NCBI RefSeq assembly: GCF_007747995.1
Contig: NZ_CP036276.1
Location: 3,463,001 to 3,527,000, forward strand
Length of the DNA stretch: 64,000 nt
Reading direction: 5' to 3'
Source of the DNA: Symmachiella dynata
Lineage (GTDB): Bacteria > Planctomycetota > Planctomycetia > Planctomycetales > Planctomycetaceae
Shown here: one piece after another, positions 1 through 64,000 of the stretch
Position numbering within the stretch: position 1 is the first letter of the stretch
How the letters are laid out: every line of letters starts with the position of its first letter
Position numbers and translations under genes: made by a program
Notes under the pieces: model-generated
Seen by the model: the letters and a program-made list of their open reading frames with translations, nothing else
What the model was told of the DNA's origin: nothing
Database searches by the model: none

Positions 1-769
1 TGATTGCCGCCAAATGGAGTTTGCCCGCAGCGGCTGTCAGCAAGAACCGCCACGGCTGATCCCGGAAATCGATGTTCGCGCGGCGGATGCTAAAGAACAG
101 CGTGCGTTCGAAACCGGCGGGAACTCTGGCTGTCTCCGGAGGCGACCATTCAACCGTCTGGTCGGCAGCTTCAATCGCCTGGAATAAATGCTCCAAAAGC
201 CCTGACATCAGCCGGAAATACACGTATTGGCGTTCCCGGCGGATGGCCAGTTCCTCATCCTGGTACCGATTGCCATCGTCGTCGACACGGGTCGCATCGC
301 CAAACCAATTGAGGGATGCCGGATCATTGAGAATGTAGTCTTGAATCAACAACCGTGCCTGAACGATGTCACAGAGACTGATCTCGGCCGGCGGCCTCAG
401 CAAGCTGATCGCATCTTCATGAATCGAAAGGTACTCACGGCTTTGCGATAATTCCGCGAGGCCGGTGTATTCCGCTCGCTTGTGCGTCGCAATTGCCACG
501 TGGGCATCTGCTACCGTCATTAACAGGCCCAAATATCCCGACTCGCGACATTTTTTGCGAAACTCGCAAGCCGGGCAGACGGCTTGGACGACCGACAGGC
601 CCATCCCCTCGGCAATGTTGGAGTTGTCGTTCCAGCAATTCTGTGGGCGCTCGCCCGTGTCTTCGGTCATACGCGGCGGATAACAGGCGGCAATGATGTC
701 GTTTCGCTCGTATTGCTCGCGCACCTCGTCACAATTTTCGTGAGTTGGATAAATAAGTAGCGACCTCAT
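1..769 (-). CDS. Helicase-like protein, C-terminal half of a split primase-helicase (partial, runs off window)
   Basis: An open minus-strand frame runs from ATG 769 to the window edge without a stop (about 256 residues seen). It starts MRSLLIYPTHENCDEV, like helicase motif Ia. A cysteine cluster follows (NCWN, then VCPACEFRKKC), in the place where XPD/DinG-type helicases carry an Fe-S cluster. Further on, ATHKRAEY and SIHEDAI resemble the region around a degenerate DEAH motif. The P-loop itself is missing here and sits at the C-terminus of the upstream gene. The ATG overlaps that gene's TGA (ATGA) and has GGAGG 8 nt upstream, so termination-reinitiation coupling is likely. Inference: the two genes form one primase-helicase of the integrated element. 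Helicase activity is predicted from motif order only. Confidence 0.6.
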   Translation of the reverse strand, partial: MRSLLIYPTHENCDEVREQYERNDIIAACYPPRMTEDTGERPQNCWNDNSNIAEGMGLSVVQAVCPACEFRKKCRESGYLGLLMTVADAHVAIATHKRAEYTGLAELSQSREYLSIHEDAISLLRPPAEISLCDIVQARLLIQDYILNDPASLNWFGDATRVDDDGNRYQDEELAIRRERQYVYFRLMSGLLEHLFQAIEAADQTVEWSPPETARVPAGFERTLFFSIRRANIDFRDQPWRFLLTAAAGKLHLAAI

Positions 770-1851
770 ACGGCGTTCCTCCGTCGCAACGCCCAGAGTA
801 TGACGGCCAAGTCGACATGCGACTTTCCTGCCCCTGTTGTACTGGCGTCGATGTACACACCCGGACAACCGAGCGAGTGGAGCCGGACTTGCAGCATCTG
901 ATCGCGCCAATCGTCGACCGCCACCGCCGGTCCGGTCGGTTTCGGCGGCCGGATGACGATCGGTGGACTGATCACCGTCGTTTCCAAACCGGAAACGAAT
1001 AGGTCCGCCAATCGATCGGCGGGAAGTTTGGGCATCACATTCAGCCAACCGCGCGCATCCTTGGCGTTATCTGGCGGCAGTGCCCAGGCGATTGGTTGTT
1101 CGAGTTCTTCGGCGAGACGTTTGGCAGTGCGAACCGCACCGTCACGGCCTGGCCATTTGCCATCTGGTTTCTCGTCCCGCTCTCCGATGACGATGATCTC
1201 ACGGTTGTGATCAACCCCGGACAACATGCCAACCAGATGATCCACACCACCACAATTGGACGGCCGCCCCAAGGTGCTAAGCCCAATCGTCAAAAGCGCT
1301 GCAGTGTCGCTTCCGCCTTCAACCAACAGAATCGGGCCTGCACCGGCATCCCAGTCGGCCGCGTACGTCAGCCCCGTGTGTCCACCCTTCATGCGAATTT
1401 TCGAGCCGTCCCGTCGCCGCGTGGCGATCCCAATAATTTGACCGCTCGCATCCTGTTCAGGGAAAGTCCAACAGAAACGTTCGACGTTCCAACCGACGCC
1501 GAGGGCAGCAAGTGCCGTAGCGGAGACGCCCAATTCGCCGGCCAACCGCTGACGATGTTCTTCAGCACCATTGGCGAACCGGTCCACCAATGCGGGCCAG
1601 TCCTGTGTCGGCGAAGTCGAACGAGTCGATGGCCGTATACGCACTGGAGGTGGCGGATTCCGGTCATACGGATCGTCATCCAAGCGGTGTAGATATTGCC
1701 CACCGGCATTCACGCGCAGCGCACCGTCGGAGACGCGCCCGCACCAGACCACCTTCCGGTCGTTGGAAACCGAACAGTTGTCCGGTTTGCCGCAAACGGG
1801 GCAGGGATCACCGTGCGAAACACGCATCCAGTTGTCGGCGGGACTTACCAC
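766..1851 (-). CDS. CHC2-type zinc finger / TOPRIM primase ending in a Walker A motif
   Basis: 361 residues. An N-terminal zinc-binding pattern (PCPVCGKPDNC, then WCG) resembles DNA primase CHC2 fingers. A TOPRIM domain follows at about residues 150-260, with the acidic VEGGSD motif and a downstream acidic stretch around VIGERDEKPDG. Near the C-terminus is a P-loop (TTGAGKS), only about 15 residues before the stop, so the ATPase domain is cut off and seems to continue in the overlapping gene at 769. The start is GTG 1851 with AGAGAGG upstream; ATG eight codons later is an alternative. Proteins of this kind prime and unwind DNA in plasmids and integrative elements. The truncated ATPase is the oddity: a natural split, a -1 frameshift, or an assembly error. 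Confidence 0.7.
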   Translation of the reverse strand: MVSPADNWMRVSHGDPCPVCGKPDNCSVSNDRKVVWCGRVSDGALRVNAGGQYLHRLDDDPYDRNPPPPVRIRPSTRSTSPTQDWPALVDRFANGAEEHRQRLAGELGVSATALAALGVGWNVERFCWTFPEQDASGQIIGIATRRRDGSKIRMKGGHTGLTYAADWDAGAGPILLVEGGSDTAALLTIGLSTLGRPSNCGGVDHLVGMLSGVDHNREIIVIGERDEKPDGKWPGRDGAVRTAKRLAEELEQPIAWALPPDNAKDARGWLNVMPKLPADRLADLFVSGLETTVISPPIVIRPPKPTGPAVAVDDWRDQMLQVRLHSLGCPGVYIDASTTGAGKSHVDLAVILWALRRRNAV

Positions 1852-1958
1852 GTCGTACCTCTCTCCAAGATTGCAATTGCCACCCCCGATTCATTCGGGG
1901 CTGTTTCCGTTCGCCCGAATGCTACGCAGAAAGGTGCGTTTGGATAAGTCGCTATTGC

Positions 1959-2038
1959 AAACTCATATGCGCCGCATATGCGCGGGACATGCGCCACACA
2001 TGCGCGAATTTACGGGGACATGCGCCACATATGAGTTT
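1959..2038. repeat. Iteron-like block: inverted and direct repeats between primase and recombinase operons
   Basis: An 11-nt perfect inverted repeat (AAACTCATATG at 1959-1969, CATATGAGTTT at 2028-2038) brackets two 19-nt direct repeats at 1984-2002 and 2015-2033. These start GGGACATGCGCCACA, differ at one base and are spaced 31 nt apart. A CATATGCGC-rich start lies at 1964-1983. The block sits between the divergent primase (minus) and the small ORF/recombinase (plus). It could be a replication origin, a binding site for a regulator of both operons, or recombination accessory sites. Confidence 0.7.
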
Positions 2039-2149
2039 CGCCGTTTTTGCCTTTAGGGGGCGGTCTTCAGACGAAATGAAGCGAAGAATGGTTGCAGATG
2101 CCGAGTCCGTGGGCCGGCACCACATGATGACTTTCCAAGAATAGATTTC

Positions 2150-2392
2150 GTGCCCTCTTCGCCTCACATGCCTGGATTTCTACCGCCAAACCGGCACACT
2201 GGACCCGAGACCGACTCGGGCGGCGTGCGCCCGTTGTCGACGCAGTGGTTGTCGGACGAACGGATCGCCGAGGCCCGTCGCGTCTGGTCCAAGGCCTATG
2301 GCCGTGTGATCAGTCAAGACGAAGCAGTGGAAATTCTGATGAGCGCCCGACGGTTGGCAGAAGTGTTTTTGAGTGCCGAAGAGGAGACGTAA
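2150..2392 (+). CDS. Small hypothetical protein upstream of the serine recombinase
   Basis: Up to 80 residues from GTG 2150; ATG 2168 is an equally good start (74 residues). No signal peptide or membrane segment is seen. The C-terminal part is helical and charged (SDERIAEARRVWSKAYG, then SQDEAVEILMSARRLAEVF). Its stop lies 2 nt before the recombinase ATG, and the recombinase Shine-Dalgarno (GAGGAG) falls inside its last codons, so the two are co-translated. I do not recognise a family. By position it could be a recombination directionality factor or regulator; this is inference only. Confidence 0.6.
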   Translation: MPSSPHMPGFLPPNRHTGPETDSGGVRPLSTQWLSDERIAEARRVWSKAYGRVISQDEAVEILMSARRLAEVFLSAEEET

Positions 2393-2394
2393 TC

Positions 2395-3950
<1,556 letters not shown>

Positions 3951-4094
3951 TGGTTAGAAGTTCCCGTCAACAACACTGTCGAAAACAACCGGCCTTACAA
4001 AAACGTTGATATTGGTTTCACAGACTTTTTGCAAGTCTTCGTCGCGGATTTTACCCGTCGCCAGATTTTCCGCACCCGCGAAAGCTTGGATTCG

Positions 4095-5186
4095 CTACTT
4101 GCGAGTGGGATTCTTGTCGCCGGAAATTTTAATACGACCTGCTGGTTGCGGCTCGTTGGCTTGTGGGCGGGCATCACCCGGTTGCATGTCGGCGGTCGGC
4201 CGTCCGCCGCCAGGAACTGCCTGGACGCCGGGGTTGCCTACCAATTTGTAACCCTTGACATCGGGATCGATGAACGGGCCGCGACCCAAATTCCAAAACG
4301 CTTTCTTGGGATTCACTTTGGTCGCTTCGGGTTTAAAAAGATAGACCGTTTCTGCCTTCCCGGTAGGAGCTGTCAATTTAATTGCAATGGGAACGTAATT
4401 TTCTATGTCCAATATCACATCAGCGTACTTGTATTCCTGAAGGTCAACTCGCCGCTGAGGCACAGCGCGAAATGAAAAAGACTTTGGATATCTTGGGTTC
4501 TGTTTTCGTTGATAAAAATGATAACGTCGTTGAGCCTCTTCAGCTTTCATGCCAAACAAAAAAGGGATCGGGCCTTCGTTCAGACGCTCTCCTTGCATGT
4601 CGGGCGGAATCAACACGACCTTATATGTTTTTGCTTTATCGTCAATTTGGATGATTTCTTTGCCTGTTGAAACCCAGCGTTCCGGAGTGATACCCTCTAA
4701 TGCATACGGTTTCCCTTTGGGGTCTTTTAACCTGGAATCCTGGTCTTTAGTATTCTGAGGCGTTAGTTTGAGCAGGGCTTTGCCGGGCTTTTCATATTTG
4801 ATTTCACCTAACCCGCGTTTTTCGGTGAAGAACGTATGGTCATATTCATATTTCTCAATTTTCGCCGTCAAACGATTGTGGTTGGCAGTATTTATTTCCC
4901 AGTCTTTGAGGAATTTCAGCATCGCGGGCGGCAGTTTTTGCGCCTTCATGACCGCGTTTTTGCGTGGGCGGGCAACGCGGCCTTTTGCGGCTGCTTGCTG
5001 GACCTTGCTTGTCGGTTTTCGGGTGGCCGGTCGGCGCGTTGCCGGTCGTTTTGTTGTCCCGCGCGGCTGAGTCGTGGGAGTGCTACGCGGCGTCGTGGTT
5101 TGTTGGGCGTGCGCAGTGAGTGCCCCGCTGGCAAAAAACATGAGCGCTATCGTCGCCGTGAGCAGCTTTGTCGCTATCCGATGCAT
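4095..5186 (-). CDS. Secreted TIGR03009-family planctomycete protein
   Basis: 363 residues with a signal peptide (residues 1-27, ending AHAQ). A low-complexity Thr/Pro/Arg/Lys linker follows (about 30-75), then a globular domain with the pattern LKDWE, YEYDHTFFTEKRGLGEIKYEKPGKALLK and DVILDIENYVPIAIKL. This matches my recollection of TIGR03009, a planctomycete family with a lipoprotein-carrier-like fold. The protein is probably periplasmic or cell-surface; no catalytic motif is seen. The tail is Pro/Gly-rich. It is transcribed alone, with the tRNA-Pro 144 nt downstream. Confidence 0.8.
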   Translation of the reverse strand: MHRIATKLLTATIALMFFASGALTAHAQQTTTPRSTPTTQPRGTTKRPATRRPATRKPTSKVQQAAAKGRVARPRKNAVMKAQKLPPAMLKFLKDWEINTANHNRLTAKIEKYEYDHTFFTEKRGLGEIKYEKPGKALLKLTPQNTKDQDSRLKDPKGKPYALEGITPERWVSTGKEIIQIDDKAKTYKVVLIPPDMQGERLNEGPIPFLFGMKAEEAQRRYHFYQRKQNPRYPKSFSFRAVPQRRVDLQEYKYADVILDIENYVPIAIKLTAPTGKAETVYLFKPEATKVNPKKAFWNLGRGPFIDPDVKGYKLVGNPGVQAVPGGGRPTADMQPGDARPQANEPQPAGRIKISGDKNPTRK

Positions 5187-5519
5187 GTGTCTGGGGATCC
5201 TTCCCTGCGGCCCGCGGGAATTCTATGGTTCGAAATCTCAGCCACTGCGTGAGGAATTCCTCGGTGTGACTGATGCCTCGACAAGGCAAATTAATCGTAA
5301 ATCAATTGACAGAAATGACTTGAGGGGATGCCACTGAGAGTGGGGAGGCGGATTCTAGCAGGAGTCCCGGCTTCGATCCAGACCGGTTTTGAGGAAACTT
5401 GCCCGGCAATCATCGCCTAAGGGATAGCCCCTGCAGCGAATCCCAATCCGCGGGAATTGCATCATCAGATTTGAGAATGCGGATGGCACCCCAAGACCAG
5501 ATACTTCATGTCGTGATAT
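5187..5519. other. Intergenic region, no gene seen
   Basis: About 330 bases between the start of the TIGR03009 gene and the end of the cytochrome gene. It should hold the TIGR03009 promoter, but I cannot point to convincing -35/-10 boxes or a terminator hairpin. Confidence 0.5.
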
Positions 5520-7319
5520 TTATTGGCCGCCAACAACTTCGAATTGCGCTGGGGAGCCTTTGACGCGAAACAATTCGGCCTGCACGTCACCTTCACTGCT
5601 CTTTGAGGTGTCGACGAAGAGGTTCAATACGTGTCGTCCCGGCGCGAGTTCGATAATGAAACGCCCGTCGGCTTTGAGTGGCTGGTCGTCGACTGCTGCT
5701 TGGATGGGGAGCGGAGCTTTGATCTCAAAACCGACTTCGCCGCCAACCGTCACGTCCACCTCTGCTCGCAAGTACACCAGCGGAGCGGGGGCGGCTTTGC
5801 GGGCGTCGGCTATGGGCAAACCACCGGCCACTTTGGCATAGACCGAAACCCAGGCGTCATCGCCGAGTGCTAAAGTCTCCTCGCGTAGTAGATCCGCATC
5901 AACGGATTCCGCAGCAATGCTGTCGGGCAATTGCCGCAGGACGCGCCATCGCTGGATCGTCGGAGTTTTCCGCACAGCCAGCGGGCCGTCCTTGCCCAAT
6001 TCGGCGAGGAAACGCACCAGGTCGACGATTTCTGCATGCGTGAGGAACTTGGTCAGCCCTTGGGGCATCAGCGACTCCCCTTCGAACTCCTCATCGATGT
6101 CGGTGATGGGGATTTCGATCTGCCGGCTGGTTGCGTCTTTGAGAATCAGCCTTTGGTCGTTGCGGTCGACGACGATTCCTTGATGCACTTTGCCCGCATC
6201 TGTGACCACCACGCGGGTCAAATAGGCCTCTTTGATTGCCTGATTCGGCTGCATGATTGAATTGATCAGGTATTCGACCGGTGAACTGCTCCCCACGGCG
6301 CTGAGGTCGGGACCGACTTGCCCGCCGGCTTTGCTGACTGAATGGCACTTCATACAACTCACATCCGCCCGACGAAAGACCGCTTCGCCACGCTGGGCGT
6401 CACCTTCTGCCAGTACTTCGGCCGCCAGCGCTTTGACTTGTTCGGGTGAAAGCGGTTCGGGATTGGCGCTCAAACCGGCTGAACTGCTGAGTGCTGAAAC
6501 CAAAGCCGCATCGGTCCGGCCGACGGAGTACATGTGCCGCAGCGCCACTTTAGCGACGTCAGCGGCGAGAGTTTTCCCGGCGATGGCGGCGGCCAATTGG
6601 TCCGGTCCCCCTTTGTGGCTCAAAAAGGCGTCGAGCAGCGTGGCGGGATCTTGGGTTTCGTCGGCGGAGGCCAGCACCTCGGCGGCGGCGCTGGCGGCTG
6701 CTTCAGCGTCCAATTCCACCAATGCCGCGACTCCCATGGAACGAATCGGCAATGACTGCTCGGGGGCAATTAGCGGATCAATCGCGTGTTTCGCGGAATC
6801 TGGATCGACAGCGACCAACGCATTGATGGCCGCCTCGCGAGTTTTGAGAGGGCTTTTGTTGTCGAGCACAATTTTCGCAAGCGGTTTCGCGAGAGATTTC
6901 GCACGGCAGGCACCGGCCAGTCGAATCGCCGCCAGTTGCAGTCCGGCATCCGTGGTCTTCGGAGTTTCAGGCGCGATCAGGTTCGTGAGGCCTACCAAAT
7001 CTCCCGCCGGCTGAATTTTGCGGTTGTGTGCGGTAGCGGTCAGCAAATTGAATGTTTTGATCCGCAGGTCGCGGGGATATTTGTCCGAGAGGACAGCTTG
7101 CTCGAACAAATAGGACAAATCGGCGGCATTGCCTCGTTGGCAGACCAACTCGATGAGGTTCCCCAACCGTTCTTGTGGAACCCGCCCGCTTTTGATCAAT
7201 CGCATCAACGGCGCCGCCGGGCTGGGGGGATCGGCAGCGGTTGCTAAGGGGGCAGATTGGCCCTGAAAAACTACAATCAATGACGCCAAGGCAATCAGTG
7301 AAAATCTTGATGACAACAT
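5520..7319 (-). CDS. Secreted c-type cytochrome with TIGR02603-type haem-binding domain and HEAT-like repeats
   Basis: 599 residues from ATG 7319, where a signal peptide begins (SSRFSLIALASLIVVF, ending ATAAD). A longer frame to 7427 would bury it. Residues about 40-310 are Ala/Leu-rich helical repeats like HEAT repeats. A haem site CMKCH follows in GEAVFRRADVSCMKCHS, then VGPDLSAVG, the planctomycete haem-binding domain of TIGR02603. It is related to the family of membrane-bound dehydrogenase-like proteins but lacks their N-terminal beta-propeller. The C-terminal approximately 150 residues are beta-rich, perhaps a carbohydrate- or ligand-binding domain. An electron-transfer role in the periplasm is inferred. 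Confidence 0.85.
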   Translation of the reverse strand: MLSSRFSLIALASLIVVFQGQSAPLATAADPPSPAAPLMRLIKSGRVPQERLGNLIELVCQRGNAADLSYLFEQAVLSDKYPRDLRIKTFNLLTATAHNRKIQPAGDLVGLTNLIAPETPKTTDAGLQLAAIRLAGACRAKSLAKPLAKIVLDNKSPLKTREAAINALVAVDPDSAKHAIDPLIAPEQSLPIRSMGVAALVELDAEAAASAAAEVLASADETQDPATLLDAFLSHKGGPDQLAAAIAGKTLAADVAKVALRHMYSVGRTDAALVSALSSSAGLSANPEPLSPEQVKALAAEVLAEGDAQRGEAVFRRADVSCMKCHSVSKAGGQVGPDLSAVGSSSPVEYLINSIMQPNQAIKEAYLTRVVVTDAGKVHQGIVVDRNDQRLILKDATSRQIEIPITDIDEEFEGESLMPQGLTKFLTHAEIVDLVRFLAELGKDGPLAVRKTPTIQRWRVLRQLPDSIAAESVDADLLREETLALGDDAWVSVYAKVAGGLPIADARKAAPAPLVYLRAEVDVTVGGEVGFEIKAPLPIQAAVDDQPLKADGRFIIELAPGRHVLNLFVDTSKSSEGDVQAELFRVKGSPAQFEVVGGQ

Positions 7320-7625
7320 GAGATACGCAACTTCATCTGCTTTGGGGCTTGGAAGGGAGGCACAAAAAATGAGGGCATGCCGTGTTTCGGTCGGCATAAA
7401 ACCATCCGACACCTTGTTCAACTTCATGATACCAATTCCCAGTGGTTAAAACAGCGACAGAGAACGATCTATCCGGATGCAATCTCGGGCTCGATGTTCC
7501 CGAGATAGGCAAAAAGAACCGCCTTTCTGAGATGGCTGATGTTTGTTATACGTCATGCCGAATTGGCCGTGTCCGATGTTGTTTTGAGATCGGGGTTTCG
7601 TTTTCGTTGTTTAGGAGCGTCCGCA

Positions 7626-8264
7626 ATGAGGAATGTTGTCACAAAGACGAGATTCACCCTACTGATTTCGTCAACCTTGTTTGCTGTCGTCTTGGCGGAT
7701 TCCATCATTTCTGCGGAGGTAACTGATGAGGCGACTCCAATGCCGGTTGTCCGAGACCTCGGCAATCTTGTGTTCCAAAAAGAATTGGGCCGATGGCACA
7801 CGAAAACTAAGACTTGGGCGAATGGCAGCTTGGCGGCTGAAAAGGTCTTTCGAGGTTTTGAGACGAACACGATCGCGGCAGATGGTTCGCGATTGTGTCG
7901 AGTCTACGAAAGCTCAGGGACTGCCAAGAATGACAAGGACGATGGCTTTAAGTGGACGACAGGAGATGGTTTGACACTGCACTACGATAGTAAAAAGAAA
8001 AACTTTGCCGGCCAATGGAGCCATAAAGATGAAGAAGGGTTATTCGATCCACTACAAGGAGAATACGACGCCAAAACAAACACACTGACATTGACCAAAA
8101 AGAGGGAAAAGAATGTCACGGAGAAGCGGGTGACGCGGTACATCGACGCAAACACGAAGAAGACAACCATCCAATTTGTGGTCCCCCTCCTCGACAGTGA
8201 TGGTAATGTTTCTGATTTTACCTTTCTTGCAGCGGAGTCGGTCGCCGTGCGCCGCAAAAAGTGA
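7626..8264 (+). CDS. Secreted hypothetical protein, lipocalin/DUF1579-like
   Basis: 212 residues from ATG 7626, with AGGAG 10 nt upstream. The in-frame extension to 7539 is not needed. A signal peptide (residues 1-26) is followed by a beta-rich domain with repeated short strands (LGRWHTKTKTW, VFRGFETNTI, FAGQWSHKDEEGLF, GEYDAKTNTLTL). The layout resembles DUF1579-type or lipocalin-like calyx proteins, but I cannot confirm the family. It has a lysine-rich end and no catalytic motif. Confidence 0.7.
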   Translation: MRNVVTKTRFTLLISSTLFAVVLADSIISAEVTDEATPMPVVRDLGNLVFQKELGRWHTKTKTWANGSLAAEKVFRGFETNTIAADGSRLCRVYESSGTAKNDKDDGFKWTTGDGLTLHYDSKKKNFAGQWSHKDEEGLFDPLQGEYDAKTNTLTLTKKREKNVTEKRVTRYIDANTKKTTIQFVVPLLDSDGNVSDFTFLAAESVAVRRKK

Positions 8265-8498
8265 GATACATCAAAGGCTGTTTTCTGCAGCTTGGACGTT
8301 TCAGCGAAAAATTCGGCAAAGAGCCCATTCACCAGGGAGTTATCGGGATCCATCTTGTTTGTATCCCGCCCGTCTCATATTGACCCGTTTTGACAGAACG
8401 GATATACGAGGCCCCCCAAACCACCGGGCGAATTGAGGTCCGGTGCGCACACATCCTAGATGTCTTGAATCCGGCGCGCTTTCCGCGAATTTATTGCT

Positions 8499-9203
8499 AT
8501 GGCCAATTTTCGTACACATGTCACCGTCAGCAGCCTGTGTGGCGTCGGTTTTGCTGCGCTGGGCGCCGTGACTCTCGACTTGCCGCTGGAAAGTTGCATT
8601 CTGGCTGGAGGGCTGTGCGGGTTGGCGGGAATGTTGCCTGATCTCGACAGCAACAATAGCGTTCCACTGCGTGAAATCCTGGCGTTTTCAGCAGCCATCA
8701 TGCCGCTGTTGATGGCGGAACGTTTTGAGTCGCTAGGGTTGTCACACGCAGGGATCACGTTGGCGGGGGCGTGCGTTTATTTACTGGTTCGATTCGGTGT
8801 TGGCAGCCTGTTGAAAAAATGCACCGTGCATCGCGGGATGTTTCATAGTCTGCCGGCGGCACTGATCGCCGGGTTGGCGGCATTTTTAATTTGCGACGGT
8901 ATCGATCCGCATCTCCGCGTGTTTAAGGCGGGAGCGGTCTTTGTGGGTTTTGTTTCCCATCTGATTCTCGATGAGTTTTACAGCGTGGAGCGCGGCGAAG
9001 GGAAGTTGAGGCTCAAAAAGTCATTTGGAACCGCATTGAAGCTGACGGCGGGGAATCACGGAGGAACATCGGCGGCGTACGGCATGTTGTTGTTGCTGAT
9101 CGTATTGGCGGTCGGTGACACATTGGTATTTCACTCAGCAATGATCAGCGAACTACCTCCGATGCCCGTGGTGATTGACGACGGGGCGACCATCAGGCGC
9201 TAG
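8499..9203 (+). CDS. YdjM-like membrane-bound metal-dependent hydrolase
   Basis: 234 residues with five or so hydrophobic segments. Motifs of the YdjM/LexA-binding inner-membrane hydrolase family are present: PDLDS near residue 49, HRGMFHS near 110 and HLILDEFY near 155. The conserved His and Asp side chains would bind a metal at the membrane. The physiological substrate is unknown even for E. coli YdjM. It stands alone between a secreted protein and the CvpA-like gene. Confidence 0.85.
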   Translation: MANFRTHVTVSSLCGVGFAALGAVTLDLPLESCILAGGLCGLAGMLPDLDSNNSVPLREILAFSAAIMPLLMAERFESLGLSHAGITLAGACVYLLVRFGVGSLLKKCTVHRGMFHSLPAALIAGLAAFLICDGIDPHLRVFKAGAVFVGFVSHLILDEFYSVERGEGKLRLKKSFGTALKLTAGNHGGTSAAYGMLLLLIVLAVGDTLVFHSAMISELPPMPVVIDDGATIRR

Positions 9204-9226
9204 GGAAACATCAAACATTAAAAAGG

Positions 9227-9294
9227 GTGGCACTGGCTTTGCCAGTGTTCCGCAGAATTCACACACAATTGAAGTGGCACTGGCCAAGCCAGTA
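9227..9294. repeat. Two copies of a short palindromic intergenic repeat
   Basis: GTGGCACTGGCTTTGCCAGTG at 9227-9247 forms a 7-bp stem with a 3-nt loop. A variant at 9274-9294 starts GTGGCACTGGCCAAGCCAGT. They lie 47 nt apart. Similar GTGGCACTGG palindromes are common between planctomycete genes, as far as I recall. Confidence 0.75.
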
Positions 9295-9389
9295 GCACAC
9301 AACCCAACTATGAAACCGTGGCCAAGCACCTAGCACAGTTTTGTGCTCATGATGACACCGGCTTGTTTACTGCACAGTGGAGGCAAATC

Positions 9390-10196
9390 GTGGAAATTTT
9401 CGACGGAATCGTTTTGGTCGTGTTGATCGCGGCCATCGTACAAGGACGTTTCAAAGGTATGGCTTGGCAACTGGCACCGATCGCCTCGTTGGTCTTGGGC
9501 TATGTCGTGGCATTTCCGATGGCTGGATCGTTGGCGCCTTGGTTTGGCGACAGTGCGCCGATGAATTATTTGTTGGCGCTGTTGGTCTTGTACCTAGCTG
9601 TTGCCTTGGGGGTCTATCTGCTGGCCCGTTCGTTGAAAGAATACATCGTCAAATTCAAGCTCGAAGAATATGACAAACACCTCGGCGCGCTCTTTGGCGG
9701 AGTGAAAGGGCTGATGTTTTGCTTGGCAATCATCTTCTTCTCAGTCGCCATATCTGCTCAGGCACGCGAGTATATTACGAAAACACACTCCGGATATGCG
9801 GCAGCATACATTATGGATGCTCTGCATCCGGCCATGCCCGAAGAACTGCACGAAGTCCTTGAAGAGCATATCCACGCACTCGATAGGGACGATATGGATC
9901 TGAAACATCGGCATGAGGACGAGCACGATCCCACTTCGATGCACGAACAGCACGAACAGATCGCCACCAAACCGGACGACGAACTGTTGTTGCCCCCTTT
10001 ACCGGCGGGACTGCCACCACTGCCGCCGCAGCCATCACAAGAAGATCGCTACAACAACCATCAAACCGGCGACAACGGAGAGCCTCGACAACGTCATTCG
10101 GAAACAGGTGATGAAGTCTCCAGAACGTCTCCTTCGCGACAGAAAAAAGTCGTCGACGGCGTGTTGAAAGTCTTGGACCTCTTAACCGACAACTAA
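9390..10196 (+). CDS. CvpA-family membrane protein
   Basis: 268 residues from GTG 9390, chosen because GTGGAGG lies 8 nt upstream and the N-terminus then matches CvpA (VEIFDGIVLVVLIAAI). A start at 9318 is less likely. Four hydrophobic segments fall within residues 1-135. The conserved GALFGGVKGLMFCLAI is typical of CvpA, where the third/fourth segment begins. The C-terminal approximately 130 residues are a His/Asp/Glu- and then Pro-rich cytoplasmic or periplasmic tail (HIHALDRDDMDLKHRHEDEHD). This tail might bind metal. CvpA supports envelope homeostasis and colicin V export in enterics; the role here is unknown. Confidence 0.82.
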   Translation: MEIFDGIVLVVLIAAIVQGRFKGMAWQLAPIASLVLGYVVAFPMAGSLAPWFGDSAPMNYLLALLVLYLAVALGVYLLARSLKEYIVKFKLEEYDKHLGALFGGVKGLMFCLAIIFFSVAISAQAREYITKTHSGYAAAYIMDALHPAMPEELHEVLEEHIHALDRDDMDLKHRHEDEHDPTSMHEQHEQIATKPDDELLLPPLPAGLPPLPPQPSQEDRYNNHQTGDNGEPRQRHSETGDEVSRTSPSRQKKVVDGVLKVLDLLTDN

Positions 10197-10273
10197 CTCG
10201 TCTCTGGATTCACCTGCGAGACGACGCACACAAAGACAACGGATTTCTCCACGCTGGGAAAGGACGCCGAGAC

Positions 10274-11185
10274 GTGAAGCAGCATTTTTCAAAACCCATT
10301 TTTCGTGAAAGCAGCCTGTGGGGGCTGGTTTTGATGCTAACTTGTGTCGGGATTTGGTCCGGTTGCCAAACCGTGCCGGTCACCGGACGCAAGCAGTTTC
10401 TGATCCTGCCCGAACATATTGAAATCACCATGGGGGCGACAGCCTACGATGGGCTAATGGCCGAAGAGCAACTGTCACGCAACCAAGCCGCGCAGGCGAT
10501 GGTCAATCGCGTGGGAGAACGCATCGCCGCGGTTTCGGGGCGTCCCGATTTTGAGTGGGAATTCCGGCTGATTGAATCGGATCAAATGAACGCCTTCGCC
10601 CTGCCCGGCGGAAAGACCGCTGTTTACGAGGGGATTCTTCCCGTCTGTCAAAACGAAGCAGGACTGGCGGTGGTGATGTCGCACGAGATCGCCCATGCAT
10701 TGGCGCGGCACGGTGGCGAGCGAATGCGTGATTCGACAAGCATCGAAGCTGCCCAGAAGGCATTGGACTACCTCACCAAGGATTCCGATGAATTCCAACA
10801 AAAATTCCTGTTGGGGCTCTATGGTGCTGGCACAAAGTATGGAATCGCGCTTCCCAACAGCCGGGCCCAAGAAGCCGAAGCGGATAAAATTGGCTTGGTT
10901 TTGTTAGCCAAGGCGGGTTATGACCCGCGGGAAGCTCCGGGGTTTTGGGATCGTTTTGCCGCGATGAAGTCGGGTGATCAGCCGTTGGAATTCCTGTCCA
11001 CGCACCCTTCGGATGCGAATCGAGCAGCGGCGCTACGCGAGTTGTTGCCCAATGCCTTGGAACATTATGAAGCCGCTCCGGTCAAATATGCCTCCGGTGA
11101 GATGATCGACATCCCTCGTAGTTCAGGGCTGATTGAACAAGTTGGAGGAGTTGAAACCGACGGTGCCGGCGGTAGCGGCGAATAG
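10274..11185 (+). CDS. M48-family metalloprotease lipoprotein (BepA/LoiP-like)
   Basis: 303 residues from GTG 10274. A signal peptide ends in a lipobox (IWSGC, Cys31), followed by TVPVTGRKQ, a stretch seen in many M48 lipoproteins. The zinc-binding HEIAH is at residues 137-141, and the third ligand is the first Glu of EAEAD near 200. The protein probably acts in the periplasm on misassembled envelope proteins. It lies 77 nt after the CvpA-like gene and 86 nt before the AsmA-like gene, and all three are on the same strand, so a shared transcript for envelope maintenance is plausible. Confidence 0.93.
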   Translation: MKQHFSKPIFRESSLWGLVLMLTCVGIWSGCQTVPVTGRKQFLILPEHIEITMGATAYDGLMAEEQLSRNQAAQAMVNRVGERIAAVSGRPDFEWEFRLIESDQMNAFALPGGKTAVYEGILPVCQNEAGLAVVMSHEIAHALARHGGERMRDSTSIEAAQKALDYLTKDSDEFQQKFLLGLYGAGTKYGIALPNSRAQEAEADKIGLVLLAKAGYDPREAPGFWDRFAAMKSGDQPLEFLSTHPSDANRAAALRELLPNALEHYEAAPVKYASGEMIDIPRSSGLIEQVGGVETDGAGGSGE

Positions 11186-11271
11186 TCGGCGTAGGAAGAG
11201 ACCAATTGATTGTTGCGGCGGATCGACCGTCGGTTTGGGATTCATTTCGGGCGTTGAGGAGCATTGGACAC

Positions 11272-14200
11272 ATGGCGACGGAACAAACCACACAAGACAC
11301 TCAAGCTGCCCCCAAACCACGTCGCCGCCGACTTTTGATTGCGATGGTGCTGCTTGTCGGAGCAGTCTGGTTCGCTCCGGCGATCATTGCCAATACGTCG
11401 TTGCGGCAACAGTTACTCCCCACTCTCGCGCCGCAATACCCGGCGGGAATCGAAGTCGGTTCCGCCTCGTTGAGTTGGACTGGGCCGGTGGTGCTGCGCG
11501 ACGTCACTTTCCGTGACAAACAGGATGCGGAATTTTTAAGCGTGGCGGAAATTGCCACGGCCAAATCGCTATGGCAATTGATCTCAAACTCTGCTGGCAT
11601 GCACCCGATTACGATCAAAGGCGCCGATGCGGATGTCCGATTTCGCGCAGATGGCAGTAATCTCGAAGACGTGATGATGCCGTTCGCCGACCCGACCTCA
11701 ACCATTTGGCCCGGCGTTGCGCTGGAGATCACCGACAGCCGGTTGAAGATGTCGGCGCCCGCCACTGGAGCCGAGGCGACTTGGACCGACTTACGGGTCA
11801 CGGTGCAAAAATCGCATGATCAAGGCGTCCCTTACGCGATATCCGCATCCGCAACCGTCGAAAACGGGACGCTGCAAACGGAATTGTCGTGGCTGCCGCC
11901 GGCGGAGCTGACTTCGCCCGCAGCGGGGAATGGAAAGTTGGCATTGCAGACAAAAACGTTCCCGTTGCAAACATTAAAACCAATCTTCGAGCGCATGTCG
12001 CTCAGCGACGAGCTGATTGCCGAATTGACCAGTGACGTGAAAACCGCATGGAACACCGCAGGCGAGGTGCCCGAATATCAGGTTGCCGGCGAACTGCAAA
12101 CCGGGAACTTGTTCATCAAATCAGCAGCAATTTCAGCAAACGAACAAGTGCAGGCTGACTTTTTGCGGTGCGTGGTGGAGACCACCATCACGGGTGAGCA
12201 ATTCAATGTCGCTCATCTCGACATCGATTCCGATTTGGCAAAGTTGCGTATCGAAGGCGAAGTGAATGTTGCGGATTTGACCGGGACAAATTCGACCACG
12301 GCACTGCTATCGTTGCCCAAACAGCGGGATTTTGTGCTGCAAGGCCGACTGGACTTGGCCAAGTTGGCGGCAACCTTGCCCGAGACGTTGTGCATTCGCG
12401 AGGGGACGAAGATCACCGCCGGGACTGTCGATTGGCGGTTGGAGGGCGCAAAGCTGGACCGTGCGTTGGGCTGGTTTGGTCAAGTTTCTGTTTCTCGTTT
12501 AACAGCCGTGCATGACGGAAAGTCGCTCAACTGGGAGAAGCCAATCTCGCTTGATGGTGAAGCGACGATTCCCGACGCCGGAGGAACCACAATACGTCTG
12601 AATTGTGAATCCGATTTTCTCAAAGCTTCGGTGCAAGGCAACCCAGGCAAGGCGACCGTCCAAGCCGAGTGTGACCTCGATCGTCTCGCTGCGGAAGTGG
12701 GACGCTTCTTAGATCTCGGTGAGTTAGAGTTGGCCGGGAAAATGGTCGCGTCAGTCGACGTCACACGCAAGAATAATCGCGTTGCCGCCGATGCCGCGAT
12801 GGACATTCAAAAACTGCACCTCGCTGGATTGGGGGGCGTTGCTTGGGATGAATCCCAATTGAAGTTGAACTGCGCGGTCGACGCGACTGTGGGCAGCGAA
12901 GCGAATGCGGAGTTTCACCAAGGATCGATACAACTTGCCGCGACAGGATATCAGCTCAGTGCCCAACTCGACTCCGCTGCCAAATGGAATGCCGAGAGTA
13001 AGTCGATTCCGCTACAAGTCGCAGTCCGTGGTGACCTGACGCGAATCATGCCACGCTTGAGAACCATCATGCCGCTGGAGGACTGGCAGGCCGATGGTGA
13101 AGTTCAATTACAAACACATCTTACAGTTTCACCAAATACGATTGCCTATCGTGATGCGGAATTGGCCATCACTCCACTCCGCATCACCGGGCCGGATTGC
13201 AACATCAGTGAACCCAATGTGCGAATTGCTTCGACCGGTTCTTATGACGTCAACACCTCGCAATTCCAATCCGACTCGACAACGATCACAACAGCAACGC
13301 TCAATGCCCGCGCGCAACCGATCGCAGTCGCGTTCACAGATGGCTCGCCACAAATCTCAGCGACGGTCGATTTCGCATCACGAATCGAGGACCTGCTGAA
13401 TATCGTCGATAGCGGTGTTTCGCCGGCTGCCAGCGGCGAATTGTCGGCGCGGTTGAACGTATCGGGCGCCGACGGAAAACATCGACTGCAAAGCGACATC
13501 GTGGTCGACAAGTTTGTCGTCTACGACCAAGCAGCCTCGGAACTGAATCGCAATGTGTCGGCGAACATCCAGCCGACTGGCGCCGCAGCGCTCTGGAACG
13601 AACCGCGACTGACGGTGGCATCCGATGTGACCTACGAAACTGCGAGTGACTCTGTCCGTATCGCCAAGATGCAAGTCAACGGGAACAAATGGAAGGCAAC
13701 CACCACGGGGCGCGTTGGTGAACTGGCAACCGAGATGAATGTGGATTTGACCGGGGCGCTCGACTGCGATTGGGAACAACTGTTAGCGAAACATCGTCAA
13801 TTGATCGGCGACGGGCTCAACATCTCCGGCTCCGGCCCGCATCCATTCCAATTGAGCGGACCATTGATGGCGACTGCATCTTCCAGTGGATCTTCGGACG
13901 ATGCTTTGTTGTCACGTCTAGACGGAAAATTGCAACTCAGTTGGAACACGGCCGACATCTACGGACTCCAGGCCGGGCAAGCCAAGATTGATACACGGCT
14001 CAAGAGCGGTGTCTTTCGCATCGCGCCACTCGATATTCCGGTCAGCGAAGGACGTCTCACAGCCGCCCCGCGACTGCTCTTGAATTCCGAACCGATGATG
14101 TTCGTCTTGCCGGCCGGGCCGGTGATCGAAAACGTGCGGCTTTCGCCCGACATGTGCCAAGGTTGGTTGAAATACGTTGCGCCGATGCTGGCCGACTCTA

Positions 14201-14769
14201 CGCGCGTTGATGGCCGGTTGTCGATGGCGGTCACGTCGACCAAGGTTCCGTTGGACAACTGGCAGGACATGAAGTCAGTGGGCTCCTTAGCCATCCATTC
14301 CGCCGACGTCCGCCCTGGCCCGCTGGCACAACAGTTTCTAGAAATCGCCGAACAGATCAAAGCCATCATCCGCAAATCAGGCAGCAACATCATCAACCCG
14401 GAAGAAGCGTGGATGAAAATCGACGATCAAACCGTCGCCTTCCAGGTCTCACTTGGCCGCGTCCATCACGACAGCCTCGAAATTCGCGTCCGCGATTTAG
14501 TCATCCGCACACGCGGCTCTGTCGGTATGGACGAATCGATTGACTTGATTGCCGAAGTCCCGGTCCAGGACTCCTGGATTAAAGACGACCGTCTGTTGGA
14601 AGCCTTCCGCGGTGAGGTCATCCAAATTCCGATTAGCGGCACGCTCAGCAAGCCCAAGGTCGACCGCAACATCTTCGCAAACCTCGCCCGCCAAGTCGGC
14701 ACCTCCGCCGGCACGAAGTTGTTAGAAAACGAACTGCAGAACCAGTTGCAGCGGTTGTTTCGCAAATAG
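11272..14769 (+). CDS. Very large AsmA/DUF748-like envelope protein
   Basis: 1165 residues from ATG 11272 (TGAGGAG upstream). A basic N-terminus (KPRRRR) precedes a single membrane anchor at about residues 18-40, then a long periplasmic beta-rich body. The body has repeated strand patterns (IEVGSASLSWTGPVVLRDVTF near the start) typical of AsmA/TamB-type lipid-transport bridges. The C-terminus (VGMDESIDLIAEVPVQDSW, then IQIPISGTLSKPKVD) is the most AsmA-like part. Such proteins are thought to move or buffer phospholipids between inner and outer membranes. No enzyme motif is seen. Confidence 0.8.
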   Translation: MATEQTTQDTQAAPKPRRRRLLIAMVLLVGAVWFAPAIIANTSLRQQLLPTLAPQYPAGIEVGSASLSWTGPVVLRDVTFRDKQDAEFLSVAEIATAKSLWQLISNSAGMHPITIKGADADVRFRADGSNLEDVMMPFADPTSTIWPGVALEITDSRLKMSAPATGAEATWTDLRVTVQKSHDQGVPYAISASATVENGTLQTELSWLPPAELTSPAAGNGKLALQTKTFPLQTLKPIFERMSLSDELIAELTSDVKTAWNTAGEVPEYQVAGELQTGNLFIKSAAISANEQVQADFLRCVVETTITGEQFNVAHLDIDSDLAKLRIEGEVNVADLTGTNSTTALLSLPKQRDFVLQGRLDLAKLAATLPETLCIREGTKITAGTVDWRLEGAKLDRALGWFGQVSVSRLTAVHDGKSLNWEKPISLDGEATIPDAGGTTIRLNCESDFLKASVQGNPGKATVQAECDLDRLAAEVGRFLDLGELELAGKMVASVDVTRKNNRVAADAAMDIQKLHLAGLGGVAWDESQLKLNCAVDATVGSEANAEFHQGSIQLAATGYQLSAQLDSAAKWNAESKSIPLQVAVRGDLTRIMPRLRTIMPLEDWQADGEVQLQTHLTVSPNTIAYRDAELAITPLRITGPDCNISEPNVRIASTGSYDVNTSQFQSDSTTITTATLNARAQPIAVAFTDGSPQISATVDFASRIEDLLNIVDSGVSPAASGELSARLNVSGADGKHRLQSDIVVDKFVVYDQAASELNRNVSANIQPTGAAALWNEPRLTVASDVTYETASDSVRIAKMQVNGNKWKATTTGRVGELATEMNVDLTGALDCDWEQLLAKHRQLIGDGLNISGSGPHPFQLSGPLMATASSSGSSDDALLSRLDGKLQLSWNTADIYGLQAGQAKIDTRLKSGVFRIAPLDIPVSEGRLTAAPRLLLNSEPMMFVLPAGPVIENVRLSPDMCQGWLKYVAPMLADSTRVDGRLSMAVTSTKVPLDNWQDMKSVGSLAIHSADVRPGPLAQQFLEIAEQIKAIIRKSGSNIINPEEAWMKIDDQTVAFQVSLGRVHHDSLEIRVRDLVIRTRGSVGMDESIDLIAEVPVQDSWIKDDRLLEAFRGEVIQIPISGTLSKPKVDRNIFANLARQVGTSAGTKLLENELQNQLQRLFRK

Positions 14770-14892
14770 TCGAGAAGGGACAACGGCAGTAACGCGTCAG
14801 CCGCGTTTGTTTGCCGCCCTGCTGATTGTTGGTAGAATGTATGTCCGCTTGTTTGTCGTAAAGCGGAAAATGCTTTCCAATCATCGGGGGAC

Positions 14893-16428
14893 GTGCACGC
14901 CGTGAAATTTGCAAATACCGTTCGTGATCGCATCCTAGCAGGGCTGATCGTCGCCCTGACGGGTCTGCTGTCTGCCTCACCCGTCGTTGCCGAACAGCCG
15001 CCGAATATTATCTTCATACTCGCCGATGATCTCGGGAGCGGGGATCTGGGGTGTTACAACCCCGACTCCAAAACAGCGACGCCGGCGATTGATGAGTTGG
15101 CGGCTGAGGGGATGATGTTTCGCGATGCGCATTCCCCCTCGTCCGTCTGTTCGCCCACGCGGTACGGTGTGCTCACCGGGCGTTATGCGTGGCGGTCGCG
15201 ATTGAAGTCGGGTGTGCTGTGGGGGTATTCCCGCTCACTGATCCGGCCGGAACGGACAACTGTCGCGTCCTTTCTGAAAACCCAAGATTACGCAACCGCG
15301 TGTGTGGGAAAATGGCATCTGGGATTCCAAGCCTCCCATCTCAATGCGCCTGATTTGCCGCCGGCCAATAAAGTGATCGCCGGCGATGATCCGCATGCGG
15401 TCGATTACTCGAAGCCGCTCACGCCGGGGCCGACGACTGTGGGGTTTGACTATTTCTTTGGCATCCCCGCCTCGCTCGACATGGATCCGTATGTCTTTGT
15501 CGAAAACGACCGCCCATTGGAACAACCGACGGATACCGTGGCTGCGTCGAAACATCGCCGGCAAGACGGCGGCGGATTTTGGCGGGGCGGGCCGGTCGCA
15601 CCGTCGTTTCGGCATGTCGATGTGCTCCCCGAACTCGCCAAGCGGGCAACCGCTTGGATTGACAAGCAAACCGCTGAACAACCGTTTTTCCTCTACTTAC
15701 CACTCAGCGCGCCGCACACGCCCTGGCTCCCGACGGACGAATTCCGTGGTCGCTCTGCTGCCGGGGATTACGGCGACTTCGTGATGCAGGTCGATGCTGT
15801 CGTCGGGGCGGTCGTCCGCGCACTGGAACAAGGGGGGCATGCGGAGAACACCTTGATCATCGTCACCAGCGACAATGGTTCACACTGGCCGGTGGGGGAT
15901 ATCAAAAAATGGGGCCACGCCGCCAACCTGCATTATCGCGGACAAAAGGCAGACATCTGGGAAGGCGGCCACCGCGTCCCGTTTATCGCCGCCTGGCCCG
16001 GCCACATCGCACCGGGATCCGTGAGTGACGAAACGATCTGCCTCACCGATCTACTGGCGACTATTGCTGCCATCAGTGACAGCGTGCTGCCCGACGACAC
16101 CGGCGAGGATAGTTTTAGTCTCCTTCCCGTGTTGCTGGGCAAAAAACGGGAGCACCCCATTCGCGACTCAACGGTGCACCATTCAGCGGACGGAACATTT
16201 GCCATCCGCTCAGGCAAATGGAAACTCATCCCCAACAACCTCGGCTCCGGCGGTTTCACCAAACCACGCCGCGTGAAACCCCAACCCGATGGCCCGCATG
16301 GGCAGTTGTACAATCTGGAGAAAGACCCGTCGGAGCAACACAACGTGTGGGCGGAGCATCCGGAGGTGGTACTGCGGTTAAGTGCGGAACTCGCGAAGAT
16401 TCGTACGACGGGGCGTAGCCGTATATAG
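14893..16428 (+). CDS. Secreted arylsulfatase (sulfatase family)
   Basis: 511 residues. A signal peptide ends near VVAEQ. NIIFILADDLG supplies the metal-binding Asp pair. The formylglycine signature CSPTR is at residues 86-90, with Cys86 modified to formylglycine, and GKWHLGF and SDNGSHWPVG are also present. It hydrolyses a sulfate ester, probably on an algal polysaccharide. Starts are GTG 14893 or GTG 14902; GGGGGA just upstream fits the second better in spacing. An anaerobic-type maturase gene is not in the window. Confidence 0.95.
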   Translation: MHAVKFANTVRDRILAGLIVALTGLLSASPVVAEQPPNIIFILADDLGSGDLGCYNPDSKTATPAIDELAAEGMMFRDAHSPSSVCSPTRYGVLTGRYAWRSRLKSGVLWGYSRSLIRPERTTVASFLKTQDYATACVGKWHLGFQASHLNAPDLPPANKVIAGDDPHAVDYSKPLTPGPTTVGFDYFFGIPASLDMDPYVFVENDRPLEQPTDTVAASKHRRQDGGGFWRGGPVAPSFRHVDVLPELAKRATAWIDKQTAEQPFFLYLPLSAPHTPWLPTDEFRGRSAAGDYGDFVMQVDAVVGAVVRALEQGGHAENTLIIVTSDNGSHWPVGDIKKWGHAANLHYRGQKADIWEGGHRVPFIAAWPGHIAPGSVSDETICLTDLLATIAAISDSVLPDDTGEDSFSLLPVLLGKKREHPIRDSTVHHSADGTFAIRSGKWKLIPNNLGSGGFTKPRRVKPQPDGPHGQLYNLEKDPSEQHNVWAEHPEVVLRLSAELAKIRTTGRSRI

Positions 16429-16531
16429 TCGGGTCTACGATGCGATCTTGAATTCGACAAAACGAACGCGGCGAATTAAGGTGGGTAAAGCTGCCCCTAC
16501 AATTCCCTTGGAGATTTTTAGACACATCGAC

Positions 16532-16951
16532 ATGTCCAATATAGCTTCGATCCTGGGCGAGAAAAAAATTAGAGCAAAATATCCCCACTACATGTCACAA
16601 ATTGATCAACTGTACCGCGAGCAGCAGGTCAATAGCACTGGAAAAATTGAATTTCCAATTGATCCTTTGAAAGTGCCTCACCAATTCCACCCATTGATCC
16701 CAGCCGCCGGATTCTGGGGAGAAACCGACGACGGATTTCGCGCGTATCTGGTCGAATTGGCTCCAACTGAATTGGTGGAAAGTATCGTCGCCGTATACAG
16801 TGAATGGTGGCAAGAATTGGAGGAATGGCTATGCGGCTCTGAGGCAAACCTGCCAGACCCAAGTGATGAGCACGTGAGGTTTTGTTGCCTCTCGATTGCT
16901 GCTGATTTTGCGAATGTGGAGCTGAACTGTCGATATGAGCAACAACGCTAA
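16532..16951 (+). CDS. Hypothetical protein, immunity-protein-sized
   Basis: 139 residues if started at ATG 16532; the frame opens at 16382 but the early part overlaps the sulfatase end. It is soluble and acidic, with no signal or membrane segment. The centre reads HPLIPAAGFWGETDDGFRAYLVEL and is rich in Trp/Glu (SEWWQELEEWL). Its size and composition recall polymorphic-toxin immunity or SUKH-like proteins, but no toxin gene is next to it. I do not recognise it. Confidence 0.6.
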   Translation: MSNIASILGEKKIRAKYPHYMSQIDQLYREQQVNSTGKIEFPIDPLKVPHQFHPLIPAAGFWGETDDGFRAYLVELAPTELVESIVAVYSEWWQELEEWLCGSEANLPDPSDEHVRFCCLSIAADFANVELNCRYEQQR

Positions 16952-17042
16952 TCCCGTAAGTGAGTCAGCATTTCCCCGGCCCGCACAGCGGACCCTACAG
17001 CCTCCTCAAGCCTGTCCCCTCGCGCCTCAAGCCTCCCCGCAA

Positions 17043-18488
17043 TCACGCCAACAGCTTCTCCACCACCTCCCCATGCACATCCGTCAGCCGGAAGTCGCGG
17101 CCTTGGAAGCGGTGGGTGAGTTTTAGGTGGTCGAGGCCCAGCAGGTGCAGCAACGTGGCTTGGAAGTCGTGGACGTGGACGCGGTCTTCGACGGCGTAGT
17201 AGCCTAGCTCGTCGGTCTGTCCGAGGGTTTGGCCCCCTTTGATGCCGCCGCCGGCCATCCACATGGAATAGGCGTCGATGTGGTGGTCGCGGCCCAGCAG
17301 TCCGTTGCGGTCTTCGCCTTGCGGGGTGCGGCCGAATTCTCCGCCCCAGATCACGAGCGTGTCCTTGAGCAGACCGCGCTGTTCGAGATCTTTGACCAGC
17401 GCCGCCGAGGGACGGTCAACTTCGTGGCACCGCTGGTTGAGGGCTTTGTTGATTTCAAACCCCGGTCCGCCGTGGTGGTCCCAATCGGTGTGGTACAACT
17501 GCACAAACCGGCTGCCGCTTTCGATGAGCCGACGAGCCAACAGGCAGTTGCGGGCGAAGGAAGGTTTGTCCCCTTCGATACCGTAGTCGTCCAATGTGTC
17601 GCGGGTCTCGCCGGAAATATCCATCAAGGCCCGCGCGCTGCTCTGCATGCGGTAAGCCATCTCGTAGGACGAAATCCGCGTGGCGATTTCGGGATCGGCC
17701 GTGACCGCTCGCCGCATCTCATTCAAATCGTGGACTGCATCAACGAATTCGCGCTGGCGATTCAAATCGATGCCCTGCGGCGAGGAGAGGTTGAGGATCG
17801 GTTCCTTGCCGCTGCGGAAGGGAACGCCCTGATACGTCGTGGGCAAAAATCCGCTTCCCCAGAGCGGCGCGCCGCCGCGCGGGCCGCGGGGACCAGATTG
17901 TAGGACGACGAAGCCGGGCAAGTCGGTCGATTCGCTGCCGATACCGTAGGTCACCCACGCCCCGATGCTGGGCCGCCCGAATCGTGCGGAGCCGGTGTTG
18001 ACGAAGAACTTGGCGGGGCCGTGATTGAAGACATCGGTCGTCATCGAATTGACGATGGCGATTTTATCAGCGATCGTCGACAAATAAGGCAAGCATGCGG
18101 AGATCAGTTGACCCGATTCGCCGTGCCGAGCAAATTTCTGCGGCGAGCCGAGGAGTTTGGCGTCTTTATTGAGAAAGGCGAAACGTTTGTTCTCAACGTA
18201 CGACTGGGGGATCACCTGTCCGGAAAGTTCGGTCAGTTTGGGACGGGGATTGAACAGCTCCAGTTGGCTCGGGCCGCCCGCCATGAACATAAAGATCACC
18301 CGTTTGGCTTTGGGGGCGAAGTGTGGTGGTCGTGGAGCGAGCGGATTGCTTTGCACGTCGGCTCGCACCGGCGTCGCCCCGTCACCGGCCAACAACGATC
18401 CGAGCGCCATCGCTCCCAGCCCGTAACGGCATTGGGAGAAGAAATGTCGCCGCGTTTGATCCAACAATTCAGGAGTTTGGTCGTGCAT
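17043..18488 (-). CDS. DUF1501 domain protein
   Basis: 481 residues. The N-terminus has a Tat-like pattern (TRRHFFSQC) before a hydrophobic stretch, indicating export. Typical DUF1501 elements are present: FMAGGPSQLELFNPRP, VNSMTTDVFNHGPA, LYHTDWDHHGG and WGGEFGRTPQGEDRNGLLGRDH. The fold is alkaline-phosphatase/sulfatase-like, with putative metal-binding His/Asp. It is encoded 78 nt downstream of the PSD1 cytochrome gene, the standard planctomycete pairing. The biochemical role is not established; a part in polysaccharide degradation has been suggested for the family. Confidence 0.95.
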   Translation of the reverse strand: MHDQTPELLDQTRRHFFSQCRYGLGAMALGSLLAGDGATPVRADVQSNPLAPRPPHFAPKAKRVIFMFMAGGPSQLELFNPRPKLTELSGQVIPQSYVENKRFAFLNKDAKLLGSPQKFARHGESGQLISACLPYLSTIADKIAIVNSMTTDVFNHGPAKFFVNTGSARFGRPSIGAWVTYGIGSESTDLPGFVVLQSGPRGPRGGAPLWGSGFLPTTYQGVPFRSGKEPILNLSSPQGIDLNRQREFVDAVHDLNEMRRAVTADPEIATRISSYEMAYRMQSSARALMDISGETRDTLDDYGIEGDKPSFARNCLLARRLIESGSRFVQLYHTDWDHHGGPGFEINKALNQRCHEVDRPSAALVKDLEQRGLLKDTLVIWGGEFGRTPQGEDRNGLLGRDHHIDAYSMWMAGGGIKGGQTLGQTDELGYYAVEDRVHVHDFQATLLHLLGLDHLKLTHRFQGRDFRLTDVHGEVVEKLLA

Positions 18489-18566
18489 GGTTCGCTCGGT
18501 CGTTAGTACGTCCAGAATGATTTCGCGTTGCCCCTCAGCAAAGTCGGAGGCGTCGTCGGTCGTGCC

Positions 18567-20939
18567 TCACTCCCGTGTGATGAATTCATCGAGGTTCATC
18601 AACACGCGTGAAAAAGTCGTCCAGGCGGCAAGTTCAATCGTCTCGTCAGTCGGTTGATCCGTTGCCAGCAATTTAGCAGCGGCTTGCTGGTCAGCGGTGA
18701 AGGCCTCGCGTTGTTGGCGGATCAGTAAGGCCAATCGTCGCATCTCCAACGAGCTCGGTTCTCGGGCCAAGCAGAGTTGAAAGGCGAAGCGAATCCGTTC
18801 TTCGTCGTCTGGTGAAGCTTCTTTGAGAATCCGCTGAGCAAGCGCCCGCGCGGTTTCCACAAAAGCAATATCGTTGGCCAACGTCAGTGCTTGCAACGGT
18901 GTATTGGAACGGACGCGGCGGGTGCAAGTGACGTTTGATTCGGGGAAGTCAAACGTCATCAGCGCGGGGAACGGCTGTGATCGCCAGAAATACGTATACA
19001 TCCCACGACGATAACGCTCGGGACCTGTGTTGGCTTTCCATTTTTTATCGTTTTGCGTGAAAGCGTACACGCCGTCGGGTTGTGGCGGAAACACACCTGT
19101 GCCGCCGATTGTACGGGTCAATAATCCACTTGTAGCCAGCGCCGCATCGCGAATGATTTCCGCTTCCAATCGCAAACGGGCCTGACGGGCCAATAGCCGG
19201 TTGGCGGGATCGACCTGTGCGACCACCTCGCGATAGATCGATGCTTGTCGGTAGGTGGCCGAGGTGACGATCAATTTGTGCATCGCCTTCATACTCCAGC
19301 CGCGGGCGATGAATTCCGTCGCCAACCAATCGAGCAATTGCGGATGCGACGGCCGTTCGCCCTGCGTGCCGAAATCATTTTCCGTTTGCACGAGACCGCT
19401 ACCAAAATAATGTTGCCACATCCGGTTCACGGTGACCCGGGCAGTGAGCGGATTGTTGCCGTCGACCAGCCAATGCGCGAAATCGAGACGATTGTGTGAT
19501 TCGGACTTTGGCAACGGCGGCAACACAGCGGGCACGGCCGCGGTGACTTCGTCCCCAGGATCCAGAAAATTCCCGCGCTTGTGAACGTGCGTCACGCGAG
19601 GCTGCTCGCGCTGTTTCATCACCATTGCCCAGCCGGCGGGGCTTTTGGGCTTGGAGCGCATTTTGCGCGTCCGGGTGTTGATCAATTTTTTTAGCTCGCC
19701 GTTCTCCTCAGCGGGGGTGCCGTAAGCTTTGGCGATTTTCTTATCCAACTCAGCAATTTCGCCGTTGAACTTATCGAGTTTCTTTTGAAAATCCGCTGAC
19801 TTGTCGGCCGGGGGTGGGAAGTTGAGATCGTAGTCATCGTCCGCGTCAAAGAAGGCGAACATCTCGTAGTATTCCCGCTGGGTGATGGGGTCGTACTTGT
19901 GCGTGTGACAGCGGGCACATTCCAACGTCAAACCCAACCAAACCGCGCCGGTGGTATGCAGCCGATCAGCGACGGCATCAATGCGGAACTGTTCCTGGTC
20001 GGTGCCTCCCTCTTCGTTGATCAACGTATTGCGATGAAACCCGGTGGCGATCATTTGTTCGCGAGTCGCATCGGGCAACATGTCGCCGGCGATTTGCTGG
20101 ATCGTAAATTGGTCAAACGGCATATCAGCGTTGAGCGCATTGATCACCCAATCGCGGTAATGCCACATATTGCGCGAGCCATCGATTGTATACCCGTTGC
20201 TGTCGGCATAGCGCGCCGCATCCAGCCAGTGTCGCCCCCAACGCTCCCCGTAGTGCGGAGATGCCAACAAGCGATCAACCAGTTTCTCATAGGCATCAGG
20301 ACTGGTATCGGCCAGAAACTGTTGCACTTCCTCGGGCGTGGGGGGCAAACCCAGTAAGTCAAATGTGAGCCGGCGAATCAGCGTGATCCGATCTGCTTCG
20401 GGCGAGGGAGCGATTTGTTTCTCTTCCAAACGGGCCAGCACGAAGGCATCGATTGCATTGCGGATCCATGCAGAGTTTTTCGTCTTCGGGACTTCAGGCC
20501 GTCGCGGTTTTTGGAACGACCAGTGATCCGAACCGGCGCTCTCTTCCGGGGTTTCTTGTTCGGGGAATTTAGCGCCACCATCGATCCAACGTTTGATGAG
20601 CGCCACTTCGTCCGGCTTCAAACGTTCGCCTTCCCCTTCGGGAGGCATTTGCTCGTAGTCTTCAGAACCGCTGATGACCTGATACAGCAAACTCTCGGCG
20701 CTCTCACCTGGAACAACCGCTTCCCCAGCATCGCCGCCAATCAAAGCGGCGCGAGCCGTGTCCAAACGCAGTCCCGAAGTCTGTTTCGCCGCACCGTGAC
20801 AGCGATAACAGGCGCGCTTGAGCAGCGGTTTGATGTCGCGGAGGTAATCAGTGGTTGTTTCTTCGGCGCAGCTGGGTGATGGACAACATACCAGCATTCC
20901 AGCCAAGAGGAACAAAACCGCCGTACACCGCCACAGCAT
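18567..20939 (-). CDS. PSD1 / planctomycete cytochrome C protein (DUF1549-DUF1553)
   Basis: 790 residues with a signal peptide (1-25). A haem c site CYRCH near residue 42 lies in the planctomycete cytochrome C domain (SLLYQVISGSEDYEQMPP). DUF1549 follows (about 160-370: LTFDLLGLPPTPEEV, HYGERWGRHWLDAARYADSNGY, then a second haem-like CARCHTH), then DUF1553 (about 500-770: RMWQHYFGSGLV). It is shorter than many family members because no LamG/concanavalin insert is present between the two DUFs. It is the first gene of a two-gene operon with DUF1501. Confidence 0.95.
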   Translation of the reverse strand: MLWRCTAVLFLLAGMLVCCPSPSCAEETTTDYLRDIKPLLKRACYRCHGAAKQTSGLRLDTARAALIGGDAGEAVVPGESAESLLYQVISGSEDYEQMPPEGEGERLKPDEVALIKRWIDGGAKFPEQETPEESAGSDHWSFQKPRRPEVPKTKNSAWIRNAIDAFVLARLEEKQIAPSPEADRITLIRRLTFDLLGLPPTPEEVQQFLADTSPDAYEKLVDRLLASPHYGERWGRHWLDAARYADSNGYTIDGSRNMWHYRDWVINALNADMPFDQFTIQQIAGDMLPDATREQMIATGFHRNTLINEEGGTDQEQFRIDAVADRLHTTGAVWLGLTLECARCHTHKYDPITQREYYEMFAFFDADDDYDLNFPPPADKSADFQKKLDKFNGEIAELDKKIAKAYGTPAEENGELKKLINTRTRKMRSKPKSPAGWAMVMKQREQPRVTHVHKRGNFLDPGDEVTAAVPAVLPPLPKSESHNRLDFAHWLVDGNNPLTARVTVNRMWQHYFGSGLVQTENDFGTQGERPSHPQLLDWLATEFIARGWSMKAMHKLIVTSATYRQASIYREVVAQVDPANRLLARQARLRLEAEIIRDAALATSGLLTRTIGGTGVFPPQPDGVYAFTQNDKKWKANTGPERYRRGMYTYFWRSQPFPALMTFDFPESNVTCTRRVRSNTPLQALTLANDIAFVETARALAQRILKEASPDDEERIRFAFQLCLAREPSSLEMRRLALLIRQQREAFTADQQAAAKLLATDQPTDETIELAAWTTFSRVLMNLDEFITRE

Positions 20940-21174
20940 AATGAACTCCTCAAATTAAGAGGGAGAGAGACTTCCAACGAAACAGGCGTTCGCAGAAGCT
21001 TTGCCCTCTTGCTCCGACAGAACTGAAACCAAGCTGCAATGCATCAATAGACGCCGATCTATTTTACCGGGTCGAACGGGGGTGTCGCAAGGACCTTTGC
21101 CGCAGTAAAACAGTGGTTTCCGGCGGAATCGAGGTTTTCGGGGCCGCGAAAGAGACGGGGATCATCGAGAAACC

Positions 21175-21966
21175 TCATTCGAAGCTGGTGATGACGCCAC
21201 CAAAGAATTGCGCCGGGCCGTCGACGGTGTGCAGCAACAGCGCTCCCTGTGAATCAATACCCGCGCAACGACCGGTTCTTCGATCAGTCGGAGTCTCAAT
21301 CGTGACAGTCAGGCCCTGCAGTGCACAACGTTGTTGCCAGTCTGCCGGCAATTGGGGATCGTTAGTCGCCAAACGGCGGAATTGGGTTTCGAATTGTTTG
21401 AGCAGAGCGATGAGCACCTCCGTCCGGTCAAATTCTCGGCCGGTCGCATCGGTTAATGAAGTCGCAATTGCCGTCAGTTCCGGCGGGGCATCCGCAAAGC
21501 CATTGTTGACATTGATGCCGATACCCAACACGAGTGATTGTGTCGAACCTTCTCCCACCTCGACGAGGATGCCGCAAACTTTGCGGCCATCGAGAAAGAC
21601 ATCGTTGGGCCATTTCAGGGCGGAGCGAATGCCGGGCACGACATCGTCTAAGGCCAAACAGACCGACAACCCGGTTGTCAGCGATGCCTGTGGCCAGCGT
21701 TCTTGGCTTAATCCCAATCCGGCCGGGGAGATAATCAGCGAAAATGTGAGCGAACCATCTACGGACCACCACGAATTGGCACCTCGCCCGCGACCGCGAG
21801 TTTGTTGTGCTGCCAAGACCAACAGCGGACCGTCTATTGCGCGGCGACGGCAATGTGCCAGTGCAACGTCATTGGTGGATTCGACCGTGTCGTGATAGTC
21901 GATCTCCGCGACGAATGTTTCCGCAATGATCCGCTCAAGATCAAAGGGACGTCCACCCTCCTCCAC
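21175..21966 (-). CDS. birA: Biotin--[acetyl-CoA-carboxylase] ligase
   Basis: 263 residues from GTG 21966, with GGAGG 8 nt upstream. The longer frame to 22125 has no family resemblance at its start. Conserved biotin/AMP-binding elements are present: STNDVAL, QQTRGRGRGANSWWS and KWPNDVFLDGRKVCGILVE. The N-terminal DNA-binding winged helix of the E. coli type is missing, so it is a monofunctional ligase rather than a repressor. It attaches biotin to the carrier lysine of acyl-CoA carboxylases. Confidence 0.93.
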   Translation of the reverse strand: MEEGGRPFDLERIIAETFVAEIDYHDTVESTNDVALAHCRRRAIDGPLLVLAAQQTRGRGRGANSWWSVDGSLTFSLIISPAGLGLSQERWPQASLTTGLSVCLALDDVVPGIRSALKWPNDVFLDGRKVCGILVEVGEGSTQSLVLGIGINVNNGFADAPPELTAIATSLTDATGREFDRTEVLIALLKQFETQFRRLATNDPQLPADWQQRCALQGLTVTIETPTDRRTGRCAGIDSQGALLLHTVDGPAQFFGGVITSFE

Positions 21967-22039
21967 CTTATTGTCCTCCGCCTTTACTGATTTACCCCTC
22001 GCCCCACACCGTTGTCCATCCAGCCACTCGAAACAGCCG

Positions 22040-22492
22040 CTAATCCAAAAACCGTTCACGCTCGTCTGGTTTCGGCATGCGGCAGACTTCTTTCTTGCCA
22101 AATAGACGATAGCGCCAACGGGCAACTAGACGATATCCCACATCGCGCAGCGGCCGAGGGATCACCCACAGCAACGCACCGAGTACGCGCCAGAATCCCC
22201 CCAGCTTGTAAAAAATTCGCACAACAGCGGACGACTTTTGAAACGTCTTTCCAGCATCCCAAAAGACAACCGAATCGAACGTGGCGTCATCCGGCAGGTT
22301 GAGGAGTTTGCCGGCGGTTGTCCCTTGCAAGGGGGCGAATAAAAACCGGCGATTGTGGTCGCGCGCCATGATGAAATTGACAAAGTGATCGCACAGTCCG
22401 CAAACGCCGTCGAAAAAAATCACCGGCCGCGTCGGTTGTTCCGGCGGTTGTTGATTTTCCGGCGAACTGTTTGCTGCGGCGGTTTTACTCAC
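22040..22492 (-). CDS. DCC-family (DUF393) thiol-disulfide oxidoreductase-like protein
   Basis: 150 residues. The family hallmark FFDGVCGLCDHFVNF carries the DxxCxxC motif, and the C-terminal pattern YRLVARWRYRLFGKKEVCRMP is also typical. It is probably a cytoplasmic thioredoxin-like protein; the substrate is unknown. It precedes the biotin ligase on the same strand with a 73-nt gap. Confidence 0.93.
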   Translation of the reverse strand: MSKTAAANSSPENQQPPEQPTRPVIFFDGVCGLCDHFVNFIMARDHNRRFLFAPLQGTTAGKLLNLPDDATFDSVVFWDAGKTFQKSSAVVRIFYKLGGFWRVLGALLWVIPRPLRDVGYRLVARWRYRLFGKKEVCRMPKPDERERFLD

Positions 22493-22676
22493 GACACCCT
22501 CTCCATTGCAGAATAGCGTCTGATGGCGAGCTAAGGACAGACAACTTGTTAACCGCTGTCAGAGGGCGACTTTAACTGCTTGCGTCGAATTCTGAAACCC
22601 GGCGCGTTATAAAGGCACGCCTCAATCCGTCTCGTGATTGCGGGCGGTTGTTTTTTTATCAATCTTCAGTGACTGA

Positions 22677-23123
22677 ATGAGGCTTATGGAACCAACGCCA
22701 TGCGACATTGTGCTCGATATTGGCGGCGAAGGCCGGCATGCACAGGCCTGGAACGTCAATCGTTGCAGGACCCAAACGTTGGGACGCCATGCCGGTGAGC
22801 CGATTCCCCGGTTAATCGTCGCACGGGCCGATGCTTTGCCATTTGCAGACAATTGCGTGAAATCTCTCATCGTCGAACGCACGCCCCTCACGCGCGCAGC
22901 TGCCCGAGAATTGTCCCGTGTCATTCAACCCGCGGGACAGATCGTTTTGCGACACGTCCCCTTAGCGGATCGTGACCGGCACGAGCCGACTTTGGCGATT
23001 TTGGGAGGAAAGGCACAACAACGTACCACCAAGATTTACGGCCAACCCGTGTTGGAGACCAAGATCCAGTTTTCCGAGAATGTCCCTCCCCCACAGCTTC
23101 CTTCGACAGAGGCGTCGCCCTAA
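22677..23123 (+). CDS. Degenerate SAM-methyltransferase-like protein
   Basis: 148 residues from ATG 22677 (ATG 22686 possible, with GAGG close upstream). The start DIVLDIGGEGRHAQAWNVN looks like methyltransferase motif I. RADALPFADNCVKSLIVER resembles the acidic/PFxD motif II region, and RVIQPAGQIVLRHV the post-II strand. The domain is much shorter than a usual 200-residue class I methyltransferase, so it may be a minimal or inactive version. It lies 180 nt upstream of the acyltransferase fusion. Confidence 0.55.
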   Translation: MRLMEPTPCDIVLDIGGEGRHAQAWNVNRCRTQTLGRHAGEPIPRLIVARADALPFADNCVKSLIVERTPLTRAAARELSRVIQPAGQIVLRHVPLADRDRHEPTLAILGGKAQQRTTKIYGQPVLETKIQFSENVPPPQLPSTEASP

Positions 23124-23303
23124 TCCACGAACGCCATCACAATGCTGGAGCGGGTTTTTCTCCCGGATTGCTGGTCGCCGCCATTATCGCTACGCTTGTC
23201 GACGTTTACGTTTCCCTGATTTCCATTGTCTATCACTACGAATAATACCTGTGCTAATGATTCGCCTGTTTACTGACCTTCCTGATTGCGTCGGAGCGAC
23301 GCT

Positions 23304-26300
23304 ATGAGTCAGAATGGTCAACCAAGCGCGTCCGTCCCTTACAACGGTCTCTCGTCGCGAAGCTTTGTGGCCTTGCTGGTCACACAGTTCTTAGGCGCGA
23401 TCAACGACAACATGTTTCGCTGGCTGGTCGTTCCGATTGCGAAGGTCAAATTTGAGGAAGAAGGCCTCGACGCCAACCTGGCTTTGTCGATTGGGTTGTT
23501 CTGCTTCACCCTGCCCTACTTATTGTTCGTCCCCTATGCTGGTTATTTTGCCGACAAGTTCAGCAAGCGGACCGTCATCGTCGGCTGCAAGGTGGCGGAA
23601 GTCGTGATCATGTTGGTGGGCATTGCCGCGATCTCCATTGGCAACACATACGGTCTGTTTGCGGTGGTTGCCATGATGGGGGCGCAAAGCGCGCTGTACG
23701 GCCCCGCCCGATTCGGCAGCATTCCCGAATTGCTTCGCACCGAGGACCTCTCCACTGGCAACGGCTGGATGGGCTTAGTGACCGTGGTCTCTTCAGCACT
23801 TGGTTTTGTCGGCGGCTTGCTATTGTTCGGCGCGACCAAACCGTACGGGACCGATCATTTGTGGATTTCCACCGTCGTGTTGCTGGGCGTCGCCGCAGTT
23901 GGATTGATGGCCAGCTTGATGATCCGCCGCGTACCAGCCGCTGATGCGAGCAAACCATTTCCGCACAATCCGGTCCTCGACACAGGCCGCAACTTACAGC
24001 TTCTGTGGAACCACAAGTCACTACTCCGTGCGACTTTGGGAATTGCCTTTTTTTGGTTCCTAGCATCGCTGGCGAATATCAACATCGATCCCTATGGAAC
24101 GCAGGATCTCCGTCTCCCTCAAGAGGAAATCTGGCCGCTCTTGGTGGTATTGGTTGCGGGAGTCGGCTTTGGGAGCGTGTTGGCCGGAATCTGGTCTGGT
24201 GGCAAGGTCGAGCTAGGCATCGTGCCGCTCGGCGCCGTCGGCATCGTGCTCAGCTCCTTTTTGCTTTATCGGGCTGGCAGCGCGGCTGATTTTCCCGCTG
24301 GCGATGTGGCACAGCGCGCGATGATCGAATCGTGCGTCTGGTTGTTTTTTCTGGGAATCAGCGCCGGACTGTTCAACATTCCGCTGGAAGCCTTTCTACA
24401 ACACCGCAGTTCGTCCGAAAATCGCGGGACAATTCTCGCCGCGGCGAATTTCGTGACCTTCGCGGGAATGTTGTTGGTCTCGCTGTTGTTTCCCGTCATG
24501 CAGGGCCAACTCAACATGAGCGCCAGCCAAGTATTCTTGGCCTCGGGAATCGGGACCATACCGGTACTGATCTATATCTTTACATTGCTTCCCGGCGCGA
24601 CAATTCGGTTTATGTTTTGGTTGCTCACCCGGACCGTCTATCGGGTTCGCCTCAACGGACAACACAATTTGCCCGAAACCGGCGGCGCGTTAATTGTGGC
24701 CAATCATGTCTCGTGGGTCGATGGTTTATTAATCCTGACTAGTTCCTCCAGACTAATCCGCTTCCTGGTTTATGCCGATTACACGAAAAATCCAGGCCTC
24801 AATTGGTTGACGCGGACGATGAAGGCGATTCCCATAAAGGGAGACGGCGGTCCCAAAGCCATGGTCCGCGCTCTGCAGGTGGCTAAAGAAGCTGTCGAAA
24901 ACGGAGAACTCGTTTGCATTTTCGCCGAAGGACGAATCACACGCACCGGACAACTACAGCCATTTCAACGTGGTCTCATGCGAATCGTCGCCGGGACCGA
25001 TGCCCCCATCATACCTGTCTATCTCGATGAATTGTGGGGCAGTATTTTTAGCTATTCGGGCGGGAAACTCTTCTGGAAATGGCCGCGTCATTGGCCGTAT
25101 CTCATCTCAATTCACTTCGGGAAACCGATTCAAAAACCTGAAAACGTCAGCCAAGTACGGCAGGCGGTCCAGCAGCTGGGAGTTCATGCAATGGAACAAC
25201 GCAAGGGACGGCAAATGGTCTTGCCACGGCAATTTCTGCGGAACTGTCGCAAGGGGATGTTTCGACTGAAAATCTCCGACTCCACCGGCCAAGAATGCAC
25301 CGGCGGGCAAACCATTTTGCGCTCATTGGTTCTCAAACGGCTCTTAGACCGCGAGGTGCTCAGCCCCGATGAGAATATGGTCGGCGTCTTGATTCCCCCA
25401 TCCGTAGGCGCCACGCTCGTCAACGCGGCTCTGAGCATCTCCCGTCGTGTGCCGGTGAACCTCAACTACACCGTCTCGTCGGAAATCATGAATTCCTGCA
25501 TCCGGCAATGCGGTATCAAACACGTGCTCACCAGCCGCAAGGTCATGGAAAAGCTCGACCTCGAGCTGGATGCCGAAGTCGTCTATTTGGACGATCTGAA
25601 AGACAAAGTCACCACAGCGGACAAACTGATCTCTGCTGCTCAGACCTATTTACTCCCCGCCGCCATTTTAGAACGCATCTTGGGTTTGACCAAAATCAAA
25701 TCCGACGACCTGCTGACAATCATTTTCACATCCGGATCGACCGGAGACCCCAAGGGGGTCATGCTCACGCAGCACAATATCTCGACCAACGTCGAGGCGG
25801 TCGACCAGGTGTTTCGCTTTACGAACAAAGACACAATTCTGGGAATTCTACCCTTCTTCCATTCCTTTGGTTTTACCGGCAATCTGTGGCTGACACTCAC
25901 CCGAAGCATGGCGATCACCTACCATGTCAGCCCGCTCGATGCGCGGGTGATCGGCAAACTGGCCCAGAAATATAAAGCGACCGTCCTGATTTCGACGCCG
26001 ACATTTTTGCGGACTTATCTCAAACGCTGCACACCAGAGAATTTTGCCACGATCGATTTGGTGATTTGCGGCGCCGAAAAAATGCCTCTCGATGTTGCGC
26101 AGGCTTTTGAAGACAAATTCGGCGCCCGGCCGATTGAAGGCTACGGCACGACCGAACTTTCCCCGGTCGTCGCTGCCAATATCCCCAGCCATCGATCTGC
26201 GATGACCAACCATGCCGGGGTCAAAGAAGGGACCGTTGGGCATCCTGTTCCCGGTGTCGCCGCCAAGATCGTTGATCCCGAAACAGGCGAGGATCTGGGA

Positions 26301-26822
26301 ATCGATACGCCGGGCATGTTACTGATTAGCGGACCGAATGTCATGAAGGGCTACTTAAATCGCCCAGAACAGACAGCCGAGGTCATTCGCGATGGTTGGT
26401 ATGTCACCGGCGATATTGCGAAAATCGATTCCGACGGGTTCATTCAAATCACCGACCGCCTCAGCCGCTTCTCAAAAATCGCCGGCGAGATGGTTCCGCA
26501 CTTGCAAATCGAAAACGCACTTCAGGATTTCCTCAGTCAAACAGACACCGAAGAAGACGACATGCAGGTCAAGGCGGTGGTGACCGCTGTACCCGATGAA
26601 CGCAAAGGGGAGCGGTTGGTCGTCGTGCATTTACCGTTATCGCAAAGTCCCGATGAAATTTGCCAACAATTAAAAGCGGCCGGCCTCCCGAACCTATTTA
26701 TTCCTTCGCCAGACAGCTTTGTCGAGGTTCAGGAAATCCCAGTCCTGGGCACGGGCAAACTGGATTTGAAGGGCCTAAAACAAGTCGCCGTCGATCATTT
26801 CGCCCCTTCCGCCACTAGTTGA
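23304..26822 (+). CDS. Trifunctional LplT-like transporter / PlsC acyltransferase / AMP-dependent acyl ligase fusion (Aas-like)
   Basis: 1172 residues from ATG 23304. The N-terminal approximately 430 residues are an MFS permease (FVALLVTQFLGAINDNMFRW). A PlsC-type acyltransferase follows at about 450-650, with HxxxxD as NHVSWVD and the FAEGRITRTG motif. The C-terminal part from about 680 is an AMP-forming ligase with IIFTSGSTGDPKGV and YGTTELSP. In E. coli, LplT flips lysophospholipid inward and Aas re-acylates it using an acyl-ACP made by its own ligase domain. Here transporter and enzyme are joined in one polypeptide, so phospholipid repair is the likely role. Confidence 0.92.
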   Translation: MSQNGQPSASVPYNGLSSRSFVALLVTQFLGAINDNMFRWLVVPIAKVKFEEEGLDANLALSIGLFCFTLPYLLFVPYAGYFADKFSKRTVIVGCKVAEVVIMLVGIAAISIGNTYGLFAVVAMMGAQSALYGPARFGSIPELLRTEDLSTGNGWMGLVTVVSSALGFVGGLLLFGATKPYGTDHLWISTVVLLGVAAVGLMASLMIRRVPAADASKPFPHNPVLDTGRNLQLLWNHKSLLRATLGIAFFWFLASLANINIDPYGTQDLRLPQEEIWPLLVVLVAGVGFGSVLAGIWSGGKVELGIVPLGAVGIVLSSFLLYRAGSAADFPAGDVAQRAMIESCVWLFFLGISAGLFNIPLEAFLQHRSSSENRGTILAAANFVTFAGMLLVSLLFPVMQGQLNMSASQVFLASGIGTIPVLIYIFTLLPGATIRFMFWLLTRTVYRVRLNGQHNLPETGGALIVANHVSWVDGLLILTSSSRLIRFLVYADYTKNPGLNWLTRTMKAIPIKGDGGPKAMVRALQVAKEAVENGELVCIFAEGRITRTGQLQPFQRGLMRIVAGTDAPIIPVYLDELWGSIFSYSGGKLFWKWPRHWPYLISIHFGKPIQKPENVSQVRQAVQQLGVHAMEQRKGRQMVLPRQFLRNCRKGMFRLKISDSTGQECTGGQTILRSLVLKRLLDREVLSPDENMVGVLIPPSVGATLVNAALSISRRVPVNLNYTVSSEIMNSCIRQCGIKHVLTSRKVMEKLDLELDAEVVYLDDLKDKVTTADKLISAAQTYLLPAAILERILGLTKIKSDDLLTIIFTSGSTGDPKGVMLTQHNISTNVEAVDQVFRFTNKDTILGILPFFHSFGFTGNLWLTLTRSMAITYHVSPLDARVIGKLAQKYKATVLISTPTFLRTYLKRCTPENFATIDLVICGAEKMPLDVAQAFEDKFGARPIEGYGTTELSPVVAANIPSHRSAMTNHAGVKEGTVGHPVPGVAAKIVDPETGEDLGIDTPGMLLISGPNVMKGYLNRPEQTAEVIRDGWYVTGDIAKIDSDGFIQITDRLSRFSKIAGEMVPHLQIENALQDFLSQTDTEEDDMQVKAVVTAVPDERKGERLVVVHLPLSQSPDEICQQLKAAGLPNLFIPSPDSFVEVQEIPVLGTGKLDLKGLKQVAVDHFAPSATS

Positions 26823-27073
26823 TGGAAATCCACCCGATGTCCCAGACCCCCGGGAAACATGGGGATCCGCCAATCAGGTCTAAACCCGCCCCATAAAATG
26901 ACCGATGATAGTGGGGAGCACGACGGCAACCATTATTCCCGGAGCAATCCAGGATCATGGACAGCCCGCTTGACAGGTTCGCAACACCCTGCTAATTTTC
27001 GTGTCTCAGACGGAAACGTTCCGAGCGGACAGCGAACCAAAAACGGTTTTCAGTGTCCCAAAACAGACCACAC

Positions 27074-28067
<994 letters not shown>

Positions 28068-30557
28068 ATGCACATCGCCCCACAAGATGAAAAACGGCTC
28101 ACTGATCAGCTTGTTGATTTTCCTTGTAAGTTTGCCAAATTATTCTGGATCGTTTCAATCACTTTCTGCGCTCTCTGCATTTCCAATGACCAGTTGGTGG
28201 CAGCATTGACTGATGAGGCACTCATTGAAGTTCGCGATGGGTTCTCCTCAAGGCGAAACAGTTATCTGGCTGAATATCTGGATCGACCTTTCGCTGAACT
28301 CGATTCCAGTATCGACCCCGTGCGTTCCCGTCGTGAACTACAGCAGGCGCAATGGATTTGGTATCCCGAACAGAATTCTCCCAATCAGCCCCCATCCGGC
28401 TTGCGCTATTTTCGACGGCAACTGACGCTCCCGCCTCAAAATCCAATCAAACAGGCCTGCATCGTATTGGCCGTCGACAATACGTGCACCGTATCCATTA
28501 ACGGGAAACTCGTCGGCCGAGCCAACGGATTCCAACACGCAAAGTTGATTGATATCACCCAGCATTTAAAACCGGGGGATAATGTCGTCACGATTGCAGC
28601 ACGCAACTTGGGTGATGAACCCAATCCGGCTGGGGTGTTGGGGTTGCTGCATATCGACTTTGCGCAGGGCGCACCTCAAGTGATCGTCACCAACAATCAA
28701 TGGCAAACGTCGGATCGAATTGTCGAAGGTTGGGATACGCCTACAGAGGACAGCTCGGCATGGCCCAAGGCGGAGGAATTGGGGGCCTGCGATTCCGCAC
28801 CCTGGGGAGAAGTCAAAATCATTCGGGATGTACAGATCAATCAATTTGTCTTCAGTCGGTTAACCTTTGCACTTGCTGCGTTGCATCTCGAGACAGAATC
28901 GGAACGAGCGAATGCCGCGATCTTGGAAGCTATTCAAGTCCTACGACAAGAGGAACAAGCGACCGGTGAATTTGGTCTGCATTGGTTGGGAGGTGTGTTT
29001 TATCGCATTTACGGACTGTTCGGCCCCGGTGGCCCCATGGAAGGTCGTCTCAACAATGATGCTGCCCATGCCATGGAGCAACTTTTTGCCGACTGGGCTT
29101 TCACCGAATCGAAAATTTCGGAATCGGATCCAGAACACACTTGGCGTCTCTGGGGCAGCGAAAATCATAGTGCCCAGCGCGACGCAACGCGCTGGGCAGC
29201 CGCGCGAATGCTGGCTGCATCTCCGCAGGGGAAAACGTATCGCTACCAGGATGGTTCCACCGCCCAAGAACAGTTGGTTGCATGGCGAAAGTATCTGAAA
29301 CGCTACTATCGGGAACGTGTGAAACGGGGGATGTTGATCGAAATTTCCCCTTCCGGTTATGGTTCACGAACCCTGCAAGGTTGGCACAATATTTATGACT
29401 TTACGGACGACCCGGAATTAAAATCTCTCGTCAAAGCTGGCTTGGATGTATGGTGGGCCAATTGGGCACAAGAACAATTGGGCGGCATGCGGGGTGGAGG
29501 AAAAACGCGACTGTATCCCGGTGCTTGGGCTCTTGCTCACCACGATCGCAACCGTGCCATGAGTTGGTTTTACTTGGGGCAAGGAAACCGGGCTCACCAT
29601 CATGAAACTTTACCAGTCATTGCCACAACAACCTACCGCTTGCCATTGGTGGTCATGGACATTGCATTGGATCCCCAGGGACGCGGTGTTTATGAATGTC
29701 AATCACGCCGTTTAGGGCGGCATCTGGATTACCAACAATCACTTTTGCTCTCTCAACCGAACGAGCCAATTTACGACGTCGACCCCGAACAGGGCGGAAT
29801 CGTCCGCTATTCGTACTGCACTCCCGATTTTATTATGGGAAGTTTGCTCTTCGGCAGTCACCCCAAAGACTATTGGACCGCCATTAGCCAACAAAACCGG
29901 TGGCATGGCGTTATCTTTGCGGGGGAACCCAATTCGACCTTGTATCCACGCTGTGAGACTGATCGCAGCACCTACAATGCGCACTGGGCAATTCAGAACA
30001 AGGGGACCCTGATTGCACAAAAACTTCGTCATGCTGATGCCACCAAGGCGATGCGTGTCTGCTTTTCAACTGATCTCAAGCGACACGAGCGGGACGGCTG
30101 GATTTTTGCCCAAGCAAAACGCGCCTTTGCGGCAGTCAAAGTGGTCCGCGGTACCTGGGATTGGGATGATGCTCGTTGGCTTCGCTGTTCCGATGAATAC
30201 ACGCCAGTGATCTTAGAGGTTGCGCGTAGCGAAGATTTCGCAGGCAACTTCGAAACTTTTCAACAAGAAATCTTGAAACAAACAATAAGTATCGAAGAAG
30301 ACGTCCTGCACTACCGGGGTCTTAGAGATTCCGGCAATTTTACCTTCTACTTGCAAAGCGATCAGCCCCCCGAGTTGAATGGCGCACCGATCAATTTGGC
30401 ACCGGACTATGCTTTCCAAAGTCCCTTTGTCAACGAAAAATGGGCTGAGGGCGTTGTGTATATCACCAAAGGAAAACGCAAACTAGTCGTGGATGTTCGC
30501 CAAGCAACCGACAAAAATGGGGACACCACACACCACTCATCTGGCGAAACCCCATAG
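28068..30557 (+). CDS. Large secreted protein, probable glycan-active, with rhamnosidase-type beta-sandwich
   Basis: 829 residues. An internal signal-like segment (about residues 22-47, KLFWIVSITFCALCIS) suggests export, and a later start is possible. Residues about 95-230 form a jelly-roll-like domain (RYFRRQLTLP, VDNTCTVSINGKLVGRANG, GDNVVTIAARNL) as found at the N-terminus of alpha-L-rhamnosidases. A helical, toroid-like middle follows (about 270-480: WHNIYDF, GGMRGGGKTRLYPG), with His/Tyr-rich stretches (GNRAHHHETLP), then a beta-rich end. The layout resembles alginate/heparinase-type lyases. The enzyme class is not certain. No partner genes for polysaccharide uptake are adjacent. Confidence 0.7.
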   Translation: MHIAPQDEKRLTDQLVDFPCKFAKLFWIVSITFCALCISNDQLVAALTDEALIEVRDGFSSRRNSYLAEYLDRPFAELDSSIDPVRSRRELQQAQWIWYPEQNSPNQPPSGLRYFRRQLTLPPQNPIKQACIVLAVDNTCTVSINGKLVGRANGFQHAKLIDITQHLKPGDNVVTIAARNLGDEPNPAGVLGLLHIDFAQGAPQVIVTNNQWQTSDRIVEGWDTPTEDSSAWPKAEELGACDSAPWGEVKIIRDVQINQFVFSRLTFALAALHLETESERANAAILEAIQVLRQEEQATGEFGLHWLGGVFYRIYGLFGPGGPMEGRLNNDAAHAMEQLFADWAFTESKISESDPEHTWRLWGSENHSAQRDATRWAAARMLAASPQGKTYRYQDGSTAQEQLVAWRKYLKRYYRERVKRGMLIEISPSGYGSRTLQGWHNIYDFTDDPELKSLVKAGLDVWWANWAQEQLGGMRGGGKTRLYPGAWALAHHDRNRAMSWFYLGQGNRAHHHETLPVIATTTYRLPLVVMDIALDPQGRGVYECQSRRLGRHLDYQQSLLLSQPNEPIYDVDPEQGGIVRYSYCTPDFIMGSLLFGSHPKDYWTAISQQNRWHGVIFAGEPNSTLYPRCETDRSTYNAHWAIQNKGTLIAQKLRHADATKAMRVCFSTDLKRHERDGWIFAQAKRAFAAVKVVRGTWDWDDARWLRCSDEYTPVILEVARSEDFAGNFETFQQEILKQTISIEEDVLHYRGLRDSGNFTFYLQSDQPPELNGAPINLAPDYAFQSPFVNEKWAEGVVYITKGKRKLVVDVRQATDKNGDTTHHSSGETP

Positions 30558-30829
30558 GCCGATTCGCAATGGTACACCTAGAGCATCAGCGACGAGTGTG
30601 TCCGCAGAGCTGATTGCAATGCTTCGGCAACCATACTTTCAATGCTCCAGCACCAACCAGTCACTCCACGGCAATGAGCCCTGAAGCATTAAAGTCGTTT
30701 TTTACCAAATCCGCCTTCCCTCTGTACGCTCTCATGAGGGAGGATCACCGCGACCAAATACATCAACCACAGATGTTATCGTGGTCTCCTGGCAATTCTT
30801 GCTCAATACCCAAAGAAGTTCGCTGCACC

Positions 30830-30979
30830 TTATCCTCGTCCCCCTTCGCAACACGTCTCGCAAATCGTGTGGCAGCGGGAACATTGGAGCTTGGCGCGAA
30901 TTTCAATCAGTTCGCCGCGGCAGACCGGGCAGACGGGACGAGGCGGTTTTGATTCTTGATTTGTATTTTCGTCTTTCAT
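30830..30979 (-). CDS. Small zinc-ribbon protein
   Basis: 49 residues from ATG 30979, with a strong AAGGAGGG Shine-Dalgarno. CPVC and CSRC pairs, plus ICETCCEGG, form a zinc ribbon. It is 82 nt downstream of the UvsE fusion gene and may be the last gene of that run. No further function can be read. Confidence 0.75.
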   Translation of the reverse strand: MKDENTNQESKPPRPVCPVCRGELIEIRAKLQCSRCHTICETCCEGGRG

Positions 30980-31061
30980 GATTCCCTCCTTGGCAATATC
31001 GCCTCGTGGATTATTACGGAATTGGGGGCGACCATGCAATTGCAGGCCCTCGGCACCCTTG

Positions 31062-32255
31062 TCACTGCTTTTGCTTCGCAGCGGACTTGATCAGAGCTTC
31101 TTTCGCTTTTCGTGTCATCGCTTTGATCGCTAATTCTCGTTTCAACGCCCGACTTTTACTGTCTTGCGACTCTTGGTAGACCAACTCGACAGGCAAACGG
31201 CTACGAGTATAACGTGAAGCTGTCCCGTTATTATGCTGCTCGCATCTCCGGGACAAATCGTTCGTGATTCCCGTGTAAAGCGAGCCGTCACTGCAGCGTA
31301 GTATGTAAACGAACCAGCTTTCGGCCAGTTGCTTCTTGAGCCGCAACACAGCGACCTCTTTGGCCTTGGCTTCGACCTCGATGGTGAGGTCCAGGTCTCG
31401 CCAACATTTGGGGAAATCCTCAATGTCAATGAAATCGTGATGACGCCGCGGCTTTGGCCCCTCCCAGCCTTCGATAGGGCTGGAGATGTGAAACATTGGC
31501 TCCCGGTCCCAAGTGGCAATGGCTTGCTCGGTTATCTCTTCGACAGATTTTTCATCTTGATTGCAGCGGTGATGATGGACGTCATAGACCAACGGGATGC
31601 CTTCTGCCTTGCACAGCGGTAGCAGGTCAGAGGGTGTGTATGTCGTGTCATCATTCTCGACTGTCAGCCGGGTTCTGACCCGTGAGGACAATCGTTTCAG
31701 ATTCCTAGAGAAATCAGCCAGGGCCTTTTGTTTATCACCATACGCTCCGCCACCATGGATATTCACGACATCAGCTGCAACCCACTCAGCAACCTCGGCC
31801 TGGTATTCCAATTCAGCAATCGATCGGTCGACAACGTCCGGACGAGGCGAGTTTAGCACCACAAATTGATCGGGATGAAAACAGGTTCTAATGTTGTGTT
31901 CCTGGGCAAACTTGCCGCATGCCTTGAACTGACGCACGATCTCATCGCCCTCGGGAAGATCGAACACATCGTAGCCGCATTCGGCATGCGTCTTCACTGG
32001 CAGGACTTGACTGTTGATGCGGAAGCAGCCGATGCCGTTGTCGGCACAGAATTGAAGTGATTGCAGTAAAGCCTCGGCATTTGCCATGCACAACCCGGAC
32101 AGCTTTTTCAGAGCGGCATCCCGCTCCATGCTGCTGATTGCTTTGACCGTCGTGTTGCGAAACTTGATGGCCTGGTCCATGAAGGTGCAGCAGAGGCCAA
32201 AGCGAATTGAGGACGAACGTGTTGCTTTGTTTTTCAAGAGGCTACGTTTCCCCAT
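31062..32255 (-). CDS. uvsE: UV-damage endonuclease (UvsE/UVDE) fused to a GIY-YIG nuclease domain
   Basis: 397 residues. Residues about 18-305 are a UVDE TIM-barrel: IRFGLCCTF, RINSQVLPVKTH, FHPDQFVVLNSP, VNIHGGGAYGDK, LTVENDD and YDVHHHRCN carry the expected metal-binding His/Glu/Asp. From residue 313 a GIY-YIG domain of the YhbQ/UPF0213 type follows (VYILRCSDGSLYTGITNDL, then RRCEQHN and RYTRSRLPVELVY), with the catalytic Tyr/Arg pattern intact. UVDE nicks DNA 5' to UV photoproducts; the second nuclease could act on the resulting structure. The frame is continuous through the junction. The gene lies 21 nt after the deaminase. Fusion rarity is my impression, not checked. Confidence 0.93.
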   Translation of the reverse strand: MGKRSLLKNKATRSSSIRFGLCCTFMDQAIKFRNTTVKAISSMERDAALKKLSGLCMANAEALLQSLQFCADNGIGCFRINSQVLPVKTHAECGYDVFDLPEGDEIVRQFKACGKFAQEHNIRTCFHPDQFVVLNSPRPDVVDRSIAELEYQAEVAEWVAADVVNIHGGGAYGDKQKALADFSRNLKRLSSRVRTRLTVENDDTTYTPSDLLPLCKAEGIPLVYDVHHHRCNQDEKSVEEITEQAIATWDREPMFHISSPIEGWEGPKPRRHHDFIDIEDFPKCWRDLDLTIEVEAKAKEVAVLRLKKQLAESWFVYILRCSDGSLYTGITNDLSRRCEQHNNGTASRYTRSRLPVELVYQESQDSKSRALKRELAIKAMTRKAKEALIKSAAKQKQ

Positions 32256-32276
32256 TCATCCAGGTGTTGTGCAGCT

Positions 32277-32735
32277 TCATTTGGAATCATCCTTCGATGC
32301 CGCTTCAAACAACGCATGACATTCGGCTTCAAGAATCCCGCCGATCAATGTGCAATCGTGAAACGGGGTTCGCTGTGCAACCTCTTGCGCGAAGATGTCG
32401 ATTTGTTTCCAACCGAGTTCTTGCAGAAATTGGATCGACGAACCAAACACCACCGTTTCGATTCCGGTCCACAGGATCGCTCCTTGGCACATCGGGCAGG
32501 GTTCAGCGGTGGTGTACAGAGCCAATCGTCGCTCTTTCCAATCACGCACCCCTGCGGCCATTTGATTGATGGCGTCGATCTCCCCGTGCCACGTGGGGTT
32601 GATGGACGACCTATTCCAGCCCTCCGCAAGAATCTCTCCGGAAGTCTGATCGGTAATCAATGCGCCGAACGGAAGGTCGGGAACATTCGCAGCCAGTTCA
32701 ATCGCTCGTCGCATGTAATGTTCGTGGTCAAGCAT
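32277..32735 (-). CDS. Nucleoside/tRNA-type cytidine-adenosine deaminase family protein
   Basis: 152 residues from ATG 32735, whose A is the last base of the TspO stop (TAATG). The longer frame to 33131 is the TspO gene in another frame. Zinc-binding motifs are HGEID (with catalytic Glu) and PCPMCQGA. RRAIELAANVPDLPFGALI is typical of guanine/nucleoside deaminases. The substrate could be guanine, a nucleoside or tRNA adenosine. It is translationally coupled to TspO. Confidence 0.9.
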   Translation of the reverse strand: MLDHEHYMRRAIELAANVPDLPFGALITDQTSGEILAEGWNRSSINPTWHGEIDAINQMAAGVRDWKERRLALYTTAEPCPMCQGAILWTGIETVVFGSSIQFLQELGWKQIDIFAQEVAQRTPFHDCTLIGGILEAECHALFEAASKDDSK

Positions 32736-33136
32736 TACTGCCCCCAATTCATCCACGTAATGCTGAGTTGTAAGTAGGTCGCAATCGAAACCCACACGAA
32801 GTACGGCACTTGCGCCACAGCCACCCAGCGATAATGCCGCCAGATTGCCACCATCATCCACATGATGGTGCCCAACACAATCAAGATGTCCACTGCTGCC
32901 AACGGCAGATTCCGCATTCCGAATTGAATGGGCGTGAAGATCAGATTCGCCACGAGATTGATGGCGAACGGAAGAGCGACCAGCCACGGCACTTTCTTGC
33001 GAAACGCCTGCACGAACACGAAGCCGAATGACACGATGATAATCGGGTAAAGAATCTGCCAGATCAAACCAATCGTGGAACCGGGGGGCGTCCATGAGGG
33101 TTTCGCCAAGTTGTTGTACCACTCCATCCATTCCAT
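32735..33136 (-). CDS. tspO: TspO/MBR-family membrane protein
   Basis: 133 residues with five hydrophobic helices. The hallmark NNLAKPSWTPPG is at the N-terminus; WxxLYP-like and NLIFTPIQFGMRN motifs follow. TspO binds porphyrins and is linked to tetrapyrrole, light and oxidative stress responses in bacteria. ATG 33136 is chosen, with an AAGGAG inside the end of the upstream zinc-ribbon gene, 12 nt away. A palindrome GTAAGTTACTTAC lies just before the start. It is coupled to the deaminase by TAATG. Confidence 0.92.
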   Translation of the reverse strand: MEWMEWYNNLAKPSWTPPGSTIGLIWQILYPIIIVSFGFVFVQAFRKKVPWLVALPFAINLVANLIFTPIQFGMRNLPLAAVDILIVLGTIMWMMVAIWRHYRWVAVAQVPYFVWVSIATYLQLSITWMNWGQ

Positions 33137-33146
33137 CGTAAGTTAC

Positions 33147-33365
33147 TTACTCCTTGCTCTGGCCGTAGAAGAGCATTCTTCCGCACGAATCGCACATGAA
33201 AGCGGCAACTTTGCCTTCAATCGGGAATTGTCCGCTCCAAAAGCTTCGCTTTGCTTCTGGAACTGTGTACTCAACATTTTCATGCGTGTTGAATGCCTTA
33301 TCGATCAGCCTGACAGCCTTCAAGGTGCCATCGCAATCAGGGCATGGTTTGTCCTCATGGCTCAT
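33147..33365 (-). CDS. Small zinc-ribbon protein
   Basis: 72 residues. Paired CPDC and CDSC motifs (MCDSCGRMLFYGQ) enclose a small beta domain. Similar short proteins are annotated as hypothetical zinc-ribbon proteins. It has AAAGGA 8 nt before ATG, is 36 nt after the EEP gene and 10 nt before tspO, and so belongs to the same transcript. Confidence 0.8.
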   Translation of the reverse strand: MSHEDKPCPDCDGTLKAVRLIDKAFNTHENVEYTVPEAKRSFWSGQFPIEGKVAAFMCDSCGRMLFYGQSKE

Positions 33366-33401
33366 TCGATGTCCTTTGGAAAAAATGGATGGAGTGGCAG
33401 G

Positions 33402-34262
33402 TCACTTCTGCGGGATTTCAAGCTCTGTGACAATCGGCAGGTGATCGGAAGGGAATCGACCGTCTCGCTGGTCATCAAGGGTCTGGAACCGCTCGACTTT
33501 GACTGTTTTCGTGGTGAATATAAAATCAATTCGTCGTTGGGGGATAATGGCTTTGAATCCGTTCCAAGTCGAATCTGGACCTGCGGGTTTTTGTACCGAA
33601 TGCTTGTAAGCATCGTGATATACGGGACGGGCCTGCGTGCCCTTTCCGATCAATGTGTCGTACGGGGGCGAGTCTGGCATCGTATTGAAATCGCCCATGA
33701 GTATGACAGGATGATCCACAACTTGTTCCCGCATTTGTTTCAATAAAAGTTTCGCGCTTTCAGCTCGAGCCTGCTTTCCACGATGATCAAAGTGCGTATT
33801 CATCACGTAAAAGACAGCTCCTGTTTGGCGATCCTTGAGCTTGACCCAACTGGCAATGCGCGGCAAGGCTGCATCCCATCCCTTGCTGGCAGTCTTGTCG
33901 GGGGTTGTGGAAAGCCAGAACGTCGATTCCTCGAGCAACTCGAAGCGCTCCTTGCGGAAGAAAATCGGTGTAAACTCGCCAGCATTTTTACCATCGTCCC
34001 GACCCACGCCATAAACGTCCATTTCCGATAGCCGTGCTTTCAAGTCCTCAAGCTGTTCGATGAGAACCTCTTGAAATCCAGCGATGTCCACTTTGTTTTT
34101 AATGACGATCTCGGCCACCCAATCTTTGCGATTCGGCCAAGCATTAATTCCGTCGCTGGGGGTGTTTAAGCGAATGTTCCACGTCATCACGTTCAGTGAT
34201 TCGGCGAAAGCATGTTGCCCCACCGTAGCCAGAAGCACAAAAGCAAAAAGGAGTCGTTTCAT
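33402..34262 (-). CDS. Secreted endonuclease/exonuclease/phosphatase (EEP) family protein
   Basis: 286 residues from ATG 34262, where a signal peptide starts (KRLLFAFVLLATVGQHAFAES). EEP motifs follow: MTWNIRLN, GFQEV (metal-binding Glu), NTHFDHRGKQAR, ILMGDFNTMPDSPPY, RIDFIF and SDHLPIV. The family includes DNases, sphingomyelinases and inositol phosphatases, and the substrate cannot be told from motifs. It is the first gene of the run that continues through tspO and uvsE. Confidence 0.92.
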   Translation of the reverse strand: MKRLLFAFVLLATVGQHAFAESLNVMTWNIRLNTPSDGINAWPNRKDWVAEIVIKNKVDIAGFQEVLIEQLEDLKARLSEMDVYGVGRDDGKNAGEFTPIFFRKERFELLEESTFWLSTTPDKTASKGWDAALPRIASWVKLKDRQTGAVFYVMNTHFDHRGKQARAESAKLLLKQMREQVVDHPVILMGDFNTMPDSPPYDTLIGKGTQARPVYHDAYKHSVQKPAGPDSTWNGFKAIIPQRRIDFIFTTKTVKVERFQTLDDQRDGRFPSDHLPIVTELEIPQK

Positions 34263-34728
34263 CGAGCTATACCTTGAATCATTAAGTTGTGACTGCCTGA
34301 GGTGCGAAAACTCATTCGAGATCCCTGCATCGATCCCGGCCTGAATGGTAGCAAATTCGCTCGCGGGAATCCGCTGCATCAATGACCATTGTTTGGCTGA
34401 CTGCTGCAAACCGCACAAAATAGGATTCGTACAGGTGATCTTTTTTTCTTGACGTCCCTGAACATATCGATCATGCGGGGACGCATCAGTTCTCAAAGTC
34501 ACCACTTGATAACGCCTTTAACCCCATTGGTTTAGGACGTTAACTCTTCCCCGGACTTTGGTTCATGGCTGCCGGGGCTCTCTTCGTGTCTGTCGAATGA
34601 CTTGGCATTTGTAAAGGAGCTTTGCACCAAATTTGTGCGCATCTGGCTGAGTGCCTTTCCGACGGGACTGCTACCTCGATAAATTGGCCGTTGATTAGCC
34701 GTTGAGCCAAGAGCAGAGAAAGTGTCGG
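34263..34728. other. Divergent intergenic region, no gene seen
   Basis: About 465 bases between the divergently transcribed EEP and FwdB-like genes. It must hold both promoters. No clear box pair, repeat or RNA structure could be identified by eye. Confidence 0.5.
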
Positions 34729-36009
34729 ATGGAAGTGATACAAAATGTCGCCTGCACAAAGTGTGGGTGTGTTTGTGATGACCTGCAGGTATCCGTCGAA
34801 AATGGCCGGATCCAAGCAGTGTCCGGCGCTTGTGAACTCTCCGAGTCCTGGTTTCTGGAACAAGACTCGCAGCAACCACCGAGTGCGGCAATCAATCAAA
34901 AGCCTGTCGAGATCCACACTGCGATTGAACATGCCACCGATTTATTATTGAAGTCGCAGGCGCCGCTGATTTTTGGGTTGTCGCGCAGCAGTTCCGAAGG
35001 GCAACGCGCCGCTGTGCAGCTTGCCGATACAGTTGGTGCAATCATCGACACGACGGCATCGCTCTGCCATGCGCCGTCGATCATGGCGATTCAACATGTC
35101 GGGGAATCGACATCTTCCTTGGGAGAGATCAAGAACCGCGCCGATCTGGTGATCTTTTGGGGCGTCGACCCCGTTATCAGTCATCCGCGGCATTTCGAAC
35201 GCTATTCCGTCGACCCGGTTGGCGAATTCATCCCGAACGGGCGGAGCGATCGCACTGTGATCGCAATAGACTCCGAGCGCACACAAACCGCAGACGCCGC
35301 TGACATCTTTCTCCAGGTCGAACCAGGCACAGACTTCGAAATGATTTGGACGCTCCGCAGTTTATTGCGCGGTGAACGGCCGGCAGAGGATGCCTATTCC
35401 GGCATTCCCATCGATCAACTCACAGAGTTAGCCGATCGCATGAAGTCGTGCCGTTGCGGTGTCGTCTTTTTTGGTTTGGGATTAGCCCATCAGCAATTGG
35501 GCCATCTCAACGTCGAGGCCTTGTTGCGACTCGTCACTGACTTAAATGCCCACACGAGATTTCATGCCCGGCGAATGCGAATGCATGGCGACGTCACCGG
35601 TGCCGACTGTGTGCTCTGTTGGCAGACGGGATATCCCTTTGGCGTCAATCTCGGCCGCGGGTATCCGCGGTATAATCCCGGCGAATATTCTGCCAACGAT
35701 CTGCTCGAACGTGGCGAAGTCGACCTGTGCCTGTTGGTCGGGGGCGAAAGCGTGCCGCACATGTCGCCTGCGGCGCGGCGTTATCTAGAAACCATCCCGA
35801 CGATTTTGCTGGACTACCCCACCCTGCCCGTTCATTTCCAGCCGCAGGTTCAATTCACCACCGCCGTGTACGGTGTGCATCTTCCGGGTATCGTTTATCG
35901 CATGGACGAAGTACCGATCCCATTGCGACAGGTTTTGCCGACGTCTTATCCCAGCGATGCTGAGATTTTGCAGCGGATCACGGATACGTTTGTCAACGTC
36001 GGTGGATAA
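34729..36009 (+). CDS. Formylmethanofuran dehydrogenase subunit B-like protein (FwdB/FhcB)
   Basis: 426 residues from ATG 34729; a TTG nine codons earlier is possible. The start NVACTKCGCVCDDLQVSV, LCHAPSIMAIQ, FWGVDPVISHPRH and RRMRMHGDVTGADCVLCWQTG fit the molybdopterin-oxidoreductase-type subunit B. In planctomycetes and methylotrophs this is part of the formyltransferase/hydrolase complex of the tetrahydromethanopterin C1 pathway. Partner subunits A, C and D are not in this window. The N-terminal Cys motif is retained. Confidence 0.88.
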   Translation: MEVIQNVACTKCGCVCDDLQVSVENGRIQAVSGACELSESWFLEQDSQQPPSAAINQKPVEIHTAIEHATDLLLKSQAPLIFGLSRSSSEGQRAAVQLADTVGAIIDTTASLCHAPSIMAIQHVGESTSSLGEIKNRADLVIFWGVDPVISHPRHFERYSVDPVGEFIPNGRSDRTVIAIDSERTQTADAADIFLQVEPGTDFEMIWTLRSLLRGERPAEDAYSGIPIDQLTELADRMKSCRCGVVFFGLGLAHQQLGHLNVEALLRLVTDLNAHTRFHARRMRMHGDVTGADCVLCWQTGYPFGVNLGRGYPRYNPGEYSANDLLERGEVDLCLLVGGESVPHMSPAARRYLETIPTILLDYPTLPVHFQPQVQFTTAVYGVHLPGIVYRMDEVPIPLRQVLPTSYPSDAEILQRITDTFVNVGG

Positions 36010-36047
36010 CAACATATCACGCATGATCACTAGTGCATCACAAACGC

Positions 36048-36081
36048 AAAAAACCCGGGCGACACATTGTCGTCCGGGCTT
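36048..36081 (-). terminator. Intrinsic terminator for the PEP-CTERM gene
   Basis: An 11-bp stem (36054-36064 with 36068-36078, one G-U) and a 3-nt loop is followed on the minus strand by a run of six T. It lies about 96 nt past the end of the PEP-CTERM gene and faces the FwdB-like gene end. Confidence 0.85.
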
Positions 36082-36173
36082 GAGGTCGGCCTATTGGTGC
36101 TTCCGGCACCCTCAAATCATTATCGGGGAGTCGTTCGATAATGCATCCGTTGTTCGTCGTAGTTCATGGATTG

Positions 36174-36920
36174 TTATTTGGCCGCACGACGTTGTTGGCG
36201 ACGGCGGAAGCCGATCAGGCCAATGGCTCCCAGGCCCATCAGCACGAACGATGACGGTTCCGGAACCGGATTGACCGGCGGCGGTTGCGTGGTGAAGTTG
36301 ATGTTGTCGACACCGACACCGCGATCCAGGCCACCGAAATCCAAGACCGCTTTCACAGCCACGCCGTTGGCGACGACCAGCAGGTTTTCCCAGTTGCCGT
36401 CGATCGGTTGGTTTTGTAGGTCCGCTGTGAAGGAGGTCATGCCGACGATGTTTGTCATCGCGTCATCGGAGAACAATGTCAACATCGCCGTGGCGGTCGA
36501 TCCAACGTCTTGGGCTCCCCCATCGACGCGGAAGTCGAAGATGTCCAAGCTCAAATCGGTGATCCCATCAGCGAAGCTGAAGATGTAATCCGAAGCATAG
36601 ACGTTCGAGCCCGGCGTGTTTTCATCTGTCAGGAAGAACTCACCCGCACGGTTGTCGACGGCTTGATCATTCATGACACCCGGATTCGTCCCGGTTGTAA
36701 ACGCGCTGCGCGGTTCGCCGACTGCGGCGATGTAGGACAGACCCGTGGGGTTGCCCGTGGCACCGGTGGTGGAAATTGAAACCAAGTTGTCGCCCGTATC
36801 GATCGCACCATTAACCGATTGCAGATCGGCATAGCCGCTTTCGAAGTCAATAAACCCAGCCTGTGCTTCTAAGCTACAAGCCACCAACACCGCCGCACTC
36901 AACATCAAACACTTCTTCAT
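36174..36920 (-). CDS. PEP-CTERM sorted secreted protein
   Basis: 248 residues from ATG 36920 (GGGGAGAG upstream). A signal peptide ends EAQAG, then a beta-rich body (FIDFESGYADL, DYIFSFADGITDLSLDIFDFRVDGG). The C-terminal sorting signal is VPEPSSFVLMGLGAIGLIGF followed by a basic tail RRRQQRR. An exosortase would cleave it at the envelope. The body resembles PEP-CTERM proteins with a beta-sandwich; the ligand is unknown. Confidence 0.93.
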   Translation of the reverse strand: MKKCLMLSAAVLVACSLEAQAGFIDFESGYADLQSVNGAIDTGDNLVSISTTGATGNPTGLSYIAAVGEPRSAFTTGTNPGVMNDQAVDNRAGEFFLTDENTPGSNVYASDYIFSFADGITDLSLDIFDFRVDGGAQDVGSTATAMLTLFSDDAMTNIVGMTSFTADLQNQPIDGNWENLLVVANGVAVKAVLDFGGLDRGVGVDNINFTTQPPPVNPVPEPSSFVLMGLGAIGLIGFRRRQQRRAAK

Positions 36921-37582
36921 CAAACTCTCCCCTTGATTTGCCCAAAACAAAAAAATGGTGAAACTTCAAACGATGTCCATCCTGCCGGCACAGATAGCCT
37001 GTCTGGCGTCACGGCCCACAAATTCCGTCGCGTGCTCACTTTTGTAGCTTTGCGACGAATACGGGGATTAGGAAAAACTGTGCCAATCGGAACGCTAAAG
37101 ACCGAACTGTCCCTCTAAGTGGCCATTCTGCTTGGACTTTTGCTTTTTTTCTTTTAGGCCACTTGTTGACTCACATTTCGGCATGTTCAATTTGATCGTC
37201 ATTTCCTTAGCAAATCGTAAAGGCTTCTTGACGCCGTTTTGGGAGGAGTGCAGCCAAAGATCGATTGATCAAAGCGAACCAGTTTGGATGGACCATGAGT
37301 TCGAAAGTGCGCGCAAGAGGAGCTATCGACAGGCTGAGCGCTTCGATGGCTGTCGGGGAAAATACCTGCGGTGAAGAGCAAGCTTTCAGCTACGGTGCCG
37401 GTTTTGTTCGAAATTTCACGGCACCCAAATGCGCAGCCTCAGCCATTCATTCCTAGGTGTTGGGGCATCACGTCAAACGACGTACGCCTCCCAGACCGGC
37501 GATACGGGCGATCGTCGCCACTGACTTGGGAGGTCGATGTTTCGCTGTCGGTCGCGCGGAACCTGACGCAAACAGTTCGACC
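36921..37582. other. Intergenic region, no gene seen
   Basis: About 660 bases upstream of the PEP-CTERM gene and downstream of the MgtC-like gene. Short frames in both strands lack Shine-Dalgarno sequences and any recognisable composition. I see no RNA gene. Confidence 0.5.
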
Positions 37583-38068
37583 TTAGGAGTCTTTAGGGGG
37601 GAGACTTTTCGTGGAACCGGTAATATCGGTGCGATGCTCCAGATAGCCGACCCCGACCAAAATGATGGTCGCAAATCCGGTGGCGACGAGTGCCAGTAGA
37701 TAGTCCCCCAATCCACAGGCGATCCCCACCGCACCCACGACCCACACGGTAGCGGCTGTCGTCAGCCCGCGGATGGATTTCCCCGCCTGGATAATCGAGC
37801 CAGCGCCCAGAAATCCCAGTCCACCGACGATTCCGGCAATCACGCGAGTAGGATCGACGCGGGTCGCTCCCTCAGTATCGGCCAATCGCTCCTGTAAGTT
37901 CCAGGCGGCCATCGTAAAGATAGCCGTCCCCAGCCCCACCATCATCTGCGTCCGCAACCCAGCCGCCTTGCCCTGTGTTTCACGCTCAAACCCCAACACC
38001 GCCGCACACAACACCGCCATCAGCGGCCGCAGGATAATGTCCGGGATGGAATCGATAAACTCGAACAT
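37583..38068 (-). CDS. MgtC/SapB-family membrane protein
   Basis: 161 residues from ATG 38068 (no clear Shine-Dalgarno; the frame opens at 38140). About four or five hydrophobic helices. GFERETQGKAAGLRTQMMVGLG and IVGGLGFLGAGSII are the MgtC/SapB hallmark. Family members are linked to magnesium stress and virulence, and their biochemical role is disputed. The last approximately 20 residues are polar. Confidence 0.9.
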   Translation of the reverse strand: MFEFIDSIPDIILRPLMAVLCAAVLGFERETQGKAAGLRTQMMVGLGTAIFTMAAWNLQERLADTEGATRVDPTRVIAGIVGGLGFLGAGSIIQAGKSIRGLTTAATVWVVGAVGIACGLGDYLLALVATGFATIILVGVGYLEHRTDITGSTKSLPPKDS

Positions 38069-38132
38069 GATGATTGTCTGTTGGGGGGAGTGCTCTTTCC
38101 ACCACTGGTCAGCCTCCCGCCTGCTTGCAGGG

Positions 38133-38555
38133 TTACACATTCACTTGATCATTGACGTATCGTTTGGCCAATCGCTCAGCAGTGTAAATGATGGACATGA
38201 GTACGCAGATCATCCTAATATTTTGTTGGGTATTTACATTTTGCCAATACATGCGTGACTCGAATTCCGCTTGCCGAATTCGTTCGTATAACAAATTAAT
38301 TCGGTCGAATGCGTCTACATCGGCGATCAGATCGGTGCGGTCAAGGGGAGATTGGGGAGGCAACGGTAAAGTGCCCAAAGGGACGATCACCAAGATAACA
38401 TAGCAAAGCAAGCCTCTGCATGTGTATTGAATGGTTTGCGATGTGGACCACCGTTGCTGTTGAGGCCGCATGATCCAATGTAAAAACCCCCAATAGACTA
38501 TCGTCAACACGGAAACCAGGACGAAATTCAGATCGAATGGGTCGATGTCAGACAT
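38133..38555 (-). CDS. Membrane protein, paralogue of the neighbouring gene (copy 1)
   Basis: 140 residues from ATG 38555. Two N-terminal hydrophobic segments (FVLVSVLTIVYWGFLHWI and LLCYVILVIVPLGTLPL) and one C-terminal (IRMICVLMSIIYTAERLAKRYVND). It shares with the gene at 38613 the order: TM helix, polar QxxxSTxxTIxY turn, TM helix, acidic Asp/Leu linker, RIN/RVDHF stretch, then TM helix and LAKRY-x-D. No known family is recognised. Confidence 0.75.
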   Translation of the reverse strand: MSDIDPFDLNFVLVSVLTIVYWGFLHWIMRPQQQRWSTSQTIQYTCRGLLCYVILVIVPLGTLPLPPQSPLDRTDLIADVDAFDRINLLYERIRQAEFESRMYWQNVNTQQNIRMICVLMSIIYTAERLAKRYVNDQVNV

Positions 38556-38612
38556 GAGCACAATCCCTTGTTGGTATTCGAACCCGCCTGGGCCAAGTCG
38601 TTCCAGTCGCGA

Positions 38613-39044
38613 TTACTTCGCGGATTGTTGCTCACTCACATCATCGCGGCAATAGCGTTTTGCCAATACTTGGCCCATTATCACTAAACCACCGAACACA
38701 TAAATGATCGTCATTGCCCGGATGAATTGGGACTTCCCCCAATGGACGTTGATTGCACCGTTAAAATGATCCACCCGTTCGACCAAAAAAGAATTCGGAT
38801 CTTCCGCGTTTTGCAATTCGGTGAGATCCAGCTCTAACTTTGGAGTTTCCGTGACAGCACATTGCCAGGCAATGCAAGTCGCCATCACATAGACCATGAG
38901 GCCCCCCAGCGCATATCGGATCGTATGTTCTGTCGACAATTTCTTCTGTGATGCCCGGATGATCAATGCCAGATACCCTAGGTACATCAACGCGACCGCC
39001 CCCGCGATGAGCATGATCGTGCCTATGTTATCAGTGGAAGACAT
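38613..39044 (-). CDS. Membrane protein, paralogue of the neighbouring gene (copy 2)
   Basis: 143 residues. Hydrophobic segments at about 8-27, 48-66 and 105-128. The motif set (LSTEHTIRYALGGLMVYVM, then LVERVDHFNGAINVHW, then VLAKRYCRDDV) matches the adjacent copy at 38133. The 57-nt gap and shared strand point to an operon made by tandem duplication. Function unknown. Confidence 0.78.
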   Translation of the reverse strand: MSSTDNIGTIMLIAGAVALMYLGYLALIIRASQKKLSTEHTIRYALGGLMVYVMATCIAWQCAVTETPKLELDLTELQNAEDPNSFLVERVDHFNGAINVHWGKSQFIRAMTIIYVFGGLVIMGQVLAKRYCRDDVSEQQSAK

Positions 39045-39150
39045 GAAGACAACTCCTTATCTGAGCGGTGAAACGCAACCCGTCTCCAAGGGGAGCCCCT
39101 AAAAAACAATTGGAGTCGCCCTGTCTTGAGACTTCCTTAGCAGGTTGAAC

Positions 39151-39444
39151 TTACGTCCGTCGTTGTATTTCATCCACACTGTCCGCCCATAGTTTTGAAC
39201 GGCGCGGCGATGAACGGTTGAGCCATTGCGGCAAACGGCCTGCTGCGCACCAAAAAGCCATTGTTAATCCCATTGGAAGATACAAGAGAGACAATGGGAG
39301 CGTAATGAACAACCATAATGGATGTGCACGTATCCATTCAGGATAATGCTCAAAGACCCCACACCAAGTCGAGATCATTATCCAGACATAGAATGCAACG
39401 AGACCAATGGAGAAGCGGATCACAAGAAAGAGAAACCGCGCCAT
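39151..39444 (-). CDS. Small membrane protein
   Basis: 97 residues from ATG 39444 (frame opens at 39462). Two hydrophobic segments are visible (FLFLVIRFSIGLVAFYVWIM and LWLFITLPLSLLYLPMG), then a basic tail (NRSSPRRSKLW). No family recognised. It is upstream of the tandem paralogues on the same strand. Confidence 0.65.
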   Translation of the reverse strand: MARFLFLVIRFSIGLVAFYVWIMISTWCGVFEHYPEWIRAHPLWLFITLPLSLLYLPMGLTMAFWCAAGRLPQWLNRSSPRRSKLWADSVDEIQRRT

Positions 39445-39591
39445 AGTGAAGCACCTCAGCAACTGTGGGAAAAGTGGTCTGTGATACCGGGGCGGGTAAT
39501 ACTATTAACATAGATACCACTTCTGACCAAGCCTTTCTGCTGGCAGACGGTGCGGGGCACTGTCTCTCCATCCGCAGCTTGGAGAGAAAGG

Positions 39592-39774
39592 TTATTTGCG
39601 CTTGCAAAGTTCCACTAGCTTTTCCGGGCGTTTAGGGCCATTCAATTCTTCAAGCAACTCACTGGGAAAATCACGAAAAGGATTCCCCCACCATTTTCGC
39701 ATTTTCCGATTCCAAATTCGCCAACCGACGCCTGGAATCGCTTTACAGACATAGCGGGATTTTGCTTTTCCCAT
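39592..39774 (-). CDS. Small basic Trp-rich protein
   Basis: 60 residues from ATG 39774. KSRYVCKAIPGVGWRIWNRK and RKWWGNPFRDFPSELLEELNG are followed by KRPEKLVEL. Proteins of this pattern seem common in planctomycetes, from memory. The Trp/basic composition hints at nucleic-acid or membrane contact, but nothing is established. The frame opens at 39876 in the repeat next to it, which I do not accept as coding. Confidence 0.65.
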   Translation of the reverse strand: MGKAKSRYVCKAIPGVGWRIWNRKMRKWWGNPFRDFPSELLEELNGPKRPEKLVELCKRK

Positions 39775-39795
39775 GATGTTGGTTGTAATAGTACC

Positions 39796-39865
39796 GTAGG
39801 GCAGGCTCCCGCCTGCCGTGCGTAATAGGCGACGCGGCTTGGTACGAGCGGCAGGCGGGAGCCTA
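39796..39865. repeat. Inverted-repeat element (GTAGG-CAGGCTCCCGCCTGCC arms)
   Basis: Left arm 39796-39818 and right arm 39849-39865 are near-perfect inverted copies of GGCAGGCGGGAGCCTAC, separated by 30 nt. Each arm also contains its own short palindrome (CAGGCGGGAGCCTG-like). It has the form of a REP/MITE-type intergenic element. A similar core occurs near 38111. Confidence 0.8.
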
Positions 39866-40105
39866 CTCTTGCTCAATATTTGCGAAAAAAAATTCCGCCA
39901 AGCACTTCGCCGTTTTTTTGAAGATCACCCATGAGCCAATTTCGGCTCCGGCCGTAAAAAACAACATCACAAAAAGATATGGCGCCTTGCCGATCCAGAA
40001 ATCCATGAGAAACCAATAGGCTACCAATGGGCACCAAGGCAGCATGACTGCAATGCTGAACGCAGCCGATAACGCAAGCCATTTGGTTAGGAACCACGGC
40101 TTCAT
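39863..40105 (-). CDS. Small membrane protein
   Basis: 80 residues from ATG 40105; the frame extends to 40168 over the end of hisD. Two hydrophobic segments (WLALSAAFSIAVMLPW and APYLFVMLFFTAGAEIGSWVI), with a Lys-rich patch (FKKTAKCL) at the end. Its 3' end meets the inverted repeat. No family recognised. Confidence 0.6.
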   Translation of the reverse strand: MKPWFLTKWLALSAAFSIAVMLPWCPLVAYWFLMDFWIGKAPYLFVMLFFTAGAEIGSWVIFKKTAKCLAEFFFANIEQE

Positions 40106-40133
40106 AGTGATTCCGTTCACATTGTCGATTGAT

Positions 40134-41525
40134 TCACACATCTGACGCTCCAACCCGCACTGACACACTCGCCCCGTGCGCCGTTAGCCCTTCCTTGTCC
40201 GCCATGCGGCAAATATCCCCCGCATCTCCCCGCAAGCTGGCTTCGTCGTAACGGATGATCGACGAACGTTTCAAAAAGTCATTCGCGCACAATCCATTAG
40301 CAAAACGTGCGGTGCCGCCGGTCGGCAGGACGTGGGATGGCCCGGCGACGTAATCGCCGGCGGCGACCGGGGTGTAGTGCCCTAGGAAAATTGCGCCGGC
40401 GTTTTGGAGTTTGTCCAGCAGCGATTCCGGGTTAGCCGTGGAGACATGCAAGTGCTCCGGCGCGAGCAAGTCCGAGAGTCGGCACGCTTCATCCGCGTCG
40501 CGAGCCAGAATTAATGCGCCGTAATCCTCTAAGCTGGTGCGGGCTAAATCTCCCCGTTCCAGTTGCGCGAGTTGTGCTATCAACTCCGCCCGCACCGCCT
40601 CCATCAACGGTTGATGCCAGGTGATCATCACGCCGCTGCCGGGTGAATGCTCGGCCTGGGAAATCAAATCACTGGCGACAAAATCGGCCCGCGCCGTTTC
40701 ATCGGCCAACACCACCACTTCGCTCGGGCCGGCGATGCTGTCGATGTCGACGTCGCCGAAGACGTGTTGTTTGGCCAGGGCAACGAACAGATTGCCCGGC
40801 CCCACGATTTTGTCGACCTGTGGAATCCCTTCGACCCCATAGGCAAGCGCCGCCACTCCCTGTGCTCCACCGACGCGAATGACTTCCGTAATGCCTAACT
40901 CATGGCAGGCGGCCAGAATGTCGACGTTGTATCCGCCAAAATCGGTCGGGGGCACAATGACGGCGATCTCCTGAACACCCGCCGCCTGCGCGGGGACAGC
41001 CGTCATCAATAGTGTCGACGGGTACGCCGCCGCTCCCCCCGGAATGCAGACCCCAATCCGCCGTAGCGGCAAATACCGCTGACCAAGCACCACCCGCCCT
41101 GCTCCGCTGGCACGTTCGATGCTGACGTCTTGATTAAGAATCGCCTGTTGAAATTCCAAGACGTTGTCACGAATCCGGCGAATAGTGGCCAGATATTCTT
41201 CATCGGCGGCGGCGTGGGCGTCAGCCAGTTCCTCGGCCGTCACCCGCATCGTGTCGACATCCAGTTCGCGGCGGTCCAGTTTGGCCGTATATTCCAGCAC
41301 CGCCGGCAAACCTTGCGCGCGGACGTCGCTGCAGATCTTCTCGACGACCTGTTGTGGTGTGAGTGGGGCTCCAAACAAGTCGATCGTCCGCTGTCGCCCC
41401 GCAGCGGAGACGATATCCCCCCGCGGGCTGAGTTTGCGCCGCAACTCCGAGAGCGCCGCAATCGGGTCCTCGTTGTGGCAGTCGATGGTTTGGATATTGA
41501 GTGTTTGGGAGCTGGAATCGGTCAT
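40134..41525 (-). CDS. hisD: Histidinol dehydrogenase
   Basis: 463 residues. NAD- and zinc-binding elements are present: GGAAAYPSTLLMTAVPAQAAG, DKIVGPGNLFVALAKQ, IDSIAGPSEVVV, and SDLISQAEHSPGSG with the Gln and His zinc ligands, plus the C-terminal PVAAGDYVAGPSHVLPTGG. It oxidises histidinol to histidine in two steps. No other his genes are adjacent, so it is unlinked as in many planctomycetes. Length is usual. Confidence 0.97.
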   Translation of the reverse strand: MTDSSSQTLNIQTIDCHNEDPIAALSELRRKLSPRGDIVSAAGRQRTIDLFGAPLTPQQVVEKICSDVRAQGLPAVLEYTAKLDRRELDVDTMRVTAEELADAHAAADEEYLATIRRIRDNVLEFQQAILNQDVSIERASGAGRVVLGQRYLPLRRIGVCIPGGAAAYPSTLLMTAVPAQAAGVQEIAVIVPPTDFGGYNVDILAACHELGITEVIRVGGAQGVAALAYGVEGIPQVDKIVGPGNLFVALAKQHVFGDVDIDSIAGPSEVVVLADETARADFVASDLISQAEHSPGSGVMITWHQPLMEAVRAELIAQLAQLERGDLARTSLEDYGALILARDADEACRLSDLLAPEHLHVSTANPESLLDKLQNAGAIFLGHYTPVAAGDYVAGPSHVLPTGGTARFANGLCANDFLKRSSIIRYDEASLRGDAGDICRMADKEGLTAHGASVSVRVGASDV

Positions 41526-41760
41526 GACCGGGTGCCGTTTTGTGGGAATATACTCGGAAAAGAATCTTCGTCTCGCATCCTATACAGTGAGCTGGTGATG
41601 GTAAAGTTCGCCGACCGGGCCTCGCCGAACGGACGGCACCTGATTGATCAACGCCCGCTGGGCGACTAAAGTATCAATATCGCCCGAGCCAAGCGGCAAA
41701 TGGCGAGCGGTATGCAATTGCCTGCCGGTACGGTTCCCCAACTAAAAGCCAACCAGGATA

Positions 41761-42855
41761 ATGATCAAAATGCCCGACGCAATCATCGAAATGCGTAGCG
41801 ATACCATGACCAAACCGACCCCCGCCATGCGCGAAGCGATCGCCAATGCCGAGGTGGGGGATGATATGTCGGGTGAGGATCCGACCGTCAACCGGTTGGA
41901 AGCGATGATTGCCGAGCGGTTGGGCAAGGAAGCGGCTGTGTTTGCCTGTTCGGGAACGCAATCGAATCAAATGGGGGTCCGCGTGCATTGTCGTCCGGGA
42001 GACGAATTGCTGATCGAGGCCTGGGGGCATATTGCCAGTTATGAAGCGGGTGGACCGGCGGCACTGAGTGGCGTGACCTGTCGGCCCATCATCGGCCGCC
42101 GCGGTCTGTTAGAAGTTTCTGATCTGGAAGGCCAGATCCACAACGACGATCAACACCTTTGCCCCACACGGTTGGTCTGCGTCGAAAACACCGCCAATCG
42201 CGGTGGCGGCGTCGTCTATTCATTGGGGGCCATGCAACAAATCGGCGCCTGGGCGCATGAAAACGGCTTGAAGGTCCACATGGACGGTGCGCGGCTGTTC
42301 AACGCCGTTGTGGCGGGAGGCTACACAGCACAGGAAATCTGCGAGCCGGTCGATACGATCTCCGTCTGTTTCTCCAAAGGTCTGGGCTGCCCGATGGGGT
42401 CGGCGCTGATTGGGTCCGAAGAAGAAATTCGCATTGCCCGCCGCGCCCGCAAATTATTTGGCGGTGCGATGCGCCAAAGCGGTATCGTGGCTGCTGCGGC
42501 GATTTATGCGTTGGAGAACAACGTCGACCGCATGCAAGAGGACCACGACAACGCCCGTGCATTCGCCGAAGCATTGTCACAGATCGAAGGCATCGAGATT
42601 GAAATGCCGGAAACGAACCTCGTGTTCTTCGACGTCGAGCAAGAGTACGGCACCGCCTTCGCTCTGTCGTCACGACTGCGAGAATTGGGCGTGAACATCA
42701 ACCCGACCGGGCCGCAGTCATTGCGGGCCTGCACGCATTTGGACGTCACCCGCGAGCAGTCCCTCCGCGCAGCAGAGTTGATCGGCGATTGCCTGAGCAA
42801 AGGTCTGGCGGACGTCGCCGAAACCATCACCGGCGGCCCCTACGCCAGCCGGTGA
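41761..42855 (+). CDS. ltaE: Low-specificity L-threonine aldolase
   Basis: 364 residues from ATG 41761 or 41770. A PLP fold-type I enzyme with MRSDTMTKPTPAMREA, GDDMSGEDPTVNRLE, CSGTQSNQMG, VHMDGARLFNA (PLP-binding Asp) and CFSKGLGCPMGSAL with the Schiff-base lysine. It cleaves threonine to glycine and acetaldehyde. No neighbour of the pathway is close. It is divergent from hisD, with about 235 nt between. Confidence 0.95.
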   Translation: MIKMPDAIIEMRSDTMTKPTPAMREAIANAEVGDDMSGEDPTVNRLEAMIAERLGKEAAVFACSGTQSNQMGVRVHCRPGDELLIEAWGHIASYEAGGPAALSGVTCRPIIGRRGLLEVSDLEGQIHNDDQHLCPTRLVCVENTANRGGGVVYSLGAMQQIGAWAHENGLKVHMDGARLFNAVVAGGYTAQEICEPVDTISVCFSKGLGCPMGSALIGSEEEIRIARRARKLFGGAMRQSGIVAAAAIYALENNVDRMQEDHDNARAFAEALSQIEGIEIEMPETNLVFFDVEQEYGTAFALSSRLRELGVNINPTGPQSLRACTHLDVTREQSLRAAELIGDCLSKGLADVAETITGGPYASR

Positions 42856-43027
42856 GGCGATCGGGGCAAACGAACGACGTCTCCGGGAGGGTGAGGCTCC
42901 TGCCAGGACGTGTTGTACTCGAGGTAGGTGTAAGGCTTGAGGGATTGGGGTGCCCCTCAAACGTGGCAGACACCCTCACATTCTCACCACGGAACCCTGC
43001 AATTCGCTAGCCGTAGGTCTCTTGTCG

Positions 43028-43233
43028 CCCGTAAACGTTAGTCCCGTTTACGGGACTTGTCACGCGATTCGCGTGTATTAGCCCCGTCGTTTACGGCGGG
43101 GTCGCGCATGTCGTACCCATCGCAAAAATAAGCCTCGTTCACGAGGCTTCTCGCAGTTTGGCTTGAGCCAATGCCCACCCCGTCATAAATGACGGGGCTA
43201 ATACCGCTGCGCGGGGCGCCCGGTGAACCGGGC
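43028..43233. repeat. Array of seven different short palindromes
   Basis: Consecutive hairpins with stems of 5-9 bp and loops of about 2-6 nt lie at 43041-43056, 43061-43075, 43082-43101, 43130-43149, 43158-43171, 43178-43197 and 43218-43233. Stem sequences differ, for example GTCCCGTTTACGGGAC, GCCTCGTTCACGAGGC and GCCCGGTGAACCGGGC. CCCGTAAACG at 43028-43037 can pair instead with CGTTTACGGG at 43045-43054, giving an alternative fold for the first hairpin. It fills the space between the aldolase and the ceramidase-like gene ends. Confidence 0.85.
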
Positions 43234-43281
43234 TTGGGCATCCAGAGATCTCATTATCTAAATACGAAAACACTCCACTGT

Positions 43282-44685
43282 CTACGACAGCAGTTTCTCG
43301 CTATTGCCCCGCAACAATTCATCCACCCCCGGCTCGCAAAATGCGACGCCGACTTCGTAACCGCCGTTCGGGTATTCCGCGGCTGTGGGAATATACCACG
43401 GCCCGCCGTCGCCGTACGCGGCTGTGGCGACGAAACGGTTGGGGGCGAGGCTTTGCGCGTGGAGTTGGTATTCGATAAAGCACTCCGCCGGCAGATGTAG
43501 CAGTGCAATGTCGTTGACGTGCAGCGAACTGAGCACAATGGGAATCTGTTTCTCAACCCGCCGCAGCCAAGTTAGCATGTACGACGGCCGGTTGCGGCCC
43601 ACGACCGCGTTATCGCGATTACTGATTTCGGCAACGAGATCCTCTTGTGACAAACTGGCGCGGGGCGTTGGTAGAATATCTTGTGTGTGCCACGACGCTT
43701 GTTGGATCGGTTGCGGTTTGAGCGACTCTTCGGATTTGACGATGCCGTCATACATCCGCTCGGTCAGAATCGGCCGCGCTTCATGGGAACCGTCGTTGTA
43801 TTTCCCGGCGGCAATGTTGCCGGCGCACCCGGTGAAGTAGATGTGTGTGCATTCGGGTTGTTCGGCTTGGCGTTTTTTACGAGCCAAACCGGCGAAGTCG
43901 CTGCTCACGCGGCCGTCGCCGTAATAACTCATGGGGTGCGTCGCATAATAATGGCAGGATACCACCTTCTCGTCGCCGTCATAAAACGCGACCGTTTTCA
44001 GCCACGGATCGATCAATCCTTCGGGCAAAGCTCGCAATGCTTCATTCGTACAGCTGCTGCCACGCATGGCTTTGACTTTGCCGTTTTCGTCGCGAAACAC
44101 ACGACGGTTTGAGGCGACCTTTTCCACCTTGGCTTGCCCGTGGGCAACGTGCGTCACCGGCCGTGCGTTTTTCAATGCTTCTTTGATCGCCCCCCGACCC
44201 CGCTTTAAGCAATCCTCAAAATAATCCAGCTCCACAATGTGCGGCAGATCCCCCTGCTCCAGAATCAGCTTCTCCGCATCGAGGCAGGCAAAGGGTGCGT
44301 TGTGTTGATGTACGCATTGCACCGCAACCCGTTCCGGTGTCGTCCCGGCCGCCTCGGCTAAGGCCGTCCGCCATTGCACGTGCGCGTCATTCAATAGCCC
44401 CGTCCAGTCAACGGCGCACAGCACGATCGGTTTCCCCGCACCGGTGAGTACAAATCCAATCGCTTCCAGCGAGTCGTCGACCGCCTCAACCGGTTTGATC
44501 CACCCACCGCACAGCGAATGTCCCATTGGCGGCGTGACATCAAACCGAAAGGGAGCAATCGTCATTTTGCCGCTTTGTTCAGTCGACTCGGCAGCAAGTA
44601 AGGCTTCCATGCCCGAAAAAAGTGGCAATGCGGTTACCGCACCGAGGGACGTTTGCAGAAATTGGCGGCGATCAGAAGCGGGCAT
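43282..44685 (-). CDS. Secreted neutral/alkaline-ceramidase-like protein
   Basis: 467 residues. A Tat-type signal DRRQFLQTSLGAV starts the protein. It then begins APFRFDVTPPMGHSLCGGW, as neutral ceramidases and related planctomycete proteins do. HQHNAPFA, NRRVFRDENG, YYATHPMSYYGDGRVSSDF and HIYFTGCAGNIAAGKYNDG match the zinc- and substrate-binding regions. The true substrate may not be ceramide. It is monocistronic. Confidence 0.85.
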   Translation of the reverse strand: MPASDRRQFLQTSLGAVTALPLFSGMEALLAAESTEQSGKMTIAPFRFDVTPPMGHSLCGGWIKPVEAVDDSLEAIGFVLTGAGKPIVLCAVDWTGLLNDAHVQWRTALAEAAGTTPERVAVQCVHQHNAPFACLDAEKLILEQGDLPHIVELDYFEDCLKRGRGAIKEALKNARPVTHVAHGQAKVEKVASNRRVFRDENGKVKAMRGSSCTNEALRALPEGLIDPWLKTVAFYDGDEKVVSCHYYATHPMSYYGDGRVSSDFAGLARKKRQAEQPECTHIYFTGCAGNIAAGKYNDGSHEARPILTERMYDGIVKSEESLKPQPIQQASWHTQDILPTPRASLSQEDLVAEISNRDNAVVGRNRPSYMLTWLRRVEKQIPIVLSSLHVNDIALLHLPAECFIEYQLHAQSLAPNRFVATAAYGDGGPWYIPTAAEYPNGGYEVGVAFCEPGVDELLRGNSEKLLS

Positions 44686-44859
44686 GAGGGCAGGCCTATT
44701 GAGATTGAAGGTGGGAGGTATCTAATGTCGTAAAACCATTGTAGACACCACGCAACGGCAGCGGCAACGCTCATTGCCAGTCGGGTCGCGCTCGTTATAA
44801 TGGTAGGTGCATAGTTCTCGGTTTCCGCCAGCATGGCGCCCTCTTGAAATGAACGCGTA

Positions 44860-45717
44860 ATGTCCGACTCCCTCCCCGTCCAATTGGTTGAAAAGCGTGA
44901 CGCCTTGCTCGGCATTTTGTCCGGCTATGGGCGCGTGGCGGTCGCATTTTCAGCCGGGATCGACAGCACAGTGGTTGCCAAAGCAGCACAACTAGCTTGT
45001 GGAGACCGCGCGGTCGCAGTGACCGCCGATAGCCCCAGTCTCGCTGGCGGAGAATTGGAAGAGGCCAAACGCTTAGCAGCGCTCATCGGCATTCGCCACC
45101 AAGTCGTGCGGACCGAGGAATTTGAAAACAGCGATTACCTCAAAAACGCCTCCAACCGCTGTTACTTCTGCAAGACGGAGTTGTATACGCAGTTGGAAGG
45201 TTTGGCGCCTCAATTGAACGTTGATGTAATTGTCAATGGCGCTAACCTCGATGATCGCGGCGATCACCGCCCCGGCATGCAAGCGGCCAGTGAACACGAT
45301 ATTCGCAGCCCGCTAATCGAAGCTGAGTTCACCAAGGCGGACGTCCGTGCGTTGGCCGCCGATTGGGAGTTGCCCATCTGGGACAAACCGGCCAGCCCTT
45401 GCCTGTCCAGTCGCATCGCCTATGGACTCAGCGTGACTCCCGAACGCGTGCGCCGCGTGGATGAGGCGGAATGCTTCCTGCGTGAAGAGTTGGGCTTGCG
45501 TGAGTTACGTGTGCGTCACGAACCCAATGACCTAGCCCGGATCGAAGTCCCCGTTACGGCGCTTGCACGTTTTGCGAACGACGATATCCGTGACAAAATC
45601 ACGACGCACTTCAAATCGCTGGGCTTCAAGTTCATCACGCTCGACCTAGAAGGTTTCCGCTCCGGCAGCATGAACAGCGTCCTGCCGCTCGAGAGCCTAA
45701 CCATGTCCGCCAAGTGA
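44860..45717 (+). CDS. larE: ATP-dependent sacrificial sulfur transferase LarE-like
   Basis: 285 residues. The PP-loop is FSAGIDST, with Ala where SGGxDS has the first Gly. NRCYFCKTELY, NGANLDDRGDHRPGMQAA and SPCLSSRIAYG are typical of LarE, which puts sulfur into the nickel-pincer cofactor of lactate racemase. LarB, LarC and a racemase are not here. The extra cysteines could support a [4Fe-4S]-type or Cys-donating variant. Confidence 0.9.
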   Translation: MSDSLPVQLVEKRDALLGILSGYGRVAVAFSAGIDSTVVAKAAQLACGDRAVAVTADSPSLAGGELEEAKRLAALIGIRHQVVRTEEFENSDYLKNASNRCYFCKTELYTQLEGLAPQLNVDVIVNGANLDDRGDHRPGMQAASEHDIRSPLIEAEFTKADVRALAADWELPIWDKPASPCLSSRIAYGLSVTPERVRRVDEAECFLREELGLRELRVRHEPNDLARIEVPVTALARFANDDIRDKITTHFKSLGFKFITLDLEGFRSGSMNSVLPLESLTMSAK

Positions 45718-45847
45718 CCGATGCAACCGGCAAGTAATATTGCCGATCCGTAGCAGCATCATCCCTAAGGCAGGCTCCCAAAAAACAGCGACCAACGGAA
45801 GCGGCCCATCCCCCTCGAGCGGAAGCTCGCACCAAGCCGCCACGCGG

Positions 45848-46402
45848 TTAGAGTTCGTACATGCGGAAGTGGCCGAAGACGACTTCTTCGAAGACCGGTT
45901 TTCGGAACAATCCGTTGAGCTTGTTGCGGATTTTGCTTCGCAACGATTCAGTCATGGCGTCGTTCAGTTCGCCAACTGTTGCGCCGCGAGCAATCTCAGT
46001 CATTGCCGCCTTGATACGGTTGTGATAGCCACCTAAACGACGTTCGAAATGAATGACTTCGTCTTTCGTACCGCGCATGATCCCTGAGACTTCAAACTCC
46101 ACCACGCGGATGCCTTCGCTTTCGGGAGTTGCCTTCGCGCGTTCCGCAGAACCACTGACCGAGGAAAACTCGCCGAGGTACACTTCTGTTGGTTCTTTGG
46201 TTTTTGCGGCTTGAGCCGATTGGCTAGCCTCGTCAGGGGCATGGTGTTCGCCGTTGACCGGGTTGCTAAACCACACAATCAGCCCCGCCACGGGAGCGAA
46301 CACCAAACTGAGCGAGCCCACAATTTTGGCAATATCCCAGACGGTTTGGCGGCGACTGTTGGCCGTCATACGAGAACGAATGAGTGCTTGAAGTCTTTGC
46401 AT
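45848..46402 (-). CDS. FliL-like single-pass membrane protein
   Basis: 184 residues. A cytoplasmic N-terminus, one helix at about 26-45 (IVGSLSLVFAPVAGLIVWF), then a polar linker and a periplasmic domain. LRSKIRNKLNGLF with PVFEEVVFGHFRMYEL at the end resembles the FliL end. FliL tunes flagellar motor stators; no flagellar genes are adjacent, so this may be a relative used elsewhere. No Shine-Dalgarno precedes ATG 46402; a tandem repeat does. Confidence 0.55.
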   Translation of the reverse strand: MQRLQALIRSRMTANSRRQTVWDIAKIVGSLSLVFAPVAGLIVWFSNPVNGEHHAPDEASQSAQAAKTKEPTEVYLGEFSSVSGSAERAKATPESEGIRVVEFEVSGIMRGTKDEVIHFERRLGGYHNRIKAAMTEIARGATVGELNDAMTESLRSKIRNKLNGLFRKPVFEEVVFGHFRMYEL

Positions 46403-46771
46403 AAGTGAGTCGCTGATTGAGTCGCTGAATCAGTCGGCGCAAGCGGGTCAATGACAGTTCCGGCAGACAATTGCCCACGTCGAACGACGTTAAATCGGGC
46501 GCACAATAAAACATAGCTCATGACCGAGCCCGATTTGGCGCAACGATCACCGGATTTCTTCAATTTGCAACGATTTTATTGCCGCAAAAATTCTCTGCGT
46601 CACCAGTCGTCACAAATTTCCCGGACCGCAGCGATCCTTTTGTTTTTTGCCCGCATTGGTGAAAAGTGCGTGGTACAATAGGGGGATTGTGTCGCTCGGG
46701 TGGATTTCCGCCGCCGCGATTTCCTACTCTCAATCGACCCAAAATCAGTGCTTTCCCTCGGAGTGAACGTC
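46403..46771. other. Divergent intergenic region with 12-nt tandem repeat
   Basis: Between the FliL-like gene and the gene at 46772. Three 12-nt units, two nearly identical (TGAGTCGCTGAT, TGAGTCGCTGAA) and a weaker third (TCAGTCGGCGCA), lie at 46406-46441, directly in front of the FliL-like start. No gene seen. Confidence 0.6.
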
Positions 46772-47434
46772 ATGGCCCAAATCAACTCAATTTTTGCTCT
46801 CGCGTTTCTCGGCTGTGTTGCAGCCCTCCCCTTAGGGACGCAGTCGAATGTCGCTCACGCTCAAGACAACGACGCTTTCGCGCCACCGGCCGAAGCAGCG
46901 AATACTCCTCAATTGACCGAAGAGGAGATTCGTCGTGAATTGGACAAATGGAACGATCTGGAGATCACGCAACGCAAAGACAAGGCACGGCAGTTGATCG
47001 CCAAATATCCCAATACGCGCACCGCTCGGCTGGTACAACGTTATTTGGAAGAACTCGAACTTTACGACGAAGCCGCTCAAGCGCAGCGTGACATTGCTGC
47101 GGCGCGTGCGGCCCGCGTTCGAGAGTATTGGCGGCAACGGGTCGCGGCGGAATTGTCAACGGTCCCCAACTATCAAACGTTGCCTTTAGTGCGCCTGACC
47201 AACAAGGCCGATCAAGCCGTCCTGTTCCAGCTGCGCGGCTATGGCATGGGGTGGACGCGTCCCCGCTTGCTGTTGGCCGGGGCCTCTGAAACAGTGAATT
47301 ATCCGGTGGAATATCGCCGGATCACGACCGCAGGCACCACGACCTATTTGCTACAGCCGGGCAATGAGTTCGTCTTCCGTCAATCCAAGCCGGACGAGAT
47401 GCCGCGCCTTTATGAAGCTGCGGCAGCGCAATGA
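46772..47434 (+). CDS. Secreted hypothetical protein
   Basis: 220 residues from ATG 46772 (GGAGTG 8 nt upstream). A signal peptide ends VAHAQD. A helical charged region follows (EEEIRRELDKWNDLEITQRKD and ARQLIAKYPNTRTARL), as in TPR-like or coiled-coil linkers. A small beta-rich C-terminal domain (LVRLTNKADQAVLFQLRG, RLLLAGASETVNYPVEYRRI) comes last. No enzymatic motif is seen. It precedes the methyltransferase by 121 nt. Confidence 0.65.
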   Translation: MAQINSIFALAFLGCVAALPLGTQSNVAHAQDNDAFAPPAEAANTPQLTEEEIRRELDKWNDLEITQRKDKARQLIAKYPNTRTARLVQRYLEELELYDEAAQAQRDIAAARAARVREYWRQRVAAELSTVPNYQTLPLVRLTNKADQAVLFQLRGYGMGWTRPRLLLAGASETVNYPVEYRRITTAGTTTYLLQPGNEFVFRQSKPDEMPRLYEAAAAQ

Positions 47435-47555
47435 TCGCATCGGCCTGCCGTGTGGAATCGTCGCATTTTGTCGTAGCCTGATGAATGCTGCCCCCTGAGA
47501 CCGATATGGTCTTTGTGGGGCAACGGTGGCAACGAATTGAGATGAGGTTTGCAGC

Positions 47556-48350
47556 ATGATCACGGATGATCTCTTGCGCAAAGGAACGGCGCAACACAGC
47601 CAGGGGCAACTGGTGGAGGCGACGCAGTCGTTTCGCGCCGTCTTGCGCATCAATCCCACGCATCAGGCGGCGACTCGATCACTGCTGAGCATTGCCAAAC
47701 AACTCCGCCAACCGGCCTCTCAGTCGACGGCCGTTGTGGATCAGCAAATCGATCAAGAACGTCGCAAATACGAGCAGGTGTGGCAGTGCGACGACTACCG
47801 CCGATTTTCACCCGGTTTGCAGGGCGCGCAGCTGGTTGATCTCATCGGTTATTTCCGACAGCACCAGGTGCGGACAATTCTGGATGCCGGTTGCGGTTCT
47901 GGCCAGTTGATGCAACAAATCATGACCGAATTCCCCGAGGAATTCGATCTGCATGGATTTGACATCTCCGCGAATTGCCTCGATCCATTTTTTGATGCGA
48001 TCCGCGACGAAATTCTCACCGTCGGTTGTCTGTGGAATTTGGCAGAATTCGGGGAGATCTATGATGGCGTGATCTGCACTGACGTCATGGAGCACATCCC
48101 TACGCATCAGGTCCCCGCTTGTTTGGAAAACCTGCGCCAGTGCACCGCGAAGGCCGCCTATTTCGGCATCGCCCTGTTTCCTGACGGCTACGGGCAGAAG
48201 ATCCTGGGAGAACCATTGCATCTGACCGTCAAAGAGCCGCAGTGGTGGATTTCGGCGATCCAGCGCGCAGGATTCACCGTCACGAAGGCCATGGTGGAAA
48301 ATGGTCCCCATGCGAATCCGATGTGGCTGCATGCACTGCTGACGGTTTGA
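47556..48350 (+). CDS. TPR-linked SAM-dependent methyltransferase
   Basis: 264 residues. Residues 1-50 form a short TPR-like helix pair (KGTAQHSQGQLVEATQSFRAVL). A class I methyltransferase follows with motif I ILDAGCGSGQLMQ, acidic LHGFDISANCL and post-I CTDVMEHIP. It probably methylates a sugar or small surface metabolite, given the glycosyltransferase neighbours. The SAM-binding residues look intact. Confidence 0.85.
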   Translation: MITDDLLRKGTAQHSQGQLVEATQSFRAVLRINPTHQAATRSLLSIAKQLRQPASQSTAVVDQQIDQERRKYEQVWQCDDYRRFSPGLQGAQLVDLIGYFRQHQVRTILDAGCGSGQLMQQIMTEFPEEFDLHGFDISANCLDPFFDAIRDEILTVGCLWNLAEFGEIYDGVICTDVMEHIPTHQVPACLENLRQCTAKAAYFGIALFPDGYGQKILGEPLHLTVKEPQWWISAIQRAGFTVTKAMVENGPHANPMWLHALLTV

Positions 48351-48396
48351 ATCGCAACGTCCCGAGCAACGATGTCCGGAACGTTCTCCTACCGAT

Positions 48397-49827
48397 TCAG
48401 CGGCGATTTTGCGCGACACCCTGCGGCCGTAAGGCCACCTGATTGTGCGCCGCCGTACTGGGCCGTTCGTAGCCGAAGGTGCGGCAGTAGTCGTCGCATG
48501 TGCTCCAAACACGATTCACGAATGCGACCAACTCCGGACGACGCTCCAGCAAATGCCGCTCCGCCGGGCCATCGGCCAGCGGCACGCTTTCACCGGTTGG
48601 TCCGGGAATTTCGACGCCCACTATTTCAGACAACCGTTGCATCCCACCGGGGGCTGCCAACTCTTCGTAGCGGAGAAGAATGTGCGGACGCTGAGAGATT
48701 TCCATCAAGGCCGCTGCCGAAGTCCGTGTGCGGTGTTCGACGAACGAGCCGTCGATCGGAATTCCCATTCGCAGTGCGACATCAACGTGCGACAACACAA
48801 CATCGCGAATATCGCGTACGCACAGAACCAGGTTGCGAGGCGGATAGGTTTCGAGCAACTGTTGCCAGCCCTCCAACCGCGTTGTCCGCAATCCCCATTG
48901 GGGAATGGCTGCAAGTTTCGGTAAGACCTGCACGTCGAAGAATTCTTGAAAGGTCAGATAATTTTTTCGTGTCCAGTCTTGCTCGTCAATTTCAATGCCG
49001 CACTTGCGCAGTTGTGTGTGAACGTGCCGAGCCCATTCGTGGCCCAGAATGGCCGGTTCGTCGAGGATGATGCGCTGATTGGGGATCGTCATCAGCTCGG
49101 CGATTTCGCGAGTCCCACAGCCGATCAAACCGAAGAGGGTGAAGTCCATACCGTAGTCGACTTCTTGGGGCGCTGTCCCCTCAGTCGCCCCATGTTTGAT
49201 ACGATATTTTGTGAGCACGCGTTTCGCCACGGCATTCTGCTCCGATTCATTGCCGTCGATCCGGTGGAGAGAAATCGGATGTGGGATCTTCACACAGCGG
49301 GCTTGTTCCCAGACCCGCAGAAATTGATCAAATTCGTGGCCTTCCGATAGCGACTCGTCATGTAGAAACTGTTGGGCCACACTTGTTCTCAGCATGTGCC
49401 CAGACTGCAGCGACGCCTCTGGACGATAGTTCAGCAGTTCCGTAAAGGATTCGGTTTGGTCGATTTGCGGCTCGCGTTTGATCGCTTCGCTACTTCCCTC
49501 TTGGAAGGTGTACAACTGACCCCAAATACCGTCGTAGTCGTCGAGAAATGGTTTGATGTCGCCCAACGCATTGGCGGCGAGCAGGTCGTTGGCATCGATA
49601 CACAGCACCCAGTCCGCCCCGCGCGACGCGGCGGCTCCGACGGCAAGATTTCTGGCCTGGGACGGACTCATCGTGCCGTTGTGATCGTCGATCCGCAGCG
49701 CGATCAAGTTTGCAAAGCCGCCATTATTGGTTTGGTAGGCACGTTTGATCGACTCGGTGCACTGGACGTAGGCAGCTTCTTGTCCGCTGGCAACGAACGT
49801 CACAATGGCAATTGTGGATTTAGGCAT
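48397..49827 (-). CDS. GT2-like glycosyltransferase fused to a sulfotransferase-like domain
   Basis: 476 residues from ATG 49827 (GGAG upstream). N-terminal GT-A-like segment: AIVTFVASGQEAAYVQC, RNLAVGAAASRGADWVLCIDANDL with a DxN-type metal site, YDGIWGQLYTF. From about residue 260 a sulfotransferase-like fold follows: FTLFGLIGCGTREIAEL is the PAPS-binding 5' loop analogue, with LVLCVRDIRDVVLSH and LLRYEELAAPGGMQRL as the 3' phosphate region. This pairing would add a sugar and a sulfate to the same glycan. It faces the methyltransferase end to end, and the other two GT genes lie on the opposite strand. Confidence 0.75.
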   Translation of the reverse strand: MPKSTIAIVTFVASGQEAAYVQCTESIKRAYQTNNGGFANLIALRIDDHNGTMSPSQARNLAVGAAASRGADWVLCIDANDLLAANALGDIKPFLDDYDGIWGQLYTFQEGSSEAIKREPQIDQTESFTELLNYRPEASLQSGHMLRTSVAQQFLHDESLSEGHEFDQFLRVWEQARCVKIPHPISLHRIDGNESEQNAVAKRVLTKYRIKHGATEGTAPQEVDYGMDFTLFGLIGCGTREIAELMTIPNQRIILDEPAILGHEWARHVHTQLRKCGIEIDEQDWTRKNYLTFQEFFDVQVLPKLAAIPQWGLRTTRLEGWQQLLETYPPRNLVLCVRDIRDVVLSHVDVALRMGIPIDGSFVEHRTRTSAAALMEISQRPHILLRYEELAAPGGMQRLSEIVGVEIPGPTGESVPLADGPAERHLLERRPELVAFVNRVWSTCDDYCRTFGYERPSTAAHNQVALRPQGVAQNRR

Positions 49828-50259
49828 GATCGCTCCGGCTTGGCGACGTTTGGCTAGTGACGAGGGGCTGATCAGGCAAAATTGTATGGCAGTGGGATTT
49901 GAGATACCCGCAGCAGAGTCACACAACCCGCGCAATCGTTACAACCCGTATCGACCGTCTCCCGCACGGGGCATGAAGTAATTCGCTAGGTTCAGCGGAG
50001 CAACGCAATTCGATCGGAAATGACCGATATCAATGGCATGCGATACGACGTTCTGAGGCTCCTACACAACTCAAGCGGTCTTGCGAGAAAACAGTGATAT
50101 TGATAGGTTACGCGCGGATCGCATCTCAGAATCGGGGGTCTTCCGATCGGGCGGGATCCACACGTTCGTCGTTCCTGTGGGAACGGCCCCTGTCGCGTTC
50201 ATGGATGATCTCGATTCACTTCGTCAAGGACCGGTCGACGGACCGGACAATACAGCGGT
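49828..50259. other. Divergent intergenic region, no gene seen
   Basis: 430 bases between the sulfotransferase fusion and the GT4 gene. An ATG-led frame at 50081 overlaps the GT4 start and does not look like a gene. Promoters for both directions are expected but not identified. Confidence 0.5.
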
Positions 50260-51606
50260 ATGCGGTTTTTGGTTCTCGCCTATTCCTATCCCCCCACCGT
50301 CAATCCACGGGCCGTTCGCTGGGGTGCCATTGCCCAGCATTGGGCGGCAATGGGGCATCACGTCGACGTGATCAGCGGGTGGGCGCCGGGACAACCGCGT
50401 GAAGAAGGCCACGATCAACTCCATATTCGCCGCGTCGGAGGAAACCTCTCTGAACGCATGCGGGGTCTATTACGTCCGGGAGGGGCGATTGCTTCACCGG
50501 AATCGGATCGCCGATCGAGTGAATCGCCACGCACCGGCAGCCACCGGTTAAAAAAAATAGCGCGTGCTTGCCACGACGCGACTTGGAAGAAACTGTACTG
50601 GCCCGATTCCAATTGCCTGTGGCAGACGCCGGCGGTTAAAGCGGCGGGCCGATTGCTTGAGGAGCATCGCTACGATGCCGTCGTCTCGGTGTCGATTCCT
50701 TTCACCTCGCACTTAGTCGCATATCGTCTAGCTGCGCAGTTGCGCAACGCGGCTTGGCTGGTCGATGTCGGCGACCCGTTTTCCTTCATGGATCAGTGCA
50801 CCCCGAACAATACGGCGTTGTATCGCGGAAAGAACACAGCCTGGGAACATCGCATCTTTCGTCGCTCATCGGTGGTCTCTGTGACTAGTGATGAAACAGC
50901 AGACCGTTATTGTGCTCTTTTCCCGGACTGTGCCGACAAAATTCATGTCATCCCGCCACTGGCAACGCAACCGTGTGGCCCCGTGAATGACAAATCTCAA
51001 ACTGACCCCCTCAAATTGGTTTACACAGGCACGTTGTATCGCGACATCCGCAATCCCACCTTTTTGTTCGAACTGTTCGGGGAGATACTCAAATCGTCGC
51101 CGAAGCGGGGGTTGGAATTGCATCTGTACGGGCTCGTGAATGATTGCAGCGATATCGTTGCCACGTATCAACGCAAATTCGGCAGCGCACTACGAGTTCA
51201 CGGAACCGTGCCACCTGCGGCAGCGCAACAGGCCGTTGCGAATGCCGATCTGCTCGTCAATTTGGGGAATTCCACCAGCTACCAGTTGCCCAGCAAAATT
51301 GTCGACTATGCGGCGACAGGAAAACCGATTCTCAATTTAACCACAATCGAACACGACAGTTCCGCAGCTTTCTTGCGAACCCATCCGGCGACATTGACGC
51401 TCCGCGACAACGAGTTCTTGGGCCACGGAAGAATGATCCGTGATGTGGTCAGGTTTATTACTGCGCCGCCCACTGTCAGTGCGTCAACGTTACGTCAATG
51501 GATGAGTCCCTTCACAATCGAAAACATCGCAGCCCGTTATCTAGAATTGGCCGTCCCCACAGAAACGGTTCACGCTCCCACAACGGTCTGGCAAAAAGCC
51601 GCATAA
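50260..51606 (+). CDS. GT4-family glycosyltransferase
   Basis: 448 residues. The N-terminal Rossmann half begins MRFLVLAYSYPPTVNPRAVRW with DVISGWAPG. The C-terminal half contains LVYTGTLYRDIRNPTFLFELF, LYGLVNDC, VHGTVPP and LLVNLGNSTSYQLPSKIVDYAATGKPIL, which hold the GT4 nucleotide-sugar-binding Glu/Lys region. It transfers a sugar to a surface polysaccharide. It is 8 nt upstream of the next glycosyltransferase. Confidence 0.9.
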   Translation: MRFLVLAYSYPPTVNPRAVRWGAIAQHWAAMGHHVDVISGWAPGQPREEGHDQLHIRRVGGNLSERMRGLLRPGGAIASPESDRRSSESPRTGSHRLKKIARACHDATWKKLYWPDSNCLWQTPAVKAAGRLLEEHRYDAVVSVSIPFTSHLVAYRLAAQLRNAAWLVDVGDPFSFMDQCTPNNTALYRGKNTAWEHRIFRRSSVVSVTSDETADRYCALFPDCADKIHVIPPLATQPCGPVNDKSQTDPLKLVYTGTLYRDIRNPTFLFELFGEILKSSPKRGLELHLYGLVNDCSDIVATYQRKFGSALRVHGTVPPAAAQQAVANADLLVNLGNSTSYQLPSKIVDYAATGKPILNLTTIEHDSSAAFLRTHPATLTLRDNEFLGHGRMIRDVVRFITAPPTVSASTLRQWMSPFTIENIAARYLELAVPTETVHAPTTVWQKAA

Positions 51607-51614
51607 AAACTTCG

Positions 51615-52625
51615 ATGGAATCAAAGCCTGTGAATAGCATCAAAATAGCGGCATCCACCACCAAGGATCCGCGTAACACGCAGACACCAACGTTTTCTGT
51701 GATGACTCCTGTCTACAACGGCGAAGCGTTTATCCATCGCTGTTACGGAGTGTTGCGGGAACAAACGTTTACGGATTGGGAATGGGTCGTGGTGGACGAC
51801 GGCTCCACGGACCGGACCGCTGAAATTGTTCGGTCGATCGACGATGACCGGATTCGCCTCATTAGTTATCCGGAAAACCAAGGGCGCGGTTATGCGCGGA
51901 CCGAAGCACTCAAAGCCTGCCGTGGTGATTGGGTTGTTTTATGGGATGCGGACGACATCTACTTTCCGGACCGCCTGGAACGAATCGAAGCGGCTCGCGA
52001 GCAAGATTACGATTATTACTGTTCCTATGCGGTCGTTGTCGACAACACATTGAGAATCAAAGGCGTACGAGGATTCTTACCGGCGTCGGGTATCCTGCCG
52101 CGTTTCTTCGTGCACTCCACATTGGCCTGCCCGGTCGAGTTGGCCCGGGAGATCGGTTATGACATCTTTCGCGAGCAAGGGGGACCGGGTGAGGATTTTC
52201 GGATCGTGATGACCTTGGGCGGCCATTACAACGGCTTTTACGACAACGATGCTTCGGCCGTCTATCAAGAGGATCGCGAAGTCAATTTGCAGAAGTCCAT
52301 TGATACCAACAAAGCCCAGAAGCGGGCATTGCGGATGCTGTACCACGAAGGAATCTTGCCACAACGTCCCTGGGGCTTATTCGCCCTCATGGTGCGGCGG
52401 TCGATTAAAATCACAATTTTGCATCTCATGCGAATTGCCCCCGGTTTGTATCTGCGGACGGTCAAACTTCGAGCCTACGGCGATACCGCCCCCGGTTTTC
52501 AGCTTTCCCAACAACGGCGTGAATTCATCGACTGGGTCCATCGCACCGACTTTTCAGAGTCGATCAAACAACCGCAGGCCTGTCCGCTGGTGTTTCCAAC
52601 AATGCCGCTGCGCAAAGCGAATTAA
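51615..52625 (+). CDS. GT2-family glycosyltransferase
   Basis: 336 residues from ATG 51615, just after the GT4 stop. The longer frame to 51498 runs into it. A GT-A fold is shown by FSVMTPVYNGEAFIHRC, WVVVDDGSTDRTAEIV and WVVLWDADDIYFPDRL, with the DxD-like metal site. A basic C-terminal segment (RRSIKITILHLMRIAP) may bind the membrane. Probably acts in the same polysaccharide pathway. Confidence 0.92.
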   Translation: MESKPVNSIKIAASTTKDPRNTQTPTFSVMTPVYNGEAFIHRCYGVLREQTFTDWEWVVVDDGSTDRTAEIVRSIDDDRIRLISYPENQGRGYARTEALKACRGDWVVLWDADDIYFPDRLERIEAAREQDYDYYCSYAVVVDNTLRIKGVRGFLPASGILPRFFVHSTLACPVELAREIGYDIFREQGGPGEDFRIVMTLGGHYNGFYDNDASAVYQEDREVNLQKSIDTNKAQKRALRMLYHEGILPQRPWGLFALMVRRSIKITILHLMRIAPGLYLRTVKLRAYGDTAPGFQLSQQRREFIDWVHRTDFSESIKQPQACPLVFPTMPLRKAN

Positions 52626-52929
52626 CTGTTGTGTGGGGCGTTCTTCGCGTGCAGGACAACGTTTTAGGTAGGCGACTTCTCGAAATGTTCGGCCGCTGAG
52701 GCCCGTTCTCTCGTTCGGCTTGCTCTGGGGGAACTGGCAAAATCAAAATTGCCGACCTCTACACTTCTTGACAACCGTGCGCCCAAAGTGCACGCTATAA
52801 GTTGGGCGTTGTCTTGGGATTAGGCTAGGGGGTACGGAACTTGCCTCGAATCGCGCTCAAATTGCCGAATTCCAGACTTTTTTCAGGCGGAGAATGGCCA
52901 CAGTGACTAAATTGCGGAAGGGTAACACG

Positions 52930-54429
52930 ATGTCGGCCCGGGATATGCGGTTGGGACTGATGGGGGTGATTGTTGCCGGTCTTGCCATGGCTGGTGCCGC
53001 TGGCTGCGGGGGCATAGGTGGCGACCCGGTACCGGTTGCCGGCGCCGTCTCGCTGAACGACACCCCGTTACCATTTGCCCGTATCATTTTTCATCCTCAA
53101 CAAGTGGGAGGGCGGACGGTCGCTGCGGTCACCGATCTCCGCGGCCGCTATGAAATTCGCGACGGCGACCGTTTTGGACTGCCGCCGGGACCTTATGTGA
53201 TCACGGTCGATTACTATGTCGATGGCAGAGATAATCCCCAACGCCCTGAGCCGACGGTCAGTTTTAGTGGGGAGGGGTTGAAACAACTTCTGCCTGAGAA
53301 GTACAGCGACGAAGCACAGTCAGACCTCTCCGCACTGGTCTTGCCGCCCGATGCAGAAACTGAAACGGGAAACGTGTTCATCTTTCCTTTGACGGGAGAG
53401 AATGTTCCGTTGCCCTCCGGAGCTGAGCCATTTCCACGTGGTGGAAAACCTGCCCCGAAAGGCGATGGTTCTCCGGATCCGGCCCCTTCGCCTCAACAGA
53501 TACCAAGTACTTTTCCGATCACCAATCTTTTGGTCTACGGTGGTGGCGGTTTGATTTTTCTCGCGGTCGTCGGGGGGATGTTGTTCCTCTTCAAGCGACG
53601 TTCCTCGAGTCCCGCAATGGGAGATGAATCATCCTACCAGTATGATGGCGAAGCGGAGGGTGATAGCAGTGCCGCGGAGATGCAGCAGCCGGCGCGTGCG
53701 GCGCCGCGGCGAAAGAAGAAGCGCAAGAAAAAGAAGATCCGCAAAAAAAGCGAAGGCGATGCCGCTGGCATCGGCGCGCCGACTCTCGATACGTCGGCCG
53801 ATGAAGCGGAACCGGAATTCTCGGGAAGCCCGTTTCCCGTGTTGGACGAAGGCATGGACGACGACGATGTCGCCGCCGCGTTTTTGGCCGCGGACGAGGA
53901 TACGGTTCCCGCTCCCAAAAAATCTGGCGAAGCGGACGTCGTCAAGTGGATGTTGAGCGTTGGCGGTTTTGTCAAAATTCAAACGGCCGGTAAAAAGGTA
54001 CTCAACGTCAAATCAGTCGATGCACTACCCGACGAAAAATTCCAAATCCAGGGAGCGTTCTTCGAAGGGGTCGAGGATTTTGGCGACGAGGAATTGGCCA
54101 AGATCAAAAAACTGCCACATCTCGACACGTTGGATTTGATCTCCACCAACATTAGCGACGCGGGATTGGCCGCACTGGAAAAACTCCCCAGCATTCGAAC
54201 GTTGGCCTTGTCCCGTACCTCGATTACCGATGCCGGTCTGGAACATTTGACCGCGCTGCCTAATCTTCGAGTGTTGTTGCTCTACCGCACGCATATTACG
54301 GACGCGGGGAATGAGCATCTCAAGAAGCTCACCAAACTCAAGACAATCGAATTGAAGAAAACCGAGCTGACCGAAGAAGGCGTCCAGGAACTGCAAGAAC
54401 AGTTGCCCGACTGCAAAGTCATCGCATAA
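52930..54429 (+). CDS. Lipoprotein with beta-sandwich, transmembrane helix and C-terminal leucine-rich repeats
   Basis: 499 residues from ATG 52930 (AAGGG nearby). A lipobox ends in GAAGC near residue 27. A carboxypeptidase-regulatory-like beta domain follows (VAGAVSLNDTPLPFARIIFHP), then a Pro-rich linker and a helix near residue 210 (YGGGGLIFLAVVGGMLFLF). A strongly basic run (RKKKRKKKKIRKK) and acidic tract come next. The last approximately 120 residues are RI-type leucine-rich repeats (LDTLDLISTNISDAGL, IRTLALSRTSITDAGL, LRVLLLYRTHITDAG). Lipid anchor and TM helix together imply both sides of the membrane. Confidence 0.82.
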   Translation: MSARDMRLGLMGVIVAGLAMAGAAGCGGIGGDPVPVAGAVSLNDTPLPFARIIFHPQQVGGRTVAAVTDLRGRYEIRDGDRFGLPPGPYVITVDYYVDGRDNPQRPEPTVSFSGEGLKQLLPEKYSDEAQSDLSALVLPPDAETETGNVFIFPLTGENVPLPSGAEPFPRGGKPAPKGDGSPDPAPSPQQIPSTFPITNLLVYGGGGLIFLAVVGGMLFLFKRRSSSPAMGDESSYQYDGEAEGDSSAAEMQQPARAAPRRKKKRKKKKIRKKSEGDAAGIGAPTLDTSADEAEPEFSGSPFPVLDEGMDDDDVAAAFLAADEDTVPAPKKSGEADVVKWMLSVGGFVKIQTAGKKVLNVKSVDALPDEKFQIQGAFFEGVEDFGDEELAKIKKLPHLDTLDLISTNISDAGLAALEKLPSIRTLALSRTSITDAGLEHLTALPNLRVLLLYRTHITDAGNEHLKKLTKLKTIELKKTELTEEGVQELQEQLPDCKVIA

Positions 54430-54899
54430 CCGCTTAGCTACGTAGCATGCGTTGCGGATTGAACACTGCGCTCAACGTCACAGCAGGTCCACAGTGAACC
54501 GTTGCGTCGGCGATAAACCTTTGGCCATGGTCCCGCTCAGATTCCGCCCTGCTTCATCAATTCCTGTTCGATGGTTCATCCGCTCTTCAAATGCCCCGAA
54601 TAATATTCGGAAGGCGATTGGGGCGTGACGGAACTGTCTCTTCACGCTCTCCTGGCAACCCGCTCAGCCGAATATCGGGTCAACCACGTTGGGAATGCCG
54701 CTAGGCGCGGCATCACCCAGCCGATGTGCGGGAGATGTATTTTGTGTTAATTTCGTAAACCGTTTACAGTTAGTGATTTGCGGCATTGTGCCGGCGGGCG
54801 GTTCGGTTTGGCACATCAATTGCACTCTCTCAGTGGCTGGACGGCCATCGCCCGCAGTTTGCGGCCTCAGGCCAAAACAAAACATGAGAAAGACTAGTT
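54430..54899. other. Intergenic region, no gene seen
   Basis: 470 bases between the LRR lipoprotein and the HAD phosphatase. No convincing open frame, tRNA or repeat seen. Confidence 0.5.
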
Positions 54900-55688
54900 A
54901 TGAACCACGGATTTTTGATCGACATGGATGGTGTGATTTATCGGGGCAGCGAATTGATTCCGGGCGCGGAAAAGTTCATATCAAAGCTGAGACGGGAAGA
55001 TATTCCCTTTCTGTTTCTCACCAACAACAGTCAACGCACGCGACGTGACGTCGCCACGAAATTGATGCGGATGGGAATTAACGTGGAAGAAGAGCACGTA
55101 TTCACTTGCGCGATGGCCACGGCGCGCTTTCTGGCACGGCAAAAACCGTGCGGCACTGCCTATGTCATTGGCGAAGGGGGACTGACCCAAGCCCTGCATA
55201 CCAATGGCTACTCAATTGTCGACCACGATCCCGATTATGTCGTTGTTGGCGAAGGGCGGTCCTTTAACTTTGAAATGATCGAAACCGCTGTCCGCATGAT
55301 TCTAAACGGCGCAAAATTGGTTGCGACCAACATGGATCCGAATTGCCCGACCCAACACGGACTCCGTCCAGGCTGTGGAGCCATTGTGGCCATGCTGGAA
55401 ACCGCAACCGGGCAAAAGGCGTTCAGCGTCGGAAAACCAAGCCCAATTATGATGCGTCATGCGCGCAAAGAATTGGGGCTAGCAACGTCCGAAGTCACGA
55501 TGATCGGCGACACCATGGAAACCGATATCCTGGGTGGCGTTGAAATGGGTTACAACACCGTGCTGGTCCTCTCCGGGGGCACCTGCCGGGACGATCTGGT
55601 CAATTTCGCTTACCAACCGGGGCGCGTCGTTGATTCGATCGCTGACCTGTGCGATGCCCTTGAATTAGTCGCCGGCTCCGCTGCGTGA
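54900..55688 (+). CDS. NagD-like HAD-IIA phosphatase
   Basis: 262 residues. HAD motif I is DMDGVIYRGSELIPGA, motif II LFLTNNSQRTR, and motif III/IV are FSVGKPSPIMM (catalytic Lys) and MIGDTMETDILGG. The Cap IIA domain lies between. Family members dephosphorylate nucleotides or sugar phosphates. A stop 15 nt from the end of the opposite-strand oxidoreductase makes a convergent pair. Confidence 0.93.
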   Translation: MNHGFLIDMDGVIYRGSELIPGAEKFISKLRREDIPFLFLTNNSQRTRRDVATKLMRMGINVEEEHVFTCAMATARFLARQKPCGTAYVIGEGGLTQALHTNGYSIVDHDPDYVVVGEGRSFNFEMIETAVRMILNGAKLVATNMDPNCPTQHGLRPGCGAIVAMLETATGQKAFSVGKPSPIMMRHARKELGLATSEVTMIGDTMETDILGGVEMGYNTVLVLSGGTCRDDLVNFAYQPGRVVDSIADLCDALELVAGSAA

Positions 55689-55702
55689 ATATCGCACTTT
55701 CT

Positions 55703-56692
55703 TTAAACCTGTTCCCAGACCCCCGCTTTGCCTGCCCGCACAATCGCCTCGATGACGCGCATGTTGGCAACCGCATCTTCAATCGGTGTGGGAACAGGAG
55801 TGTTATTGAGAATTGCTTCTGAGAATAGATCCCCCTGGATGCGGTATTGATCGCAGATGTCAAACGATATCTCCTCAATACCGGCGGCCGTTTCGTGCCA
55901 AATTTTACACGGGCAGTCTGGCGGGGCGTTGAAGGGAATCTCAATCTCGACCCGGCCGGTCGTGCCAAAAATATTCACCCGCTGGTAGGGCGTCAGTTGC
56001 GTCCCGCAGGTGAACGTGCTTGTGCCGACACCGAAATCCATCGTTGCTGAGGCGAGACGGTCGATGTTGAAATTCGGATCGTATTCGACTGCCCCGCTTA
56101 CAGACGTCGGTTCGGCATCGAAAATGAATCGGGACAGTGAAATCGGATAACACCCGATGTCCATCAATCCGCCGCCGCCCCAGTCGGCGTGGTTGCGATA
56201 ATTGTCAGGGTCGCTCAAAAAGTAAGAGAAGAATGATTGAATCGTCCGCAGTTCGCCAATGCCCCCCTCTTTGACCAGTTTTTTAGCGGTCACCCATTGG
56301 GGGTGGTGGCGGTACATGAAAGCTTCCATCAACTTGAGCTGCGGATGGGCCTTGCCCGCATCGACCAATTGCTGGCCTTCAGTGGATGTCAGTCCAATCG
56401 GTTTTTCACAAAGTACATGCTTGCCCGCTTCGAGCGCTTTGATCGACCAAGGGACGTGCAGATGATTGGGGAGCGGATTATAAACCGCATCGATGTCCGG
56501 GTCTGCCAGTAGGTCCTCATAGGATCCATAGCTATTGGCGATCCCCAACTCCTCAGCAGCAGCCCGCGACTTTTCCGCCGTCCGCGAGGCAAGGCCCGTA
56601 ATCTCGCAAAGGTCGCTTTGTTGCATGGCGGGGATGACTTTGACGGTCGCGATTTTGGCGACGCCCAGAACGCCCCAACGGATTTTGCTCAT
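55703..56692 (-). CDS. Gfo/Idh/MocA-family oxidoreductase
   Basis: 329 residues. The Rossmann start WGVLGVAKIATVKVIPAM, EKSRAAAEELGI, YNPLPNHLHVPWSIKALEAGKHVLCEKPI with the catalytic Lys, and GGGGLMDIGCYPISLSRFIF are all family marks. It oxidises or reduces a sugar-type substrate with NAD(P). No signal peptide, so cytoplasmic. Substrate unknown. Confidence 0.95.
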   Translation of the reverse strand: MSKIRWGVLGVAKIATVKVIPAMQQSDLCEITGLASRTAEKSRAAAEELGIANSYGSYEDLLADPDIDAVYNPLPNHLHVPWSIKALEAGKHVLCEKPIGLTSTEGQQLVDAGKAHPQLKLMEAFMYRHHPQWVTAKKLVKEGGIGELRTIQSFFSYFLSDPDNYRNHADWGGGGLMDIGCYPISLSRFIFDAEPTSVSGAVEYDPNFNIDRLASATMDFGVGTSTFTCGTQLTPYQRVNIFGTTGRVEIEIPFNAPPDCPCKIWHETAAGIEEISFDICDQYRIQGDLFSEAILNNTPVPTPIEDAVANMRVIEAIVRAGKAGVWEQV

Positions 56693-56821
56693 CGTGGTAG
56701 ATTCCTTCGTGCGGTTTTTGGCTTTTGCCGTAACGGTGGCCTGCTATGCTATGTTCTCGGGCGGTCACGCTCAACCATTAGCATCCTCTCACTGCTTGTG
56801 GCCGCAACAACGAGAAAATAC

Positions 56822-56961
56822 AACCACGAAAGAAACGAATGACACGAAAAAGGATCTAAGTTTTTCATCCAAACCTTTTTGCTGGGAGTTCTACTGCAGC
56901 ATCGCTAGGCATAGTCGTTTTTCTCTGCATTGTTTTCGTGGTTTTCGTTTCTTTCGTGGTG
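56822..56961. repeat. Inverted-repeat element with ACCACGAAAGAAACGAA arms
   Basis: Left arm 56822-56851 and right arm 56931-56961 are imperfect inverted copies of about 28 nt (ACCACGAAAGAAACGAA core). The spacer is about 80 nt. It is just upstream of the FMN-reductase gene and ends about 60 nt before its start. MITE-like, or a conserved intergenic repeat found in many bacteria, from memory. Confidence 0.85.
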
Positions 56962-57023
56962 AATTTTCTTACCCAAACACAATCAATGCTTCCCGCTACG
57001 TTTTTACTGAATTCGAGGAACCC

Positions 57024-57605
57024 ATGACCACACCCAAAATCTTGGCATTTGCCGGCAGTACACGCACCGATTCCTTTAATAAAAAACTGATCCACATCGC
57101 TGCTGATGCCGCCCGTGCCGCTGGGGCTGAGGTGACGGTGATTGACCTGCGCGATTTGGAGTTACCGCTGTTCGATCAAGACGACGAGGCTGCCCACGGA
57201 TTGCCGCCAGGAGCGTTGCGTCTCAAAGAGTTAATGGCGACCCACGATGGATTGCTGATTTCTTCGCCGGAGTACAACAGTTCGCTCTCAGGGGTGCTCA
57301 AAAATGCCATCGATTGGGCGTCCCGCAAGGCGACTCCCGACGAACCGGCGCTGAGTTCGTTTTCTGGAAAGGTCGCCGGAATAATGAGCGCTTCGCCCGG
57401 TGGTTTGGGCGGCTTACGGGGGCTTGTTCACCTGCGGTCCATACTGTCCAATATAAAAGTGCTCGTCCTGCCGCAACAAATGGCAATTTCAGCTGCCCAC
57501 AACGCTTTTTCCGAGGATGGTTCGTTAAAAGACTCGAAACAACACGAGGCCATTGCCGAGATCGCGGTGCGCCTCGCAGTCGTCTTGAAGAAGCTGAATG
57601 GCTAA
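57024..57605 (+). CDS. NADPH-dependent FMN reductase
   Basis: 193 residues from ATG 57024, with GAGGAA 8 nt upstream. The long frame to 56535 runs through repeats. FMN-binding motifs ILAFAGSTRTDSFNKKLI, LISSPEYNSSLSGVLKNAIDW and SASPGGLGGLRGL are complete. It reduces FMN or quinones with NAD(P)H. Cytoplasmic flavodoxin-like fold. Confidence 0.95.
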   Translation: MTTPKILAFAGSTRTDSFNKKLIHIAADAARAAGAEVTVIDLRDLELPLFDQDDEAAHGLPPGALRLKELMATHDGLLISSPEYNSSLSGVLKNAIDWASRKATPDEPALSSFSGKVAGIMSASPGGLGGLRGLVHLRSILSNIKVLVLPQQMAISAAHNAFSEDGSLKDSKQHEAIAEIAVRLAVVLKKLNG

Positions 57606-57725
57606 CCGAGTCTCAATCAAAAGAGTGATATTTCTGCCGCAGACGCTAATATTTTGGTATCCCGAGGGATATAATCCCCCAGTTGGGCAATAGAACGGTT
57701 CTAGACAGATAAAGATTGCGGAGAA

Positions 57726-58745
57726 ATGTCAGAGTTTGCTGAAAATTCGACGTTGAAATTGTCCCCCCTCACGGTGACGGAGCCGGAGGTCTACGAAGAT
57801 CCGTTGGAATTGATGGACGAAATCGACCGCCTCAAGGTCGAAAAGGATGCCACGATTCTCGCGCATTACTACGTGGATGGCGAAATCCAAGATGTGGCGG
57901 ATTTTAACGGCGACAGCCTGAAGCTGGCCCGGGATGCGACGCAGGTCTCGACTTCGACGATTGTATTTTGCGGCGTGCACTTTATGGCCGAGTCGGCCAA
58001 GATCCTCAATCCGGAAAAGACAGTCCTGCTGCCTGATCTCTTAGCCGGCTGTTCCCTCGCCGAAAGTTGCCCCGCCGAAAAATTAGCAGCATACCAAGCG
58101 GACCTACGTGCCAAAGGGCACGACTTCGAGACCGTCTCGTACATCAACACCTCCGCCGCCGTCAAAAGCTTGTCGGACTGGATCGTCACCAGCGGCAATG
58201 CTCGCGAAATCATCGACCGTGTTCCGACGGACAAGGAAATCTTGTTCGTCCCAGACCAGCATTTGGGGCGTTATCTGTCAGAAGTCACCGGCCGTGAAAT
58301 GATCCTTTGGCCGGGCAGTTGCATGGTGCATGAGATCTTCAGCATCCAGGACATGCGGCGGGTGAAGAAAAATAATCCCGGCAGCCAGGTGATCGCCCAT
58401 CCGGAATGCCCCAAGTCGATTTTAGATGAGAGCGATTTCATCGGCGGCACGGAAAAAATGCGGCGGCATGTGATGGAAGTCACCGAGCCCACAACGTTCC
58501 TCGTCGCCACTGAATCGGCGATGATTCATCCCTTGGAGAAGGCGGCGCCGCAACACAAATTTTTACCGGTGCCGGGTGTCATGGAATCGACCGGTGAGAC
58601 CTGTGCTTGTAATCGTTGCCCGCACATGGCCCGCAACACATTGCAAAAATTGCGAGACTGCCTCAAAACCGGCCAACCCGAAATCGCGTGGCAGCCGTAT
58701 TTTGAAAAAGCACAAGAAGTCCTCACGCGGAGCCTATTGCAGTAA
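57726..58745 (+). CDS. nadA: Quinolinate synthase
   Basis: 339 residues. [24 protein letters not shown] is the substrate-binding start. The three cluster cysteines are in [18 protein letters not shown] and CACNRCPHM, giving the [4Fe-4S] cofactor. It condenses iminoaspartate with dihydroxyacetone phosphate in NAD synthesis. nadB and nadC are not adjacent. The next gene overlaps its TAA by TAATG. Confidence 0.97.
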
Positions 58746-59134
58746 TGTCCGACGACTCCGGATCCACCTCGACTGCCCTGCTCCTCAGCGGCGACCTGTT
58801 TTTCACCAGCAAGATCACCGGCACCGCCCAAGCCGTAGGCCTTCACATGGATGTGCGGGCGTCAATTCCTGAAGAAATCCCCGGCCCCGCTGCCGGCGGA
58901 TATCGACTGGTAATCATCGATCTCGCCCAACCGTCCATCGTGCCGGCGGAAGTCGTCGCACGGTTGTCCACAGCGGACCGCCCGCACGTGATCGCCTACG
59001 GCTCACACGTCGCCACGGCCACACTCCAAGCTGCGCGTGATGCTGGTTGCGATGAGGTTATGCCCCGCAGTCGCTTTTCGGCGGAGTTGGCAGAGATATT
59101 GCGGCACGCAACGGAATCGGCTAGCGGCGGGTGA
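58745..59134 (+). CDS. Receiver-like small protein coupled to nadA
   Basis: 129 residues starting at the overlapping TAATG. The core ALLLSGDLFFTSKITGTAQAVG, YRLVIIDLAQPSIVP (the position of the phospho-acceptor Asp is IIDL), VIAYGSHV and DEVMPRSRF follow the response-regulator receiver pattern beta-alpha-beta. The acidic pair is weak, so it may be an unphosphorylated pseudo-receiver. No output domain. Link to NAD synthesis is positional only. Confidence 0.7.
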   Translation: MSDDSGSTSTALLLSGDLFFTSKITGTAQAVGLHMDVRASIPEEIPGPAAGGYRLVIIDLAQPSIVPAEVVARLSTADRPHVIAYGSHVATATLQAARDAGCDEVMPRSRFSAELAEILRHATESASGG

Positions 59135-59185
59135 CAGCTCGTCGGTGACACGTTTTGGCATTTGGCCAGGGAGTTGGCCGTTGAA

Positions 59186-59294
59186 CCCTCACCCCCGGCC
59201 CCTCTCCCAGAGGGAGAGGGGGGAAGCAAAGATTGTCGCGGGAATTCCAATCAACGACTCCCTCTCCCTCTGGGAGAGGGTTGGGGTGAGGGGC
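59186..59294. repeat. Inverted-repeat element (CCCTCACCCC / CTCTCCC arms)
   Basis: Left arm starts at 59186 with CCCTCACCCCCGGCCCCTCT; the right arm ending at 59294 is its imperfect inverted copy. Each arm includes CTCTCCCagagGGAGAGG, itself a palindrome. The centre is about 38 nt. A common form of mobile-like intergenic repeat. Confidence 0.85.
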
Positions 59295-59337
59295 GCGCTA
59301 CCTTTGACTTTCATTACCACTCAAGACGGACAAGCTA

Positions 59338-61131
59338 TCATCCCTCCAACCCAAACGCATCCAGCACCGCGCGGTGCGCCGCTTCGCCGCTCTCCAGGTC
59401 GATCACCGTGCTGATGCGGACTTCGCTGGTGTTGATCAATTGCACGTTGATATTAGCCTCTGCCAGCGCGTGGAACATTCTTTCTCCCACGCCGGTATGG
59501 CTGCGTAGGCCAATGCCGCTGACCGTCAATTTTGCGATGTGATCCTGAGAATTTAACTCTGTCGTCGGCCACTGCTCAGCTGCTGCGCGAGTTATTTCTA
59601 AACTGGTTTGCAACTGCGCTTTGGGGACTGTGAAGGATAGATGCGCCAACCCACTGTGGCTGATGTTCTGTACGATCATGTCGACCATCACGTCTGCCTT
59701 GGCGTTGGCACTGAACAATGCTGCGGCGATGCCGGGGGTGTCCGGGATGTTGCTGATCGTGACCAGCGATTGTTCGCGATCCAAGCAGACGTCGCTGACC
59801 ACGATATCTTCCATCGACGACAATTTGGCGATGACGTCGGTTTCCCATTCCTCGTTAGTGAACGTTGCTCCGGTGGGCGAAGCGGCATGCGACTGTCCCA
59901 ATGGCGGAGTCAACGCGTGTTCCTTGTGCAGACCGAATCCCGCGTGAACGGCATGAACCGCTTTTTCACATTGATCGCGGCTAACCAGCACGGAAATCTT
60001 GATTTCACTGGTGGTGATCATGCCGATGTTCACCTCCGCGTCACACAACGCTTGAAACATCTGCGCCGCCACTCCCGTATGCCGACGCATTCCCGCGCCG
60101 ACGACCGAAACTTTGGAGAGATTCGTGCCGTGCAAAACTTCCCCCGCGCCCAATTCCTCAATGGCGGCCTCGGCGGCTGTGAGAGTTTCGGCGAGGTCAT
60201 TTTGCGGGACGGTGAAGGAGACCTCGGCCAAACCGCCATCGCCCACGTCCTGAATGATCATATCGACGGGGATTTTGCGCTCCGACATTTTCTGCAGCAC
60301 AACCTGCATCACACCGGGCCGGTCGGGCAACTTCGACAAACTGACGCGGGCTTCATCCCGCACAAACGCCACACCCGTAACCACCGGCAAATGATCGGCC
60401 GGTTCCGGGGCAATCAAAGTTCCCTCCGCATCGGAATAGGCCGGACGGACTCGGATCGGCACGCGGAATTTGTCGGCGAATTCGATTGACCGCGAGTGCA
60501 TCACCCCAGCTCCTAAACTGGCCAGTTCCAGCATTTCGTCGTAGGAGATGCGGTTGATTTTTTGGGCCGTTTCCACCATCCGCGGATCGGTGCTGAAGAC
60601 CCCTTCGACATCGGTATAGATCTCACAGACATCCGCCTGCAACACCGCCGCCAAGGCGACCGCCGTGGTATCGCTGCCGCCACGTCCGAGTGTGGTGATG
60701 TTGAAATCCTCGTCGGTTCCCTGAAACCCAGCGGCGATGACGATTTTGCCTTGCTTCAACGCTTGGCGCATGCGGTCGGTCGAGATGCTGCGGATGCGGG
60801 CTTTGGTGTGCGTCGAATCGGTGACGATCCCGATTTGCCCGCCGGTCAGGCTGATCGCCTCTTCGCCCAGCGTCTGCACCGCCATCGCCATCAGCGCGAC
60901 TGATTCCTGTTCGCCGGTCGAGAGCAACATATCCATTTCCCGCGCCGGCGGAGTCTCTGTAATTTCCGCCGCCAACCCGACCAATTCGTCGGTTTTCTTA
61001 CCGCGGGCGCTGACCACCATCACGACCTGATGCCCCAACCGTTTGGCCTTCACTGCCCGTGCAGCGGCCGCCTTGATTTTATCAGCATCCGCGACGCTGG
61101 TTCCCCCAAACTTCTGCACAACTAACAACAC
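59338..61131 (-). CDS. lysC: Aspartate kinase with duplicated ACT-domain region
   Basis: 597 residues from GTG 61131. The kinase domain (1-250) has VQKFGGTSVADADK, TGEQESVALMAMAV, GRGGSDTTAVALAA and YTDVEGVFSTDPR. Then two similar regulatory halves follow: RVSLSKLPDRPGVMQ with SVVGAGMRRHTGVAAQMFQAL, and LVTISNIPDTPGIAA with VSGIGLRSHTGVGERMFHAL, so four ACT domains against two usual. It phosphorylates aspartate for Lys/Thr/Met synthesis, with feedback regulation at the ACT sites. Lies alone. Confidence 0.96.
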   Translation of the reverse strand: MLLVVQKFGGTSVADADKIKAAAARAVKAKRLGHQVVMVVSARGKKTDELVGLAAEITETPPAREMDMLLSTGEQESVALMAMAVQTLGEEAISLTGGQIGIVTDSTHTKARIRSISTDRMRQALKQGKIVIAAGFQGTDEDFNITTLGRGGSDTTAVALAAVLQADVCEIYTDVEGVFSTDPRMVETAQKINRISYDEMLELASLGAGVMHSRSIEFADKFRVPIRVRPAYSDAEGTLIAPEPADHLPVVTGVAFVRDEARVSLSKLPDRPGVMQVVLQKMSERKIPVDMIIQDVGDGGLAEVSFTVPQNDLAETLTAAEAAIEELGAGEVLHGTNLSKVSVVGAGMRRHTGVAAQMFQALCDAEVNIGMITTSEIKISVLVSRDQCEKAVHAVHAGFGLHKEHALTPPLGQSHAASPTGATFTNEEWETDVIAKLSSMEDIVVSDVCLDREQSLVTISNIPDTPGIAAALFSANAKADVMVDMIVQNISHSGLAHLSFTVPKAQLQTSLEITRAAAEQWPTTELNSQDHIAKLTVSGIGLRSHTGVGERMFHALAEANINVQLINTSEVRISTVIDLESGEAAHRAVLDAFGLEG

Positions 61132-61352
61132 GACGTTTCACTCTCGAAAAATAACAACCTCGGGGCGCACGCTCCCCGGGAAAACGGACCATTAGACGAT
61201 CAGAGAGAATAACAGATGCAATCGACGGCGTGAAGAAACCGGGCCGATGGTATGTTGTTTCGTCGCCACAGGCAGTATCGTAGGGCTCGCTCTACGGGCT
61301 ATAAATTCATTAAGGTACGCTCTTTTCGCGAATAGGTAGGAATCACTACACA

Positions 61353-62045
61353 ATGAAAATCTGTATCGTCGGGGCCTCCGGCAAACTAGGCAAATATATG
61401 GTGCAGCACGCGCTCGACCGGGGCTATGAGGTCGTGGGCGTCTGCCGCGAAAAGAGCGTCCCCAAGCTCGATGCATTTAAGGACCGTATTACGATCCTCC
61501 CCGGACCAACCAACGACCGCGAACTGATTCAAAAAGCGGTCCAGGGGTGTGACGGTGTCCTCACGGTACTCGCTCCGTGGGGTGTTCACGATTACGCCTC
61601 CGGTACGGCCCAAGCGGTGTTGGACTACGCACAACCGGGGGCGCGGTTGATCTTCTCCTGCGGCTGGCACATCACCCGCGATGGCCAGGATGTCTACTCA
61701 ACGTTGTTCAAAGTGCTTGTGGCAATCATCGGCTTTATCGTGCGGCTGGTACGATTGGTCGACCTCAACGACCAAGTCGAAGCTTGCCGCCGCATCTTCG
61801 ACAGCGACACCCGTTGGACCGTCGTTCGTGGCAGCGACCTCGAAGAGGGACCCAGCCAAGGCCTCCCCGTCTGGAGCCACCACGTCGGCGATCCGATCCT
61901 CAAAAGCAACCTCACCCGCCGCATCGACTTCGCCCTATTCATGGTCGAGGCGCTGACGAACGACGATTTGATCCACGAAGCCCCTGCGATCGTTGGGTGT
62001 AAGACGGCATCGGCGCTGGAGCATGCGGGAGTGACTGTGCAATAA
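61353..62045 (+). CDS. NAD(P)-binding (NmrA/SDR-like) protein
   Basis: 230 residues. The Rossmann start CIVGASGKLGKYMVQHALDRG is the nucleotide-binding loop, and VVGVCREKS a cofactor-choice region. VQGCDGVLTVLAPWG and WTVVRGSDLEEGP follow the atypical SDR pattern. No catalytic Tyr-x-x-x-Lys is obvious. Substrate unknown, cytoplasmic. A hydrophobic helix-like stretch is present at about 112-130 (LFKVLVAIIGFIVRLVRLV). Confidence 0.85.
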   Translation: MKICIVGASGKLGKYMVQHALDRGYEVVGVCREKSVPKLDAFKDRITILPGPTNDRELIQKAVQGCDGVLTVLAPWGVHDYASGTAQAVLDYAQPGARLIFSCGWHITRDGQDVYSTLFKVLVAIIGFIVRLVRLVDLNDQVEACRRIFDSDTRWTVVRGSDLEEGPSQGLPVWSHHVGDPILKSNLTRRIDFALFMVEALTNDDLIHEAPAIVGCKTASALEHAGVTVQ

Positions 62046-62110
62046 CCCGACCGCCAAACAATCCCTTGGCGTTAGATTGACTGAAAGCTACTCGAAGAAT
62101 GAGCGTCGAC

Positions 62111-62494
62111 ATGAAAACACCGTTCCTCATCTTAAGCCTGTGCGGGCTGCTTCTGGGATTGGGCTGTTCCGGTGGAACCTCAGCCGCGCCTTTTAATAAA
62201 GCTCCCTTTGATCAGAAATTGTGGAACGCCGGCGGGGACAAACGGCAGTTCATGATCCTCGATATCCAGACGCATCATCTTCACCCCGGAATGAATCAAA
62301 GTGATGTGTTAACATTGCTCGGGAAACCCGATGATGAAGCTTTGGCCAAGGAGGTGACACGTCCCGCAGCGAATGCGGACATCTATTTCTTTTACGATAT
62401 CGGCCTGACTCCCGAGGCATTCGATACCGCACAATTTGTCGTCGTCTTCGACGGATCAGGAAAGGTCATTGAGACGTCGGTGTTCGAAAACTAA
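62111..62494 (+). CDS. BamE/SmpA-like lipoprotein
   Basis: 127 residues from ATG 62111 (ATG 62099 possible). Lipobox LGLGC near residue 20. LHPGMNQSDVLTLLGKPDDEA is the SmpA/OmlA (BamE) type motif, followed by YFFYDIGLTPE and FVVVFDGSGKVIETSV. BamE helps assemble outer-membrane proteins; here the similarity is to the fold, so the role is only suggested. Confidence 0.75.
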   Translation: MKTPFLILSLCGLLLGLGCSGGTSAAPFNKAPFDQKLWNAGGDKRQFMILDIQTHHLHPGMNQSDVLTLLGKPDDEALAKEVTRPAANADIYFFYDIGLTPEAFDTAQFVVVFDGSGKVIETSVFEN

Positions 62495-62624
62495 CCAACT
62501 GTAGCGGACCGTCCATTTCCCCACGTAGTAAGCCGTTCCCCCGCCTTCTTTGCCGCCCGGTGCAATTCACGGTACCCTAGACGCAACCAAACCCACATCA
62601 CACCCGCACCGATGGATCCCGCAC

Positions 62625-63659
62625 ATGCCGATCGCATTCCCGAAAATCACCGCCGCTCTCGCTCTGCTCACACTCGCCTCCCCTGCTCTGTTCGCTGCGG
62701 AGCCGCATCCCAATCGTGTGGTTTGGGAAGGCGATGCCGGGCCTGGTCAGGGAAAGCACATCGTGTTCATTGCCGGCGATCATGAGTATCGCGGCGAAGA
62801 GACCTTGCCGGCGCTCGCTAGGATTTTGGCCAAAGATTATGGTTTCAAATGCAGTGTGTGCTTCACGACCGATCCGGCGGACGGCACGATTAAGCCGGGG
62901 AGCAATCACATCACCGGACTGGAAGCGCTCAAGACGGCCGATTTGATGGTGCTGTTCACGCGGTTTCAGGCGTTCGATGATGAGCAGATGCAGCACATCG
63001 ACGACTACCTCGCCAGCGGCAAACCGGTGATCGGCTTGCGGACCTCGACGCACGCCTTCAACGGCCTGAAAGGCAAATTCGCCCACTATAACGAAGGCTA
63101 CGATGGCGAGCAGCAGGATTGGCAAGGCGGTTTTGGCGAAGCGATCCTCGGCGAACATTGGGTCGGCCACTACGGCCGCAATCATCAGCAAAGCTCGCGG
63201 CTATTATTAGAACCGCGGCAACGCAAGCATCCCATACTGCGAGGCGTGAACAATGTGCACGTGCAGTGCGGCGGCTACAACGCGCACCCGCGCGAAGGGA
63301 GCACGATCCTCGCGCGTGGACAAATCCTCAACGGCATGCAACCGACCGCCGAGTCGGACGAGACCAAGGAAATCCTACCCGTCGTCTGGGTCCGCCAGTA
63401 CCAAGCGGACAACCCAAAATCACGCGTCTTCGCCACCACCCACGGCGCTTCGGAAGACATCCTCAACCCCGGCTTCCGCCGCCTACTGATCAACGCCCAT
63501 CTGTGGTGCTTGGGAATGGACAAAGCGATCGCCTCGGACAACCCCATCGCCTTCATCGGCCCGTATCACCCGACGACGTTTAATTTCGATGGACACCGCC
63601 AGGGAGTGAAGCCAGCGGATCTTGCGGGGTGGGAATCGGCGATTTTGGGTGGGGAGTAG
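62625..63659 (+). CDS. Secreted ThuA-domain protein
   Basis: 344 residues from ATG 62625. A signal peptide ends LFAAEPH. ThuA-like motifs IVFIAGDHEYRGEETLPALA, LMVLFTRFQAFDDEQMQHI, GKPVIGLRTSTHAF and RVFATTHGASEDILNPGFRRLLINAHLWCLG are clear. ThuA is a glutamine-amidotransferase-like fold linked to trehalose and other sugar use; exported forms are frequent in planctomycetes. No catalytic assignment made. Confidence 0.93.
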   Translation: MPIAFPKITAALALLTLASPALFAAEPHPNRVVWEGDAGPGQGKHIVFIAGDHEYRGEETLPALARILAKDYGFKCSVCFTTDPADGTIKPGSNHITGLEALKTADLMVLFTRFQAFDDEQMQHIDDYLASGKPVIGLRTSTHAFNGLKGKFAHYNEGYDGEQQDWQGGFGEAILGEHWVGHYGRNHQQSSRLLLEPRQRKHPILRGVNNVHVQCGGYNAHPREGSTILARGQILNGMQPTAESDETKEILPVVWVRQYQADNPKSRVFATTHGASEDILNPGFRRLLINAHLWCLGMDKAIASDNPIAFIGPYHPTTFNFDGHRQGVKPADLAGWESAILGGE

Positions 63660-63749
63660 GGTCCGCTGTGCGGACTGCTATTAAGAAAGGCTGCGCCGTC
63701 CTGCATGCAGAATGATTCGGGTTACATTGTGGCATAGGAGATTTTGCTA

Positions 63750-64000
63750 ATGGACATATCCGAACTTGGTCCTCTTTCGCCAGACACTGATGTTCCAGAT
63801 TGGCTGACTTCCAGGCCCATCGCTGTCCCTTATTTCGACGGTCTAGAATTAGCATTCACGCTTTGTGGTTTGGAGGAGTCCGATAAAAATGAAACTGTTG
63901 CGGTCGTTCGAAATTTCTTAGACCTCGACCGGCGCGATCGCCTTGCCGTCGGCTCTTACGTGTTCGAGTACTATCTTCGATATACAGAATTGGCAGCCGA
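63750..64000 (+). CDS. Hypothetical protein (partial, runs off window)
   Basis: Open frame from ATG 63750 to the window end (83 codons, no stop), with GGAG about 11 nt upstream. It begins MDISELGPLSPDTDVPDWL, then SRPIAVPYFDGLELAF. Acidic and soluble so far. The pattern recalls DUF6985-like or immunity-type proteins, but this is weak. Confidence 0.6.
   Translation, partial: MDISELGPLSPDTDVPDWLTSRPIAVPYFDGLELAFTLCGLEESDKNETVAVVRNFLDLDRRDRLAVGSYVFEYYLRYTELAA

Follow-up and report, generated by a model that had tools for sequence, protein, structure and literature searches.

Two overlapping genes of Symmachiella dynata raise the question of whether a primase-helicase can be divided naturally inside its ATP-binding domain, or whether the apparent division reflects ribosomal frameshifting, two independent proteins, or an error. 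The genes lie at the edge of the 64,000-nt stretch of DNA analyzed here (hereafter, the window), where an earlier sequence-only reading recognized a primase-helicase whose P-loop is separated from its Fe-S/DEAH-like part. Alignments with single-chain homologues and a predicted DinG/XPD-like structure bear out that description. In this work, homologues were collected from genomes of the same family, class and phylum, and their alignments were combined with substitution analysis, tree building and structure prediction.

Organization of the split junction

The upstream gene (gene 1; 361 aa, GTG start) occupies positions 1851-766 of the minus strand and encodes a primase chain with a Cys-rich N-terminus and Toprim-like motifs, which ends with the first strand of a helicase, a Walker A motif and the helix that follows it. 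The zinc-finger-like N-terminal motif CPVCGKPDNC...VVWC (1741-1803, minus strand) is kept in the relatives G483, G482, G470 and G638, and the Toprim-like motifs ILLVEGGSD ... VIGERDEKPDG are located at 1159-1332 (minus strand). Near its end the protein reads GVYIDASTTGAGKS, followed by 17 residues and a TGA stop codon; the Walker A motif TTGAGKS lies at 820-840 and the 17-residue tail, which corresponds to helix A of the first RecA domain (RecA1), at 769-819, both on the minus strand. The earlier reading had placed the stop correctly, but its count of about 15 residues past TTGAGKS should be exactly 17.

The downstream gene (gene 2) starts on the minus strand at position 769 with an ATG that lies in the -1 frame relative to gene 1 and inside an ATGA stop-start overlap (766-769), and a GGAGG run (782-778, minus strand) is found 8 nt upstream of this start codon. 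The run is Shine-Dalgarno (SD)-like; a search of the host genome sequence for the SSU rRNA (16S), which would supply the anti-SD sequence, found none. Gene 2 encodes 595 aa and extends about 1.0 kb beyond the window edge, to genome position 3461982, so that only its first 256 residues fall within the window (1-769, minus strand). The opening residues MRSLLIYPTH constitute motif Ia (SLLIYPTH at 763-740) and are followed by four conserved cysteines, C45, C65, C68 and C74, at the position of an Fe-S-type cluster (548-643, minus strand; invariant in 10 diverse sequences), and by HEDA, aligned to motif II at the DEAH-box position (410-421, minus strand). The second RecA domain (RecA2), motif VI (QATGRGR) and a terminal winged helix are encoded outside the window. 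The -1 overlap, the order of motif Ia, cysteines and HEDA, and the GGAGG run between the genes had all been pointed out from the sequence, and each was located where it was expected.

Conservation of the junction

An alignment-based scan of genome contigs recovered seven split loci in four genomes, with the cut identical to the residue in all of them: three paralogues in S. dynata (the window copy, or copy A, and copies B and C), one locus in the congener G519, one in a Baikal MAG (G470, locus L100), and two in Thalassoglobus neptunius KOR42 (G194, locus L101). In the host genome (7.77 Mb, a single contig), copies B and C match the window copy at 91-93% DNA identity, and their ATGA and GGAGG are unchanged. 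The G470 genes are 51% and 54% identical to the window pair, and both Thalassoglobus copies are about 42-44% identical to it. The GKS of the Walker A motif is present in every locus and is always followed by exactly 17 residues, and exactly seven residues of gene 2 precede PTH in 7/7 cases. A conserved ATGA overlap, which the sequence-only reading had proposed to look for in relatives, was found in five loci; both Thalassoglobus copies have TGATG instead. A G-rich SD-like run also accompanies the junction, as GGAGG in both G194 copies and as GGGGGG in G470. Selection on RNA at this run is suggested by the sequence comparison, because GGAGG is kept while the encoded residues differ (RR vs EE).

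The split is genuine and conserved, not the product of a sequencing error, because the same junction occurs in seven loci of four independently assembled genomes. Copy 1 of G194 has a second frame break inside gene 2 and may be decaying, and copy 2 is interrupted by a contig end. This second break (L101, at about 6697), near residue 234 and with no obvious downstream start codon, may represent decay, sequencing error or another split.

Single-chain homologues and origin of the split

The search for single-chain homologues of the joined protein, another check suggested by the earlier reading, yielded proteins that align with it end to end. These more distant homologues have 950-1255 aa, and one ORF encodes the whole helicase, P-loop included, in G483, G638, G600, G620, G698, G400, G477, G392, G307 and G257. 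The G638 protein (1002 aa) aligns to residues 18-954 of the joined pair with 36% identity, and both halves align with the G483 protein (1018 aa) at 41-42% identity. Gene 1 is co-linear with the single-chain homologues over its full length, and the split gene 2 retains the four cysteines together with motifs Ia, II and VI, as these homologues do. Walker A and motif II are thus found on one polypeptide in the single-chain relatives and on two, gene 1 and gene 2, in the seven split loci.

The split is the derived state, because the more distant homologues are single chains. In a tree of the helicase core, built without the P-loop part, the split loci fall on one side of one branch among unsplit relatives (bootstrap 75, SH-aLRT 97). 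Branch support for a single origin is moderate, and both the trees and the structural models are based on few sequences; the simplest reading of these data is one fission, kept over a long divergence. Uninterrupted ORFs in relatives had been named in advance as evidence against the split, and such ORFs do exist among the distant homologues; they do not refute it, however, because the relatives that group with this protein keep the cut and the tree allows one origin.

Insertion of an intein or intron was considered and rejected, since the two halves (361 + 595 aa) leave no room for it when compared with single chains of about 950-1018 aa. Transcript slippage was rejected as well: no homopolymer exceeds 4 nt at the window-copy junction or 6 nt in any locus.

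The same protein family is also cut at other positions. At L099 (5767), the Toprim part is separated from the helicase via an ATGA overlap, and in G474, G422 and G478/G480 a beta-hairpin loop is the site of a cut that separates the two halves of the helicase (L102 at about 1387-1421; L050, L051 and L052). Judging from these gene arrangements, fission seems to recur in this primase-helicase family.

Helicase type and predicted structure

None of the models in Pfam, NCBIfam and PHROGs recognizes the helicase, and its type was assessed from predicted structure. The AlphaFold2 model of the single-chain G483 homologue (mean pLDDT 76.7, from a shallow alignment of 13 sequences) was matched by Foldseek to DinG (6.8e-14), CasDinG and XPD (3e-11), and T7 gp4 and phage Toprim primases were also among the fold matches. 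The helicase fold is accordingly predicted to be of the DinG/XPD-like SF2 type, and the metal of the four-Cys cluster would be Fe-S rather than zinc. In the model, a strand (354-357) leads into the P-loop and is followed by a helix (366-379) and the next strand (384-388). At the split loci, the cut falls at the equivalent of residues 381-382, within the loop between helix and strand, and the 17-residue tail of gene 1 corresponds to the helix 366-379. The gene 2 product modeled alone (the G470 protein) had no convincing helicase match by Foldseek, with SecA as the best one (1e-3); this would fit an incomplete RecA1 domain and could equally reflect a weaker model, the structure models being based on 9-13 sequences. 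Searches of phage records by tblastn and of viral contigs found no homologues, and fold matching in the viral library returned two whole-length matches, both to unnamed proteins (953 and 1085 aa).

The primase part

Gene 1 has a weak match to phrog_239, DNA primase/helicase (E=0.002), and no Pfam match above the cut-off; zinc-finger matches fall below it, and a PDB sequence search with gene 1 gave nothing useful. The zinc-binding motif CPVC...C...C at the N-terminus, recognized from its residues only, is kept in relatives, and the region of the G307 relative that corresponds to the Toprim motifs of gene 1 matches DUF3854 (E=7e-23) and, weakly, Toprim_3. In relatives, the same helicase core is joined to other primases, namely AEP-TOTE, RepB/PriCT, Prim-Pol and DUF3854. 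Fusions with AEP-TOTE + PriCT, DUF3854/Toprim, RepB-type and Prim-Pol modules were observed at L103, L020, L054 and L055. The domain content suggests that primase modules have been swapped around one helicase core, and a role in replication is supported because relatives fuse this core to primase modules.

The host element

The gene pair belongs to an integrated element that encodes a large serine recombinase (integrase; 2394-3894, plus strand), a ParB-like protein, a ParB-DNA methylase and a DUF1937 protein, as well as a gpA-type terminase in copies B and C; the recombinase paralogue of copy B matches Resolvase/Recombinase/Zn_ribbon_recom. A tRNA-Pro(cgg) gene at the element end (3875-3950, minus strand) is the likely attachment site, and copies A, B and G519 all adjoin tRNA-Pro genes. 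Related elements are found at three different tRNA-Pro genes (cgg, tgg and ggg: window 3875-3950, L005 2806-2881 and L056 1267-1341), and in copies A and B the tRNA-Pro gene adjoins the serine recombinase. As no capsid or portal genes were recognized in the element regions examined, the element could be either a satellite or a degraded prophage. Upstream of gene 1, iteron-like repeats (ACATGCGCCACA) lie in an inverted repeat with 26-nt arms (1959-2038). They are identical in copy B, nearly identical in G519 and absent upstream of copy C, and represent a possible candidate for the origin or an operator of the replication module. Downstream of the copy B terminase (L115 1464-16744, L116 1626-9256), there is a run of defence-like genes for ZacA, ZacB and ZacC, a DrmMI-like or type IIG methylase, a UvrD-like helicase and a DruE-like protein.

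Selection on the two genes and alternative explanations

Purifying selection acts on both genes. Comparison of the four close copies gave dN/dS values of 0.10-0.13 (gene 1) and 0.13-0.29 (gene 2). Values this far below 1 bear directly on the explanation by sequencing error or a decaying pseudogene, for which the existence of single-chain homologues and the further frame break in G194 copy 1 could be cited. This explanation is hardly credible, given also a cut common to all loci, including three close copies in one complete genome, and the conservation of both the start codon and the SD-like run. It is very unlikely that a programmed -1 frameshift close to the gene 1 terminus yields a fused primase-helicase, with the gene 1 stop producing a short form. 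The -1 position of gene 2 in 7/7 loci agrees with such a shift, but this geometry is inherent in any overlap of the ATGA or TGATG kind; a GGAGG run is able to promote -1 shifting, but at every locus gene 2 retains an ATG and an SD-like run of its own. A strict X_XXY_YYZ heptamer is absent from the window copy, as the sequence-only reading had remarked, and likewise from G470 and either G194 copy. The heptamer GGGAAAG, the lambda G-GT slip site, coincides with the P-loop codons in copies B and C and in G519 and is absent from the other four split loci. Its presence there is probably a coincidence, and a frameshifted fusion is unlikely because a slip at this site would destroy GKS and replace the following helix with an unconserved peptide. 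Moreover, the coding signal of the gene 1 frame persists to the last codons. Pairwise differences across the 31 terminal codons of gene 1 amount to 51 synonymous and 6 non-synonymous in its own frame and to 6 and 51, respectively, in the gene 2 frame; therefore no selected protein is read in the gene 2 frame upstream of its ATG, and a frameshifted fusion is not expected. Of the two expression routes offered by the earlier reading, termination-reinitiation is thus favored by the conserved ATGA/TGATG overlap and SD-like run in seven loci, and the -1 frameshift is disfavored.

It is also unlikely that the genes encode two independent proteins, with the P-loop of gene 1 serving a purpose of its own and gene 2 acting as an ATP-independent DNA-binding partner. 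Gene 2 does lack its own P-loop and gave no good helicase match when modeled alone, and the P-loop segment of gene 1 could bind ATP on its own account. However, motifs Ia, II and VI and the cysteines of gene 2 are conserved as in the single-chain homologues, the cut position shows no drift, and gene 1 retains only one strand, a loop and one helix of the helicase, an arrangement not known as a stand-alone ATPase.

Comparison with known systems

DinG/XPD helicases have the closest predicted fold, with motifs I, Ia, II and VI present and the four cysteines between motifs Ia and II; unlike them, the helicase described here is joined both to a Toprim primase and to a winged helix at the C-terminus, and in the split clade its Walker A motif is on the other polypeptide. 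In primase-helicases of the T7 gp4/Twinkle type, too, a Cys-rich N-terminus and a Toprim primase are linked to a helicase as part of a phage replication module, and gp4 is among the Foldseek matches. The T7 gp4 helicase is hexameric and of the RecA/DnaB type, whereas the window helicase is predicted to be DinG/XPD-like SF2 and is split.

The cyanobacterial plasmid Rep proteins CyRepA1/CyRepA2, which consist of DUF3854 and DEXDc (PMC10079941), likewise combine a Toprim-related DUF3854 with a helicase domain in one replication protein, and a single-chain planctomycete relative matches them through the DUF3854/Toprim region. A close relationship to CyRepA1 is not supported, since the helicase parts fail to align convincingly (profile comparison gave a marginal 49-column P-loop match, E 0.05); in addition, the two CyRepA1 proteins examined are single chains without the four-Cys cluster pattern. 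Gene pairs with ATGA/TGATG overlaps, coupled by termination-reinitiation, show an enrichment for proteins that act as subunits of the same complex (PMC6728339, PMC10666635). The pair described here resembles them in overlap length (4 nt or 1 nt), in the SD-like run and in that its products would be subunits of one complex, but such genes usually encode whole subunits, whereas here the boundary splits a RecA domain beside Walker A.

Proposed mechanism and implications

We consider it probable (at about 0.74) that the two genes encode the primase-helicase with which an integrated phage-like element replicates, in the form of two reinitiation-coupled chains that would rebuild one DinG/XPD-like RecA1 domain; we infer the reinitiation, the docking, the ATPase and unwinding activities and the Fe-S cluster. 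In the proposed scheme, the ancestor would have been one chain in which a Cys-rich N-terminus and a Toprim primase preceded a DinG/XPD-like SF2 helicase that contained the four-Cys cluster and ended in a winged helix, and a single fission would have occurred in the RecA1 loop between the post-Walker A helix and the next strand. Ribosomes would terminate gene 1 at its TGA and reinitiate at the overlapping ATG, aided by the SD-like run, so that both chains are co-made. The first strand, P-loop and helix of the primase chain would then dock in trans on the RecA1 core of gene 2 and rebuild one ATP site, and the assembled pair is expected to hydrolyze ATP and unwind DNA.

With slightly less than an even chance of being correct, we further suggest that the helicase is licensed by the primase: the gene 2 product would have no ATPase activity until the primase subunit docks and completes RecA1, and unwinding without primase would be impossible by construction, because Walker A is on the primase chain. 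If so, this would be a natural split helicase, with an ATP site built from two polypeptides. A search of open-license papers on split helicases and primase-helicases found nothing relevant.

A RecA-like motor domain is normally regarded as indivisible, and here a cut that adjoins Walker A is retained across genera. In mobile elements of planctomycetes, the family pairs a DinG/XPD-like helicase with primases of the Toprim and AEP types, a combination for which the family libraries used have no model. If the chains reassemble, they would form a natural split motor and provide a test of the covalent continuity that a P-loop NTPase needs, as well as a ready-made dependence of helicase activity on the primase.
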